From: Sorangiineae bacterium NIC37A_2
Lineage (GTDB): Bacteria > Myxococcota_A > Polyangia > Polyangiales > Polyangiaceae
Length of the DNA stretch: 64,000 nt
Assembly: GCA_002085155.1 (NCBI GenBank)
Contig: NASX01000027.1
Coordinates: forward strand, 1-64,000
Reading direction: 5' to 3'
A program made the position numbers and the translations under genes. The notes under the pieces were generated by a model. The model worked only from the letters and a program-made list of their open reading frames with translations, had not been told where the DNA came from and ran no database searches. Position 1 is the stretch's first letter; each line of letters begins with the position of its first letter. This document shows positions 1-64,000 of the stretch, one piece after another.

Positions 1-49
1 CCCCCCCCCCCCCAACCTTTTCCTATAGTCCGGGGTCGGAGGTCTTGCG

Positions 50-325
50 ATGGAAGGGAGCGAGGGGTCACCAGAGTCGGAACGGAGCGCTATCACAGCG
101 TTCATGAACGCCCACCCCCTGAGTCCTCAAGAAGCTCGTCTCGTACGTGCTTCCCTGCGCGAGCTCTCGAACGAGGAGATCGCCGACGAGCTCGGCTGCT
201 CGCCCTCTACCGTCCGAACGTACTGGTCGCGCATCTTTCAAAAGATCGGCTGCTCGGAGAGACATCACGTCCTCGCGCGCATCGCGAACTTCCTTGCTGT
301 ACGCATACGTTCCGGCTCGTCGTGA
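50..325 (+). CDS. Small LuxR-type helix-turn-helix DNA-binding protein without receiver domain
   Basis: 91 aa; LSPQEARLVRASLRELSNEEIADELGCSPSTVRTYWSRIFQKIGCSERHHVLARI matches the GerE/LuxR HTH pattern. Confidence 0.8.
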   Translation: MEGSEGSPESERSAITAFMNAHPLSPQEARLVRASLRELSNEEIADELGCSPSTVRTYWSRIFQKIGCSERHHVLARIANFLAVRIRSGSS

Positions 326-421
326 GGGTGCGACGCCTCACGAAAGCGCCGTCCCGCCAAACAGGAGAGCCGGTCGCCCGCCGAAGCGGAGGACCGGCTC
401 TTCCTGGCGTAGAAACGGGCG

Positions 422-1921
422 TTACTCCGCCGCCGTCGGCGTCCAGCGTAGGCGCGGCTTGCGTGCTGCACGAGCTTCGTCGAGCCGGCGAATGCGCGTG
501 AGGTGCGGCGCGGCCTTCACCAGCTCCGGCTCAGTCTCCGCTTCCTGGACGATGCTCTCGAGGGCCTCCACGAACTGGTCGAGGGTCTCCCGCGACTCCG
601 TCTCGGTCGGCTCAATCATGAGCGCGCCGCGAACGACGAGCGGGAAGTAGACGGTCGGAGGATGGAACCCGTAGTCGATGAGGCGCTTGGCCACGTCGAG
701 CGTCTTCACGCCCGTCTTCTGTTCGAGCGCCTTGTCCGAGAACACGGATTCGTGGAGCGAAGGCGTATCGATCCCAAGCGGGAACAGGTCCCGCAAACGA
801 GCTGTCAGGTATGCCGCGTTCAAGACGGCCTTCTCGCTCACGTTCCTGAGACCTTCGGCGCCGAGCTCTCGGATGTACGTATAAGCGCGCACCATCATGC
901 CGAAGTTCCCGTAGAACGAGCGAACCTGACCGACGCTCTGGGGGCGATCGCTATCGAAGAAATAGCTCCCGTCCGCAGCGCGCGAGGGAACCGGTCCCGG
1001 CTGGAAAGGCGCAAGCTTCGCCTTAAAAGCAACAGGTCCACTGCCAGGACCGCCACCGCCGTGCGGCGTCGTGAAGGTCTTGTGCAGGTTGAACTGCATC
1101 ACGTCCACGCCGATGTCACCGGGGCGCGCCTTGCCGAGCACGGCGTTCATGTTCGCGCCGTCGCCATAAACGAGACCTCCGCGCTCGTGCACCATACGGA
1201 TCAGCTCAGGCAGAGCCGCTTCATACAAACCGAGCGTGTTCGGGTTCGTGATCATGAGGCCGGCCACGTCGTCCCCCGCTTCGTCGAGGGCCTTCTTCAG
1301 CGTCTCCGGCTCGACGATGCCACGGGGGCCCGCCGGGAATGGAACGGCGGCGAAGCCGTTCAGGGCACAGGACGCCGGGTTCGTTCCGTGAGCGCTCTCG
1401 GGAATGAAAATCTTGTGAGGAGAGCGCCCCTGACTTTGATGATACGCGCGCATCATCATGAGCCCGGTGAGCTCACCTTGTGCGCCCGCGGCTGGCTGCA
1501 AATTGCATCCATCCATTCCGACGATCTCAGCGAGGAGCTCTGAAAGCCGCACCATGACCTCGAGCGCGCCCTGAGCGAGGTGAGCCGGGGTGAGCGGATG
1601 GATTCCGGCGAAACCGGGCAGACGCGCGGCCCACTCGTTCACCTTCGGGTTGTGCTTCATGGTGCACGAGCCGAGCGGATAGAACTGAGTGTCGATGGCG
1701 AAGTTCCACTGGCTGATGCGCACGAAATGGCGCACGACCTCCGGCTCGCTCACCTCGGGGAAACCCGCCGCCTGCTCGCGGAGCAGGGACCCGAGGAGGG
1801 CCCCTGGATCGCGATCGGGAACATCCAGCGGATCGAGAGATACGGCGGAGCGACCGGGGACGCTCCGCTCAAACAGAGGGGGTTCGTCGAACTGCAAGCC
1901 CGACGAGGCAGTACCTGGCAT
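422..1921 (-). CDS. gcvPB: Glycine dehydrogenase (decarboxylating) subunit 2
   Basis: 499 aa; FYPLGSCTMKHNPK, FIPESAHGTNPASCALNGF and NLHKTFTTPHGGGGPGSGPV PLP-binding motifs of the GcvP C-terminal subunit. Confidence 0.95.
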   Translation of the reverse strand: MPGTASSGLQFDEPPLFERSVPGRSAVSLDPLDVPDRDPGALLGSLLREQAAGFPEVSEPEVVRHFVRISQWNFAIDTQFYPLGSCTMKHNPKVNEWAARLPGFAGIHPLTPAHLAQGALEVMVRLSELLAEIVGMDGCNLQPAAGAQGELTGLMMMRAYHQSQGRSPHKIFIPESAHGTNPASCALNGFAAVPFPAGPRGIVEPETLKKALDEAGDDVAGLMITNPNTLGLYEAALPELIRMVHERGGLVYGDGANMNAVLGKARPGDIGVDVMQFNLHKTFTTPHGGGGPGSGPVAFKAKLAPFQPGPVPSRAADGSYFFDSDRPQSVGQVRSFYGNFGMMVRAYTYIRELGAEGLRNVSEKAVLNAAYLTARLRDLFPLGIDTPSLHESVFSDKALEQKTGVKTLDVAKRLIDYGFHPPTVYFPLVVRGALMIEPTETESRETLDQFVEALESIVQEAETEPELVKAAPHLTRIRRLDEARAARKPRLRWTPTAAE

Positions 1922-2580
1922 TACTTACCCTTCTTCTTCTTGGCAGCTTCTGCCTCGGCCTCGGCCTCCGCCTTTGCCTTGGCTTCTTCCTCTTCGCGCT
2001 TCTTCTGCGCGATCTCACCGTCGTCGGCGACGAGCGTGGGATCCTCAGCGGAGCCATCAAAACCAGCCGCACCGACGCGCGCCTCAAGATCGGTCGGGCG
2101 CACGCTCTGCGGATCGGGCTCCTGGTTCTTCTGCTTCACGCTGTCCCAGGGATTGCCGGCGTCGTACTGGCCAAGGCCCCACTCGCCCTTCAGCTCGTGA
2201 GACGCGTCCTCACCAACAATCACATACTTGAAGTAGCCTTTGCCCTTCGAGCTCGCGTTCGGGCCCACCACACCGACCTTGTGCTCGACCCACTCGAAGC
2301 GAAGCAGATCGCCTTCGACCTGACCGTGGAGCTCGCCCCACTTGTCGCCTTCAGTGTTGCGCCAGGCGCCGGACACCGCTCCACCAGACTCCGTGAGGTG
2401 GAGGAAGCCGTAGCGTTGGTTGTAATAAACGCCGCGCCACTCGCCTCCTTCAGGCATCGGACCGGCCTGCACCTGGGCAACATTCGGGTCTACCTTGGGC
2501 CCACCACACGCCACGATCGCGCTAGAAGAGAGCAGAGCGGCGAGAGCCAGAGTTCCTACACGGATGGTCGTTCTCAGCAT
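1921..2580 (-). CDS. Putative lipoprotein with Lys/Glu/Ala-rich C-terminus
   Basis: Internal ATG MLRTTIRVGTLALAALLSSSAIVACGG gives a signal peptide with lipobox-like IVAC; C-terminal REEEEAKAKAEAEAEAEAAKKKKGK. Confidence 0.65.
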   Translation of the reverse strand: MLRTTIRVGTLALAALLSSSAIVACGGPKVDPNVAQVQAGPMPEGGEWRGVYYNQRYGFLHLTESGGAVSGAWRNTEGDKWGELHGQVEGDLLRFEWVEHKVGVVGPNASSKGKGYFKYVIVGEDASHELKGEWGLGQYDAGNPWDSVKQKNQEPDPQSVRPTDLEARVGAAGFDGSAEDPTLVADDGEIAQKKREEEEAKAKAEAEAEAEAAKKKKGK

Positions 2581-2593
2581 GGGCCGGACGCTA

Positions 2594-3526
2594 TCACGAG
2601 CCGGGCGCCGACGTACCCTCGACTTTTTGCCGAAGAGCCGCGCCAATTTGGGCGCCGAGGGCCTCCGCGGATTGCCAGTCGGATGGAAATTTTGCTCGAG
2701 CCTCCATTCGCTCGAGACCCGTCTGGTCCGGGCGGGCTAAAAGCGCCCTCAGCCAAAGCTCGTCCCCCTCGCGCACCGCGTAGGCGGCCACCGGGGTCTT
2801 ACAATCCCCCTCGACCGCCCCCAGCACCCCCCGCTCCGCGGCCACCAGGTGGGCCGTGTCTCGGTCATGGAAAAGAGAGAGCAGCTCGAGAACGTCCGGG
2901 GCGTCGACGCGGTACTCGATCGCGAGCGCGCCCTGGCCGACGGCGGGCAGACATTGGTCAATGGAGAGCGTCTCGGAGAGCTCATGGGCGACGCCGAGCC
3001 GGTTCGCGCCAGCTTGAGCCAAGAGCGTCGCGTCGACGACGCGATCTCGACACTTTTGGATCCGCGTCCCGACGTTGCCTCGGATCGGAACGACCTCGAG
3101 GTCGGGTCGAAGGAGTTTGATCTGCAGAGCGCGGCGAAGAGACGAGGTCCCGATCGGGCGGCCCGCTTCGACCGCCGACAGGGGGCGCCCATCAAAGGTC
3201 ACCACCGCGTCCCGCGCGTCCTCCCGCGGAGGGATACAGCCGAGCGCGAGCCCCGGATGCAGAAGGGGCGGGACATCTTTCAAGGAATGGACGGCGATAT
3301 CGGCTCTTCCCTCGAGGAGCGCTTCTTCGATCTCCTTCAGAAAGAGCCCCTTCCCGCCCACCTCGGAGAGCGGCCGATCTTGGATCTTGTCGCCGGTTGT
3401 CACGACGTGAAGCTCTTCGAACTCAACGCTCGGATCGAGAGCCTCGAGAGCTCGTAAGGTTTGTCGACATTGAGCGAGAGCAAGCTCGCTCCGCCTCGTC
3501 GCGACGACGATCTTGCGCTTCTTCAT
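2594..3526 (-). CDS. hemC: Porphobilinogen deaminase (hydroxymethylbilane synthase)
   Basis: 310 aa; VATRRSELALAQ, IAVHSLKDVP, GTSSLRRALQIKLLRPDLEVVPIRGNVGTRI, AAERGVLGAVEGDCKTPVAAYA. Confidence 0.96.
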   Translation of the reverse strand: MKKRKIVVATRRSELALAQCRQTLRALEALDPSVEFEELHVVTTGDKIQDRPLSEVGGKGLFLKEIEEALLEGRADIAVHSLKDVPPLLHPGLALGCIPPREDARDAVVTFDGRPLSAVEAGRPIGTSSLRRALQIKLLRPDLEVVPIRGNVGTRIQKCRDRVVDATLLAQAGANRLGVAHELSETLSIDQCLPAVGQGALAIEYRVDAPDVLELLSLFHDRDTAHLVAAERGVLGAVEGDCKTPVAAYAVREGDELWLRALLARPDQTGLERMEARAKFPSDWQSAEALGAQIGAALRQKVEGTSAPGS

Positions 3527-4908
3527 GTTTCCTTAGCTGTAAGTGAGGCTGGGGCGCGCTCCGCGGAGAGGTCATCGGACGAGACGCGTTCTTCCTCGAA
3601 TGGCGGGAAGGCGCTCGTATGCTCAGGACTCGAGACCGGTTCGAGCTCGAAGAGCTCCGTGAGCGCCCGCGCCCACTCGAGAGCTTCTTCGGGCTCGCCA
3701 CTCCCGGCCCCTTCACGGAGGCGTGTGCTCGGAGCGTGGAGCAGGCGATTGACGCCAGCGTCGATCATCCGCTCCACCGCCGCCCGCTGCTCAGGCTGAA
3801 GATCACGAAGCTTGCCGCGGAGGCTCCGCTCGAGCTCGATCGAAAAGGCCTCCCGGGCGCGATCGCGTAGCGCCTTGATCGTCGGCGCAACCTGAGCCGC
3901 GCTCTTTCTCTTCTCGAAATCGAAGAGGACCTCTTCGACAATCTTCTGGGCCCTTTCAGCCTCCAGAGCTCGTACGTCCCGAGACGCCTGAGCTGCACTC
4001 GAGAGATCGTCGATATTGTAGAGGAAGACACCTTCCAGATCGCCGACGCGCGGGTCGACGTCTCGGGGGACCGCAAGATCGATCAGAAATAGGCTCCGTC
4101 CTCGGCGCTCGCGATGGAGCCCGGTCATCGCCGAGAGGGGGAAGATCGGGACCTCAGAGCTCGTACTCGACACGATCACGTCCGCGGCACGAACGACGTC
4201 CCCGAGGTCAAAAATCGAGCGGTATTCCGCGCCCAGTCGCTCAGCGATGGGCCTCGAGCGCTCCTCCGAGCGCCCCACCACGGTCAGGCGTGCCCCTTGG
4301 TCGCGGAGCAGCTTCCCGACCATCTGTCCCATCTCGCCCGTCCCGACGAGCGCTGCCCGATGTCCCTTGAGGTTTCCGAAGATGCGCGCGGCCAGATCCA
4401 CGGCCACCGTCGGCACCGAGACCTGGCCCGCTCCGATTTCGGTCTCACTCCGAACCCGCTTCGCGCTCCGGAGCGCCTGCGGGAAGACCTGACCGAGGAT
4501 CGGCCCCACACTGCCGCGCGCTACCGCGCGCTCATAGCCTTGCTTCAGCTGGCCCAAGATCTGCGCCTCGCCGACCACCATCGAGTCGAGGGAGCTCGCG
4601 ACCCGGAATAGATGGCGAAGAGCTGCGCTCCCTGAGTACTCATACAAGTGAGGCCCAAGCGCAGGTGACTCCGCGATGATCGCCTCGCGCAGCGCAGCCG
4701 TGAGCGGTGGCGCGTTGTGCCCCGCGCCCCGCTGGGCCGCCGCGTAGAGCTCCACCCGGTTACAGGTTGAGACGAAGAAGATTTCGCCCACGGCCCCCGT
4801 CCCGACGAGAGTCCGCGCCAGTTTGTTCTCCCGCGCCTCGTCGAGCGTAAACTGCTCGCGCAGCGCGATCGGCGCTGTGTGGTGAGAGAAGCCGACGACC
4901 GCGATCAT
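3523..4908 (-). CDS. hemA: Glutamyl-tRNA reductase
   Basis: 461 aa; VGFSHHTAPIALRE, FFVSTCNRVELYA, SLDSMVVGEAQILGQLKQGYERA; 4-bp overlap with hemC. Confidence 0.96.
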   Translation of the reverse strand: MIAVVGFSHHTAPIALREQFTLDEARENKLARTLVGTGAVGEIFFVSTCNRVELYAAAQRGAGHNAPPLTAALREAIIAESPALGPHLYEYSGSAALRHLFRVASSLDSMVVGEAQILGQLKQGYERAVARGSVGPILGQVFPQALRSAKRVRSETEIGAGQVSVPTVAVDLAARIFGNLKGHRAALVGTGEMGQMVGKLLRDQGARLTVVGRSEERSRPIAERLGAEYRSIFDLGDVVRAADVIVSSTSSEVPIFPLSAMTGLHRERRGRSLFLIDLAVPRDVDPRVGDLEGVFLYNIDDLSSAAQASRDVRALEAERAQKIVEEVLFDFEKRKSAAQVAPTIKALRDRAREAFSIELERSLRGKLRDLQPEQRAAVERMIDAGVNRLLHAPSTRLREGAGSGEPEEALEWARALTELFELEPVSSPEHTSAFPPFEEERVSSDDLSAERAPASLTAKET

Positions 4909-5765
4909 GCGCTCTGGCTCCCGAGCTCTCTCTCAAAGGTCACGTGTCCCGCGGGTTCCTCCACGGCACCACGAACCAAGTAGGAAGCCAGCAAAAGGAG
5001 GACGCAAAAAACGCCCGCCAAGGTCCCGAAGGCGCTCTTCTTCCCGCGGTGGCCCAGGGCCCCGCGCCAGACGAGCACGGTCCCGAGGAAGAGCCAGGAG
5101 ATGTAACCGAGGACCGCCCGCCCGAGGGAGGCAGACCCCGCGCCTCCGAGCTCAGAGAAGAACAGTCCACCCGTGACGATCCCGAAGGTCAAGAAGGGAT
5201 AACCGAAGATCAGGAAACGAAAGGCGAGCAGGTCGAGGGAGTCGAGCGCCGGCATGCCAGCTGGCAAGAGCCCCGGATTCTTCCGCTTCAGACTGCGCTC
5301 AACGTACAGATAAAAAGCGGAGGCAACCCCCGCGAGCAGAAAGAGCCCAACGCCGAGCAGGTTGGCGGTGACGTGGAGCGCGAGCCAAAATCGTGAGATG
5401 GGCGGAGCCCAGGCCGGGGTCGACAAGAACTGCGCGAGGACGAGGAGAGCCAGAGCGATCGGTCCCGTGAGAGCTCCGAGGGCATGGACCTGATAGCGGG
5501 GTTCAGCCCAGAGAAATCCAGCGGCCATCACCCAGCCTGCGGCGCTTACCGCAAACTGCATGCTGCCGACCGGATCGTGACGAACGATGAACGTCGACCA
5601 GACGATGAGCCCAGCGTGAGCCACCACAGCCCCAAGGAGCGCCCCCCGCGCGACGCGAAGCGATGACGCCGCCGCCCTACGCAGCAGAGCGCCAAAAAAG
5701 AGCGTGCTTGCCACCGTGTACCCGATGACCGCAATGAGAAACGCGATAGTCGCCGCGGCGTCCAT
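4905..5765 (-). CDS. Cytochrome c biogenesis protein, CcsA/HemX family integral membrane protein
   Basis: 286 aa with multiple hydrophobic helices, LALHVTANLLGVGLFLLAGVASAFYLYVERSLK; directly upstream of hemA, the typical HemX/CcsA context. Confidence 0.8.
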   Translation of the reverse strand: MDAAATIAFLIAVIGYTVASTLFFGALLRRAAASSLRVARGALLGAVVAHAGLIVWSTFIVRHDPVGSMQFAVSAAGWVMAAGFLWAEPRYQVHALGALTGPIALALLVLAQFLSTPAWAPPISRFWLALHVTANLLGVGLFLLAGVASAFYLYVERSLKRKNPGLLPAGMPALDSLDLLAFRFLIFGYPFLTFGIVTGGLFFSELGGAGSASLGRAVLGYISWLFLGTVLVWRGALGHRGKKSAFGTLAGVFCVLLLLASYLVRGAVEEPAGHVTFERELGSQSA

Positions 5766-5918
5766 GGTGTTAGCGGACCGGGGCCGCGAGATCCCTCGGG
5801 AAGTGGGGGCGCCGATTCATCGGCGTACTTCTAGCCCACAGAGGGGCGGAGGGAAAACCGTCCGCCGCGGTCTCGAACGAAAAATCCCGTCTTTTCGGGC
5901 GATTATGACGTTCCGCTT

Positions 5919-7325
5919 TCAGTAGCCGGCGACAGCTTCGAGCCGTTCCCCGGGCACGAGCTCCCGGCTCGATTCCGAAACGAGACAGAGAGACGTCTCC
6001 TCCTCGGTCCGGATCACCGTCACCTCGCCGATCACCTCGTCGGGAAATTTCTCGTCGTCGCCGTGGAGAGGAGTCGTGGTCGCAGGCGCATCTTCAGGCA
6101 GGTCTGTCTCGGCGCGGAGTCGCTGATGTTTGGCCCCAGCCCTGAGGTTGCGCCGCCAGATGTCGCCGCGCGTCACGGCGCGCAGCCGATTCCCGGGAAC
6201 CAGGCCGTCTTTGCTGCCCCGGTCAATGAACACGACCTGGTTTTGGCCGAAGTAGACGTGCGGGTGGATGCCCATGAGCACACGAGCTTCGAGCGCTGCC
6301 GTTGCTGGCTTAGGCGGGACGACGTCGAAACGCCGACCGACGGGTCCGACCTTGAGGCCTCGTTCCACCACGTCGAGAGACTCGATGAGTTGTCCCCGGG
6401 CGACTCGTTCCTTCTCGTTCCAGCCGTCGATCCGTACGGTGCCGTAGACTTTGACGAGGCGCCCTTCGGGAGTGCGCCCACCAGGCACTTTGGCGGGAGG
6501 ACGGAGATCGCGGAACACGCTGAGACGTTGCCCGATCCGCAGATCGACGCCGTCGTTCATCAGCATGTACACGGTGCTGCCTTCGCTCAGCATCATCCGA
6601 TCTTCACGGGCCCCCACCAGCTCTCCCCAAACGTCCTTCTCGGGATCGCCAATGTAGCCCTGGTCACGAAGGAAGATCGTCCCCGGTGGGACAGCCTGGC
6701 CACTGCCAAGCCCGAGGCGACTCTCGCGGGAACCACTGGCGGCGACAGCCAGAAAGGGCTGTCCCCCGGGAGGAGCGGTCCGCAGTTGGTCGCCGGGGTA
6801 AATCCAATGGGGGTTTTCGAGCTGAGGATTCAGACTCCAGAGCCGCGGCCACTCGTGAGGATCTTGGTAGTAGGTCTGGGAGACTTGCCACAAGGTGTCC
6901 CCCTTCTTGACAGTGTGGAACTCGGGAACCGGTCCCTTCACCCCTTTGCTGCGCTTGATCTCACCGCCGACCGGAGCGCCATCCTCGCCGTAGGCCGACT
7001 CTGCGCCTTGGCCGGAGAGAATGATCGCGCCTTGGCTCGAACGATTCAGGTCGAAGCCGTCTTGTTCCCTGCCGTCGACGATGGGCCGAGACGACGAAGG
7101 CAAATACGAGTTGATCTTCTCGAGGTCGACGTTCGGATTGTAGTAGGGCGAGGCCGAGACGACGGGGCTCTGGGCTCCTCCGGTGGTGACTTCAGCCCCC
7201 CCCGTCTGCTGCCCGTCTTGCGCAGAAGCGACCGATGCGACGAGCGACGCCAGAGCCAAGATCCCAGACGCTGCCCAGGGGTGGCTCGAGCAGAAGAAGG
7301 TGTTTTGCCGAATCAGTTGTTTCAT
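5919..7325 (-). CDS. LysM-domain secreted protein
   Basis: 468 aa; VKKGDTLWQVSQTYYQDPHEWPRLWSLNPQLENPHWIYPGDQLR is a LysM motif. Confidence 0.85.
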   Translation of the reverse strand: MKQLIRQNTFFCSSHPWAASGILALASLVASVASAQDGQQTGGAEVTTGGAQSPVVSASPYYNPNVDLEKINSYLPSSSRPIVDGREQDGFDLNRSSQGAIILSGQGAESAYGEDGAPVGGEIKRSKGVKGPVPEFHTVKKGDTLWQVSQTYYQDPHEWPRLWSLNPQLENPHWIYPGDQLRTAPPGGQPFLAVAASGSRESRLGLGSGQAVPPGTIFLRDQGYIGDPEKDVWGELVGAREDRMMLSEGSTVYMLMNDGVDLRIGQRLSVFRDLRPPAKVPGGRTPEGRLVKVYGTVRIDGWNEKERVARGQLIESLDVVERGLKVGPVGRRFDVVPPKPATAALEARVLMGIHPHVYFGQNQVVFIDRGSKDGLVPGNRLRAVTRGDIWRRNLRAGAKHQRLRAETDLPEDAPATTTPLHGDDEKFPDEVIGEVTVIRTEEETSLCLVSESSRELVPGERLEAVAGY

Positions 7326-7334
7326 GGGGACGTG

Positions 7335-7850
7335 TCACGGCGACTTCTGAGTCGCACCTTTCTGGCGGGCGCCCGCGGGCGAGCTCGAGCTCTCGACAGC
7401 AGTCGATTCTGGGTCTTCGGACAGCCGAACTCCAGAGTTCGGCGGCGGAACTGGGTCAGGAACCGACGGAGCCATCACGATCTCTCCTTCGGCGTCCCCT
7501 TCGGCGCGCACCACCAGACGGGACTCAGGGCCCCCCGTCGTGCTCGAGCTCTTGGGGTCTGTGGGGGCGAGCTTCACGACCGGGAGCGCGGCCAGGGGCT
7601 CATCGTGCCGGCTGCCCGCCGCGCGCTCCTCACACTTCTCCGCCTTGGCCTGGGCCGCGTCCCGTTCGGTCAAAGCATCGGCCAAACGCTCCTCGAGCCG
7701 CGTCATCTCCGCGCGCAACTGCTCCAATTCCGAGTCATTTTGGGGCGTTCGGGCGGGCGTTTGAGGGTCCGAAGCACAGCCCACAAAAAACATCGTTCCA
7801 AGGGCGACGAGCGCACGCTCGAACGAGGAAGGGGGACAATGACGGAACAC
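7335..7850 (-). CDS. Putative lipoprotein with coiled-coil segment
   Basis: 171 aa; ALGTMFFVGCASDPQ lipobox, then ELEQLRAEMTRLEERLADALTERDAAQAKAEKCEE. Confidence 0.6.
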   Translation of the reverse strand: MFRHCPPSSFERALVALGTMFFVGCASDPQTPARTPQNDSELEQLRAEMTRLEERLADALTERDAAQAKAEKCEERAAGSRHDEPLAALPVVKLAPTDPKSSSTTGGPESRLVVRAEGDAEGEIVMAPSVPDPVPPPNSGVRLSEDPESTAVESSSSPAGARQKGATQKSP

Positions 7851-7890
7851 GGCTCGTAAATTCTAGGCGGACCCGAGCGCCGGGCCAAAA

Positions 7891-8835
7891 TTGACGCGGC
7901 CCGGGGGACATCCTAGGTTGAATTTCGTGGATCCGATGCCAGAGGTCGATCGGCCGAGCAACGCGCCTGAGACCGGTCCCCGCTTTCGTCGGCAACGCAG
8001 GTTCCTCCGTCGCCGCAATCGCGATCTCATGGTCCGGCCTCGGCGGCTCGACCTGAAAAAGACTCTTTTTGTCCTGCCGAACGCTGTCACCCTGGCGGCA
8101 GTCTTCTGCGGTTTCAATGCGATCCGGGTCGCGGCTTCCCCTGGAGCGGGCACGGACGAGTTCTATACAGCGGCGATTTTACTGCTCTGCTCGATGTTCT
8201 TCGACCTGATGGACGGGCGGGTCGCTCGCCTGACGAAAACGCAGAGCGCCTTCGGGCTCCAGATGGACTCGCTCGCGGACGTGATCTCCTTCGGCGTCGC
8301 GCCCGCGCTGCTCGTCTACCAGTGGGTCCTCCATCGCCTGCCCACCTGGGGGGTGCTGGCCTCCTTCTCCTTCATCGCCTGCGCCGCCATCCGGCTCGCG
8401 CGCTTCAACGTCATTTCCTCCGACGAGACCGGGCAACCGACCAAACCCGGCAAGTACATCATCGGACTCCCCTCCCCGCCTGCCTCCGGCATCTTGATCT
8501 CCCTCGTTGTCGCGAACCACGCCGTAGACGGAGCGCTCGGCGATCCCCGTTATACGGTCGCGATCGGGATCGGGACTGTCGCTCTCGGCCTGCTCATGGT
8601 CTCGACAGTGCGCTTCCGCTCCTTCAAAGATCTCAAGCTCAACTTGCGAACCGTCATCCTGGTCCTGCTTGTCATGGCCTCGAGCGCCTTCGTGTGGCAG
8701 AGGTTCCATGCCAAGTTCGTCTTGATCTGGCTCCTCACGTGTTACGTGACGATCGGCGTCGTGGAGACGCTGCGCGGGCTGTTCCTGCGCTCGCTCGGAG
8801 CCAAAGACCCGCGCGAAGTCACGGATGTCCATTAA
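7891..8835 (+). CDS. pssA: CDP-diacylglycerol--serine O-phosphatidyltransferase
   Basis: Membrane protein with CDP-alcohol phosphatidyltransferase motif FDLMDGRVARLTKTQSAFGLQMDSLADVISFGVAP (DG-x2-AR-x8-G-x3-D-x3-D); true start may be internal (about 8029). Confidence 0.93.
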   Translation: MTRPGGHPRLNFVDPMPEVDRPSNAPETGPRFRRQRRFLRRRNRDLMVRPRRLDLKKTLFVLPNAVTLAAVFCGFNAIRVAASPGAGTDEFYTAAILLLCSMFFDLMDGRVARLTKTQSAFGLQMDSLADVISFGVAPALLVYQWVLHRLPTWGVLASFSFIACAAIRLARFNVISSDETGQPTKPGKYIIGLPSPPASGILISLVVANHAVDGALGDPRYTVAIGIGTVALGLLMVSTVRFRSFKDLKLNLRTVILVLLVMASSAFVWQRFHAKFVLIWLLTCYVTIGVVETLRGLFLRSLGAKDPREVTDVH

Positions 8836-9523
8836 GTCCCTTTTCCCTCAGGCTACGCTGATCCTCGTCGCTCTCGGCGGCTCCGTGTCCGCGTGCCGCT
8901 CGGAGTCCTCCGAGGCGACCAAAGACGCCGCGCCCATTGCCCCAAAAAGTACGCTGGACGTCGACCTCAATGACCCGAACCTCGCGTTTGTCTGGGTCGA
9001 CAAAGAGGGGAACTTTCAGACGACCACTGATCGCAACGAAATTCCCGACGGCTCGAAGGACCCTGTTAGAATTCTTGGGCTCAGCGAGGGCAACATCGAC
9101 CCGTCCCGGGTCATCGTGACGAACCTCGCAGCCGGCGGCGACAAGGCCAAGGCGCGCACCATGTCCCGCGACGAGTGGGAGAGCCAAGGCAAAGCCCTCC
9201 GCCAGGCGCGCGTCGACGCAGCCCGCCCGCGCCCCGTCCAGCGCGAAGAGGTGCAAGAGGGCGCGCTCTCAGCGATCATCTATGGCGCAAGCTGGTGCAA
9301 GCCCTGCCACATGGCTGAGGAATACCTGAAGATGAAGGGCGTCCGCGTCACGATGAAAGACATCGAGGAGGAGCCCGGCGCGAACGCTGAGATGCGTCAG
9401 AAGCTCTCGAGCGCTGGACTGAGTGGGGCGTCGATCCCGGTGTTGGACGTCGGCGGAACCATTCTTGTCGGTTTCAGCACGAGCGCGGTGGACAGAGCCC
9501 TCGAACGCGCGCTCAAAAAGTAA
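8825..9523 (+). CDS. Putative lipoprotein with C-terminal glutaredoxin-like domain
   Basis: LVALGGSVSACRSE lipobox-like; IYGASWCKPCHMAEEYLKMKGVRVTMKDIEEEPGAN...GASIPVLDVGGTILVGFS glutaredoxin fold with CxxC and cis-Pro region. Confidence 0.8.
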   Translation: MSIKSLFPQATLILVALGGSVSACRSESSEATKDAAPIAPKSTLDVDLNDPNLAFVWVDKEGNFQTTTDRNEIPDGSKDPVRILGLSEGNIDPSRVIVTNLAAGGDKAKARTMSRDEWESQGKALRQARVDAARPRPVQREEVQEGALSAIIYGASWCKPCHMAEEYLKMKGVRVTMKDIEEEPGANAEMRQKLSSAGLSGASIPVLDVGGTILVGFSTSAVDRALERALKK

Positions 9524-9530
9524 CCCGGGC

Positions 9531-10424
9531 TCAGTCGAAGACGACCGTCTTGTTGCCGTAGGGCAAGATGCGATCGTCGAGGTGCCACCGGACCGCGCGA
9601 GCCAGCACGACCTTCTCGAGATCGCGCCCTTTGCGGACCAAGTCCAGGACCGTGTCCCTGTGGGAACAACGGACCACGTCCTGTTCGATGATGGGTCCCT
9701 CATCGAGGACCTCGGTCGCGTAGTGCGCCGTCGCCCCGATCAGCTTCACTCCGCGTTCGTGCGCCTGATGGTACGGGCGACCTCCGACGAACGCCGGCAA
9801 GAAGGAGTGGTGGATGTTGATGACGCGCTCGGCGTACTGCTTCACGAACGCGGAGGAGAGGATTTGCATGTAGCGAGCGAGCACCACGAGGTCGACCTTG
9901 AGCTCAGCGAGCAGCGCGAGCTCCTTTTCCTCGACCGCGTCCCGCGTCTCGCGCGTCTTTTTGAAGTGGTAAAAAGGGAGACCAAACTGGGCCGCGACCG
10001 GGCTCAGGGTCGTGTGGTTGCTCACGATCGCAGCGATCTCACAAGAGAGCTCGCCCGAGCGATGCCGAAGCAAGAGATCGTAGAGGCAATGGTCGTACTC
10101 GGAGACGAAAATCGCGACGCGCTTCTTGCCCTGGTCAGGGAAACACAGCCGAAGACGCATCCCGAAGCGGGAGGCGACTTCGCTGATGGCGCGCTCCAGC
10201 GTCCCCCGGTCGGTCATCAGCGTCGATGTGTCGAACACGATACGCTGAAAAAACTGACCGAGGGTACGATCGGTGTGCTGATCGGAGTCGAGGATGTTCG
10301 CGCCGTGCCCCGCGAGAAGCTGGGCCAAAGCCGCTACGATGCCCTTCGTGTCGGGACACGAGATGAGCAGCGTCGCGAGCTGATCGGCGTTCAAACCGGG
10401 GGCAGAAGGCGCGCTCTGACTCAC
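9531..10424 (-). CDS. purU: Formyltetrahydrofolate deformylase
   Basis: N-terminal ACT-like region plus [69 protein letters not shown]; probable GTG start overlaps the glyA stop. Confidence 0.95.
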
Positions 10425-11683
10425 GAAACCACAATCCCAGGAGGAGGAAACGCCGCGCAGCACTCCCGAACCTCAGCGGCCACCCGTGCCAACAGCTTCT
10501 CGTCCTCAGGAGCGCTGACCACCTCACGAACCCAGCCAGCGAGACGCTTCATCTCGCTCGGGCCAAAGCCACGGCTGGTCACGCTGCCGGTACCGATGCG
10601 GATACCGGAGGGATCGAAGGGCTTGCGCTGATCGAAGGGAACCGAGTTCGAGTTGCAAACGATGCCTGCGCGGTCGAGCGCCTGAGCGGCCACCTTGCCC
10701 GGCACGTTGTTCCGGGTCAGGTCGATGAGCACAATGTGATTGTCGGTGCCGCCGGTGACGAGCGTGAAGTCATGAGACAGGAGCTCTTCAGCCAGCGTCC
10801 GCGCGTTTTCGACCACGTTCTTGGCGTAGGTCTTGAACTCGGGCGCGAGGGCTTCCTTCGCGGCGACGGCGATAGCAGCGGTCGTGTGGTTGTGAGGGCC
10901 GCCCTGGATGCCGGGGAAGACCGCCTTATCGATAGCTTTGGCGTGCTCAGCTTTGCAGAAGATGACGCCGCCGCGAGGCCCACGGAAGGTCTTGTGTGTG
11001 GTGCTGGTGACAACATCCGCGATCCCGATCGGGCTCGGGTGGACCCCGCCGGCGATGAGGCCCGCGATGTGAGCGATGTCTGCCGCCAAGATCGCGCCGA
11101 CCTCGTCAGCGATCTCACGGAAGCGAGCGAAGTCGAGCGTGCGCGGGTAGGCGGAGTGTCCGCACCAGATCAGCTTCGGCTTGTGCTCATGAGCCAGGCG
11201 CCGAACCTCATCGAAATCGATGCGGTGGTCCTCGCGCCTCACGCCATAGCCACGGCTATTGAAGTACATGCCGCTGATGCTCACGTTCCAGCCGTGCGTG
11301 AGGTGACCGCCCGCGGGCAGCGCGAGTCCGAGCACCGGGTCGCCGGCCTTCAAGAACGCCAGATAAACAGCCAAGTTCGCGGGAGAACCGCTGTAGGGCT
11401 GGACGTTGACGTGCTCGGCTCCGAAGAGCTGCTTCATCCGGTCGATAGCGAGCGTCTCGATCGGGTCGATGAACTCCTGGCCCTGGTAGTAGCGCTTCCC
11501 CGCGTACCCCTCCGAGTACTTGTTCGTCAGAATGGACCCGGTCGCTTCAAGCACGGCGCGGGAGGCGTAGTTTTCACTCGCAATCAGGCGGATCTTGTCA
11601 AATTCGCGCCTCTCTTCGCCTTTGATGAGGTTCCAAATCTCAGGGTCGCGAGCGGCAAGCGGCGGATCGTTCAGTGTGGCCAA
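10421..11683 (-). CDS. glyA: Serine hydroxymethyltransferase
   Basis: 420 aa; [56 protein letters not shown]. Confidence 0.97.
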
Positions 11684-11883
11684 GGGATTCCCTTTCGAAG
11701 GTTTCGGGTAAGCGCGGGCGGGCCGCTTTTCTCGAGCCCTGCCCTGGTGGAGCCCAGCGTGGGCAGCGCTATAGACCGGGTGCCTATCGGCCTCAACATG
11801 GCAGGAATTTCCGTTCTCGTCCTCCGAGGGTATGCTGCGACGAGCAGCGACCAGGTGGTCCGCGATGTTTTGGATGAGCCCCG

Positions 11884-14800
11884 ATGACCAGCGCTAGACA
11901 AGGAAAAGGCGTGGGCCGAGCCAAACGTTCGGAGCACCCACCGTTGAATGTCCCCCTGACCGCGGAGGATAGCGCCCCTTTTTCGGAGGCTCCGCCGCCG
12001 ATCCCGAACCATACGGAGGCCCTCGCCACCGATCTGCCTTCGGACGAGCCGACCCGGAAACGGGACTCGGACGCCGGCCCGCCGGTCCCTACCCTGGACA
12101 GCTACGCTGAACTTCTCGGGAGCGCCTCCACTGCAACGGGCCCCGACCCCAAGGGAGCCCCGACCGCTCAGGACAACCAGGTGCCCCCGGCCCCGGCCGC
12201 TCCTCTGGATGATCCCGAGCCCGATCCCCCGACCATCGCCCTGCCGAGCCCCGTCACGCGCACGAGCGCGCCTCCGTCGATCCCGAGCGCCGCGGCCTTG
12301 AGCGGAGCGCCGCCTCTCGCCGCGCGCATCCTCGAGGCCAACACGCAGGCCTTGAAGGGAGACGTGATCGCTTCGCGCTACCGCGTCGACGCGGTGCTCG
12401 GCGAAGGCGGCATGGGCATCGTCTATCGCTGCACTGACCTCACCGCGAACGAAAGCGTCGCGCTGAAGCGCGTCGTCGTGCCCGATACGGAGCACGCCGA
12501 AGAGTATGTGATGTGGTTTTACAAGGAGGCGCGCGCTCTCGCCGCCCTGGACCACTCCTGCATCGTGCGCGCTCGCGACTTCGGACGCTTGAAGGATGGC
12601 TCGCCTTTTTTGGTGATGGATATCGCCAAGGGCACGAGCCTTCACGATCTCGCGCACGCCGGGCTCAACTGGCAAAATATCTATTACATCACAGACCAGA
12701 TCTTGAGCGCGCTCGCACACGCGCACGCGCGCGGCATCGTCCACGGCGACCTCAAGCCGTCGAACGTGCTCGTCGAGGAACGGGACGGCCAGCCACCACT
12801 CGTCCACGTGCTCGACTTCGGCCTCGCCTGGCTCAAAGCCGACACCCACGACGAACGTCTCGACGGCGAAAAAGCCCCCGAGTTCAAGCCACACGCGGGC
12901 GCCGGAACCCCGGGCTACATGGCGCCGGAGCAGATCCAACATGAACAGCACCACGTCTGCGGTGCGACGGATCTCTACGCCCTCGGGTGCATTCTTTATC
13001 GCCTGATCGGGCGCACGCCTCCCTTCACCGGTAACGCGAAGGAGCTGCTCCGCAAGCACGCTTACTCGGAGGTTCCGCGCCTGGTCCCCGTCTTCGAGGC
13101 CCCACCGGGCCTGGTCGACTTCGTGATGCGCCTGCTCGAGAAGCGCCCCTGGTCCCGCTACGAGTTCGCCGCCGAGGCGCGCCGGGATTTCGCGGCCTTC
13201 GCACCGAAAAACGTCACGCGAGACGGCTTCATTCTCCCCAAGATCCGCTCCGCCCCCGTTCGGCCGCTCCCGGAAGGCCAGGGCCGCCCTGGACGCAATC
13301 CGAACCTCGACGCGGAAACGGAGCGCACCACCAGCCTCATCAGCATCCGCCAGTCTCCCCTGGTCGGCCGCGAAGACATTCGAGCTCAACTCCGGGCAAT
13401 CTGTGACGAGGTGATCCAGAGCCCCGAGCCGATGCAGCGCCTCGTCTTGCTCGTCGGCCCGGCGGGCGCGGGCAAGAGTCGTATCGCCGAGTGGCTCTGC
13501 CAAACCGTCCACGAAGAAGGGACCATGGTCCCGCTCATGGCCCGCTATCGGCCCCTGCGCGGACCTCTCGACGGCGTCGTGGGCGCGGTCACGCGTTATT
13601 ATAACTTCGAGCGCGCCGAGCGCGCCGCCATCGAGCGTTCGCTCCTGCAGCGCTGGAACATCAAGAAGGCGGACCGTGAAGGGCGCACCTGGGTCGCCGG
13701 CGCCGCCGAGTGGTTTCGGCCGAATTCCCAGGGGCCCGACGCCCCGATCGGGCCGAGCGGCGTACGCTTCGCGATCGACTCGGTCGCCACGCGCCGCACC
13801 GTATCGCGCCATGTGGTGCGCCGGGTCGGTCAAGGGCGCAAGCTGCTCTTCTGGCTCGATGATCTTCATAACGCCTCCGACAGCACGTTCGAGGGCTTCC
13901 AGCGCATGTTCATCGAGGATCGCGACCAGCCGTACATGATCGTCGGCACGGTGCGCGCCGAAGACGTGCACCTCGGGACGCCCTCCGCCGAGAGACTGAA
14001 GAAGCTGGTCGAACTGATGGGCGGAGTCGCGATCGATGTCCCCCCCCTCGAACCCGAGACCACCCGCGAGCTCTTGCGCCGCTCGCTCCCCCTCGAAGAG
14101 GACGCCATCGAGGAAGCCGCCAAGCGCAGCCGAGGTAATCCCTTGTTTGCGCTCCAGCAGCTCCACGCCTGGGCCCTCGACGGCAAGATGGTCCAAAAGG
14201 ACGGCGTCTACAGCGTTCCGCCCGACGCTTTGGCGGTACGCCCGAAGACGACGGCTGAGCTCTGGAAGGCCCGTCTCGACGCGGTTCCCGAGCGCTACAG
14301 GCTCGCCGCCTACGCCATCGCGGCCATCTCGAGCGACCTGCGCCGCGAAGTGCTCCGGCCGCTGCTCGAAGATCTCGGGCTCGCCGCCGATGAGTGCATC
14401 TTTGCGCTCCAGCGCGCAGAGGTCCTGATTCCGCGAGGCCCGGGCCGCTACTCATGGCCTCACGCTCTCTTGCAGGAGTATCTCTCCGCGGAGCTTGCTC
14501 AGAGGCCCGATCGAACACGCATCTACCGCGCCGCGGCCGACGCGCTCAAACAGCATCCTCTCGCGAACTCGCGCCGCGTCGTACGCCAGCAGGTCATGAA
14601 CCTGATCCAAGGCGGCGATCCGAACAGCGCCGCCGCGCTCCTCTTCGACTTCCTCCACGCCTCCTGGAACGGGGCGCGTGAACCGCTCTCGACCTTGAGC
14701 GATCTCGACCTCTTGCGCGGACGTTTGCACGGGGAAATGCGGGCGCACCAAGATCGCTGGCGCTCTGAAGCCCTGCGCCATGTCGGTCGCACCACCGAGG

Positions 14801-15825
14801 CCCGCGACTACGCGGAGAGGGCGCGCGCGACGTTCCGCGAGCTCTCTCTCCCGATCGACGAAGCGCACGCGATGCGCCTGCTCGGGCACATCTTCGCCGA
14901 GCTCGGAAACCTGAGCGAAGGCAAGAAGCTCGCGGAAGCGGCCCTCGAGACCTTCAAAGGCGTCGGAGACATTCTGGGTCAAGCCCAAGCCGAATCGGTG
15001 CTCGGCGAGATCGACTACCTGCTCGGAGATCCCGAGAGCGCCCGCGCCTACGTCCTCTCGAGTGAACAACACTTCGCCGAGAGCGATCAGCCGCTCGGAC
15101 GTGGCCTCTGCCTGTTGCTCTCGAGCTGGATCGAGCACAGCGAGGGCGCCGTCGACAAATCGCGGCGGATGGCGCTCCGCGCCCGCAGCGAGTTCGAACG
15201 CATCGGCTACCGGCTCGGCACCGCGCAGGCGGACGCGTCTCTCGCCCACGTCGAGCACCGCCTACAGAACTTCCATTCCGCGACCCGCGGCGCCGAAGAA
15301 GCGCTCGCCGCCTTCGAGTCCCTCCGCACTCCCCGCGGCCAGGCTGCTTGTCGTCGTCTGCTCGCGATGATCGCGATCGACACCGATGAGGCGGACGAGG
15401 CGGAGCGCCATGTCGAATGGGCCGCGAAGATCTATAGCGATATGGGAGATCCGTGGGGCGTGGTCGAGTCGAAGGTGCTCGAAGCTCAGGTCGCCCTCTT
15501 GCGGCGCGACTTCGAGCTCGCCGAATCGAAGCTCGCCGAAGCCAGCACTCTGGTGGTCGAAGAGCCCGAGCCCTACCAACACCGCCTCCTCACCGAAGCC
15601 TGGTGTCTCCGCGAGAGAGGCGCCCCCGACCTCGGCTCCGCTCGCATCCGCGAGGCGATGCATCGCTTCCCGAACCGCCGCCAGATCGGAGACCACACCT
15701 TGCACCTGCTCGCCCGTCTGAGCCGGTACCGGTGGCCGGAGAGCACGGTGACCCTGATCGCCGAGTGGCGGGCGGAGCTCGTCCAGCTCGCGCGCCTCAC
15801 CGCGGCGGACGAGCGCTCACCGTAG
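11884..15825 (+). CDS. Serine/threonine protein kinase fused to an AAA-type ATPase and TPR-like repeats
   Basis: 1313 aa; kinase motifs [50 protein letters not shown]; Walker [17 protein letters not shown]; helical repeat C-terminus. Confidence 0.93.
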
Positions 15826-15867
15826 CCGCGTTTCTGGGGACAGTTTTTGGTGTAGAAGCCTCCCCAA

Positions 15868-17139
15868 ATGAGCAAGAGCCCGATCCAAGAGCGCGCCGAA
15901 CGAGTCCTGGTCGGTGGGGTCAACAGCCCCGTCCGCGCCTACCGCGCCGTCGGTGGAGATCCTCCTTTCATCCGGAGCGCCTCGGGGGCGCGGGTGACGG
16001 ACGAAGACGGTAAGACCTATATCGACTACGTCGGGAGCTGGGGGCCGGCCATTTTGGGACACGCGGAGCCAAGAGTCTTGGATGCTGTGCGTGAGGCGCT
16101 CGGGCGTGGGCTGTCCTTCGGAGCGCCGACGCTCGGGGAGGTCGAGCTCGCCGAAGAGGTCACGCGCCGCGTGCCCTCGATGGAGATGGTGCGGTTCGTC
16201 TCGAGCGGAACCGAGGCTACGATGAGCGCTCTTCGCCTCGCCCGAGGGTTCACTGGTCGTCCTGTGATCGTGAAGTTTGCGGGCGGCTACCACGGGCACT
16301 CCGACTGTCTCTTGGTGCAAGCCGGAAGCGGTGCCGCGACCTTCGGTCATCCGGACTCGGACGGCGTGCCTGCCGAAATCGTCAAGCACACGGTGAGCGC
16401 TCCTTATAACGACGCCAAGGCGCTCCGTGCGCTCTTTGCGAGTCACGGTCACGAGATCGCCGCCGTCATCGTCGAGCCCGTCGCTGGCAATATGGGCTGT
16501 GTGCCGCCGGAGCCGGGGTTCCTCGAGGCCATCGTCGAGCTCTGCCAGGAGCACGGCGCCCTCTCGATCTTCGACGAGGTCATGACGGGCTTCCGTGTCG
16601 CCCCGGGAGGCGCTCAGGAGCGCTACGGCCTCCGTCCCGATCTGACTTGCCTCGGAAAAATCTTGGGCGGTGGAATGCCGATGGCAGCGTACGGCGGACG
16701 GCGCGATGTGATGCAAAAGTTAGCTCCGCTCGGCCCCGTCTATCAGGCGGGCACCTTGAGCGGGAACCCACTGAGCGTAGCGGCCGCCATGGCCACCCTC
16801 CGCGGCATCACGAAGGAGACCTACGAGCACCTCGAGACCCAAGGACAGGCGCTCGAAGCTGGGCTCGTACAGGCCCTCCGCGACGCAAAGGTCCGAGGAG
16901 TGGTGCAGCGAGTCGGCTCGATGATCACGCTCTTCTTCACCGAGCAAAGGATCACAAGCTGGGAGGACGCCAAGAAGGCCGACACCCAGAAGTTCGCTCA
17001 GTTCCACCGCGGGCTTCGCGCCGAGGGCATCTACTGGCCCCCGTCCCAGTTCGAAGCGGCGTTTTTGAGCGCTTGCCACGGCCCCGCCGAAATCGAGGCC
17101 ACCATCACCGCAGCGCGAACCGCTCTCGGGGCCCCGTAA
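15868..17139 (+). CDS. hemL: Glutamate-1-semialdehyde 2,1-aminomutase
   Basis: 423 aa; PGGVNSPVRA-like N-terminus (VLVGGVNSPVRAYRAVGGDPPFI), VSSGTEATMSALRLARGFTGR, LSIFDEVMTGFRVAPGGAQERYGLRPDLTCLGKILGGGMPMAAYGG. Confidence 0.97.
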   Translation: MSKSPIQERAERVLVGGVNSPVRAYRAVGGDPPFIRSASGARVTDEDGKTYIDYVGSWGPAILGHAEPRVLDAVREALGRGLSFGAPTLGEVELAEEVTRRVPSMEMVRFVSSGTEATMSALRLARGFTGRPVIVKFAGGYHGHSDCLLVQAGSGAATFGHPDSDGVPAEIVKHTVSAPYNDAKALRALFASHGHEIAAVIVEPVAGNMGCVPPEPGFLEAIVELCQEHGALSIFDEVMTGFRVAPGGAQERYGLRPDLTCLGKILGGGMPMAAYGGRRDVMQKLAPLGPVYQAGTLSGNPLSVAAAMATLRGITKETYEHLETQGQALEAGLVQALRDAKVRGVVQRVGSMITLFFTEQRITSWEDAKKADTQKFAQFHRGLRAEGIYWPPSQFEAAFLSACHGPAEIEATITAARTALGAP

Positions 17140-17198
17140 GGGAAGATTTTCAGGAAACCCTCCGTACCCTCTCGAATACCCTCAATTCTTCTCTCGTT

Positions 17199-18410
17199 AT
17201 GAAAACATCCCGCCTGGCCCCCGGCGTTCTTCTGGTGTCGGCCTTCACACTCGAGGCCTGTTCTTTTAGCGCCAGCACCGGCGCCTCTTCTTCAGGCTCC
17301 GCCTCGGCCAGCTCCAAAGAGGGCGTCAAGAGTGAGTTCAAGACGAGCTCCCATTTCCAGTCCGCGCCCCGCGCGAGCGGCGTAGGCCGGGCGACGAAGA
17401 GCTCGGACTTTCAAGGCAAGAGCCTGGTGAAGGTGGGGGGGAAGTTCTCGCTCACGGGGTCTTTGGCGGGCTCAGCTTCCGGCAAGGCCAGCGGCTCCGC
17501 TTCCGGCAAAGCGAGCGGCTCCGGATCTCTCAGCGGCAGCGGAAGCACCAAGAGCTCGGGCGGGAACAAGGCGAGCGCCGGTGAATCGAAGCCGAAGCAG
17601 AAAGAGCCCGTCGTCGAGGCACCGAAGACCGAGAAGTCGAAGACGGAAAAGGCTGAGACCGAGAAGCCGAAGACCGAAAAGCCCAAGGCCGAACCCAAGC
17701 CCGAAAAGCCCAAGCCCGACACGCCGAAAACTGAGACCGAGAAGCCGAAGACCGAAAAGCCCAAGGCCGAACCCAAGCCCGAAAAGCCCAAGCCCGAGCC
17801 CAAGCCCGAAAAGCCCAAGCCCGAGCCCGAGCCGACTGTCGAAGAGACTCCCGAGCCCGAACCACCGGTCGACGAACCACCGGTCGACGACCCCAGCGAG
17901 ATCGAGCCGATCGAGCCGCCCGAAGAACCCCCGCCCAATGTGTTCGGTTATGCGGAGCCGGTTCGCGGCTGCTTCGAAGGAATCGTCTACCCGATCCGGC
18001 CGAACTCCCAGCGCCTTCCAACTGATTTTGGAAAACTCTCGCCGATCAGCGTCGTCTACGCTTGTGAATGGGACATTCCCGCCCGCGACTGGGGCCAAGG
18101 CTTCCCCGGTGTCGAAGACAAGTTCGAGTGGTTTGCGATCCGTTATTCAGGGTCGTTCAACGTCAGCCAAGGCGGCCGATGGAAGTTCCGCATCTCGAGC
18201 GACGACGGGGCCAAACTCTACATTGACGGGAAACTCGTCCTCGAAAACGACGGGGTCCACGCCCCCCGCGTCAGAAGTGCAACGGTCGAGCTCAGCCCCG
18301 GCGACCACGACATGGTTCTCGAGTATTTCCAGGGACCTCGCTACTTCATCAACCTCCAGCTCTACGCCACCCCGCCCGGCGGCGACGAGGGGATCTTCTC
18401 GGTCCGATAA
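17199..18410 (+). CDS. Lipoprotein with Lys-Pro/Glu-Pro low-complexity spacer and C-terminal PA14-like domain
   Basis: MKTSRLAPGVLLVSAFTLEACSFSAST lipobox; EKPKTEKPKAEPKPEKPKP repeats; FNVSQGGRWKFRISSDDGAKLYIDGKLVLENDGVH...LSPGDHDMVLEYFQGPRYFINLQLYATPP PA14 pattern. Confidence 0.85.
   Translation: MKTSRLAPGVLLVSAFTLEACSFSASTGASSSGSASASSKEGVKSEFKTSSHFQSAPRASGVGRATKSSDFQGKSLVKVGGKFSLTGSLAGSASGKASGSASGKASGSGSLSGSGSTKSSGGNKASAGESKPKQKEPVVEAPKTEKSKTEKAETEKPKTEKPKAEPKPEKPKPDTPKTETEKPKTEKPKAEPKPEKPKPEPKPEKPKPEPEPTVEETPEPEPPVDEPPVDDPSEIEPIEPPEEPPPNVFGYAEPVRGCFEGIVYPIRPNSQRLPTDFGKLSPISVVYACEWDIPARDWGQGFPGVEDKFEWFAIRYSGSFNVSQGGRWKFRISSDDGAKLYIDGKLVLENDGVHAPRVRSATVELSPGDHDMVLEYFQGPRYFINLQLYATPPGGDEGIFSVR
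17653..17797 (+). repeat. Direct repeat, about 67 bp copies spaced by 78 bp, inside the lipoprotein spacer
   Basis: ctgagaccgagaagccgaagaccgaaaagcccaaggccgaacccaagcccgaaaagcccaagcccga at 17653-17719 and again at 17731-17797, followed by shorter degenerate copies. Confidence 0.9.
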
Positions 18411-18464
18411 AAACAGCCGGGGCCGCCTTTTCCTTTCGCCCTTCATCTGGGAGTCTCAAGAGGC

Positions 18465-19319
18465 ATGAGCTTCGAACACGAGTCCGACGATCACGCCATC
18501 CGCGCCATCACCGATGACGCCTCGTTCCGCGTGATCGTCGCGCGCACCACCAAGACCGTTCAGGGCATCTTAAAGGCCCAAGAAGCACCAGCGTCGGTCG
18601 CGAGTAGCCTCGGTGACCTCCTGACTGCAACGGTCCTGTTCCGAGAGACCATGTCTCCAGGCCTTCGCGTCCAAGGTATCTTGAGTACCCAGGGCGGCGG
18701 AGCTTCGCTCGTCGCTGACTCGGCGCCCGAGGGGCGCACCCGCGGGCTCATCCAGAATCGCGCCGCGCTCGCCTCGACCGGGCCCTTCGACACGCTGCGC
18801 ATGATGAGAACGCTGCACAACGGCTCCATCAATCAGGGCACCGTGCACATCGACGCCGGTGGCTCCACGACCCAGGCCATGATGGCCTACATGCAGAACT
18901 CCGAGCAGGTCGACACCATGCTCGCCGTGGGCACCCGCATCACGGGAGACTCAGTCGTGGCCGGCGGTTACATGGTTCAGCTTCTGCCCGAGGTGGGCAA
19001 AGCACCGCTCGCTGTGATGGCGGAGCGGCTTGAGGATTTTCGAACCATCGATCATCTGCTCACCCCAGGTTTTTCACCGGAGGAACTGCTAAACGAGCTC
19101 CTTTACCGGATGCCTCACACGCGGCTTGAAACGACGCCGATTGCTTTTGAATGTTGGTGCAGTGAGAGCCGCGTGCTCGGCGCATTGGCGACGCTGCCCC
19201 GGGAAGAAATCCAGTCGATGATCGACGATGGACAAGTCCTCGAGATCGGCTGCGACTACTGTCGTAAAGAGTACCGGGTTCAGCCGACGACCCTCGTCGG
19301 ACTCATCCAGCAGAGCTGA
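18465..19319 (+). CDS. hslO: Hsp33 family redox-regulated molecular chaperone
   Basis: 284 aa; C-terminal CWCSESRVLGALATLPREEIQSMIDDGQVLEIGCDYCRKEYRV is the CxC/CxxC zinc switch of Hsp33. Confidence 0.93.
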   Translation: MSFEHESDDHAIRAITDDASFRVIVARTTKTVQGILKAQEAPASVASSLGDLLTATVLFRETMSPGLRVQGILSTQGGGASLVADSAPEGRTRGLIQNRAALASTGPFDTLRMMRTLHNGSINQGTVHIDAGGSTTQAMMAYMQNSEQVDTMLAVGTRITGDSVVAGGYMVQLLPEVGKAPLAVMAERLEDFRTIDHLLTPGFSPEELLNELLYRMPHTRLETTPIAFECWCSESRVLGALATLPREEIQSMIDDGQVLEIGCDYCRKEYRVQPTTLVGLIQQS

Positions 19320-19367
19320 GTCGGTTCCAACTTGCCCCTTCGACCCGCGCAGCGTCACGACGCTGCG

Positions 19368-20897
19368 TCACGAAGACCCAGCGCGGGGCGCGAAGTCATG
19401 GGACCTCCGGAGCGCGTGGGGCCCAAGCCCCATCATCGGCAGCGTGAGGACGAACGAAGCGACAAAGAAGCCGAAATACCCGACCGCTTCGGCGACGTAG
19501 CCGCTGAGCGCGCCCGAGATGGTAAAGCCGATCGTCATCACCGCGGTCAGGAGCGCAAACTCACTCGCGCGATGTTGGCCATGACAGAGCCGCATCAAAA
19601 ACACCATCAACACGGAAGCCCCAAGCCCCGCTCCGAACTCTTCGCAGACAATCACGAGTCCAACGACGCCAAGATTGAGCTCGTGACTGAGGAGACCATC
19701 CGGCACCAGCGCCAAGGCTGCGTAGAGGAGATTCAGGGCGTTCTGGGCCAGAAGAAACGGCCAGAACCACCTCTCGAGCCCGTCGCGCGCGATCAGGCGA
19801 CCGCCGACGATGAGCCCGACAAAAGAGACGATCACCCCGATCGTTCCGTTTAAGGTCCCGTACTCCGCTTTGGTAAGCCCCACGAACTCGCTCAAGAAAG
19901 GCCACTTCATCTTCTGCAGGAACGACTCACCCAGACGGAAGGTCACGATAAAGGCGAGCACCACGAGGAAGTGAGGATGGCTCAGAAGACGTGAGAAGGC
20001 CCCCTCGCCCCTGAGGTTCCGAAGGCGGCGCCGTGACACCAGAACTCCTATGGTGAGCCCGACGACGAGCAGCCCACTCCAGACGAGCATGGCAGTCGAA
20101 CCGGTCAGTGCGCTGCGAACCGCCGGTACCTCATAAGAGAGAAACATGAGCAGCGAGGCCAAGGCGATGCAGCCGAAGAGCCAAATGAGCCACCTCCGAG
20201 AGCTCTTCTCTCGCGCGCCGGGCTCCTTGCGACGGGCGGAACCTGTGGGCAAAGCTCCGTGAGCCTCCTCGAGTCGCTTGAGCACTCGCAGATGGAAAAG
20301 TGCAAGGGCCGCGAGCACGGCGGCGGCGGCTGAGAGTCCGAGCGTCCAGCCCACGGCCGCGACGAGAGCGAGCCCCGGTCCACGAACGAGGATGGACGCC
20401 ACCTTGTACGCAGAGCTCCGGAGGCCAACGTGACGGGCCTGTTCCTTTTCGTTTTGCGCTTCGAGGTAAAAAGCGTCGATGGCGACGTCGTGACTGGCAG
20501 AAGCGAAAGCCGCGACGAGAAAGATCACGGAGAGCAGAACCAACGTCAGCTCGGGACCGAAGCCCTCCCGAAAGAAGACGATGCCTCCTGCAGCGACGAA
20601 GAGGCCGAGAAGAGCGACTTCGAAGAGCAGAATCCAGCGGCGCATCGAGAGCGTCCGCTCCATCAGCGGCGCCCAGAAGAACTTGAAGTTCCAAGGCAAA
20701 TGAAAGAGCGATGTCAGACCGACGCCAGCGAGACTCGCTCCCATGTCCCGAAATAGAATCTCCGCGAGGGAGTTGATGATCCCGTAGGGAAATCCCTCCG
20801 CGAAATAGGTCGACGAGATCCAAAGCTCTGGCCGGACCCGGGCTCGGCCCTCCTCCGGGGGAACTTCTCTTTCATCCACCTTTCCTCCGGCTACCAC
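19368..20897 (-). CDS. Major facilitator superfamily transporter, AmpG-like
   Basis: 509 aa, about 12 hydrophobic segments; STYFAEGFPYGIINSLAEILFRDMGASLAGVG N-terminus resembles AmpG permeases. Confidence 0.8.
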   Translation of the reverse strand: MVAGGKVDEREVPPEEGRARVRPELWISSTYFAEGFPYGIINSLAEILFRDMGASLAGVGLTSLFHLPWNFKFFWAPLMERTLSMRRWILLFEVALLGLFVAAGGIVFFREGFGPELTLVLLSVIFLVAAFASASHDVAIDAFYLEAQNEKEQARHVGLRSSAYKVASILVRGPGLALVAAVGWTLGLSAAAAVLAALALFHLRVLKRLEEAHGALPTGSARRKEPGAREKSSRRWLIWLFGCIALASLLMFLSYEVPAVRSALTGSTAMLVWSGLLVVGLTIGVLVSRRRLRNLRGEGAFSRLLSHPHFLVVLAFIVTFRLGESFLQKMKWPFLSEFVGLTKAEYGTLNGTIGVIVSFVGLIVGGRLIARDGLERWFWPFLLAQNALNLLYAALALVPDGLLSHELNLGVVGLVIVCEEFGAGLGASVLMVFLMRLCHGQHRASEFALLTAVMTIGFTISGALSGYVAEAVGYFGFFVASFVLTLPMMGLGPHALRRSHDFAPRAGSS

Positions 20898-20984
20898 GTT
20901 CGTTCGACTCGAATCAAAAAACGTGAAAGGCCGCGCCTGTTTCAGGGCGGGACGAGCCGGGATTTTTCAGCTAAGGGAGGACCC

Positions 20985-21203
20985 ATGTCGCGCTGTCCGA
21001 TGTGCGGTACGGAACTGGGCCCTGAGCTCTCGCCGGCGAGGCCCTTCTGTTCTCCCCGCTGCAAAAAGCTCGATCTCCAGAACTGGCTGGACGGTGTGTA
21101 CCGCCTCCCGCGCGAGCTCGTCCCAGAAGATTTGTCGGGGCTGAGCGACGACGAACAAGCGGAACTCTTGGCCCGGATCGCGCGCAATCAGCCGGAAGGG
21201 TGA
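20985..21203 (+). CDS. yacG: DNA gyrase inhibitor YacG-like zinc protein
   Basis: 72 aa; CPMCGTELGPELSPARPFCSPRCKKLDLQNWLDGVYRLP matches the YacG Cys4 motif. Confidence 0.9.
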   Translation: MSRCPMCGTELGPELSPARPFCSPRCKKLDLQNWLDGVYRLPRELVPEDLSGLSDDEQAELLARIARNQPEG

Positions 21204-21233
21204 GAGGCGGGTCCCCCGTCTTGCCCGCCTCTC
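21202..21233. terminator. Hairpin between convergent yacG and the 21247-21834 gene
   Basis: gagaggcggg / cccgcctctc, 10-bp perfect stem with 12-nt loop in the convergent intergenic gap. Confidence 0.6.
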
Positions 21234-21246
21234 TCGGTCCTATCGA

Positions 21247-21834
21247 TTACCAGGTGTGGACGACGCCGACGGTCCCGCCGAGAGCGATCGGTGCGCCGCT
21301 CGCGAGACCGATGTCGAGCGCAGGAGTCAGCTCAACCCCGATCGCCGGGTGTACCTTCCACACGAACGGAGACTCCAAGCTGATCACGCCGGTGGTGAAA
21401 TTGTTCCCGGTCCCGCCGATGCCGTAGATCCCGACGCCCAAGCGGGGCCAGAAATCCCATGTGGCCGAGAGGCCGAACCTGTAGCCGACGCGCGGTAGGA
21501 CGGACCACTCGACAGCTTCGTTTCGACCGTTGTAACCGAGGCCCGCGCTTCCACCGAGTGAGAGACCGTCGATCACGAAGTAGTCGAAACCAATGCGTGG
21601 GTTCTGCTGGAAGGTCTGACCGGGCGCAAAATTGTAGGCCGTAAGCAAGTGCGTCGAGAAGAAGACATCCCCTTGCTGGGGGAATGTCAAGGACAAGCCC
21701 GTAAGCCGCTCGGCGGCCAGAGCCATAGAACCCTTCGGGGTTGTGCGGAGGGCCTTCGCCTCACGAGGAGCAACGAAGGTGACAGCGCCCAAGAGGGCGG
21801 CCAGGACCGGAGCATATCGGGAGAGTTTTCTCAT
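21247..21834 (-). CDS. Putative outer membrane beta-barrel protein
   Basis: 195 aa; signal peptide, alternating Gly/aromatic strand pattern (NPRIGFDYFVIDGLSLGGSAGLGYNGR...). Confidence 0.55.
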   Translation of the reverse strand: MRKLSRYAPVLAALLGAVTFVAPREAKALRTTPKGSMALAAERLTGLSLTFPQQGDVFFSTHLLTAYNFAPGQTFQQNPRIGFDYFVIDGLSLGGSAGLGYNGRNEAVEWSVLPRVGYRFGLSATWDFWPRLGVGIYGIGGTGNNFTTGVISLESPFVWKVHPAIGVELTPALDIGLASGAPIALGGTVGVVHTW

Positions 21835-21934
21835 GCGATGTCTCTTACCTCCAATTCCGCAGGCCCGGCAAGTCTATGGTGGGTTTGGATGACCTACAAA
21901 AATGCACACAAACCGGGGGCGCGAAGAGAATTAC

Positions 21935-23698
21935 CTACTCAGCCGCGCTCTCTTTCCGCCGGAGGTGAACAAGACGCTCCTCCTGAATGCGGACCGCCTC
22001 CTCCGCCGGCGCTACGTCCGAATGACACACCGCCTTACCATGCTCATCGCCGAGGGCGCGCTTCGTCTTCGAGGCCAGGCGATGAATCTCGGCCGCTGAG
22101 AGAACGCCTCGCTTCTCGAGGATCTCTCGCTGCTCCGGCGTCAGAGCCTTGGACTTGAGGACCCGCTCGCGCTCAAATCCCTCCGCCTTGCCGCTCGCAA
22201 ACTCGGCGATCTCTTTCGAGATACGCACCGAGCACCAGTCGTGCCCGCACATCGCACAGAAGTCGGTATCGACGTCGAGATCTTCGTCATGGAAGGCGCG
22301 CGCGAGATCCGGATCGAAGGACAGCTCGAACTGCCTCTCCCAGTTGAGCGCGGCGCGAGCCCGCGTCACATCGTCGTCGCGATCGCGGGATCCGGGGATC
22401 CCGAGCGCGACGTCGGCGGCGTGAGCCGCGATCTTATAAACGACACACCCCTGCTTCACGTCGTCCTTTTTGGGGAGGCCGAGGTGCTCCTTAGGAGTCA
22501 CGTAACAGAGCATACTCGCGCCGTGGTACGCGGCGGCGGTCGCACCGATCGCGCTCGTGATGTGATCGTAGCCAGGAAACATGTCGGTCACGAGCGGACC
22601 AAGCACATAGAAGGGCGCGCCGTGACAGAGGCGTCGCTCGAGCTTCATGTTGTATTCGATCTGATCGAAGGGGACGTGTCCCGGCCCTTCGACCATGACC
22701 TGACAGCCCTTCTTCCAGGCCCGCTCCGTGAGCTCGCCCAGCGTCTGGAGCTCCGCGAGCTGCGCCCGATCCGTCGCGTCCGCGAGACCGCCAGGCCGGA
22801 GGCCGTCGCCGAGGGAGAACGAGACGTCGTACTCCCGCATGATGTCGCAAATCTCGTCGAAGTGCGTGTACATCGGGTTCTGCTTGTTGTGGACGAGCAT
22901 CCACTTGGCGAGCAGCGAACCGCCGCGACTCACGATCCCGATCAACCGATCTTTGACGTAGGGGAGATGCTCCCGGAGCACGCCAGCGTGGATCGTGAAG
23001 TAATCGACGCCTTGCTTGGCCTGGTGCAGGAGGGTCTCCATGATGATCTTTTCTGTCAGGTCCTCGATCTTACGACCGATGATCATCGAATAGATCGGCA
23101 CCGTCCCGATCGGCACTCGGGAGTTCTTGATGATCGCCTCGCGACAGGCGTCGAGATCGCCGCCCGTCGAAAGATCCATGACCGTGTCCGCGCCCCACTT
23201 CTCAGCCCAGCGCAGCTTCTCGACCTCCTCATCGGTGCCCGAAGAGACCGGGCTCGCGCCCATATTCGCGTTCACCTTGGTCTTGCTCGCGCGCCCGATG
23301 CACATCGGAGGCAGGCCGTAGCTGAGGTGCACTTTGTTGGCCGGGATGATCATCCGACCTGCCGCGACTTCATCGCGGATTTGTTCGGGAGTGAGATGCG
23401 GTTCGCGTTCAGCGACCGCGCGCATCTCCTTGGTCACGACGCCAAGGCGAGCGAACTCGAGCTGGGTCTTCGGCTCGTAACCGGCGGGCGCCACGGCGAA
23501 TTGTCCATTGCGCTCGAAGCCTGGGGGAAGAAAATCCCAGGCTGTCTTGTCGCTGGGCGCGGGCATCCCGGGGGTGTCGGGCGAGGAATAGGTCCGCGCC
23601 TGGCCGAGCGCAGGGGCTTCGGCAAAAGAGCCCGGGTTGGTTCCCGCGCGAGTCGAGGAGGGGTTCTGTGCGCCGCGGAGAGGAAGGGGGAAGGACAT
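21935..23698 (-). CDS. thiC: Phosphomethylpyrimidine synthase
   Basis: 587 aa; [95 protein letters not shown]. Confidence 0.98.
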
Positions 23699-23735
23699 CG
23701 CGGTCCGACTCTATGGCAGGGCGGCGATTTGTCGA

Positions 23736-24527
23736 ATGATGCGCTCGCGCCTTTACAGAAATGCTGTACCCGTGGCCACTGAGGCGAACTGCGGCTATGG
23801 GGGGACCAGACCCGTGACCCTCGCGCGCATTAGCCGCCGCCTCTCCGAGAAAGTCGACGCCATCGACGTCCGGAGCGCTGCCGCCTACGTCTATAATCCC
23901 CTCGACTACGCTCGGGTACCCCACGAGAAGTACCTCAAGCTCTACGGGCAAGGGCGGCGCGAGATCGTGCTGCTGGGGATGAACCCCGGGCCCTTCGGCA
24001 TGACGCAGACGGGCGTTCCGTTTGGCGACGTGGCCATGGTTCGGGACTTCTTGAAGGTCGAAGGCCGGGTCGGTCGTCCCCCACGCGAACATCCGAAGCG
24101 ACCGGTGACCGGCTTTCACTGCCCGAAAAGTGAGGTGAGCGGGACCAGGCTCTGGGGCTGGGTTCGGGACCGCTTCCAGACCCCGGAGCACTTCTTCGCG
24201 CGGTTCTTCGTGGTGAATTATTGTCCCCTCGTGTTCATGAGCGAGACCGGGGCCAACCTCACGCCCGACAAGCTGCCGAAAGATCTTCAATCTCAGCTCC
24301 AAAGCGTGTGTGACGAGGCGCTCACGGAGATCTGTCGGGTCATGCAGCCCGAGTGGGTGATCGGGGTCGGGGCTTTTGCAATGAAGCAAGCTGAACGAGC
24401 CCTCGAAGGCACAGGGATCCGGGTCGGTACCATTTTGCACCCGAGCCCAGCCTCCCCCCTCGCCAATCGAGGTTGGGCAACGGAGGCGGAGAAGGGGTTC
24501 TCCCGCCTGGGCATCAAGCTCGCCTGA
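23736..24527 (+). CDS. SMUG1-type single-strand-selective uracil-DNA glycosylase
   Basis: IVLLGMNPGPFGMTQTGVPFGDVAMVRDFL and FFVVNYCPLVFMSETGANLTPDKLP closely follow eukaryotic SMUG1 motifs; start uncertain. Confidence 0.9.
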   Translation: MMRSRLYRNAVPVATEANCGYGGTRPVTLARISRRLSEKVDAIDVRSAAAYVYNPLDYARVPHEKYLKLYGQGRREIVLLGMNPGPFGMTQTGVPFGDVAMVRDFLKVEGRVGRPPREHPKRPVTGFHCPKSEVSGTRLWGWVRDRFQTPEHFFARFFVVNYCPLVFMSETGANLTPDKLPKDLQSQLQSVCDEALTEICRVMQPEWVIGVGAFAMKQAERALEGTGIRVGTILHPSPASPLANRGWATEAEKGFSRLGIKLA

Positions 24528-24598
24528 CTCGGACTTTCACTAAAATCGCAGGCTTATCCCGGGATGATATGTGCTCGGGAGCGTGTTAAGAGGCGCAC

Positions 24599-25699
24599 GT
24601 GCCGAATTTTACCTGGGATGTAGGCCCCATAGCCGTTGAACTGCCGAAAGGCCCGCTCCTGCTTTTTGTGGGCGGGATCGCAGTCTTGATGCTCCTGTTC
24701 GGGCTGATCAAGAAACAGAACGACCTCACGACCTTCGGGCTCTTTATGGGCGCGGTGATCGCCGTGGCCTCGAGCTTCCTGCCGGATCCCCTCGCGATCC
24801 GTTACTACAGCCTGCTCTTCGTTGGCGTCTTCCTCGGAGGCTACGCCCTTTTGAACTGGCAGATCGTGCGGGGCGGTGGCGGCCCCGAAGTTGCGGGCGA
24901 CTTCATCGTTTATGGAGTCATCGGCGTGTTGGCCGGCGCGCGTCTCGGTCACGTCATTTTCTACGACTTCGAGAAGGCCATGGAGGATCCCACCTGGGTC
25001 TTCCGCATCTGGGAAGGGGGGCTCGCGAGTCACGGCGCTGTCATCGGCCTGATCCTGGCCATGTGGCTGTTTACGAAGCGGCGTGGAGTTCCCTTCCTGG
25101 AGGGCGCTGACCGCTTCTCGTTCTCCGCTGCCCTCGGAGCGACCCTGGTTCGAGTCGGAAACTTCTTCAACTCCGAGATCGTCGGACGCGTCGTTCCCGA
25201 CCAATCCTGGGGCGTTCGCTTCCCCCGCTACGACGTGGGAGTCGCCGAGGCACCGCTGCGCTATCCGACGCAGGCCTTCGAAGCCTTGCTCGGCATCTTC
25301 GTGCTCTTCTGCATTTGGCTTGTGGATCGATTGGCAGGGAAAGAGAAGCGCCCGCGCGGGCTTCTGATCTCAACCTTCTTCATCGTCTATTTCAGCGGCC
25401 GCTTCATCGTCGAGTTCTGGAAGGAACACCAAGTGTTCGATCCGAACGCCCTGTTCGACATGGGCCAGTTCCTGTCGATCCCGGGCATCATCCTCGGCGC
25501 CGTCGGCATCGTGTGGTCTCTCCGCGAAAAGCAGCCCGTCGGTTGGCCCTCGGATGAGGTGGATGACGACGAAGACGACGACGACGAAGACGACGCTGAA
25601 GACGAGGAGGACGAAGCAGAAAGCCGGGACAACCTGGCCGACGAGATCGCCGAAGAACTCGCCAAAAAGCAGACTCCCGACCTGAACGATCGGACCTGA
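24599..25699 (+). CDS. lgt: Prolipoprotein diacylglyceryl transferase with acidic C-terminal tail
   Basis: 366 aa; GARLGHVIFYDFEKAMEDPTWVFRIWEGGLASHGAVIGL and GNFFNSEIVGRV motifs; terminal DEVDDDEDDDDEDDAEDEEDEAE. Confidence 0.94.
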   Translation: MPNFTWDVGPIAVELPKGPLLLFVGGIAVLMLLFGLIKKQNDLTTFGLFMGAVIAVASSFLPDPLAIRYYSLLFVGVFLGGYALLNWQIVRGGGGPEVAGDFIVYGVIGVLAGARLGHVIFYDFEKAMEDPTWVFRIWEGGLASHGAVIGLILAMWLFTKRRGVPFLEGADRFSFSAALGATLVRVGNFFNSEIVGRVVPDQSWGVRFPRYDVGVAEAPLRYPTQAFEALLGIFVLFCIWLVDRLAGKEKRPRGLLISTFFIVYFSGRFIVEFWKEHQVFDPNALFDMGQFLSIPGIILGAVGIVWSLREKQPVGWPSDEVDDDEDDDDEDDAEDEEDEAESRDNLADEIAEELAKKQTPDLNDRT

Positions 25700-25733
25700 T
25701 CGCCCGCGTCGCGCGAAGCGTCACTCGCCGGAT

Positions 25734-25769
25734 CGCCCCCCCTCGGATCTCCCCGAGCGGGGGGCGTTT
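25734..25769 (+). terminator. Rho-independent-type terminator downstream of lgt
   Basis: cgccccccctcgg atctc cccgagcggggggcg then ttt; long GC-rich stem with one bulge. Confidence 0.7.
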
Positions 25770-25771
25770 CG

Positions 25772-25838
25772 CATTTGTCGGCAAGCTCGAGCTCCAGGGA
25801 GTCCCATTTGTCGGCGAGCTCGAGCTCCCGGAAGTCCC
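25772..25838. repeat. Two imperfect tandem copies of an about 33-34 bp unit
   Basis: catttgtcggcaagctcgagctccagggagtcc / catttgtcggcgagctcgagctcccggaagtcc. Confidence 0.8.
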
Positions 25839-26016
25839 GAGGGGTGCTGTGGCAATTCGGCACGCCTGAGCGACTTTTGCCGCCTAAAAAATGCCCATGT
25901 CTGACCCCCGCGAGTGGTTTCGCCGCGTCTCTTGGGTCGTTTGTTCCGAAAGCGGAGGCTCCAGCGTCTGGCACGATTGATGCTGTGCTCTTCGAGCTGA
26001 GGAGCAAAGAATCACG

Positions 26017-26250
26017 ATGACGACACGGATCCCAACGGGTAGGCCCCAAGGAGCTCTCGCAGACGCCCTATGGCGCGCCGTAACCAACCAGACGCCGTGC
26101 CCCATCTGCGGCGGCAACGCTGGCTGCTTCGTTCACGAAGAAGACGCCTTCGCTTCCTGCGTCAAACACGCCTCTGACTGGCCTCTCATCAACGGCACAT
26201 GGCTCCATCCCCTCACGGGCCGGGCCCCCGAACTTGCGCAGGCAGGCTGA
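26017..26250 (+). CDS. Small putative zinc-binding protein
   Basis: 77 aa with CPICGGNAGC; sits directly upstream of the glucan synthase gene; moderate ORF only. Confidence 0.5.
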   Translation: MTTRIPTGRPQGALADALWRAVTNQTPCPICGGNAGCFVHEEDAFASCVKHASDWPLINGTWLHPLTGRAPELAQAG

Positions 26251-26274
26251 TTGGTCGCCGGGCCATCCGATCCG

Positions 26275-29200
26275 ATGAACCAGCCCGTTGCGCTCGTAGC
26301 TCCCGCTCGCGCCCATTTTTCCTCCCTCGATGAGGACGCCGTCTGGGACGACCCAGAGCACCTGCGGGGGGAGATCTTACCCGAAGTCCTGCTCTTGGAG
26401 CATGCGGAGCGCCTCGGTGAAGTGCACCTCCGACTCGAGACGGAGCGCGGGCGAGCGAGCCCTTTGCGCCGTCGATTTCGCAAAGTGCGCGCGAGTATCC
26501 AGGAGGCTTATCAGGTCTTAGCGGAAGGAGCGGAGAGGCGACGAGATCCCTCTCCTGCCGAACTTTGGTTGCTCGACAACGGGCACGTCGTGGAAGGGCA
26601 GCTCCGCGAGATCGAAGAAGATCTGCCTTGGGGTTATCTTGTCCAGCTGCCGCGCATGAGCAGCGGCAAGATGCGCGGCTATCCTCTCGTCTACGCGCTT
26701 TGCCTCGACTACCTCCGCTACACGGATTTCCACGTCGACTTCGAGACCCTCGAGCGCTTCGTGGCCGCTTATCAGAAGCAGCGAGCGCTCAAGATCGGGG
26801 AGCTCTGGGCGATCCCGATCATGCTCAGGCTCGGGCTTGTGATCGCGGTCTCTGCCCTCGCTACCTCAGAGGCTCAGGCGACAGACCGCGACCAAGCGGA
26901 CCAATGGGCGCGCCGATTGCTCGGTGAGAAGGGTCCCCTCGACAGAGCTCGACCCGCGCGCGGCGAAGAGCCTCAAGAAGCGCTCGCCGAGCTCAAGAAG
27001 ACGGCTCGCAAGCAAGCGCCCAGCGATGCCTTCCTCGTGACCTTATTGCGCAGGCTACGTGAGCACGACGAGGCGCCCCCCGAAGCTCTGGCTTGGATCA
27101 ACGAACAGGCCGAGAAGATGGGAACCTCTTCGGAGGCCCTTACGCGCCGTCATCACCTGAAACAGGCGGCCGCGCAGGTCTCCGTCGGCAGTGCGATCAC
27201 GAGCATGCGCGCGATCAACACCCTCGATTGGAGCGTGTTCTTCGACAGCACAAGCTTGGTCGAGGAGACTTTGCGCCGCGACCCGAGCGGCGTCTATTCC
27301 AAGATGGACGCAGTCTCGCGCGATCGGTACCGCCATGGGATCGAACGCCTCGCGCGCGCGAGCAAACAGAGTGAGCTGCGCGTCGCCGAGACCGCTCTCC
27401 ATTTGGCGATCCTCGGCCAGGGCACTCGAGAAGACTATCGCGCGCACGTCGGCTACTACCTCAAGGACGACGGTCAAACAGAGCTCTGGCGTGATCTAAA
27501 CTACCGCCCGCGTCTCACTCACCGCGTCGAGCGATTCAGGAGCAAGCACCCGTCTTTGCTCTACTTGGGCAATATCACGCTCATCACGGCCGCGCTCTCT
27601 GCTCTCGCCTGGGCCGCGCTCGCAAGCGCAGAAGCTCCCCTTTGGCTCAGGGCCATCCTTTATCCGGGCATGCTCTTGGCTTCGAGTGAGATCGCCGTCG
27701 CCGTCGTCAACGCAGCGGTCGTTGCGCTGGTGTCGCCGCGCATTTTACCGAAGTTCGAGTTCGAAGACGGCGTTCCAGAGAGCTGTCGAACGATGGTGGT
27801 GGTGCCGACGCTCCTCGGCAGTGAAGCTGAGGTGAGAAGCTTGCTCGATGAGCTTCTCGTCAAGAGTCTCGCGAACCCAGACGAGCACCTCAGCTTTGCA
27901 CTTCTGACGGACTTCCCCGATGCCGACGTCGCAGAGACGGAGGAAGACAGTCGGCTCCTCGAGCTGGTGCAAGCGGGCATCGAAGAGCTCAACAGTGACC
28001 AAACTCGACCTCGCTTCTTCCTCTTCCACCGCTCACGCATCTGGGACGAACAGGAGCAGCGTTATCTCGGCTGGGAGCGAAAACGCGGAAAACTCCATGA
28101 GTTCAACCAGCTGCTCCGCGGAAAAAACGATACGACTTTTTCAATCGTCACCGCGCCGGAAGGACTGCTGCACGAAGTCAAATACGTCATCACCCTCGAT
28201 ACGGATACGGAGCTCCCTCCCGGGGTCGCTCGTCGGCTCGTCGCGACGATTGCACATCCTCTGAATCGACCCATTTTCAATGCACAGGCGGGCCGCGTCA
28301 CGCGCGGTCACGCCATGCTCCAGCCGCGCGTCGGAACCTCACCGATGAGCGCGAGGCGCTCCATCTACGCACGCCTCGCAGCCGGGCCGCCAGGCATCGA
28401 CCCTTATACGACCGCGGTCTCGGACGTGTACCAGGACTTTTTCGGCGAAGGCTCTTTTGTCGGTAAGGGCATCTACGACGTCGACGCGTTCAGCGCCGTC
28501 ATGGCCGGACGGGTGCCGGAGAACCAGCTCCTCAGTCATGACCTCTTTGAGAGCATCTACGCCCGCGCGGCTCTCGTCTCCGACGTCGAGGTCCTCGACG
28601 AACAACCGGCTTCCTACGCGGTCGCCGCCGGCCGGCAGCATCGTTGGATCCGCGGCGATTGGCAGCTCTTGCCTTGGCTCTTCCCTCGGACACCGGCTGA
28701 AGAAGGCACGCGGCGCTTCGATTTCCGCGCCTTCGACACATGGCGCGTGGTCGACAACCTGCGCCGCAGCCTCCTGCCACCCTCTCTCGTCCTATTCATG
28801 GCTGCGACCTGGGCCATGGGCTTCGAAACAGCCTGCGTCAGCACGCTGCTTCTGGTCTCCGTCTTCTGGGTCCCCGTATTCGGTCGCCTCGTGTTCGCGT
28901 TTGCTCGAGCCGATTCCCAGCTCGACTGGCTCGGAGGACTCGGCGGAGATCTGAAGAGCAACGCCAAGCAGGCATGGCTCTCGCTCACGTTCCTCCTCGA
29001 CCAGGCCTTCGTCAGCCTTGACGCAATTGCCCGCGCTCTCTACCGACAATTTTGGAGTCGCCGCCATTTGCTCGAGTGGGTGAGCATGCGCGACGCCGCG
29101 AGCCGCGCCCCGAGCAGCGTGCTCCGCGTTCCCCGCTTGCTCGGTTCGGCGTTCCTTGCCCTCGGAGCGATAGCGCTCTTGATTGCGACCGATGCGCCCG

Positions 29201-32200
29201 CGACTCCCTTAGCTCTCCCGGTGCTCTCCTTGTGGGCGCTTGCGCCTTGGATCGCCATTTGGGTGAGTCGGATCGAACCGGAGCGCGCCGTCGAGCCCTG
29301 GGGAGAAGCAGAGGCGCTCGTCTTTCGCCGCATTGCCCGCAAGACCTGGCGCTTCTTTGAGCGTTTTGTCGGCGAACTTGACCACGATCTTCCCCCCGAC
29401 AACTTCCAAGAACAGCCACGGGGCGTCATCGCCCACCGGACCTCTCCCACCAACATCGGTCTCTATCTGCTCTCGGTCGCCGCCGCGCGCGACCTCGGCT
29501 TCATCACGCTGCAAAGCGCCGTGGGGCGCCTTCATCGGACCCTTTTTACCCTCGAGAAACTCGAGAAACGAGAAGGGCACATCTTCAATTGGTACGACAC
29601 AAGAACGCTCGAGCCCCTCGAGCCCCGCTACGTCTCCACCGTCGACAGCGGGAATCTCGCCGGATACCTGATGACGCTCGCGGAGATCTGTCGGGAAGCG
29701 AAGAACACTCCCCTCGTCTCCGAACGTCTCTTTCTCGCCACGCTCGACGCCCTCTATCTCGCCAGGGAAGCTCATCGAGAACACCGATCGAGGGCCGACT
29801 CGAGCTCCCTCGTGAGGCAGCTGATCGAGCTCATCGAGTCCATCGAGGCGAGACGCACAAGCGACGAGCCTTTTGTGGGTCTGGTTTTCGAGGCGGCGCG
29901 TGAGAGCGAGAGACTCCTGTCCGGATGGCAAAGGGAGCAGAGCTCGCCTTCCGCACGGTCATGGATCGAAGCGGCTCGCGCTGGGCTTCGGGAGGCGCTC
30001 GAAACCTGGACCGAGTTTTCTCCGCATCTCGTGTGGCTTGAAGCTGCTGGTTTTTTCTCGAACAAGAGGCCACAAGAGTGGTCCGGGGTGCAAGAGCTCC
30101 TCGACCAGGCGCGGCGCCCCGCTCGCTTTCTCGAGGTTTCGGACGAGCTCAAAGAACACATCACCGCGCTGGCTCCGAACCTCGCCAGCAAGCCATCGCT
30201 CAAAGAGCTCACAAGCGCGCTCAGCCAGGCCCAGCGGAAGACCGAAGAGCTCCTACAAGAGCTCGATTCGATCGCTGCGCGTTCTGACGAGCTGGTCGGG
30301 GCGATGGACTTCAGCTTCCTCTACGACGAAGAACGCTCGCTTTTCTCCATCGGCTACAACGTGAGCAGCGCGCGCCTCGACAACTCTCACTACGATCTCC
30401 TCGCATCCGAGGCTCGGCTCGCCAGCCTGGTCGCAATTGCCAAGGGCGAGGTTCCCGTCAAACATTGGTTCCGCCTCGGGCGCTTGCGCGCCAAGTTCGC
30501 GAGCGCCCGAGGCCTGCTCTCCTGGAGCGGCTCGATGTTCGAGTACCTGATGCCGCTGCTCGTGACGCGGAGCTACCCGGACACGCTCCTCGATCAAACC
30601 TACCGATCTGTGATCGAACGCCAGATCGAGTACGCACGCGAGTTTGGGGTGCCCTTTGGCATCTCTGAGGCCGCCTACAACGTCATGGATCTCGGTATGA
30701 ACTATCAATACCGGGCCTTCGGCGTGCCAGGACTCGGCCTGAAGCCTGGCTTAGGAGAGGACCTCGTCATCGCGCCCTATGCGACGGCTCTCTCAGCTCT
30801 GGTCCGAGCCCAAGCCGCCGCGCGAAACTTCGAAGCGCTCGCCGCCGCCGGCCTCGAAGGGGAGTACGGCTTCTACGAGTCTGCCGACTATACGAAGGCG
30901 CGGCTCCCGCCGACCCGCAAGATGGTCGTGGTCAAAGCCTACATGGCTCACCACCAAGGCATGACGCTCGTCGCGCTCTCCAACTTGTTGACGGACTTCT
31001 CGATGCAGCGCCGCTTCCACGCGGACGCCCGCATCAAGGCCTGCGCGCTCTTGCTCGAAGAGCGCATTCCTGTGCGGGCCGGGGTCGTCGAGCCTGAGAC
31101 GACCCGCACTGCTTCGCCCCTGGCCCAAACCTTCGAGCAAGAAGTCACCGAGCACCTCGATCTTGCGCAGGCTCGCACAAGCCCCCCCCGCGGACACCTC
31201 CTAGGCCAAGGCGATCTTTCGTCCTGGATCTCCGCGGGAGGCGAAGGTTTTTTGACCTGGCGCGGCATCGACGTGCAGCGTTTCCGAGAAGAAGCGAGCC
31301 TCTCTTGTGGCGGGATCTTGCTCTACTTCCAGACCCCGAAGAGGAAACCCTGGTCGAGCGGCTATATGCCCACGCGCTCGGAGCCCAGTCACTACGACGC
31401 GATTTTTTCGGTGGACAAAGTGGAGCTCTCTCGCCGCGACGGTCCCGTCGAGACGCTCACGGAAATCACGCTGTCTCCCGAGCATCCCGCCGAGATCCGT
31501 CGTGTCACGCTCACGAGTCACGCAAGCTCCCCTCTCCAGGTCCGCATCACGAGCTTCACAGAACTCTCGCTCACCCCAAGGAGCGCCGACGTCGCTCACC
31601 CGGCGTTTCAAAAGATGTTCTTGGAGCTCGAGTCCCTGCCCAATCGTCCGGTCCTCATCGCCCACCGTAAGCGACGCTCGAACCACGATCCGCACGTGTG
31701 GATGGCTCAGATGCTGGTGGGCCTCGACCCGAAGATCGAGGTCCACCTCGGTACCTCCCGCGCCGCGTTCTTAGGGAGGAATGGCGACATCTGCGCTCCC
31801 CGGGGCCTCTCCGATGACAGCTGGCGGGATCAGCCGGGGACCCTCGATCCCGCGAGCATCCTTCAAGCCGACATCGAGCTCGACGCGGGAGGGCACGTGC
31901 GTTTCTCGCTCATCACCCTGCTCGCGGAGACCAAAGAGGCGCTCCTCGCCGACGTCGAACACTTCTTCGACACCCACAGCGTGGCGCGCGCCTTCGAGTT
32001 CGCGTGGGCTGATGCGCGCGTCGACCTCCGGCACCTCGGCATCACCTCGTCCAAAGCTCATCGCTATCAGCGTCTCTTGTCTGCCGTGCTCTTCCCTCAG
32101 GCAGGGCTCCGCGAAAACAACAGTCCTCCCATCAGCGTGCGGGGTCGGGATGCGCTTTGGTCTCAAGGTATCTCAGGAGACCTCCCCATCGTTCTTCTGC

Positions 32201-35070
32201 GGCTCGACGCTCCCGAGTTTACGGACCTTTGCCGCGACCTCTTGCTCGCTCACGAGTACTGGCGCCTGCACGGCATGGCCACAGATTTGGTCATCCTGAA
32301 CGAAGAAGCGGCAAGTTACCTGCAGCCGGTCCAGGACGCGGTCTTGAATCTGATCCGCTCCACCCCAGCAGAAGGCCACGTCGATCAGCGTGGCGGCGTC
32401 TTCGTTCGAAGAAGCGCGCTCATCAATGAAGAAGACCTCAAGTTGCTCGCGACCGCCGCCCGCGTCGTCCTGAGCGCTTCGAAGGGCTCCCTTGCGCAGC
32501 AACTTCGGAGCCTCACTCTCCACTCTCAGAACGAAGCCGGCCGCCCGCACCCGATCAGAGCTCCCCTCTCCCTTCCGAGGTCGTCAGCCCAGGACGAAAG
32601 GGGTGGACAAACTTTCCGAGCTCACGAGCGCGACGGCCAAAGCGAACGCGACCAATTGCTCTTCGAGAACTCGATCGGAGGCTTCGACCAAGAGACCGGC
32701 GCCTACCGGATGCGGATCGGGAAAGGCCAAAGGCCGCCTCAGCCCTGGAGCAACGTGATCGCCGGACCAAACTTCGGCACCCTTGTGACCGAATCGGGAT
32801 CGAGCTTCACCTGGTACCAAAACAGCCAGAAGAACCGGCTCACCCCGTGGTCCAACGACCCCACCCTCGATCCGTCCGGCGAGCTCTTCTTTCTCCGCGA
32901 TCTGGAGTCAGGCGCGTTCCACAGTCTGACGCCTTCCCCCGCCGGTGGCGACGCCATCTACGATGTTGTCCACGAGCCCGGTGTGACGACGTTCCGCCAC
33001 ACGCGCGAGGGATTGAGCGAAGAGCTCAGCGTCGGCGTCGACCCGAACGACCCGATCAAAGTCTGGCGCGTGCGCCTCGCGAACCATTCGTCCCGTGTTC
33101 GAAGACTCCGGGTCTACGCCTATGCCGAGTGGGTGCTCGGGCCGAATCGCGAGCAGCTCCGCGTCTCGACCATCACCTACCTTCGTCCCGATCTTCGGGC
33201 GCTCCTGGCGAGGAACCCGCTGTCGCCGTTCCCTAAATCTTGGGCCTTCTTGGCGTCGACGGAAGAGGTTCGCTCCATGACCGCCGATCGCGGCGAGTTT
33301 TTCGGCCCGTTTGGATCGCGCGCCGCGCCCGTCGGCCTCTTCGGAAGCAGGCTCTCCGGTCGCTCCGGAGCCGGACTCGATCCTGCCGCCGCCCTAGAGC
33401 TCGAGCTGACCCTGGCCCCTGGTGATGAGAGGGAATTCGCCTTCGCTCTTGGCGCAGGCGACGACGAGCGACAAGCCCATGAGCTCATCGCTCGCTACAA
33501 TCAGCGGAGCGAAGCTTCAGCGGTCATCGAACGGAGCCGGGACCAGTTCCGCTCACTCTTCGGGCGCATGAAGGTCCGCTCTCCTGATCCGAGCTTCGAC
33601 GTCATGGTCAATCACTGGCTACCGTACCAGGTGCTCAGCTGTCGCTTTTGGGGACGTTCTGCCTTTTTCCAATCGGGCGGCGCCTACGGATTCCGAGACC
33701 AGCTCCAGGACTCCATGGCTCTCCTTCAGCTCCGACCTGATCTCGCCAAGAAACACATTCTGCTCGCGGCTTCCCGCCAATTCCTCGAAGGAGACGTCCA
33801 GCACTGGTGGCATCCGGACACCGGCGAAGGTGTCCGCACCCATTGCTCCGATGATCTCGTTTGGCTCCCTTGGGCTGCGGTGGAGTACGTCACGACCACC
33901 GGTGATCACCTCGTCCTCGACGAGCCTGTTGGGTTTCTTCAGGAGCGTCGACTCGACCCCGGTCAGGACGATCTCTACAGCGTTCCTCCTGCCGCGGCCG
34001 AATCTGCGCCCTTGTATGAACATTGTGTGCGAGCCCTCGAAGCAGCGGTCACGCGCGGCCCGCGAGGGCTCCCACTCATGCGCGCCGGGGACTGGAACGA
34101 CGGCATGAATCGCGTCGGCGAAGGCTTCCGCGGGGAGAGCGTATGGCTCGGCTGGTTCCTCGCCCACACCCTCGCTCGTTTCGCTCAGGTCGCCGAAGAA
34201 CGCGGTGACCGCGCCCGGGCTCACTTTTGCTGGAGCGAGGCAGAGCGCATCGCTCGTGCAATTGATGAGAGCGCCTGGGACGGACAGTGGTACCAGCGAG
34301 CCAGCTTTGACGACGGTACGCCGATCGGGTCCCACGAAAGGAGCGAGTGTCGCATTGACGCCATCGCCCAATCTTGGGCCGTGATCGCGGGCGTCGGACG
34401 CGCCGATCGCGCCCGGCGCGCCCTCGACTCCTCGCTCGAGCACCTGTGGCTCCGGGAGGAGAAGATGATGCTGCTGCTCACACCGCCTTTCACGAGCGGC
34501 GAGCCCGACCCCGGCTACATCGCGACCTATCCGCCGGGAGTGCGCGAAAACGGAGGCCAGTATAGCCACGGCGTGCTCTGGACGGTGCTCGCCCTCCTCC
34601 TCGAACGCCGGAGCGAGGAGGCCTATCGACTCTTCCAAGACCTGAACCCGATCTCCCATACGAGCACGTCCGCCGAGGTCGAAAAGTACCAGGTCGAACC
34701 CTACGTTCTCGCCGCAGACGTCTACGCGGAACCGCGCCACCTCGGGCGGGGCGGGTGGACTTGGTACACCGGCTCAGCCTCCTGGATGTATCGCATCGCC
34801 GTCGAGTGGATCTTGGGATTACGGCGCCGAGGGGATGAAATCTTCCTCGACCCATGCCTCCCGCCCAGTTGGCCTCAGCTCGAGGTCGACTACACGACGG
34901 AAAGTGGCGGGACACTCCAGATTCGCCTCGACAATCCCCGGGGCTCGACGCACGGAGTAGCTCGCCTCTGGGTCAATGATGAACCGGCCCTGAGCTCGAG
35001 CATCGCTCTTCCGAAAGCCGGAGAGCGCACGCGCGTCCGCCTGGAGCTCGGTCCTCTCGGGGACGCGTGA
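26275..35070 (+). CDS. Cyclic beta-1,2-glucan synthase (NdvB/ChvB-like; glycosyltransferase plus GH94-like phosphorylase domains)
   Basis: About 2931 aa; TLDTDTELPPGVARRLV, HDLFESIYARAALVSDVEVLDEQPASYAVAAGRQHRWIRGDWQLLPWLF, C-terminal FQSGGAYGFRDQLQDSMALL...WWHPDTGEGVRTHCSDDLVWLPWAAVEYV...MRAGDWNDGMNRVG. Confidence 0.93.
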   Translation: MNQPVALVAPARAHFSSLDEDAVWDDPEHLRGEILPEVLLLEHAERLGEVHLRLETERGRASPLRRRFRKVRASIQEAYQVLAEGAERRRDPSPAELWLLDNGHVVEGQLREIEEDLPWGYLVQLPRMSSGKMRGYPLVYALCLDYLRYTDFHVDFETLERFVAAYQKQRALKIGELWAIPIMLRLGLVIAVSALATSEAQATDRDQADQWARRLLGEKGPLDRARPARGEEPQEALAELKKTARKQAPSDAFLVTLLRRLREHDEAPPEALAWINEQAEKMGTSSEALTRRHHLKQAAAQVSVGSAITSMRAINTLDWSVFFDSTSLVEETLRRDPSGVYSKMDAVSRDRYRHGIERLARASKQSELRVAETALHLAILGQGTREDYRAHVGYYLKDDGQTELWRDLNYRPRLTHRVERFRSKHPSLLYLGNITLITAALSALAWAALASAEAPLWLRAILYPGMLLASSEIAVAVVNAAVVALVSPRILPKFEFEDGVPESCRTMVVVPTLLGSEAEVRSLLDELLVKSLANPDEHLSFALLTDFPDADVAETEEDSRLLELVQAGIEELNSDQTRPRFFLFHRSRIWDEQEQRYLGWERKRGKLHEFNQLLRGKNDTTFSIVTAPEGLLHEVKYVITLDTDTELPPGVARRLVATIAHPLNRPIFNAQAGRVTRGHAMLQPRVGTSPMSARRSIYARLAAGPPGIDPYTTAVSDVYQDFFGEGSFVGKGIYDVDAFSAVMAGRVPENQLLSHDLFESIYARAALVSDVEVLDEQPASYAVAAGRQHRWIRGDWQLLPWLFPRTPAEEGTRRFDFRAFDTWRVVDNLRRSLLPPSLVLFMAATWAMGFETACVSTLLLVSVFWVPVFGRLVFAFARADSQLDWLGGLGGDLKSNAKQAWLSLTFLLDQAFVSLDAIARALYRQFWSRRHLLEWVSMRDAASRAPSSVLRVPRLLGSAFLALGAIALLIATDAPATPLALPVLSLWALAPWIAIWVSRIEPERAVEPWGEAEALVFRRIARKTWRFFERFVGELDHDLPPDNFQEQPRGVIAHRTSPTNIGLYLLSVAAARDLGFITLQSAVGRLHRTLFTLEKLEKREGHIFNWYDTRTLEPLEPRYVSTVDSGNLAGYLMTLAEICREAKNTPLVSERLFLATLDALYLAREAHREHRSRADSSSLVRQLIELIESIEARRTSDEPFVGLVFEAARESERLLSGWQREQSSPSARSWIEAARAGLREALETWTEFSPHLVWLEAAGFFSNKRPQEWSGVQELLDQARRPARFLEVSDELKEHITALAPNLASKPSLKELTSALSQAQRKTEELLQELDSIAARSDELVGAMDFSFLYDEERSLFSIGYNVSSARLDNSHYDLLASEARLASLVAIAKGEVPVKHWFRLGRLRAKFASARGLLSWSGSMFEYLMPLLVTRSYPDTLLDQTYRSVIERQIEYAREFGVPFGISEAAYNVMDLGMNYQYRAFGVPGLGLKPGLGEDLVIAPYATALSALVRAQAAARNFEALAAAGLEGEYGFYESADYTKARLPPTRKMVVVKAYMAHHQGMTLVALSNLLTDFSMQRRFHADARIKACALLLEERIPVRAGVVEPETTRTASPLAQTFEQEVTEHLDLAQARTSPPRGHLLGQGDLSSWISAGGEGFLTWRGIDVQRFREEASLSCGGILLYFQTPKRKPWSSGYMPTRSEPSHYDAIFSVDKVELSRRDGPVETLTEITLSPEHPAEIRRVTLTSHASSPLQVRITSFTELSLTPRSADVAHPAFQKMFLELESLPNRPVLIAHRKRRSNHDPHVWMAQMLVGLDPKIEVHLGTSRAAFLGRNGDICAPRGLSDDSWRDQPGTLDPASILQADIELDAGGHVRFSLITLLAETKEALLADVEHFFDTHSVARAFEFAWADARVDLRHLGITSSKAHRYQRLLSAVLFPQAGLRENNSPPISVRGRDALWSQGISGDLPIVLLRLDAPEFTDLCRDLLLAHEYWRLHGMATDLVILNEEAASYLQPVQDAVLNLIRSTPAEGHVDQRGGVFVRRSALINEEDLKLLATAARVVLSASKGSLAQQLRSLTLHSQNEAGRPHPIRAPLSLPRSSAQDERGGQTFRAHERDGQSERDQLLFENSIGGFDQETGAYRMRIGKGQRPPQPWSNVIAGPNFGTLVTESGSSFTWYQNSQKNRLTPWSNDPTLDPSGELFFLRDLESGAFHSLTPSPAGGDAIYDVVHEPGVTTFRHTREGLSEELSVGVDPNDPIKVWRVRLANHSSRVRRLRVYAYAEWVLGPNREQLRVSTITYLRPDLRALLARNPLSPFPKSWAFLASTEEVRSMTADRGEFFGPFGSRAAPVGLFGSRLSGRSGAGLDPAAALELELTLAPGDEREFAFALGAGDDERQAHELIARYNQRSEASAVIERSRDQFRSLFGRMKVRSPDPSFDVMVNHWLPYQVLSCRFWGRSAFFQSGGAYGFRDQLQDSMALLQLRPDLAKKHILLAASRQFLEGDVQHWWHPDTGEGVRTHCSDDLVWLPWAAVEYVTTTGDHLVLDEPVGFLQERRLDPGQDDLYSVPPAAAESAPLYEHCVRALEAAVTRGPRGLPLMRAGDWNDGMNRVGEGFRGESVWLGWFLAHTLARFAQVAEERGDRARAHFCWSEAERIARAIDESAWDGQWYQRASFDDGTPIGSHERSECRIDAIAQSWAVIAGVGRADRARRALDSSLEHLWLREEKMMLLLTPPFTSGEPDPGYIATYPPGVRENGGQYSHGVLWTVLALLLERRSEEAYRLFQDLNPISHTSTSAEVEKYQVEPYVLAADVYAEPRHLGRGGWTWYTGSASWMYRIAVEWILGLRRRGDEIFLDPCLPPSWPQLEVDYTTESGGTLQIRLDNPRGSTHGVARLWVNDEPALSSSIALPKAGERTRVRLELGPLGDA

Positions 35071-35074
35071 GCGC

Positions 35075-35095
35075 TGCTCCTCGCGAGGAGGAGCA
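35075..35095. terminator. Hairpin between convergent genes
   Basis: tgctcctc gcgag gaggagca, 8-bp perfect stem just after the glucan synthase stop; no clear T tract. Confidence 0.4.
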
Positions 35096-35141
35096 CGTCT
35101 CTCAGACCGGGAGCCCCGGGGCGCTGTCGAGCGACCCAAAC

Positions 35142-35642
35142 TCAGGTCGGAACATCCACCGGGTCGACCACAACAGGTCCGGCGCCGCGCACGCGGTCCA
35201 GAGGGCTCACGGGTGAGGCAAAATAGTCCACCCACGCGTAGCCCTTATACGCACAGTATGCTTCCAGATCGCGACGCAGCAGCCGGAGCGCCACCGCGAT
35301 CACCACAGCGTCATCGAGCGCCCCAATGCCGAGGAGAGCATCGGGGATCACGTCAGCAGGGTTCACCGCATACAAAAGAGCACCCGTGAGGATGGCGAGA
35401 GATCCCCACGGAATCTCTCGGTAGCGACCGGCGCGGAAATCCTTGAGAAGTTCAAGAGCGAGCGCGACCTGATTGGCAGTTCGATGTAAGCTCTCTGGAA
35501 TGCGCTCGAGAGGGGCCCCGAGCCGAACGCGCGCGTTGAAGCGAGCCATGAAGAGCTTTCCCACGCGCTCTTTCCAAGGCGGCTTGTCCTGCTCTCCGGT
35601 GGTATCCGCATGAGAGAATGCATCCGCTGCGATCGTTTTCAT
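35142..35642 (-). CDS. DUF1232/YkvA-family membrane protein
   Basis: LAILTGALLYAVNPADVIPDALLGIGALDDAVVIAVALRLLRRDLEAY; likely start at MKTIAADAF rather than the longer track ORF, which runs through a tandem repeat. Confidence 0.8.
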   Translation of the reverse strand: MKTIAADAFSHADTTGEQDKPPWKERVGKLFMARFNARVRLGAPLERIPESLHRTANQVALALELLKDFRAGRYREIPWGSLAILTGALLYAVNPADVIPDALLGIGALDDAVVIAVALRLLRRDLEAYCAYKGYAWVDYFASPVSPLDRVRGAGPVVVDPVDVPT

Positions 35643-35716
35643 GCGATGAGAGCAAGCAAAGGAGGTGCCACTTTGAGATCCTCTGCGTCCGATGATGTTT
35701 GGCACATTGCCTACGT

Positions 35717-35779
35717 ACCTCCCGCGGAAATAACCTCCCGCGGAAATAACCTCCCGCGGAAATAACCTCCCGCGGAACA
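35717..35779. repeat. 16-bp tandem repeat, about 4 units (iteron-like)
   Basis: acctcccgcggaaata x3 followed by acctcccgcggaaca, in the divergent intergenic region 35643-35888. Confidence 0.95.
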
Positions 35780-35888
35780 TGCGGTCGGCACCAAGCCCGC
35801 CCAGGCGCCGCTGACTCGCCCAATCTGGGCAATCCGCTAGCCTCTCGGCTGAGGCCAAGAGGTCACACCCCGAGCTCGAGAGAAAATC

Positions 35889-36797
35889 ATGAAGACGTTG
35901 GTCACTGGTGGCACCGGGTTCGTAGGAAAAGCGCTCGTCAGCGCGCTCCGAGATGCTGGGGGAGAACTTGTCGTACCCAGTCGTTCGCTCGAGCGCGCCC
36001 GACGGACCTTCCGACAATCGCAGATTGAGGTCGTCTCTTGGGATGGCAGAAGCACCTTAGATCTTCGTGGCGTAGATCGGATCGTGCACCTGGCAGGCGA
36101 ACCGGCCGTCGGTCGCCGCTACACGAGCGCTCTGAAGCAGGAAATATGGGCGAGTCGCGTCGAGAGCGCCCGCGCGCTCACCGAGAGCATCCGCCTCGCT
36201 GGCACTCATGGCCCGACGGTCTTCGTGTCCGCTTCAGGTGTTGGCTACTACGGCCCACGGGAGCCCCATGAGCCCTGCAAAGAGGACGATCCGCCCGGAA
36301 AGGACTTTCTGGCCAAAGTGTGTGTGGATTGGGAGCAGGCAGTCCGCGAGGCCGAATCCCTTGGCGTCCGCACCGCGAGCTTGCGCTTTGGTGTAGTGCT
36401 CGGAAAACGCGGCGGAGCGCTCGCCGTGATGGCCCGCCCCTTCCAAGCCATGGTCGGCGGACCGCTCGGAGACGGACGTCAGATGTTCCCTTGGGTGCAC
36501 GAAGAAGACGCCGTCCGCGCCCTCATCTTCGCCCTGGAGCGAAGGGACGTGCGAGGTCCCCTGAACCTCGCCGCACCCGAGTTCGTCTCGAACGAAGAGT
36601 TCAGCAAAGCCCTCGGCCGCGCGCTCCATCGCCCTTCCTTCCTGCGCGCCCCCGCCTTCGCCCTGCGTGCACTCTTCGGTGAGGGCGCTGAGCCGCTCCT
36701 CACTGGTCAGAGGGCCGTTCCCGATCGACTCACGAGCCTGGGCTTCACATTCCGCTTCTCGAAGCTCGACGAGGCACTCCGAGACTGCTTCTCCTGA
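35889..36797 (+). CDS. TIGR01777/YfcH-like NAD-dependent epimerase (SDR family)
   Basis: 302 aa; MKTLVTGGTGFVGKALVSALRDAG, DRIVHLAGEPAVGRRYT, VSASGVGYYGPREPHEPCKEDDPPG. Confidence 0.92.
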   Translation: MKTLVTGGTGFVGKALVSALRDAGGELVVPSRSLERARRTFRQSQIEVVSWDGRSTLDLRGVDRIVHLAGEPAVGRRYTSALKQEIWASRVESARALTESIRLAGTHGPTVFVSASGVGYYGPREPHEPCKEDDPPGKDFLAKVCVDWEQAVREAESLGVRTASLRFGVVLGKRGGALAVMARPFQAMVGGPLGDGRQMFPWVHEEDAVRALIFALERRDVRGPLNLAAPEFVSNEEFSKALGRALHRPSFLRAPAFALRALFGEGAEPLLTGQRAVPDRLTSLGFTFRFSKLDEALRDCFS

Positions 36798-36839
36798 GCT
36801 CGGCTTGGCTCTCGGCTCGGCTCTCGGCTTTGGCTCGGC

Positions 36840-37382
36840 TCAAACTGAGCTCGACGAAAGAGCGCCCTGCAGCTCCGCGACTTCTTCGTCGTTGAGCTCG
36901 CTCGAGCGGATCATTCGCTCCAGGATATGTTCAGTCGAGCCCAGGTACGCGAGCGCACAGGTGGGATGCAGAAAACCGGAGGGGTTGATCATGCCGTCCT
37001 CGACGAACTCAAGCGCAATCCGCAGAGAACCAGCCGCGATCGCCTCGCGACAGTGGCGACATTTCGCGCGTCCTGTCGTTGCCCTCTCGACGTGAGCCGG
37101 ACGGGTCCAGCGAGGGTGCTCTACACCGATCGCGGCGAGCGCCTTGAGCTCCTCAAGGGCGGCGGGCTCAGGCTGGGTCGACTCGGGGTCGGCGAGGGCT
37201 TCCAGAAACTCGGCGCTGCGTCGCTCCGCGCCACACACGAGATGGAACCAATGGAAGGACTCCCCGTCTCCGAAGGCGTTCGGAACGCTCGCCCCCAAGC
37301 GAAGGCTCCCCTTCTCGATCGTCTTCTTACAGGAGCGACACTTGGCGCGTCCGCTCGGAGCTGGTTCGATCTTGTGCGGCAC
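36840..37382 (-). CDS. Stand-alone protein with two PARP-type zinc-finger domains
   Basis: 180 aa; GRAKCRSCKKTIEKGSLRLG...FHWFHLVC and GRAKCRHCREAIAAGSLRIA...GFLHPTC; C-x2-C-x28-H-x2-C and C-x2-C-x27-H-x2-C by hand count. Confidence 0.75.
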   Translation of the reverse strand: MPHKIEPAPSGRAKCRSCKKTIEKGSLRLGASVPNAFGDGESFHWFHLVCGAERRSAEFLEALADPESTQPEPAALEELKALAAIGVEHPRWTRPAHVERATTGRAKCRHCREAIAAGSLRIALEFVEDGMINPSGFLHPTCALAYLGSTEHILERMIRSSELNDEEVAELQGALSSSSV

Positions 37383-37387
37383 GGCCT

Positions 37388-38251
37388 TTATACCGTGGGG
37401 ATGGTGTTCTCGACCGCGCGCACCGCGTCAGCGTCGAACTCGACCGACCCCGCGCCCGCCGAGTCTTCGATGCTCTCAGCGCGGCGCGCACCGGAAATGG
37501 CGAAGGTGGTCGGGGTCTTGTTGATCATCCAGGCCAACACGAGCTGGTAGGGGCTCAGGCGACGACGACGCGCCTGATCGCTCAACTTGCCGAGCGTCGT
37601 CAGGGTCGGAGCGCCAAGCGTCCCGCCGAAAGGCGAATAGGCGAGGAAGGCCTTGCCGGTCTGGGCGCAGTAGTCAAGAACGCCGTTCTTCTCGACCTCA
37701 CGCGCGAGCGGGTGCCACCGGTTCTGCACCACCTGAATGGGACCGACGGCTTCGGCTCGCTGGATCAGGGGAACATCGGCGTTGCAAATGCCGACGTGTT
37801 TGATCTTGCCCTGTTCCTTGAGGCGAAACAGCGTTCCAACACTCTCCTCGTAAGGGATCTTCTTGTCCGAAGAGTAGAGCAGCGCGACGTCGAGCGCCGA
37901 CACAGCCTGATTCCGAAGGCATCGCTCGACGCTCTCGGTGAGATATTCAGGAGACGAATCGACGCACCAGGCGCCCCCGGGCCGACGGAGGCCGACCGTG
38001 GTCACCAGCGTCACCTTGTCGCGCTGTCCTTCGAGCCCGCGCGTCAGAAGGCGCTCGTTGTGACCGAGCTCGCTGTCGTCGAGCGCGTAGGCGTCCGAGG
38101 TCTCGAAGAGCGTGACCCCAAAATCGAGAGCGGAGTCGATCACCCGCAGCGACTGATCCTCGGGGGGTCTGCCGGTGATCGAAAGCAGCATCCCACCGAG
38201 CCCCACCACGCTGACTTGCGGGCCCTCGGGACCCAACTGACGCATCTTCAT
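37388..38251 (-). CDS. Aldo/keto reductase family oxidoreductase
   Basis: MKMRQLGPEGPQVSVVGLGGMLLS, FGVTLFETSDAYALDDSELGHNERLL, KHVGICNADVPLIQRA, VQNRWHPL. Confidence 0.9.
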   Translation of the reverse strand: MKMRQLGPEGPQVSVVGLGGMLLSITGRPPEDQSLRVIDSALDFGVTLFETSDAYALDDSELGHNERLLTRGLEGQRDKVTLVTTVGLRRPGGAWCVDSSPEYLTESVERCLRNQAVSALDVALLYSSDKKIPYEESVGTLFRLKEQGKIKHVGICNADVPLIQRAEAVGPIQVVQNRWHPLAREVEKNGVLDYCAQTGKAFLAYSPFGGTLGAPTLTTLGKLSDQARRRRLSPYQLVLAWMINKTPTTFAISGARRAESIEDSAGAGSVEFDADAVRAVENTIPTV

Positions 38252-38347
38252 CGGGCCGGACTCTACCAAAGGCCGCAGGACATTTCGCCCCCAAAGTTTA
38301 TAACTATCTATATTTCCTTCGTTTTTTGTGATCGCTCGGTCGCAAAA

Positions 38348-39442
38348 ATGACCTGCGGCTCGCCGAGATCCCCTGGCGGACAAAAGACCTTTCGAAAAAA
38401 GCCCACCCGGGACACTCTCTCGCCCGAAGCTGTGCAGACGAGGGTCATCATCGTAGGCGTTGGAGGCATCGGCGGAGTGCTGGCCGCAAACCTCATCGGA
38501 GAGCCGATCGACCTCACGGTCGCGACCACCAACGCCGAGATCCGCGCCGCGTTCTTGAGCGGTACGGCGCGCTTCGAGGGCGAGAACCTGCCGGCGCTTC
38601 CGAAACAGAACGTCCTGTCGCGCGCCGACGAGGCGAGTGAGCCCTTTGACATCGCGTTCATCGCGGTGCAGCCCAACGCAATCGACGACGTAGCCAAGAG
38701 CCTCTTGCCCGTGCTCCGGCCGAATTCGGAGGTCATTACGCTGTCGAACGGACTCTGCGATGAGCGAGTGGCGGGTGTGGTCGGAATCGAGCGAGCCCGC
38801 GGCGCGGTCGTCATGTGGGGAGCCCGCATGCCGCGACCCGCCGAGTACATACGGACCTCCTCCGGCGGCTTTCTGGTCGGCGTGGTGGACCCGGAGGGGG
38901 GCGCCCTCAGCCTCGCTGCCGAGCGACTCCTCGAAAAGGTCGGACCGGTGCGCCGGACCCAAAACCTGCTCGGCGCTCGCTTCTCGAAGCTCGCGCTCAA
39001 CTCGGCGATCTCCACCCTAGGTACCCTGGGAGGAAAAACCCTCGGCGAGATGATGCTCGCTCGCAATTGTCGCAAGGCTGCCCTCCTCATCATCTCCGAG
39101 GCGGTGCGCGTGGCGCACGCGGGCGGGACGGAGCTCGAGCGAGTGAACGCCTTGAACCTCGAATGGCTGGCTCGAGGCCGCGGCCCCCTGCGTCACGCCG
39201 CGCTGATCGCCGTCGGTCTCCGCTACCGGAGGCTCCGCTCCTCCATGCTCGCCGCCGTGGAGCGCGGGCGAGCGCCGGCTGTCGACCATCTGAACGGTGA
39301 GATCGTGCGCCGCGGTCATGAGGTTGGTGTCAGCGCCAGCGTCAACCAACGAGCCATTGACCTGGTTTGGCAGATCGCCCGCGGCGAACGCCAGGCAGGC
39401 GACGCAACCATCGCCGCACTCTTGCAAGGGAGCCAGGCGTGA
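38348..39442 (+). CDS. 2-dehydropantoate 2-reductase family protein
   Basis: VIIVGVGGIGGVLAANLIGEPIDLTVAT; LGARFSKLALNSAISTLGTLGGKTLGEMM; typical ApbA/PanE architecture. Confidence 0.85.
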   Translation: MTCGSPRSPGGQKTFRKKPTRDTLSPEAVQTRVIIVGVGGIGGVLAANLIGEPIDLTVATTNAEIRAAFLSGTARFEGENLPALPKQNVLSRADEASEPFDIAFIAVQPNAIDDVAKSLLPVLRPNSEVITLSNGLCDERVAGVVGIERARGAVVMWGARMPRPAEYIRTSSGGFLVGVVDPEGGALSLAAERLLEKVGPVRRTQNLLGARFSKLALNSAISTLGTLGGKTLGEMMLARNCRKAALLIISEAVRVAHAGGTELERVNALNLEWLARGRGPLRHAALIAVGLRYRRLRSSMLAAVERGRAPAVDHLNGEIVRRGHEVGVSASVNQRAIDLVWQIARGERQAGDATIAALLQGSQA

Positions 39443-40032
39443 GCCGACTCCTCCCTCGGCGCAGCTTCCTTGCCTCTCCGCTGCTCGTCGCCTGTTCGAA
39501 GAAGCGGGTGGCCGAACTCCCAGTGCTCGGCGCGCTGCCTGAGCTTCCCCTCACCGACCAAGAGGGCCAAGTGCGGAGACTTCAGGATTATCGAGGCAAG
39601 TTGCTCCTCGTCGCGTTCTTCTTCACTCGCTGCCCGAGCGTCTGCCCACGGCTCATCGCGCGGATGCAGGAAATGGAGCGGGCCCTCGCCCAAGGCTCGC
39701 GCCCCTTCCATCTCGCCGCGATCAGCGTCGATCCCGAACACGACACGCCCGAGGTCCTCCGCGGCTACGCGAGCGCTCGGGGCATCCGTGCCGAGTCCTT
39801 CAGTCTGCTCACCGGTGACCACAGCCAAATCGCCCGCGCCGCCGAGGAGAACTTCAAGATCGGCCTGGAGGGCAGCTACGATCCCGACAAGCCGGGGCTC
39901 GGCATCACCCACGGCTCCCACGTCATCCTGGTGGACCGTGAGTCGCGCATCCGCGCCTTCGTTCGGACCTTCGACGACGACGCAGTCCGGGCGCTGCTCG
40001 GGTACGTGGAAGCCCTCGAAAGCCCCTCTTGA
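39439..40032 (+). CDS. SCO1/SenC family copper chaperone-like protein
   Basis: GTG start overlapping previous stop; LPLTDQEGQVRRLQDYRGKLLLVAFFFTRCPSVCPRLIARMQEME (CxxxC) and ISVDPEHDTPEVLRGYA. Confidence 0.9.
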   Translation: MSRLLPRRSFLASPLLVACSKKRVAELPVLGALPELPLTDQEGQVRRLQDYRGKLLLVAFFFTRCPSVCPRLIARMQEMERALAQGSRPFHLAAISVDPEHDTPEVLRGYASARGIRAESFSLLTGDHSQIARAAEENFKIGLEGSYDPDKPGLGITHGSHVILVDRESRIRAFVRTFDDDAVRALLGYVEALESPS

Positions 40033-40064
40033 GCCGCCCGCTCCTGTCGTGCCATGGTCGCGCT

Positions 40065-40949
40065 ATGCGCCGGCTCGCCCTGCTTCTTTCCCTCGTCACA
40101 ACGGCCACCGCTTGCGTCCCCGAGGCGCCCCCCAAGACAGCTGAAACCAAAGCGGAAGAGCCCAACGCCGAGGTCAAAGACGTTCGTCCTCGCGATCGCG
40201 AACCCGTGCTCGACGAAGTCCTGGAAGCGCACCTGATCGCGGAAAGCGTCGACGGCGTGATCGCGATCCTGGACACGAACGACGGCAAGCTCCGCTGCAG
40301 CAACCTCGAGCGCTGCCAGAAGCAGTACGTTCCCGCCTCGACCTTCAAGATCGCGCACACCTTGGCTGCCCTCGAGGAGGGTGTGCTCGAGAGCGCCGAT
40401 TCGCCGATGAAGTGGGACGGGAAGGAGTACACCGTCGAGGCCTGGAACCAGGATCATACGCTGAAGAGCGCGATGGAGGTTTCCTGCGCTCCCTGCTTCC
40501 AGTCAGTCGCGCGCACCCTCGGCGAAGAAAGGGAGCGCGCCTGGCTCGAGAAGCTCGAATACGGCAACAAGGACGGAAGTGGCCCCCTCGACCTGTTCTG
40601 GCTCGAAGGTGGCGGCCTTCGCATTAGTCCGATCGAGCAGATCGATTTCTTGTATCGCCTCGATCGTGGCGAGCTGCCCGTGAAAGACAGCTCGCGCCAG
40701 ACGACCCTCGACGTGCTCGTGAAGAGCGAGACCGACACGTACACCCTCCGCGCCAAGACGGGTGCCGCCTGTGATCCGACGACGGGCTGGTACGTTGGGT
40801 ATCTCGAATCTGGAGCTCGTCGCGTGTACATCGCTGTCGCTCTCGAGGGGAAGCGCGAAGACGCTGACGCCGCCGTCGAGTTGAACGCCGCTCGTCCCCT
40901 CGTCGCCTTGCGCGCTCTGCGTGATGTGACTGGTCTACGCATTGACTAA
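40065..40949 (+). CDS. Class D (OXA-type) beta-lactamase-like lipoprotein
   Basis: MRRLALLLSLVTTATACVPEAP lipobox-like; YVPASTFKIAHTLAALE (STFK), SCAPCFQ, EYGNKDGSG (YGN), LRAKTGAA (KTG). Confidence 0.85.
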   Translation: MRRLALLLSLVTTATACVPEAPPKTAETKAEEPNAEVKDVRPRDREPVLDEVLEAHLIAESVDGVIAILDTNDGKLRCSNLERCQKQYVPASTFKIAHTLAALEEGVLESADSPMKWDGKEYTVEAWNQDHTLKSAMEVSCAPCFQSVARTLGEERERAWLEKLEYGNKDGSGPLDLFWLEGGGLRISPIEQIDFLYRLDRGELPVKDSSRQTTLDVLVKSETDTYTLRAKTGAACDPTTGWYVGYLESGARRVYIAVALEGKREDADAAVELNAARPLVALRALRDVTGLRID

Positions 40950-41597
40950 CGGTTGATCCGTGGCCGAAAAAAGGCGCCCGCCTCGCGTCTTTTCGCCCCT
41001 GGACGAGGGCGCGGGCTTGCCCCCGGGGGCGGATTCTTCGCGTCCGGGATAGGAGTTTCGCGCCTTGCCCCGAGGGGAAATCGGCTGGGAAACCGGTAGG
41101 TTCGGGTAGGACAAGCCTCCACTGTCGTCGGAACGACGTCCAAAGTTCTGAGCCCCTCCCCCTGACAAAGTTGTCAGACTCGAACCTCTCAAAGAGAACT
41201 CCTGTTCGCACTCCTTCCCTTCGCCCGTGAGGCGCGACTCGAAAAAATGGCTGACACAGATCGCCTCACCTCGGGCGGTCACCGTGGCCTACCCCGTGCA
41301 AGAGCGCGCACTCAAGCAATGAGCCTCCCCCGACGGCCTGAGCAGTGTAGTTGGAACCGATGGTCGAGTCGCTTCGTGACTTAACAGAAGCAAGCGAACC
41401 CTGTAGAAAACCGGCTGCGCTTGGGAAAGCCCAGGCTCAGGTGGAAGGGAACTCAGGGAACTGTCGTAGTCCGAAGGTTCCGTCGGGGGTCCGGACCTCA
41501 ACAATCCCCACACAAAGTCTGAACCACATTGCTTGTCGGCGGGGACGCTCAAACAAGCGAAGAAACCAAACAAGAAAGAAAAGAAGAGGTTTTCAAT

Positions 41598-42935
41598 ATG
41601 GCAGTTTTCAAGAAACTCGGATTCTTTGGAGCGCCGCTCCTCGTCATGGCAACCGGCGCGCTCGCTACCGCTGCGTGTGACAAGGAATCGCTTCCTGGCG
41701 GCGAGGGTCTTTGCGGCCCCTGCGGTGACGTCGCTACCGGTGACATCGGTATCTCCGGCAACGCAAAGCTCGACGGCTTCTTCGCGGCAGTTGCGACCCT
41801 GAACAAGTCGGTCGTCACGATCAACGGTGATTTCGAGCTCGGCCTGAAGAACCTCGAAGCAGCGTTCGGTCTCGAGGCTGAAGGCAGCATCTCGGCACGC
41901 GTCGACGCGCTCGTCGCGGCCATCCAGGCGGAGATCGAGGCCAACGTCGGAGCCAACGCAGCGCTCAACGTGGACATCCAGCCCGCTCAGTGCTCGGCGA
42001 ACGTCAACGTCGCCGTCGAAGCTCAGGCGCAGTGTGAGGTGAAGGGTGGCTGTGAGGTCGATCCGGGTAAGGTCGACGTCGAGTGCTCGGGAAGCTGCAC
42101 CGGAAGCTGCTCGGGTGAGTGCTCTGGCGAAGTTCAGTGCAAGGTCGAAGCTCCGTCGATCGAATGCTCCGGTACCTGCGAAGGTACCTGCGAGGTCGAC
42201 ATCGAGGCTGAGTGCTCGGGCACCTGCAAGGGCGAGTGCGAGGGTGAGTGCTCGGTGAAGAACGCCGACGGTTCCTGCAACGGCTCCTGCAGCGGTACCT
42301 GTAAGGGTTCCTGCAGCGCGTCCGCTTCCGGGAAGTGCGAAGGCAAGTGCACCGGCTCTTGTACGGCTGACCCCGGCGGCGCGAGCTGCGAGGGTGAGGT
42401 CAAGTGCGAAGGCACGTGCGAAGGTAGCTGCGAAGGCGGCTGCACCGGCGAGGTCGTGCCCCCGTCGGCCGAGTGCGACGCGTCGGCCGATTGCCAGGCG
42501 CAGGCGAAGGCTCAGGCCAGCGCCAGCCTCGAGTGCACGCCTCCCCAGCTCACGATCGGCTTCGCTGCTAAGGCAGACCTCGACGCAAGCGCTCGCGCTT
42601 CTTTCGAGGCCAAGATCGGTGCTCTCAAGGTGAACGCACCCGTCATGCTCAGCGCCTTCACCAAGTACTCCGCGCTGTTTGACGGCAAGGTGAACGGTGA
42701 AGTTGTGTTCAAGCCGTCGCCCGTGGCTTCGGTCACTGCTGGGCTCGAAGGCGTCGTGGAGGCTGGCATCGAAGGCGACCTCTTCGCTGACATCCCGCTC
42801 GGCCGCATCGATTGCGTCATCCCCGCGATGGAAAGCTCGATCTCGCTCCTCAGCAAGATGACGAGCGAGGCTTCGGCTAACATCTCGGCCCAGGCCAAGT
42901 TCGTGACCGCCTTCGCTGGTGGCTTCAAGAGCTAA
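41598..42935 (+). CDS. Secreted/lipoprotein-like cysteine-rich (CxGx)n repeat protein
   Basis: 445 aa, 34 Cys by hand count; ECSGSCTGSCSGECSGEVQC, ECSGTCKGECEGECS, CNGSCSGTCKGSCS, CEGTCEGSCEGGC; N-terminal signal peptide with ATAAC. Confidence 0.85.
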   Translation: MAVFKKLGFFGAPLLVMATGALATAACDKESLPGGEGLCGPCGDVATGDIGISGNAKLDGFFAAVATLNKSVVTINGDFELGLKNLEAAFGLEAEGSISARVDALVAAIQAEIEANVGANAALNVDIQPAQCSANVNVAVEAQAQCEVKGGCEVDPGKVDVECSGSCTGSCSGECSGEVQCKVEAPSIECSGTCEGTCEVDIEAECSGTCKGECEGECSVKNADGSCNGSCSGTCKGSCSASASGKCEGKCTGSCTADPGGASCEGEVKCEGTCEGSCEGGCTGEVVPPSAECDASADCQAQAKAQASASLECTPPQLTIGFAAKADLDASARASFEAKIGALKVNAPVMLSAFTKYSALFDGKVNGEVVFKPSPVASVTAGLEGVVEAGIEGDLFADIPLGRIDCVIPAMESSISLLSKMTSEASANISAQAKFVTAFAGGFKS

Positions 42936-42955
42936 TCTCGGTTAACCATACGCGC

Positions 42956-43993
42956 ATGGCTTCGAACCCATCGCGCGACGCCCGACGGCTGCCCATGTGT
43001 TTGGCAGCCGTCGGCGTTTTGTTCTCCGTCTGGCTCTGGGTGATCCACGTTCGAACTTACGTGGCTCCCCGCTCCGACAGCGTCTGTTCCATCAATGACA
43101 CGTTTGATTGCACGCGTGTCGCTGCATCAAAAACCTCAGTCCTCTTGGGCCTGCCGCTCGCTGCCTGGGGTGTGGTCGCCTTTGGCGCGCTCCTGTTCCT
43201 GATTTGGCGTCGCTCGAAGCTCGCGCTTCCCATTGCAGGCGTCATGGCTCTCGGGGCCGTCGTCCTGACCCTCATCCAGATCTTTCAGATCGGCTCGCTG
43301 TGCTTCGTCTGTGAAGGAGCCCATGCTGCCTCGCTCGCTCTCGCCTTCTTTGTCTTCAAGGATCGGGCCGAGTACACGGCGGACTGGAAGGACGAAACGA
43401 CCCTCAAGTACGGCGTGCTCCTGCCCGCCTCCGTGCTCCTCTCGCTGTTCATGTTCTTGCCCCGCTATTGGGGCGCGTTCAGCTACAAGGCGCCCCCTCC
43501 CTTCCCCACGGGGAAAACCGAGGAAGGCTTCCCCTGGATCGGCGCAGAGAACCCGAGCCTCACCATCCACGAGTTCACCGACTACCGCTGTCCTCATTGC
43601 GCCTACGGGTCCGCCCGAAGCCTGCGCAAACTCGCGCAACGCAGTGACGTGCGCATCGTCCGACGTCAGCACCCTCGCCTGTACTGCACCGTGCCCGCGG
43701 CCTGCGAAGCGGTGCGTGTCGCTTATTGCGCCGAGGCTCAAGGGAAATTCTGGCAAGCGGACCGCTATCTTTTCGAGAATCTCGAGCCTCGAAAGAGCCT
43801 CGACCTGCCCAAGATTGCTCGCGATCTCAAGCTCGACGAGGGAGAGCTCGAACGCTGCTTTCACGATCCCAAGACGCAGGAGCGAGCGAACGCGGAAGCT
43901 CAAGCCGCTTTCAAGTACAAGATCATCGATACCCCCGGGTACATGATCGACGGCAAGCGCATCAAGCTCGAAGAGCTCGAAGAGATCTTCTGA
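42956..43993 (+). CDS. VKOR (vitamin K epoxide reductase-like) membrane domain fused to DsbA-like thioredoxin domain
   Basis: 345 aa; VCSINDTFDCTRVAASKTSVLLGLPLAAWG (loop Cys pair and Ser), GSLCFVCEGAH (CxxC), then HEFTDYRCPHCAYG (DsbA CPHC) and DTPGYMIDGKRI cis-Pro loop. Confidence 0.92.
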   Translation: MASNPSRDARRLPMCLAAVGVLFSVWLWVIHVRTYVAPRSDSVCSINDTFDCTRVAASKTSVLLGLPLAAWGVVAFGALLFLIWRRSKLALPIAGVMALGAVVLTLIQIFQIGSLCFVCEGAHAASLALAFFVFKDRAEYTADWKDETTLKYGVLLPASVLLSLFMFLPRYWGAFSYKAPPPFPTGKTEEGFPWIGAENPSLTIHEFTDYRCPHCAYGSARSLRKLAQRSDVRIVRRQHPRLYCTVPAACEAVRVAYCAEAQGKFWQADRYLFENLEPRKSLDLPKIARDLKLDEGELERCFHDPKTQERANAEAQAAFKYKIIDTPGYMIDGKRIKLEELEEIF

Positions 43994-44180
43994 CAAGAGC
44001 CTTGCGGACGGCTCGTCGTGAGCGGAGGGCGCGTCCCTCCGCAGGAACCCCGCGCTCAGACTCCTTCGATGAGGCCGAGCTGAGGCGGCGGGTCACGCCA
44101 GCCTCTGAGCTCGCTGAGCGAGGCCGCAGCGCTCTGAGTCCACCGAACGTGGACTCGAGCGCCGCCGGACTCTGACCGTC

Positions 44181-46295
44181 TCAGTAGGCGACGCCGAGGA
44201 ACAGACGGACGTTCTGCGCCGTCTGCAAACCCGGCATGGACGCGCCGGTCGCGGTCGTCTCGTTCGAGAGGTACCCGAGGCCGCCCATCGGGAACAAAAC
44301 GCCGTACTGAATCATGGCGAAGAAGCCGCCGAGCTTTGACGGATCGTCGTTCAGCGAACCGTCCTTCGCTTGATAATAAGCCGTCGCGTTCAGCTCGATG
44401 CCGAGATCAGGCTGGTGCCCCGGGGTCTGCATGAACTGGGAGGCGCGGGTCCAGATCGCCTCGGCGCGTCCTCCGAGCCGCATTCCGTTCGCTTCCCGGA
44501 AGAAGTCGTACTGAACCGTCGGCTTGATGTAGTAGCTCCCCTGGACGCGGCTCAGGATGTGCCGGTTCAAGATCATGTCGACGCGGTACCCAGGGTGGAA
44601 CCGGAAGGTTGAGATGGTGTTGTCGCCGTTCTGAGGCTGCATCCCGTTCAAGCCGGGCACAAGACCGTCGACATCGGCGTCACCGCTCGCGTAGCCGATA
44701 TTCAGCCCGATCTTCAGGCGATCCTCGATGAAGAGCTGGCTGGCTTCGGCTGCAAAGCCCCATTGATTGACGCGCATATTGGCGTCTGCCTGAGGGCCAG
44801 AGGTGCTCGAGAGCACACTCACGCTCTGGTAGGTCCCCTGACGGGTCACAACCTCAGTGCCGAAGCGGAACTTCTTGTACTTCACCTCGGCGTAGAGATC
44901 AGGCGTCCAGATGTCCATGCCGCGCCGCACGTAGCCGCCAGCGCTCTCGCCCGGCTGACAGTCGAGCGCTGCCGCGCCGTTTGCGCACGTCGAAGAGGGC
45001 CCCGAGCGATCGTTGGCGATGCGCTGGAAGGCGTAGGTCAGGTAGAGACCGCCGCTGATGACGACGCCATCACGAGCCAAGATGCGCCGCTCGAGCTGAG
45101 GATCGACGCGGCGGAACAGCATCAGGTTCAAGGCCGAGACGTCATCGAACTGCGCCAGGTCGTAGGCCGGCTTGCCCTCTTGGACGAAGGCTTGGCTCGT
45201 CGCGCCTTCGTAAGGGAAGTCCCAGGCGAGCGCGCCATGGAGGCCGATCGACGGCAGGCCCGTCGAGACCATGATGCGATCGACGGTCGACTGCTGATCG
45301 CCGTCGATGTCATCACCCGCATTGTGCAGAAGGCCGAGGCCGAAGTGGTCGGGCATCCGGCCAAAGCGCACCTGACCAACAGGAGTCTCGTACTCGGCCC
45401 AGGCGCGCTTCACGTGCACGCTGTCGGAGAGGCTGTTGACGCCAGAGACGGGCGGATTCTGCGTCCAGCTCTCACCGCTGACAGGATAATATCCGCTGCG
45501 CTGCCCGACCGCGTAACCGCCGATATCAGGGTAGTTCGAGTACCCCTGGGCAGTCGAGCCCATCACGAGGTTGTCGAGGAAGTCGATCTGCGAGCGGATC
45601 CGCAGATTGTCGGAGATGATGATGGTGGGTTCGACGCGGAACCTGAGGTTCGCGCCCGCCTGAGTCGAGTTCGAGCAGCCGCGGTTCGCGTCGGCGACAT
45701 CGGTGCTCGATCCAGTGCCCGCCTCTTGCGGCGTGCAAGCTTCGGCGCCGTGGGTGGAGCCGGAGACGTCCTGGTAGTAATCGTCGAGCGGACGCGGCCA
45801 CATCGCGCTGCCGGGGGGATCGATCCGACCGAGCGAGAACTGGCTGAAGAGGTCGGCGCGCGTACGGAAGTAGCCGTGGATCTCGAGAGCGGGCCGGGTA
45901 TGCGTCCACCAGTCTTCCGCGAAGATGCGATCAGCGTCGATGTCGCGAGACGTGTCCGGCTGCTCTTCGCCGTAGGACGACTCGAGCGGCACAGCGACCT
46001 CGGGGGCTGCAGTCTTCTTGGCCCGACGCTTCGTCTTCGGCTCCGGTGCAGGCTCCGGAGTCGCCTCGGGAGCCGGACTTTGCTCCTCGACCACAGGGGC
46101 AGCATCTGTGGGGGCCGCTTCGACAGGGGCGGCAGGAGTCTCACCCGCAGGTGGCTCTGACGGATGCCCTTCGGTCTCGGGAGTGGCTCCGGGGTCGGCA
46201 TCTTGTGCCAACACAGGAGAAGCCACGAAAAACGCTGCGACGAGCGCGGGAGCGCTCGCTTTGGACAAGGCGGAAAGGGATCGTGTAGTTCTCAT
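44181..46295 (-). CDS. Large outer-membrane beta-barrel protein, TIGR04551-like
   Basis: MRTTRSLSALSKASAPALVAAFFVASPVLAQ signal; Pro/Ala/Glu linker; long amphipathic barrel EIHGYFRTRADLFSQFSLGR...VRFGRMPDHFGLGLLHNAGDDIDGDQQ. Confidence 0.75.
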   Translation of the reverse strand: MRTTRSLSALSKASAPALVAAFFVASPVLAQDADPGATPETEGHPSEPPAGETPAAPVEAAPTDAAPVVEEQSPAPEATPEPAPEPKTKRRAKKTAAPEVAVPLESSYGEEQPDTSRDIDADRIFAEDWWTHTRPALEIHGYFRTRADLFSQFSLGRIDPPGSAMWPRPLDDYYQDVSGSTHGAEACTPQEAGTGSSTDVADANRGCSNSTQAGANLRFRVEPTIIISDNLRIRSQIDFLDNLVMGSTAQGYSNYPDIGGYAVGQRSGYYPVSGESWTQNPPVSGVNSLSDSVHVKRAWAEYETPVGQVRFGRMPDHFGLGLLHNAGDDIDGDQQSTVDRIMVSTGLPSIGLHGALAWDFPYEGATSQAFVQEGKPAYDLAQFDDVSALNLMLFRRVDPQLERRILARDGVVISGGLYLTYAFQRIANDRSGPSSTCANGAAALDCQPGESAGGYVRRGMDIWTPDLYAEVKYKKFRFGTEVVTRQGTYQSVSVLSSTSGPQADANMRVNQWGFAAEASQLFIEDRLKIGLNIGYASGDADVDGLVPGLNGMQPQNGDNTISTFRFHPGYRVDMILNRHILSRVQGSYYIKPTVQYDFFREANGMRLGGRAEAIWTRASQFMQTPGHQPDLGIELNATAYYQAKDGSLNDDPSKLGGFFAMIQYGVLFPMGGLGYLSNETTATGASMPGLQTAQNVRLFLGVAY

Positions 46296-46506
46296 GGGCC
46301 CAGAGGGTGCGGGCCACTCGCGCGCCGCCCGCGGTCTTTCGCATGCACCCCGGGGCCCGTCAATGCCCGGGAAATCCCGTGCCCGAGCGCGACAAAAGCC
46401 CGTTGCGAGGAGCTGCTCACAATGAGAGCCTAGACGAGCGTGGAGGGCCCACCCCCGCGAGGCGCGGGGTGTCCGCGCCATCATTCGGCCGCCCACGAAC
46501 AACCCT

Positions 46507-47964
46507 ATGCGCCAAAGTCTCCCCATGAAATCTGGCCGACTGAGCTCGAGAGCGGTCGCTCTTCTCCTCTCTCTCGTCGTTGCGTCGCCCGCGCTCGCAC
46601 AACAATTCGAATCCGAGGTCTCGGCGGAGCGCTTCGATCCCGCCCCCGGCACCAACAATTTCCTCATCACGCGCGGCGCGCGCATGGATGGCAATTTGCG
46701 CTACACGGTAGGCCTTTATGGCGCCTACGGGAACGAGTCGATCATCGTCCGGACGCGCACCGTGGATGCAGCGAACTCGGTCCGTTACGCCGTCGTCGAG
46801 AATATGCTCACCGGCAGCCTGGTCGGGAGCCTCGTCATCATCCCGGAGCTCCAGGTCGGCCTGAAAGTTCCAGTCACGTGGGTGAGTGGAGCGGGTGTGC
46901 CCGGAGCCGTCGGCCAAGGGCCCCTGCGTGAGCCGGTGAACACAGTCGGGCTCGGCGACGTCCAGCTCGAAGTCAAAGGCCGCTTCTATGGTGACGCGAA
47001 TTCGCCACTGGCGCTCGGCGCTTACGCCTTCTTCGGGGCCCCGACGGGCAATCTGACGGCCCCCGGAACGTACATCGGCAACGCCTCCGTGGCGGGCGGC
47101 GGCGCCGTCATCGTCGACTACAAGACCGGTCCCCTCGGGATCGCGGTGAACCTCGGCGGCGTCTACCGCGAGGAGGCTCAGGTCGGCGTCACGATGCTCG
47201 GCGGCGAGGCGCGCTACAGCTTGGCCGCCTCCTTCGAGGCGACCCCGATCCTCAGGATCATCGGCGACGTCTTTGGAAGCACGAACTTCTCTTCAGGTCC
47301 CGCGACCTCGCTCGAAGGCGACCTCGGCATCCAAATCACCCCCATCAGCTCCAAGATCTCGGTGACGGCCGGTGGCGGCGCCGGCATTCTGCGCGGCATC
47401 GGAACTCCGGCCGCCCGCGGTCTGATCGGGATCATCTACGACTCGAAGGTCCTCGATCGCGACGGCGATCACATCACCGACGATCGGGATGCCTGCCCGG
47501 ACGATCCGGAAGATCTCGACGGGTTCGAGGACGGCGACGGCTGTCCCGATCTCGATAACGACGCCGACGGCATCCCCGACAGCGTCGACAAATGCCCCAA
47601 CGCCGCCGAGGATCTCGACGGATTCGAGGACAAAGATGGCTGCCCTGATCCCGACAATGACGGCGACGGCATCCCCGACGTCAACGACCATTGCCCACTC
47701 GAGCCCGAAACCAAAAATGGATTCGACGACGCCGATGGTTGTCCGGACGTCAAAGACACCGACGGTGACGGCGTGCCCGATGAGCTCGACAAGTGCCCCG
47801 AAGAGCCTGAGGACACCGATGGCTTCGAGGACACGGACGGCTGCCCCGATCCCGACAACGACGGCGACGGCATTCCTGACACGGAAGACGAGTGCAGCGA
47901 GCTCCCCGAAGACGGCAAGGGTAAGGGCGCTGAAAAGACAGACGGTTGCCCGATCGACGCGTGA
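46507..47964 (+). CDS. Outer-membrane barrel with C-terminal thrombospondin type 3-like calcium-binding repeats
   Basis: 485 aa; DRDGDHITDDRDACPDDPEDLDGFEDGDGCPDLDNDADGIPDSVDKCPN and further repeats; no OmpA peptidoglycan-binding domain follows. Confidence 0.85.
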   Translation: MRQSLPMKSGRLSSRAVALLLSLVVASPALAQQFESEVSAERFDPAPGTNNFLITRGARMDGNLRYTVGLYGAYGNESIIVRTRTVDAANSVRYAVVENMLTGSLVGSLVIIPELQVGLKVPVTWVSGAGVPGAVGQGPLREPVNTVGLGDVQLEVKGRFYGDANSPLALGAYAFFGAPTGNLTAPGTYIGNASVAGGGAVIVDYKTGPLGIAVNLGGVYREEAQVGVTMLGGEARYSLAASFEATPILRIIGDVFGSTNFSSGPATSLEGDLGIQITPISSKISVTAGGGAGILRGIGTPAARGLIGIIYDSKVLDRDGDHITDDRDACPDDPEDLDGFEDGDGCPDLDNDADGIPDSVDKCPNAAEDLDGFEDKDGCPDPDNDGDGIPDVNDHCPLEPETKNGFDDADGCPDVKDTDGDGVPDELDKCPEEPEDTDGFEDTDGCPDPDNDGDGIPDTEDECSELPEDGKGKGAEKTDGCPIDA

Positions 47965-47982
47965 GACAAGGGTGAGGTTCTC

Positions 47983-49143
47983 GTGACCGGGATCCAAAGA
48001 GGAGAGGCAAAAAAAGACGGAGCCTCTCCTCTGCCCACGGTCCAGTTCGTTTCGAAATCGATCGGACCTCCCTTCCGCGACGGAACCAAGTGTTTCGTCC
48101 GCGATCTGACGAATCACCTCGAGACCGTGCACCCGCTCGTGCTCGGCACTTCCGAGGATTGTTCAGAGCTCCAGGCCGAGCGGGTCCCGCTCTACGACGG
48201 AAGAGGCCATTTCGCGCCAGGGCTGCGCGACAACATGAAGGCCTTCTTGTGGCTTCTGACTCGCTCCCGCGCGAATCTCTGGCACTTCGTGTTCGCGCCG
48301 AACCCTCGCTCCAGCCAAATGGCCCGCGCGCTCGGCTGGCTCAGGCGTGTGCCCAGTATTCAGACCGTCGCGTCTCCGCCGCGCACTTTCGAAAGTCCCG
48401 CGCGCCTCCTGTTCGGTGATCGAGTCGTGACCCAGAGTCGCTGGACGCGCGATCGCTTCTTCGATGCATACCGCGCGCTCGGCCAGGAGCCGCCTCCGAT
48501 CGAGGTCATCCCGCCGATCGCTCCGGCCGTCCCGACTCCTTCTCCTGAGGCCATCGCTCGCGTGCGGAGCGCCCTCGAGGTCAGCCCGGAGGACGAGCTC
48601 CTCGTCTACCCGGGCGATCTCGAGATGAGCCAAGGCGCGGACCGCGTCGCGCTCCTAGCCAAGGAGCTCACACAAAGAACGACGCTCAAACGAACGACCG
48701 TCGTGTTCGCCTATCGGAACAAGACGCCCCGCGCCGCTCTGCGCGCTCGGGAACTCTCCGAGGCCCTGTCCGGCACCGGGGCCCGCTTTCTCCCCGAAAC
48801 GCCGGACATTCACGCCTTGCTCCGCACCGCCACAGCCATCCTGTTCCCGGTGGATGACCTCTACGGCAAGGTCGACATGCCCATCGTGCTCCTCGAAGCG
48901 ATCCGCCTCGGCACCCCCATCATCACGAGCGGGGAGGGCCCGCTCGGCGAGCTGACTCGCGCCCACCACCATCCCTTCGAAATCCCGACCTGGCTCGAAA
49001 CGATCGGAGCGATTCTTCGCGGCAAGGATCGCGAGCCTCCGCCCAGAGATCTCGGGCCCCACGAGCCCGAAGCTGTAGCCCGCGCCTACGAAACTCTCTA
49101 CGAAGAGCTGCTCTCCCCGAGGAAAAAGGGCCGGGCCGGCTGA
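47983..49143 (+). CDS. Family-4-like glycosyltransferase
   Basis: 386 aa; PPFRDGTKCFVRDLTNHL, LLVYPGDLEMSQGADRVALLAKEL, VDMPIVLLEAIRLGTPIITSGEGPLGEL; GTG start. Confidence 0.8.
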   Translation: MTGIQRGEAKKDGASPLPTVQFVSKSIGPPFRDGTKCFVRDLTNHLETVHPLVLGTSEDCSELQAERVPLYDGRGHFAPGLRDNMKAFLWLLTRSRANLWHFVFAPNPRSSQMARALGWLRRVPSIQTVASPPRTFESPARLLFGDRVVTQSRWTRDRFFDAYRALGQEPPPIEVIPPIAPAVPTPSPEAIARVRSALEVSPEDELLVYPGDLEMSQGADRVALLAKELTQRTTLKRTTVVFAYRNKTPRAALRARELSEALSGTGARFLPETPDIHALLRTATAILFPVDDLYGKVDMPIVLLEAIRLGTPIITSGEGPLGELTRAHHHPFEIPTWLETIGAILRGKDREPPPRDLGPHEPEAVARAYETLYEELLSPRKKGRAG

Positions 49144-49205
49144 TTTTTCGTGCCCCGGGCGGGCCACGCTCGCCCCCAACCTGTGCTAAGCGAGGGGCCC
49201 GCTCC

Positions 49206-51878
49206 ATGGCGAAGACCACCTCCGAAATCCGCAGCGCCTTCCTCGAATTCTTCGCCCGAAATGGGCACGAGATCGTTCCGAGCGCGTCCCTCATTCCCCA
49301 AAACGATCCCACGTTGCTCTTCAACAACGCGGGCATGGTGCAGTTCAAGGACGTCTTCACCGGACAACAAACGCGCCCTTACAAGCGCGCCGCCTCGAGC
49401 CAGAAGTGCATCCGCATCAGCGGCAAGCACAATGACCTCGAAGAGGTCGGCCCTTCCCCGCGGCACCAGACCTTCTTCGAGATGCTCGGAAACTTCTCCT
49501 TCGGCGATTATTTCAAAGAGGAAGCGATCGTGTTCGCTTGGGAGTTTCTGACGAAAGACCTCGATCTGCCGAAGGAGCGCCTCGCGTTTACGTACTTCCG
49601 CGGCGAAGAGGGCATCGAGCCCGACTACGAAGCGCGCGATCTCTGGAAGAAGGTCACCGGCTTCGGCGACGACCGCATCCAGGGGCTCGGCATGGCCGAC
49701 AACTTCTGGTCCATGGGCGACACCGGTCCCTGTGGTCCGTGCAGTGAGATCTACTTCTATCGCGGAGACAACCCGAGCGCCCAGCCCTTCTCCGATCAGC
49801 AAGCGCCCGACGGGAGCGGCTGGATGGAGATCTGGAACCTCGTGTTCATGCAGTTCGAGCGCTCCCTTGTGGACGGCAAGGGAGTTCTCGCTCCGCTGCC
49901 GCGCCCGAGCATCGACACGGGCGCGGGTCTCGAGCGCCTGGCGAGCGTCGTCCAGGGGGTGAGCTCGAACTACGGCGTCGACCTCCTCAGCGGACTCGTT
50001 GAGCTCACGGCGGAGATCGCAAAAAAGCCCTACGGCGCCTCGATGTCGCCCGACGACGTGAGCATGCGCGTCGTCGCCGACCACGCGCGCACCACCGCCT
50101 TCTTGATCGCAGAGGGGATTCTCCCGGAGAAAACTGGGCGCGAGTACGTACTCCGGCGAGTCATGCGCCGCGCCATTCGTCACGGACACCGTCTCGGCAT
50201 TCGCGAACCCTTCTTGCACCTGGTGGCCGAGCGAGTGGTCGATACGATGGGCGACCACTACCCGGAGCTCCGCGAGCGCGCTGAGCTGATCAAGAGCGTC
50301 GCCGAAGGCGAGGAAGTGCGCTTCCGCCAGACGATCGAGCGCGGACTCGGACTTCTGGATGAGAAGTTTGAGGCCATGGAGCGCGAAGGCAAGACGGAGC
50401 TCGACGGCCGCTCCGCGTTCATGCTCTTCGATACCTACGGCTTCCCCGTCGATCTGACCGCAGTCGTGTGCCGCGAGCGTGGGCTCACCGTCGATATGGC
50501 GGGTTACGAGGAGGCGCTCAAGGAGGCGCGCGATCGCTCCAAGTTCGACGGACCTGGAGACGCCGTACAAGGCGTCTACCGCGAGGCCCGAGCCCTCGTT
50601 CCCGGCGAAAATGTGGCCTTTACGGGCTACGATCGCGACACCGACCAAGGGCGCATCGTGGCGCTGATTGTGGACGGAAAGCTCGTCCAGGAGGCTGAGC
50701 CCGGCAGCACCGTCGAGGTCGTCACCGAGCGCACCCCCTTCTACGGCGCTGGCGGCGGCCAGATCGGCGATCACGGCGAAATCCGCGTCGGAGAAGCGAG
50801 GGTCACCGTCGACGATACCGAAAAGCCCCTCACTGGCCTCGTGGTCCATCAGGGCAAGCTCGAGGGCGGCCCGATCCGCGTCGGTGACGAGGCACAGCTC
50901 GCGATCGATCGCGAACGGCGCGAGGCCACTCGCCGGAACCACTCCGCGACCCACCTCGTCCACTACGCCCTGCGCAAGGTGCTCGGCGGCCATGCGCAGC
51001 AGAAGGGCTCTTTGGTCGGTCCCGATCGGCTCCGCTTCGACTTCACGCACAACAGTCCGCTCGAACCCGATGAGATCAAAGAGATCGAGCAGATCGTGAA
51101 CCGAATCATCCTTGAGAATCACCCCATCCGCACCGAAGTGCTCAGCATGGCAGAAGCGAAGACGCGCGGAGCCATGATGATCTTCGAGGAGAAGTACGGC
51201 GACACCGTGCGCCTGCTCACGATGGGCCCCTCTGTTGAGCTCTGCGGCGGAACGCACGCCCGCGAGACCGGAGAGCTGGGTCTTTTCAAGATCACGAGTG
51301 AACAAGGCGTCGCAGCCGGCGTGCGCCGCCTCTTCGCGACGACCGGCCTCGGCTCCCTCGCTTATGTCCACGACTACGAGGCGAAGCTCAAGAGCGCCCT
51401 CGAGCTCACCAAGGCGACTCCGGACACCCTGACCGAAAAGATTGAGAAGCTCCTCGAACGCCAAAAGAAGCTCGAGCAGGAGATCCAGGCCCTCGAGAAG
51501 AAGCTGATCACGGGCGGCGGCGGGGGCATCGATGCCCTCCTCTCCCAGGCGCGCGAGATCGGTGGTGTGAAGGTGCTCGGCGTGCGCGTCGAGATCACGA
51601 ATCGAGAAGCGCTCCGCGAGCTCGCCGAACAACTCCGTGACAAACTTGGCGACGCTATCGTCCTCGTGGGAGCACCGGACGGCGACAAAGCCTCTCTCGT
51701 GCTCATGGTCTCGAAGTCCATCACCGACCGCTACCGGGCCGGCGATCTGATCAAGGCCGTCGCCGCCCACGTCGGCGGCAGCGGCGGCGGGCGCCCCGAT
51801 ATGGCCCAAGCCGGCGGGCCGAACGTCGCCGGCCTCGGCGCCGCCCTGGAGGCGATTTACGGGGTCGTTCAGGCGTAA
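49206..51878 (+). CDS. alaS: Alanine--tRNA ligase
   Basis: 890 aa; FLEFFARNGHEIVPSASLIPQNDPTLLFNNAGMVQFKDVFTG, HNDLEEVGPSPRHQTFFEMLGNFSFGDYFKEEAI, RNHSATHLVHYALRKVLG, CGGTHARETGELGLF. Confidence 0.98.
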   Translation: MAKTTSEIRSAFLEFFARNGHEIVPSASLIPQNDPTLLFNNAGMVQFKDVFTGQQTRPYKRAASSQKCIRISGKHNDLEEVGPSPRHQTFFEMLGNFSFGDYFKEEAIVFAWEFLTKDLDLPKERLAFTYFRGEEGIEPDYEARDLWKKVTGFGDDRIQGLGMADNFWSMGDTGPCGPCSEIYFYRGDNPSAQPFSDQQAPDGSGWMEIWNLVFMQFERSLVDGKGVLAPLPRPSIDTGAGLERLASVVQGVSSNYGVDLLSGLVELTAEIAKKPYGASMSPDDVSMRVVADHARTTAFLIAEGILPEKTGREYVLRRVMRRAIRHGHRLGIREPFLHLVAERVVDTMGDHYPELRERAELIKSVAEGEEVRFRQTIERGLGLLDEKFEAMEREGKTELDGRSAFMLFDTYGFPVDLTAVVCRERGLTVDMAGYEEALKEARDRSKFDGPGDAVQGVYREARALVPGENVAFTGYDRDTDQGRIVALIVDGKLVQEAEPGSTVEVVTERTPFYGAGGGQIGDHGEIRVGEARVTVDDTEKPLTGLVVHQGKLEGGPIRVGDEAQLAIDRERREATRRNHSATHLVHYALRKVLGGHAQQKGSLVGPDRLRFDFTHNSPLEPDEIKEIEQIVNRIILENHPIRTEVLSMAEAKTRGAMMIFEEKYGDTVRLLTMGPSVELCGGTHARETGELGLFKITSEQGVAAGVRRLFATTGLGSLAYVHDYEAKLKSALELTKATPDTLTEKIEKLLERQKKLEQEIQALEKKLITGGGGGIDALLSQAREIGGVKVLGVRVEITNREALRELAEQLRDKLGDAIVLVGAPDGDKASLVLMVSKSITDRYRAGDLIKAVAAHVGGSGGGRPDMAQAGGPNVAGLGAALEAIYGVVQA

Positions 51879-51893
51879 AAGGAGAGCCCACCC

Positions 51894-52673
51894 GTGACGA
51901 CGATTGAGGTCACCCGCCGCATCGAGGTCTCAGCACCAGCCCTCTGGAGCTACCTCTCGACGGCGAGTGGCCTCAGCACTTGGCACGCGGACGTCGTCAC
52001 CGGCAGCCTGCGCGAAGGCCTCTTCATCGCGAAATACCCGACCCTCGGCGCTGAGCTGCCGTTGAAGGTCGAGAGCCAGGCGCCGGGCCGCATGGTTCTC
52101 TTACGAGCCGGGCAGAGTCAGGTGAGCCTTTCCCTCGAATCGACCGATCCGGCGACCTCCCTCGTGCGCATCAGTCACGCGGGCCTCGAGCCGACCGACG
52201 ATCTCGGCGGCTTTCGGTCGTCCTGGGCCCTAGCGCTCGCGCTCCTCGATCTCGCCGCTACCGCCCACCCGGGCCACTCCCGGAGCGTCTTGTGGTTCTT
52301 CGAGCGCGTGCCCGTACCCGCCGCCCTCGCCCATTATTACTTCTCCACGCGCCAAGGTCTCGCGGCTTGGCTCGGCGAGACTCCCTCAGATATCGGCCCG
52401 ACCGGCAGTCCGCTCCGGATTCGTCTGTCCCCCGAGCTGACCTTGAGCGGGGAGGTTCTCTGCCATGAACCGGGGCGAGACCTGTGTTTCTCTTGGCGTG
52501 AACTGGATAGTGCCGCGCTCACACTCCGCACACTGCCCGCCGGCCCCAGCGAACGCCAAATCGCCATCTCCTACTCGAGCTTCTCGAAAGCCTATAGCGA
52601 TCGCCCGCGCCCTGAGCTCGCTGCCGCGATGAAACGACTCGGCGAACGGCTCCGCAGCGTCGGAAAGAGCTAG
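51894..52673 (+). CDS. Putative SRPBCC/AHSA1-like domain protein (possibly two copies)
   Basis: 259 aa; VTRRIEVSAPALWSYLSTASGLSTWHADVV and YYFSTRQGLAAWLGETPSDIGPTGSPLRIR; GTG start. Confidence 0.6.
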   Translation: MTTIEVTRRIEVSAPALWSYLSTASGLSTWHADVVTGSLREGLFIAKYPTLGAELPLKVESQAPGRMVLLRAGQSQVSLSLESTDPATSLVRISHAGLEPTDDLGGFRSSWALALALLDLAATAHPGHSRSVLWFFERVPVPAALAHYYFSTRQGLAAWLGETPSDIGPTGSPLRIRLSPELTLSGEVLCHEPGRDLCFSWRELDSAALTLRTLPAGPSERQIAISYSSFSKAYSDRPRPELAAAMKRLGERLRSVGKS

Positions 52674-53055
52674 AGTGGCTCGGAGAGCCCCGCACCATGA
52701 GCCGACCCAAACGCCCTGTTTGAGCCGGCCCACGGTTCAGTGCTCCATACTCGGACGACGGGCCAAAGATCGAGGTTCGAAAACACTTCTCATCCTCCAC
52801 CGGACGGGCGCGCATTTGACCCTTCGGCCAAGGATGTTTTCCGCGCTGCGCGCGTTCGCCGTTGTTTCGTGGCGTGCTGACCGCTGGGCCAAATACCTAG
52901 TGAGCATTTGATGTGCACGGGTCTTCTTGGTGGAGCTTGACTGATCGCTATAGAGTGGAATGTGAGCTGGCTCGCAAATTTGACCCGTCTTCCAGTGCAG
53001 TTTGTTGATTAAGAGTATCTCGCAAGAGCCGTTAGCCCTGAAAGGGAAGACTTAA

Positions 53056-53084
53056 GTTCAGGCTGTGAGGAGCTCAGCCTGAAC
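53056..53084. promoter_or_regulatory. Perfect inverted repeat upstream of the ParA/Roadblock operon
   Basis: gttcaggctg tgaggagct cagcctgaac, 10-bp perfect arms, ending 13 bp before the ATG at 53098. Confidence 0.7.
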
Positions 53085-53097
53085 GAACGGAAATCCA

Positions 53098-54252
53098 ATG
53101 CCCCGCGCCGAACCTCCCATGTCCCATGCATCCATCGAGGCACTACTCCGCCGTGGCCTCGATCACTACGGACGGAACGAAGTCATGGAAGCCGTCGCGC
53201 TCTGGCGCGAAGTTTTGCGCATCGACCCCTCGAACGAGCAAGCGGTCGACTTCCTTCAGACAGCCGGCTTCATTCCGGAAAAACCCGAGGCCCAGGTGCT
53301 CCCCTTCTCCCGGGAGTCCACGAGCGCTCGCGCTCCATCCCCCTACCCGCCCGCGCCGAGTGACACGAGCAGCGCGCCGCGGTTCCTGTCGCTCGCGCCC
53401 GACGCCCCGAAGCAGCTCATCACTCCCGACGGCGACCTCGCCGATCCGGAGCTCAAGACCCTGCTCATCGAGCGACGTTTCGAGGACGCCCTGCAGCGAC
53501 TCTACGCGCTGCGCTCCAAGCGCCCGCGCGACGAGGGTCTCTCGCGCAGCATCCAGCTCCTGCGCGAAAAACTCGCCGATGTTTACTCGGAGCAGCTGGT
53601 CCACCTGGACCGAGTTCCCCGCCTGACCTCGGCCGCCGAGAGACACGCCTTCAGCAGCGACGAACGTCAGATCGCCGCGCTGATCGACGGCATCTCCTCC
53701 TTCGGGGACATTGTCGCCGCCTCCAAGCTCGGCCGGGTGCCCACGCTACGCATCCTCTGCCAGCTCCAACAAGCGCACCTCATCACGAGCTCGTCCTCAA
53801 GCATCGCAGCTCCCCGACACGTCGGACCCGTGCCGGGCGCCTCGAAGGCGCATGCGCCTTCCGCATACCACCCACCCTCGCCCAAGGCCGCGTATCATCC
53901 GCCCACGCCTTCGGGACGCCCGACTCCCGCGCCCTCTTCCTCGTCCCCGGTCCTCACGCCTCCCTCCTTCGACGAACCTCCACCTTGGTCTCCGCCTCCG
54001 CGCGACCCGGGTGCCCCCGCAGGGAGCAAACCAGGCGGCTCATCGGCGCCGGTCAGTCCTCCTGCCTCCTCCCCCGAAGCCCGCGCGGCGGCCGCCTACG
54101 AGGCACGCTTCGCGCAGGCGATGCATTTTTACCTCGTGAGAGATTTTGAGCGTGCCATCGAGCTCTTTCGCCAATGCGAGGCCGAGCGTCCAGACGACCC
54201 GAGACCACGGCACAACCTCAAGGCGATCCAGAACCGCATGGGCAAATCATGA
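53098..54252 (+). CDS. TPR-containing protein with central winged-helix-like/DUF4388-like segment and Pro/Ser-rich linker
   Basis: 384 aa; EALLRRGLDHYGRNEVMEAVALWREVLRIDPSNEQAVDFL (TPR), SSDERQIAALIDGISSFGDIVAASKLGRVPTLRILCQLQQAHLI, C-terminal FYLVRDFERAIELFRQCEAERPDDPRPRHNLKAI (TPR). Confidence 0.75.
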   Translation: MPRAEPPMSHASIEALLRRGLDHYGRNEVMEAVALWREVLRIDPSNEQAVDFLQTAGFIPEKPEAQVLPFSRESTSARAPSPYPPAPSDTSSAPRFLSLAPDAPKQLITPDGDLADPELKTLLIERRFEDALQRLYALRSKRPRDEGLSRSIQLLREKLADVYSEQLVHLDRVPRLTSAAERHAFSSDERQIAALIDGISSFGDIVAASKLGRVPTLRILCQLQQAHLITSSSSSIAAPRHVGPVPGASKAHAPSAYHPPSPKAAYHPPTPSGRPTPAPSSSSPVLTPPSFDEPPPWSPPPRDPGAPAGSKPGGSSAPVSPPASSPEARAAAAYEARFAQAMHFYLVRDFERAIELFRQCEAERPDDPRPRHNLKAIQNRMGKS

Positions 54253-55052
54253 AAACTGTTGCAATTGTGAGTCAGAAGGGCGGCGTGGGAAAGACCACTC
54301 TCGCGTTGAATCTCGGGTTTTCGCTAGCGAAGCTCGGACTTCGGGTGGTGCTCGTCGACGCCGATCCACAAGGAGGCATCGGCCATTCGCTCAAGGGCTC
54401 CGGGGAGTCACCCGGACTCGCCGGTTACGCGACCCACGGCACGCGCGTCCGCGACGCGCTGCTGCGCACGCGCATCCCGGAGTTCAACATCCTCCCAGTT
54501 GGTGACGTCCCTCCTGAATACACGCAGGATTTCTCCTCCCAGTTCGCCGACGGCATGGTCCTAGCGACAGCAATGGATGACCTCTCGGCGCTGTTCGACG
54601 TCGCGCTGATCGACACTCCCGCCGGCTTCAACGGCGTGACTCTCGGCGCTTTGCGGGCCAGCGATCTGGCGCTCTCTCCCGTCCAGGCTGAGCCGATCGC
54701 GCTCCGAACTCTCCCCCAGCTGCTCGCTGTGATCGGTGCGCTCCGGGAGCAGGGCGCACATGTCGAGCTCGCGGGACTCGTGCTCTCCATGCTCCAACAG
54801 CGAAACTCCGATTCACTCGCGGTGGCCGAGGAGGTCTGGTCGCGACTGCCCCCAGAGCTCGTGTTCGAGACGACGATTCCCCGCGATCCCGCGGTCCTCG
54901 CGGCGAGCAGCGCCGGCGTCCCCCTCGCGCTCACTCACCGCTTACATCTTCCGCCCGTCGCACTCAGCTTTGACCAGCTCGCCGCTGAGTTTGCACAACG
55001 CACAGGACTTCTCACCGGAGATGCTGATGAGCCGCTCAGCCTTTTTGCCTGA
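54249..55052 (+). CDS. ParA/MinD-family ATPase
   Basis: MKTVAIVSQKGGVGKTTLALNLGFSLAKLGLRVVLVDADPQGGIGHSL (deviant Walker A), FDVALIDTPAGFNGVTLGALRASDLALSPVQAEPIALRTLPQLL. Confidence 0.95.
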   Translation: MKTVAIVSQKGGVGKTTLALNLGFSLAKLGLRVVLVDADPQGGIGHSLKGSGESPGLAGYATHGTRVRDALLRTRIPEFNILPVGDVPPEYTQDFSSQFADGMVLATAMDDLSALFDVALIDTPAGFNGVTLGALRASDLALSPVQAEPIALRTLPQLLAVIGALREQGAHVELAGLVLSMLQQRNSDSLAVAEEVWSRLPPELVFETTIPRDPAVLAASSAGVPLALTHRLHLPPVALSFDQLAAEFAQRTGLLTGDADEPLSLFA

Positions 55053-55656
55053 TTCGGTCCGCCTGCGGGGCCTTCTGCATGGACTGCACGCGAGGCCCGC
55101 GCCCTCGACGCCGCGCATCCCCGCCTCTGGGCACTACCGAACCCTCGACAGCGAGCCGTCTCCCGCGCAGCGACCCTCCTTCGAGGTTCCCCGCATCGAA
55201 CCTACGGTCCCGCCCAGAAAGACGCTGTCGCCGAGCCACCTGCCGGAGCCGACCGTACGGATCCCTCTGAACGGCTCGCTCGATGACCGATTCCTCGCGT
55301 TCGCGGCCTGGGCCAAGGAGGCCACCCACGCCATCTCCGTGTTCGTCACAGACAGCGAAGGTCTATCGATGATGCCGTCGACCGTCACCGAAGACTACCT
55401 CGCGGTCGCCGCCGAAATCTCCGCAGCCCAGCGCAAGCTGAGCCAGCTCCTCAAGGCGGTCGAGGGTGGCAGCACACGCCTCGAACTCGGGTCCTCTCCG
55501 ATCGTCGGAGTCCGCTTCATCGAGCTCATCTCGTGCAACACGGACTTCGGAGATTTCACGATCGGACTCCTTCTCTCCGAGCACCTTGGCTCAGGCCTCA
55601 CCAAAGGCCTGCGCGCTGCATTGCGGTCGTATTTAATGGCAGACCCGACAAATTAA
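55021..55656 (+). CDS. Roadblock/LC7-like protein with Pro-rich N-terminal region
   Basis: ISVFVTDSEGLSMMPSTVTEDYLAVAAEISAAQRKLSQLLKAVEGGSTRLELGSSPIVGVRFIELISCNTDFGDFTIGLLLSEHLG resembles MglB/Roadblock folds; overlaps the parA end. Confidence 0.65.
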   Translation: MLMSRSAFLPDSVRLRGLLHGLHARPAPSTPRIPASGHYRTLDSEPSPAQRPSFEVPRIEPTVPPRKTLSPSHLPEPTVRIPLNGSLDDRFLAFAAWAKEATHAISVFVTDSEGLSMMPSTVTEDYLAVAAEISAAQRKLSQLLKAVEGGSTRLELGSSPIVGVRFIELISCNTDFGDFTIGLLLSEHLGSGLTKGLRAALRSYLMADPTN

Positions 55657-55668
55657 GGCAAATATCAA

Positions 55669-56244
55669 ATGGTTCAGAGTGTGCAGCAAGTAGTCGCAGG
55701 GGTACCTTCCCTGCGTGGAGTGATCGTCACGGCGATGCCGGACTGTCTCCTCATCGACTCATGGATGAGGGACAACGAGAACTGGGCCTCCGAAGACGTC
55801 GCGGCCTATTTTGGTGACCTGATCCGCGCCAACCGCGAGGGGCTCAAGGCACTACATGCCTGGTCTGCGGAGATGGAGGTGACGATCGAGTCGACGGACA
55901 TGCTCCTCGTGCTCCGCGAAATCTCGACAGACTTCGTCGTCGGGTTCATTTTCGAGCGGGCGACTCCCCTGGGGATGGTGCGGCTCCACGTACGTCGCTC
56001 CATGGGAATTTTGGCCGAAATGTTGCCGAAGGTGCAGCCCGAGCAGCGTCCGCGCGCGCTCCGGGTCGCCGACTTCTTGGCTCGTTACGCGCCCGATCCT
56101 CACACCGCGCTCCAGCGCGCCGCTCTCCGCTCGGGCATCCCGCTCGAGCTCCTCAAGTCGCCGGAGAAGCTCTCTCCGGAACAACTCGAAATCTTCGAAC
56201 GCTCGGTACAGGACATCTTGGGGCTCGAGACGCTCAGCCTGTGA
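55669..56244 (+). CDS. Second Roadblock/LC7-like protein
   Basis: VVAGVPSLRGVIVTAMPDCLLIDSWMRDNENWASEDVAAYFGDLIRANREGLKALHAWSAEMEVTIESTDMLLVLREISTDFVVGFIFERATPLGMVRLHVRRSM. Confidence 0.7.
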   Translation: MVQSVQQVVAGVPSLRGVIVTAMPDCLLIDSWMRDNENWASEDVAAYFGDLIRANREGLKALHAWSAEMEVTIESTDMLLVLREISTDFVVGFIFERATPLGMVRLHVRRSMGILAEMLPKVQPEQRPRALRVADFLARYAPDPHTALQRAALRSGIPLELLKSPEKLSPEQLEIFERSVQDILGLETLSL

Positions 56245-56251
56245 GTGCATC

Positions 56252-57517
56252 ATGACGGAACTAAATCTCGGCACCCATCGCACATTCATCCCCGAACAGG
56301 AGCTCATGTTCCTGGCGGACGAGCCAGTGGTTTACCATTGCCACCACTTCAACCTCTTCCTCGACCAGACGATCGACGATGGCCTGGGCGCGGCGGAGGG
56401 GACCCTCTTACGCACCGAGGCCGCAGCCGAATTCTCGTATCGCCTCCTCAAGAATCTGTGCGAAAGGACAAACGCCGACACGCCCCCTGAGCGACTTCAG
56501 CTCGCCCGGGAGCTCTTCCGCCAGCTGGGCCATGGCACACTCGAGATCAACGCAGACGCCGACGGTGGCCAGGTCATCGGCACCCACCTCCACTACGGCT
56601 TCGCCTGGCAGGAGAAGTACGGGAAGAAGGTCAAACGCCACTATCCAGCGGACGCCTTCGCCGCCGGTTTCTCTTCTGCGGCCGTCGAAATCGCCTTCGG
56701 ACTCCCCCAGGGTTCGCTCACAGCGAAAGAGGAGCAATGTTTCGCGCTCAAGGATAAGAACTGCGTGTTCAGTCTGAAGCGGAGGGTGCCGCCCGTCCTC
56801 GACGGCGCGCCGGTCGACGCCCAGTCGACCCTCGCCGTGGTCGGTCCTCCCGAAAACGGGATCGGCGAAGACGTCATCCAGCCTATTGCCCAAGGCCTCA
56901 AGGAGTTCACCGCCGGGGTCGCCGGGGACGAGCGAGGTCTCGTGCAGGCGTTCGGCGTGTTCGTCACGATGCAGCTCACGGGTTACTACAATCGCGTCTC
57001 CTACGACGCCGTCAGGCGCATCGAAGCCAAGGCGCCCCACTCCGTCGGAGTGCTGGAAGAGCTGCTCCGCGAGTCGGGACACGTGTGCGTGTTCAATACC
57101 TTCGGCGGGATCTTGTTGTCTCCCGAGTGGGAAGGGCTGGTCGGTCCGCTCACGGACGATCCTCTCGACATCTTGAAGTGGAGCATCGCGATCGGAAGGG
57201 CCCTCGGTATGGGGCGCTGGGTGATCGCGGAGTTCGAGGCCGATCGGCGCTTCGTGGTCCGAACCTCGAGCTCGTACGAGTCGGCCTACTACCGGACGCG
57301 GTATGGGCTCGCGGATCGCCCCGTGGAGTACTTGTTCCAAGGAGCAGCCCTCGCCATGGCGCAGCTCGCACATCGCGTGAAGTTCACGGAGAAGCCCGCA
57401 CTCACGCCCGAGTACTATCAGTCGCTCTTCAAGGGCGGCGTGCCATGGCAAGCCGAGCAAACCCGCTCGATCGTCTGCGGCGATACGTTCAGCGAAATCG
57501 TCGTCACCCGCAAATGA
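56252..57517 (+). CDS. V4R (4-vinyl reductase)-like domain protein
   Basis: 421 aa; YPADAFAAGFSSAAVEIAFGLPQGSLTAKEEQCFALKDKNCVFSLKRR matches V4R-type aaG..sg....v...E..C.a.g...C.f.v pattern. Confidence 0.65.
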   Translation: MTELNLGTHRTFIPEQELMFLADEPVVYHCHHFNLFLDQTIDDGLGAAEGTLLRTEAAAEFSYRLLKNLCERTNADTPPERLQLARELFRQLGHGTLEINADADGGQVIGTHLHYGFAWQEKYGKKVKRHYPADAFAAGFSSAAVEIAFGLPQGSLTAKEEQCFALKDKNCVFSLKRRVPPVLDGAPVDAQSTLAVVGPPENGIGEDVIQPIAQGLKEFTAGVAGDERGLVQAFGVFVTMQLTGYYNRVSYDAVRRIEAKAPHSVGVLEELLRESGHVCVFNTFGGILLSPEWEGLVGPLTDDPLDILKWSIAIGRALGMGRWVIAEFEADRRFVVRTSSSYESAYYRTRYGLADRPVEYLFQGAALAMAQLAHRVKFTEKPALTPEYYQSLFKGGVPWQAEQTRSIVCGDTFSEIVVTRK

Positions 57518-57867
57518 TCGAAGATGATCGAAACGCAGGAGCGCCCGCGCCGAGCTCTGGTCCCGCCGAGGTCCAGATTCGGACGGGCCATTCCTGCTAT
57601 CGTGGACTGACTTGGGACTGTGAGCTCACGCCCCGAAAGAGCGTGGACCTGATCATCGCTCACCTTCTCTCGCTCGGGTTTATCGACGAGTCTCGCGGGG
57701 CTCGGGTCCGGGAGCTCGTGCATCCCGAGGCTCATCGCGTCATCCTGATTCCGAGCACCGGCCGTGTGCAGCTTCGGCTGCACTACCTCACGCCGCCCGA
57801 AAAGCGCCGCGAGGTCGCCGAGAACTTCGCTGGGTTGCTTCTGGGCGCCGCGCGCGCCGCCGCCTGA
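57514..57867 (+). CDS. Small hypothetical protein, last gene of the ParA/Roadblock operon
   Basis: ATG overlaps previous TGA (ATGA); MIEDDRNAGAPAPSSGPAEVQIRTGHSCYRGLTWDCELTPRKSVDLIIAHLLSLGF. Confidence 0.65.
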   Translation: MIEDDRNAGAPAPSSGPAEVQIRTGHSCYRGLTWDCELTPRKSVDLIIAHLLSLGFIDESRGARVRELVHPEAHRVILIPSTGRVQLRLHYLTPPEKRREVAENFAGLLLGAARAAA

Positions 57868-57920
57868 GACGGTCCAAGCCCCCGATCCGCAGAAGATCGC
57901 TGAACTCAACGTAAAATGGC

Positions 57921-57956
57921 CCTTCTGAGCGATCGTTTCGCCGATTGCTCAGAAGG
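57921..57956. terminator. Strong hairpin between the ParA operon and the convergent methyltransferase gene
   Basis: ccttctgagcgatcg tttcgc cgattgctcagaagg, 15-bp arms with one G/T wobble; T-run (cattttac) downstream on the minus strand. Confidence 0.65.
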
Positions 57957-58003
57957 AACGCGCCGCAGAATCACCGAAAATGCGCGGGGGCTCGCGTACG
58001 AGC

Positions 58004-59059
58004 TCAGGCGCGCGGCTTTGTCCCGACGGCGATCAACGCCTGGCTCGTCACCGCGTACGGCCCCTTTCCCTGTCGCTCGTGGAAGCCTTGGACCAAAACG
58101 TCGCGGAAACGAACCTTCTCCTCCTCCGTCATCCGATCAAACAGGCTCACCGACGAGGGGGTCATCAGCGGCAAGAACTCGGCGAAGAGCTCCGCCTTCT
58201 CCAGAACCCAAACGTGAGTAACGCTCACGACGTGCGCGTTCGAGAACCCTTGAGCCAAGAAGCGACGCTTGAGCTCGCGTTCACTCGCGAGCTCGAGCCA
58301 GGTCGGCGTCGACTCAGAAGGTACGGCGATGTCCGCGAGCATCGCCGTCTCACCGACGAGGCGCATCAGCTCGACGCGAGCCGGCAGCGCCCAGGTCGCG
58401 ATCACGGCCTGACCTCCAGGTTTCGTCACGCGGAAGAGCTCGGCGAGTCCGCGCATGTGATCGGGAAAGAACATCAGTCCAAAAAGCGATGCCGAGACGT
58501 CAAAGCTGTTCTCTGGAAGCGCGAGGTTCATCCCATCCATCACGGCGGTCTCGACCTGGGACAAACCTCGCCCGATACAGTGCTGTCTTAAGGAGTCGAT
58601 CATTTTCGGGGAGAAGTCGGTGGCGAGAACCTTCGCTCCCCGCTCCGCCGCCGCGAAGGTAAAAGCGCCAGTTCCCGCAGCAACATCGAGCACTTCCGCG
58701 CCAGGCCGTAGATGCACCAGGCGGGCGGCGTCCCTCGCGAACGGCCCCGTCACCGACTCCGCGAAGACAGAGTAGGCATCCGAGCATTCACACCACGCGC
58801 TCGAATACTGTTCGGGCGGGCGCGAGCCTCTCTTCCAAGACGACGAGGCGCGTTCCGGTTCCTCGTCCAGATCATCATCGTCATCGTCGTCGTCGACCGA
58901 ATCTCGACGCACACCAATGCGGAAGGTTCCACTCGGGCTTCCACCCTCGGGCGCCTCAGCATCCTGAGCATGTCCTGAAGTTTGCTTCCTGGTTACCCCT
59001 GACATCTCGAGCGATCCTTTCGGTAGTTCAATAAGCACAGAGTAGCTCATCGACGCCAA
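58004..59059 (-). CDS. SAM-dependent class I methyltransferase with acidic N-terminal extension
   Basis: LRPGAEVLDVAAGTGAFTFAAAERGAKVLATDFSPKMIDSL, LFRVTKPGGQAVIATWALP; N-terminal DSVDDDDDDDDLDEEPE; start uncertain. Confidence 0.88.
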   Translation of the reverse strand: MASMSYSVLIELPKGSLEMSGVTRKQTSGHAQDAEAPEGGSPSGTFRIGVRRDSVDDDDDDDDLDEEPERASSSWKRGSRPPEQYSSAWCECSDAYSVFAESVTGPFARDAARLVHLRPGAEVLDVAAGTGAFTFAAAERGAKVLATDFSPKMIDSLRQHCIGRGLSQVETAVMDGMNLALPENSFDVSASLFGLMFFPDHMRGLAELFRVTKPGGQAVIATWALPARVELMRLVGETAMLADIAVPSESTPTWLELASERELKRRFLAQGFSNAHVVSVTHVWVLEKAELFAEFLPLMTPSSVSLFDRMTEEEKVRFRDVLVQGFHERQGKGPYAVTSQALIAVGTKPRA

Positions 59060-59685
59060 CTCTCAACTCAATTTTCTCTCACAATTGGTAAACCGGCGAG
59101 CATCCTCGCCAAAATTTTTTCCGACGATTTTTTGTCGAACGAACGTCTTTTTGCGCGGCGTGTCACCCGTCGCGCCGCATCACATTTCTCTCGCGTGAAG
59201 CCCGTTTCATGTTCGAAAATTTTCATCGCACGCGGACAGTTGTCCGAACGTTCGATCAGCCGTTCAGCTTCATTCTCATTCAGAGATCTCCCGAAGATCT
59301 CGAAGAGAGGATCGCTTCTTCTCACTCGCGCGAGCACCGCGAGTTCCTCAGTCGAAGGCAGCTACGGCGCGCGTATCAATTTGAGAAGAGGGATGCGCAC
59401 AGGAAAGTGAGATGTCGATGAACTCCGGTCGGCCGTTCGGTCGAAGTGTCTAAATTTTACCTAAAGAACTGACTGTCCATCCGACCAAGCCTGACTGCCG
59501 AGACGAATCGCGTTCGTCAGGGCCGACGGGGGAAGTGTCCGAAACGAAAGAGCGCGCGCGTCGGGCGCAAGAGCGCGAAGCGCGGAGCGCGCGGGAGCGC
59601 GAGCGGTAGGCGGTGAGGAAGGTTGAAGGCTCGGCCTCGCTCGGTTGGAGGTGATGGGCCGGGGCCAAAGCAAACCCTGAGACTT

Positions 59686-60555
59686 CTACTCGGCGTTTTT
59701 GCAGCAGCGAACGCCGAGAGAATAGTCCGCGTAGGCGGGCCCGTGGTTCTCGATCTTGGCTTCGCAGCCCTCTCGCGTGCCTCGCGAATAGAAGCCGCCG
59801 ACGAAGACGCCCTTTTCATCCGCGATCCACTCGTCGAGATTCCCAACCATGTCGTAGATCTGATCGGAGCCGTGTTTCGAGGCGCAGCCCGGAAGCGCTC
59901 CGGTCAAAAGAAGCATCGGCTTCTCCCCTTCCTCGCGCACCAGGTGCAGCCGGGGGTCGAGGTGTCCCACTGAGGAGTTCCCGTGGAGCTCAAAGGCCGG
60001 GTGCATGTTCCGGAACACGTTGCAGCGGCCGGGCTCGAAGTTGTCTCCGTAGGGATGTTTCGTGCCGCGGTCCGAGCGACAGGCTCTCGTCCACTCGGCC
60101 TCGCTGCACAGCCGCTTCCCCGCGGCCTGACAGGCGCGCTCCGCTACGAAATAGCTCATATACCCCTGAGGCAAGACACCCGGAGCACTGACCGCCCTCG
60201 GGGAGAACGTGCCGCGCTGGATCTCGGGGACCTCGGGCACCGAAATCTGTCGGGCGCGCGCCGGTCCCTGACGGCCCGCTTCGATGGACCAGTATTCGTA
60301 CGCGACACGCAAGAGGCGAGGATCGGGAGGATAGAAGGGAGAAAGAGGCTGGCCCGTCTTGTCGTCGACGAGGTGCGCCTCGTAGCGATCGACACACGTC
60401 CTACCAACCAACGCCATTTCCGTCGGACACAGTTGGCGCGCGGCCCGAGCTACTGTCGTCGATCCCGACGGGGTGAGGGACAGGAGACATCCAAGGGCCA
60501 AACACGCGCCGGTCATGCGCAGCGCGACACGAAAAGAGAAGAGCGACCTTCGCAT
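59686..60555 (-). CDS. Secreted SUMF1/formylglycine-generating-enzyme-like domain protein
   Basis: 289 aa; CPTEMALVGRTCVDRYEA, AGKRLCSEAEWTRACRSDRGTKHPYGDNFEPGRCN, YDMVGNLDEWIAD, RGTREGCEAKIENHGPAYADYSLGVRCCK. Confidence 0.88.
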   Translation of the reverse strand: MRRSLFSFRVALRMTGACLALGCLLSLTPSGSTTVARAARQLCPTEMALVGRTCVDRYEAHLVDDKTGQPLSPFYPPDPRLLRVAYEYWSIEAGRQGPARARQISVPEVPEIQRGTFSPRAVSAPGVLPQGYMSYFVAERACQAAGKRLCSEAEWTRACRSDRGTKHPYGDNFEPGRCNVFRNMHPAFELHGNSSVGHLDPRLHLVREEGEKPMLLLTGALPGCASKHGSDQIYDMVGNLDEWIADEKGVFVGGFYSRGTREGCEAKIENHGPAYADYSLGVRCCKNAE

Positions 60556-60561
60556 CCCTTC

Positions 60562-61125
60562 TTACGCCGAGCCCACCGTCCGCGCGGTGAACGACATCGG
60601 AGTCAGGCCGAGCCTCTCGTAGGCCTTCTGCCAGGCGTCGCGAGGGTTCGTCTGGAACACAACCTCCGGGTCGACGGAGCTCGGGAGCCAGGCGCCTTCG
60701 CGAATCTCGCCTTCGAGTTGATCGGGACCCCAGCCCGCGTACCCGGCCAGGCCGATCACCTGCGGCACCTCAGCGCCCCTCGCTAGCGCCTCGAGAAAGT
60801 CCTTGGAGGCGGTCGCGTAGATGCCCGGGGAGACCTGGAACTGGCCGTCGACGCCGGGCAGGCGCTCGGATTCGGGGTAGATGAGCCAAACCTGGCCCTC
60901 GAGCACCGGCCCACCGCGGCGCACTTCGCCCGGACAGGGGCGTTCGGTCTCGGAGATCCCTGCTCTTACGAACAGCTCACTCATCCGCATCACCCGCGCG
61001 CCGTTCAGGATCCACCCGAAGGCGCCGTCCTCATCGTGCGACGCGAGCAGAACGACCGAACGTTCGAAGTTCGGATCACCGAGCGGCGGCGCAGCGATGA
61101 GGAGTCCGGGGGCCAGTTTTGACAT
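60562..61125 (-). CDS. YqgE/AlgH family protein
   Basis: 187 aa; LAPGLLIAAPPLGDPNFERSVVLLASHDEDGAFGWILNGA, GLAGYAGWGPDQLEGEIREGAWLP. Confidence 0.95.
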   Translation of the reverse strand: MSKLAPGLLIAAPPLGDPNFERSVVLLASHDEDGAFGWILNGARVMRMSELFVRAGISETERPCPGEVRRGGPVLEGQVWLIYPESERLPGVDGQFQVSPGIYATASKDFLEALARGAEVPQVIGLAGYAGWGPDQLEGEIREGAWLPSSVDPEVVFQTNPRDAWQKAYERLGLTPMSFTARTVGSA

Positions 61126-61127
61126 TT

Positions 61128-62354
61128 CTAATAGAGAATGCGCGTCCGAATGCTGGTGTCGAGGCTTTTCACTTGCTCTTTGACCTCTTCCGACAGTTCG
61201 CGGTCGAGATCCATGACCAAATAACCAAGGATCGGATCCGTAGCCAGCACCTGAGCCGCGACGTTCGCTTTGGTCGCGCTCACGATACCATTGATCGCCG
61301 TAAGAACACCGGGGACGTTCTTGTGAACGTTCAGGATGCGGTGTTTCCCGGGCAAGAGCGGCTGGCCAATCTGTGGGAAGTTCACGGCGCCTGTAGTCAT
61401 GCCGGCGTTCAGGAAATCGAGGAGGCGTCCGGCGACCTCGAGACCGATGTTGTACTGAGCCTCTTCGGTGGAGCCGCCGATGTGCGGCGTCAGGATGACG
61501 TTCTTCAAGCCCACGAGCTCCGACTCAAAGCCGGGGCCGTTGCCCTTCGGCTCCTTCGGGAAAACATCGATAGCAGCGCCGGCCAGGTGGCCCGACTTCA
61601 AGGCCTCGGCGAGAGCGGGGATGTCGACGACGGTGCCGCGCGCCAGATTCAAGAGGTACGCGCCCTTCTTCATCTTCGCGATGCGCTCACGGGACATGAG
61701 GTTCTTCGTCTCGTCCGTCTCCGGCACGTGCAGCGTCACGAAGTCGGATTCGGCGAGCAGAACGTCGAGATCGAGGATGGGTTTGTTGTTGCCCATCGGG
61801 AGCTGTTGCTCGATGTCATAATAGGAAACCTTCATTCCCATCGCTTCGGCCAAAACCCCGACCTGGCGGCCGATCCGGCCATAACCGACGATACCGAGCG
61901 ACTTGCCGCGCACCTCGAAGGAGCCTGTCGCGCTCTTCTGCCAGACGCCCTGGTGCATATCGCGGATGTTGTCCGGGATGTGGCGTGCGAGGGCGACGAC
62001 GTCGCTGATGACGAGCTCAGCAACGGAGCGGGTGTTCGAGAAAGGCGCGTTGAAAACGGGGATCCCGCGACGCTTCGCCGCTTCGAGGTCGACCTGATTC
62101 GTACCGATGCAGAAACAACCGATAGCGAGCAAACGATCCGCTTTCTCCAGCACGGAGGCGGTGATGTTCGTCTTCGAACGAATGCCGATGATGTGCACAT
62201 CGGAGATGCGCTCACGGAGCTCCTCTTCACCGAGCGCGCCCGAAAGCACCTCGAGATCGAGACCGTCAGCACGAAACAAGGCGCGACCACTCTCGTGAAT
62301 GTTCTCGAGAAGCAGGACCTTGATTTTGTTCTTCGGATACGACGTCTGGGACAT
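61128..62354 (-). CDS. serA: D-3-phosphoglycerate dehydrogenase
   Basis: 408 aa; IGIRSKTNITASVLEKADRLLAIGCFCIGTNQVDL, GIVGYGRIGRQVGVLAEAMGMKVSYYD, C-terminal ACT-like HKNVPGVLTAINGIVSATKANVAAQVLATD. Confidence 0.96.
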   Translation of the reverse strand: MSQTSYPKNKIKVLLLENIHESGRALFRADGLDLEVLSGALGEEELRERISDVHIIGIRSKTNITASVLEKADRLLAIGCFCIGTNQVDLEAAKRRGIPVFNAPFSNTRSVAELVISDVVALARHIPDNIRDMHQGVWQKSATGSFEVRGKSLGIVGYGRIGRQVGVLAEAMGMKVSYYDIEQQLPMGNNKPILDLDVLLAESDFVTLHVPETDETKNLMSRERIAKMKKGAYLLNLARGTVVDIPALAEALKSGHLAGAAIDVFPKEPKGNGPGFESELVGLKNVILTPHIGGSTEEAQYNIGLEVAGRLLDFLNAGMTTGAVNFPQIGQPLLPGKHRILNVHKNVPGVLTAINGIVSATKANVAAQVLATDPILGYLVMDLDRELSEEVKEQVKSLDTSIRTRILY

Positions 62355-62537
62355 GGGGCCCTGACGCTAGGGAACCTTGCCCCGCGCGTCACCAGTGGAA
62401 CGCCTAGGTGATTGGGAATATTTCATCGAAACAAGATTTGCCTCGCGCTCACAGTTCCTCTGGAAAACCGCGACAAGGCTCGTAGTCTGCCGCCGTCTGA
62501 GAGCGAACTTTCCTTCGCTCTCCATTGTCCGGCCTGC

Positions 62538-63548
62538 ATGCAACCCTCCCTCCTTCTCTTGACCGGGTGGCTCACACTCGGCGCGCCGGGCGAGCACAAG
62601 CCGGAGGTTCAGCTCGAGGTGGGCGCAGCCTGTGGCACCTCCGAGGAATTGTTCTCGATTCTGGCCCGCGAGCACCAACTCTCCCCCACGGAGCTCACGT
62701 TCGAGCGCGTCATCATCGCACCGGACGGTGACCAGTTTCGACTCGACTGGAGCGACGCGCAGGGAATGCGCACTTTGCGCGATCCCGACTGCCGGACCCT
62801 CTTTCGTTCGCTCATCGTGATGGCGGTCGCCTCGGTCCGCGCCCAGAGGCTCGAGGATCCGGCGCCCGAGCCCGCCCCCTCCGCCCCCGAGCCCCCGCCG
62901 GAGGAGGCCCTCCCACCGCCCACGACTACTTCCGCCGAGACGGCGCCTCCCCTGGTCCCCGAAACGCCACGCGCCGCGAGGGCCCGCTCTCCCCGACGCT
63001 CGATCCCCGATGCGCCAGCGGAAAGAGACCGCGGGGGCCGGACGCCCCTCCCCATCGACGGCGAAGGCGCTCTTGGCATCGGGGGAGCAGTCTCCCTCTT
63101 CCCAAACCCAGCGTTTTTCGCGGAGCTCTCGGGGGCCGTCCTCCTCGGTCCAGGGGGGCTCAGCCTCGCGCTCCGCTATTTCCCGCCGAGCTCATCGACG
63201 CTCACGGGTTCCGTGGGGGTTCAGCTCGACGCCTGGGCTGGCCGCTTCGGTGTCCTCTTCGAGCCGATCCCCAGCTTGCGCGCCGACCTTGGATTTTCCG
63301 CTACCTACCTCCTGGGCGAAGGCCTCGGGATCCGTAATCCCAGTCGCGATGGCGTCTGGCTCCTCGCCCCGGAGCTCGATCTGTCGGCCCAGGTCCTGCG
63401 CAAAGGGATCTGGGGCCTGGATGTGGGGCTGCGCGGCTGGGTGGCCGGAAATTCACCCAGGTTTGAAATTGATGATGAGGGGGAAATTTATCGGGCTCCT
63501 CCCGCCGGGGCGGCTCTGTTTTTGAAGGGAAAGATCCAAAGCCGATGA
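62538..63548 (+). CDS. Hypothetical secreted protein, Pro-rich with C-terminal barrel-like region
   Basis: MQPSLLLLTGWLTLGAPGEHKPEVQLEVGAAC; DPAPEPAPSAPEPPPEEALPPP linker; positioned directly upstream of a sigma factor gene. Confidence 0.6.
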   Translation: MQPSLLLLTGWLTLGAPGEHKPEVQLEVGAACGTSEELFSILAREHQLSPTELTFERVIIAPDGDQFRLDWSDAQGMRTLRDPDCRTLFRSLIVMAVASVRAQRLEDPAPEPAPSAPEPPPEEALPPPTTTSAETAPPLVPETPRAARARSPRRSIPDAPAERDRGGRTPLPIDGEGALGIGGAVSLFPNPAFFAELSGAVLLGPGGLSLALRYFPPSSSTLTGSVGVQLDAWAGRFGVLFEPIPSLRADLGFSATYLLGEGLGIRNPSRDGVWLLAPELDLSAQVLRKGIWGLDVGLRGWVAGNSPRFEIDDEGEIYRAPPAGAALFLKGKIQSR

Positions 63549-63584
63549 CAGATTGACCGGGCTGGGGCGATTCACGGACGGTCC

Positions 63585-64000
63585 ATGATCAAGGGTCTGG
63601 TTTCTCCCAGCGCACTCGACGCCCCGTCCGAAGAGGCGAGCGGGTCGCGCACGCGCCATGACCTCTCCGCCGTCTACGCGGACCACTTCAAGTTCGTCTG
63701 GCGCTGCCTCAAGAGCCTCGGGGTCCCTGAGCAGCACCTCGACGACGCCGTCCAAGAGGTGTTCCTCGTGGTCGGCTCCAAGATCGACAGCTTCGACGGG
63801 CGCCACGAAATCACGACTTGGCTCTACGCCATCGCGCTCCGCATCGCGCGCCGCAGCCGAAGACAAAGCGCGAGGCAAAAGGCCCGTTTTCTTGCCACCG
63901 AAGAGGCCGTCGAACAGACCACAGGCGACGAAAGCCACGCCCTCACCCTCGAGAAGCGGCAAAAACTGGGCCTCGCCCAGCGCGCCCTCGACGAGCTCGA
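63585..64000 (+). CDS. ECF-type RNA polymerase sigma factor, truncated by the window edge
   Basis: My translation: MIKGLVSPSALDAPSEEASGSRTRHDLSAVYADHFKFVWRCLKSLGVPEQHLDDAVQEVFLVVGSKIDSFDGRHEITTWLYAIALRIARRSRRQ; region 2 pattern; absent from the track because it runs off the end. Confidence 0.88.
   Translation, partial: MIKGLVSPSALDAPSEEASGSRTRHDLSAVYADHFKFVWRCLKSLGVPEQHLDDAVQEVFLVVGSKIDSFDGRHEITTWLYAIALRIARRSRRQSARQKARFLATEEAVEQTTGDESHALTLEKRQKLGLAQRALDEL

Follow-up and report, generated by a model that had tools for sequence, protein, structure and literature searches.

Does a gene for an exported protein with 34 cysteines, followed directly by a gene for a putative disulfide-forming enzyme, mark a client and the oxidase that is kept for it? 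The question is raised by a locus of Sorangiineae bacterium NIC37A_2, lying in a stretch of 64,000 nucleotides of contig NASX01000027.1 that was analysed as a whole (hereafter, the window). The original prediction for this locus was of a substrate and a dedicated oxidase that would together build a heavily disulfide-bonded or metal-binding structure at the cell surface.

The CxGx protein and its VKOR-DsbA neighbour

The features of the locus are as follows.

41598..42935, + strand: gene P0001, encoding the CxGx protein (445 aa, 34 Cys)
41598..41678, + strand: signal peptide and lipobox-like Cys27 (TAA followed by C), a Cys in 23/23 aligned relatives
41712..41723, + strand: CGPC motif (Cys39, Cys42) just past the predicted anchor, both Cys kept in 23/23
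41964..42566, + strand: central CxGx domain, residues 123-323 (~200 residues), strand-rich in low-confidence models
42567..42932, + strand: C-terminal helical region with an invariant Cys406, from model helices and the conservation of Cys406
42956..43993, + strand: gene P0002, encoding the VKOR-DsbA fusion (345 aa), from profile matches
42995..43354, + strand: VKOR domain, with loop Cys44/Cys52 and active site Cys116/Cys119 (PF07884; conserved)
43529..43972, + strand: DsbA-like domain, with CPHC at 212-215, Pro327 and four further Cys (PF13462, PF01323; conserved)

The open reading frame of P0001, its cysteine count and the three CxGx arrays described in the original prediction are all present in the translation. 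The protein contains 16 CxxxC steps, every one of them CxGxC, whereas 2,000 shufflings of the mature protein gave 2.6 on average and never more than 9. Across the whole protein, in an alignment of 23 relatives, cysteines are conserved at a mean of 99% and other residues at 43%. The predicted export signal was likewise recovered, but the description of a simple signal-peptide protein needs correction: P0001 is most likely a lipoprotein, lipid-anchored through Cys27, because its relatives keep a lipobox Cys after the signal peptide. As judged by a simple script and no dedicated predictor, the lipoboxes are clearer in most relatives (LTGC, LQGC, AGGC), and the window's own TAAC is weak. Helices are predicted to come after the N-terminal CGPC motif, and those of the C-terminal region to span residues 330-361, 375-391 and 401-440, mostly with moderate confidence.

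The stop codon of P0001 and the ATG of P0002 are separated by 20 bases, precisely the spacing that had been noted. In P0002, profile matches were found to VKOR (PF07884, 2.8e-18, residues 14-133), Thioredoxin_4 (PF13462, 1.5e-16, residues 192-339) and DSBA (PF01323, 2.2e-10). The catalytic features named in the original prediction are kept in 19 aligned sequences: in the VKOR domain the C44/C52 loop pair and C116-F-V-C119, and in the DsbA-like domain C212-P-H-C215 and Pro327 at the cis-Pro position. S58 of the VKOR domain and four further cysteines of the DsbA-like domain (C244, C250, C258 and C301) are likewise conserved. The enzyme therefore has the active-site CxxC, loop Cys pair and conserved Ser of the VKOR family, together with the thioredoxin-fold domain, CPxC and cis-Pro of DsbA-like proteins. 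A scan for promoters and terminators returned nothing, and the RNA fold of the P0001-P0002 junction was unremarkable.

The window also encodes several other proteins. Upstream of the CxGx gene, positions 40065-40949 encode a class D beta-lactamase-like protein with STFK, YGN and KTG motifs (NCBIfam, 1.6e-62; 210.9 bits, below the cut-off of 250), and positions 39367-40032 an SCO1/SenC family protein with a CxxxC motif. Further away, a 2,939-aa open reading frame (26251-35070) carries GH94 supersandwich and catalytic domains and a glycoamylase-like domain, an arrangement that we take to resemble cyclic beta-glucan synthases. Finally, a thrombospondin type 3 repeat protein is encoded at 46507-47964, and as a homologue was found near the CxGx gene at four other loci (L001, L003, L004 and L046), this CxGx subfamily may have here another neighbour that is conserved.

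Conservation of the gene pair

Relatives of P0002 were sought in 318 genomes of the class, with genes called mechanically across the surveyed loci. The P0002 clade comprises 21 VKOR-DsbA loci (support 100/98), and 16 of these have an adjoining CxGx gene on the same strand. Three families are represented: the window's own with four linked loci, f29 with nine and f26 with three. A CxGx gene was found near none of 42 other VKOR-DsbA loci, 35 of which had flanks of 1.5 kb or more in both directions, and near none of 20 control loci encoding other VKORs. The adjacency that the original prediction expected elsewhere thus exists, within one enzyme clade. The CxGx gene lies upstream at 15 of the 16 linked loci and downstream in the remaining genome, G284, while two genomes (G157 and G173) have one CxGx gene on each side of the VKOR-DsbA gene. 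Gaps between an upstream CxGx gene and the enzyme gene measure 130 bp or less, with overlaps solely where open reading frame starts were called mechanically. L172 counts as linked, its upstream open reading frame at the contig edge being a CxGx C-terminus; L190 is Cys-rich at a lower threshold but contains no CxGx steps. In G284, the VKOR-DsbA gene has on its upstream side, overlapping or directly adjoining it, a different Cys-rich, lipoprotein-like open reading frame (L169, 5344-6468; 375 aa as called, with 41 Cys).

The linked enzymes are only ~35-43% identical to P0002, and the linkage is therefore old. The five loci of the clade that lack a CxGx neighbour belong to four genomes of a single genus (g141), plus one other locus (L170); the g141 genomes retain a nuclease-like gene that other f29 genomes have close to the pair.

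From the side of the CxGx proteins, a different picture emerges. Relatives occur in 56 of the 59 nearest genomes, and among 64 CxGx loci, 42 of them flanked by 1.5 kb or more in each direction, a VKOR-DsbA gene was near just two besides the window (G028 and G008). An early impression from these 59 genomes that the linkage is rare was overturned by the enzyme-first search, yet a VKOR-DsbA neighbour is not a general feature of CxGx genes, most of which have no VKOR nearby. In the CxGx tree, one clade holds most of the paired proteins (14 of 18 rows); another contains the protein of G008 as well as those encoded by the second CxGx gene in each of two clusters, and a very divergent f26 pair stands apart. 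Because paired CxGx proteins are scattered over several places in this tree, membership of the CxGx clade is a poorer guide to linkage than membership of the enzyme clade. It is possible that the linkage arose once and was later lost in places, in which event the 16 loci do not represent independent events.

Other arrangements of CxGx genes were also encountered. Four tandem CxGx genes in G010 (L066, 4391-11006) suggest a local family expansion, and a gene for a TlpA/ResA-like thioredoxin lipoprotein is found near five CxGx loci (L048, L050, L060, L072 and L085), possibly as another redox partner or merely as conserved synteny. The CxGx family is near-universal in these bacteria and apparently unstudied, as a search of open-licence papers found no literature on the family or on its pairing with VKOR-DsbA.

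Disulfides, metals and the fold of the repeat

Whether the cysteines are oxidized or bind metal was addressed through their number. Past the lipobox Cys, members of the main clade have 31, 33, 35 or 41 cysteines, odd in 23 of 23, and members of a second clade have an odd number in 26 of 27; in the remaining set the count is mostly even (25 of 35). Eighteen proteins could not be scored, and relatedness weakens parity as a statistic. Nevertheless, within the two clades the number changes in even steps, as would be predicted for paired cysteines, and together with the near-complete conservation of the cysteines this fixed parity favours disulfides over metal. The leftover odd cysteine may remain unpaired, may bridge two molecules or, should Cys27 be unlipidated, may form a disulfide with it. 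A reduced metal-binding or thiol-buffer protein, with P0002 adjacent for some other reason, would be in keeping with the very high Cys density and with the one consistently odd cysteine of the two clades. It would sit poorly with export, with a disulfide-forming enzyme next door and with the even steps in Cys number, and P0001 has neither an enrichment in His nor a match to any known metal-binding family; we regard such a role as improbable. Of the two structures originally offered, the disulfide-bonded one is accordingly the better supported and the metal-binding one is disfavoured.

Structure prediction of P0001, performed on the whole protein and on the Cys domain separately with five-sequence alignments, gave low confidence both times, and a search of solved structures found no relative. 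Among 1,553 CxxxC steps in 103 collected CxGx open reading frames, the middle residue is Gly or Ala in 97%, and its neighbours are for the most part Glu, Ser, Thr, Asp or Lys. This alternation of Cys and Gly would fit short strands with both residues on one face, although the quality of the models is too low to reveal such an arrangement. The central domain of P0001 also gives a marginal match to bactofilin (PF04519; 28.3 bits against a cut-off of 27.9), and the CxGx relatives tested scored 32.1, 19.1 and not at all. The domain could possibly share the beta-solenoid pattern of bactofilins, but P0001 is exported and Cys-rich, and the match may merely reflect the Gly-spaced pattern; it is best treated as a lead towards a beta-solenoid and nothing further.

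A further match is to the NCBIfam repeat TIGR04114 (tSAM_targ_Cxxx), with which P0001 shares a four-residue Cys period and which it matches at 31.3 bits (cut-off 20), with one relative at 25 bits. The name of this model suggests that P0001 could be a CXXX-repeat target of radical-SAM peptide maturases; TIGR04114, TIGR04115 and TIGR04119 are presumably parts of one system, an assumption drawn from the model names and general knowledge. However, P0001 is no peptide but a large, lipoprotein-like protein, and of five more CxGx proteins tested, four are missed by the model. Moreover, the maturase models TIGR04115 and TIGR04119 stayed below cut-off in sets of 59 and 30 genomes and gave no match whatever in the window's genome, while the one radical-SAM protein met within the window is ThiC. 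A maturase target is thus very improbable.

A TraA-type Cys-rich repeat was also considered and rejected, since TIGR04201 is absent from the NCBIfam results for P0001 at E-values of 1 or below; models for PA14 and MYXO-CTERM gave no match to P0001 either. The TraA-type repeat forms a Cys-rich region of an exported myxobacterial protein for which disulfides and a stalk have been proposed (PMC3325183), and P0001, although it too is exported and Cys-rich, has a repeat of another type.

A specialised or a general oxidase

How exclusive P0002 might be can be judged from the other VKORs present. Most paired genomes encode two to four, and the one to three additional VKORs would fit a specialised role for the paired enzyme. 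The window's genome (G000) and G173 have one only, the paired enzyme itself, and no match to DsbB was obtained in 25 genomes. No second VKOR was found in G000, the assembly of which is 98% complete with gaps that could hide one; seven other weak matches to P0002 occur there, none with a VKOR domain, and one of them covers the DsbA-like part alone. With no other VKOR found and no DsbB in G000, P0002 therefore probably serves other clients too. The original prediction had named a sole VKOR/DsbA in the genome with many unrelated substrates, coupled with an absence of conserved adjacency, as evidence against itself; two genomes have a sole VKOR, and the adjacency is conserved elsewhere. The word "dedicated" survives in part, being favoured by a specific, old adjacency and by the other VKORs of most paired genomes; in the two genomes in which P0002 or its counterpart stands alone, it cannot be taken as exclusive.

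It is conceivable that P0002 is simply a general disulfide oxidase, with the CxGx protein one client among many and the linkage held by descent rather than by functional preference. The sole VKORs of G000 and G173, the many CxGx proteins that manage without a linked VKOR, and the persistence of the enzyme without a CxGx neighbour in genus g141 would all be expected under such a scheme. It accounts less readily for a linkage held across three families despite the low identity of the enzymes, for the other VKORs of most paired genomes, or for the other VKOR-DsbA types, which are never CxGx-linked, and we consider it rather unlikely, though well ahead of the metal and maturase alternatives.

Since the adjacency is clade-specific and most CxGx proteins have no VKOR nearby, P0002 would seem to be a specialised isoform that partners some CxGx proteins and is not needed by all, and the long-kept adjacency suggests a specialised enzyme and its predicted main client. 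We therefore favour, at a probability of a little under 60%, a co-inherited unit in which an exported CxGx lipoprotein held by disulfides is accompanied by a specialised VKOR-DsbA isoform, the gene pair keeping the enzyme next to its most demanding client. P0001 would be exported and anchored by lipid through Cys27, and its central domain, folding once beyond the cytoplasm, would form a compact comb or solenoid that is rich in strands and held by many disulfides. P0002, in the inner membrane, would oxidize the client's thiols through its DsbA domain, with electrons passing via the VKOR cysteines to quinone. The enzyme would be kept beside P0001 because at least 30 cysteines set in low-complexity sequence have to be oxidized quickly and correctly, and where it is the sole VKOR, as in the window's genome, it would also act as a general oxidase. 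Several observations weigh against this co-inherited unit: the many CxGx proteins without a nearby VKOR indicate that the enzyme is unnecessary for the fold as such, five of the 21 clade loci are unlinked, two genomes rely on a single VKOR, and the linkage may be a single inherited event. A broader and more tentative idea, possible but doubtful, is that CxGx lipoproteins are a widespread, undescribed family forming a disulfide-stitched comb in the myxobacterial envelope, in which one branch has its own VKOR-DsbA oxidase and one cysteine that is consistently left unpaired, perhaps in the CGPC motif close to the anchor, would cross-link the protein or lend it redox activity.

Fusions of VKOR to thioredoxin-like domains are an already known type in bacteria and plants (PMC4555120), and P0002 has the same domain order and catalytic cysteines; its clade differs from the other VKOR-DsbA fusions of the same class in being CxGx-linked. 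The nearest functional parallel to the pair would appear to be DsbL/DsbI of enterobacteria, specialist oxidase partners that share an operon with their client, arylsulfate sulfotransferase (PMC3526765), and thus form a dedicated oxidase-client pair documented in the literature. As in that system, the oxidase gene is kept beside a putative client gene, at 16 of 21 clade loci and at none of the controls. Unlike that system, the oxidase is a single VKOR-DsbA fusion, the putative client is a repeat protein with ~33 cysteines, and the preference of the one for the other is presumed from gene order. If the parallel is true, a VKOR-DsbA equivalent with a client of ~33 conserved cysteines would reveal by what means proteins with extreme numbers of disulfides are folded in bacteria that lack DsbB.
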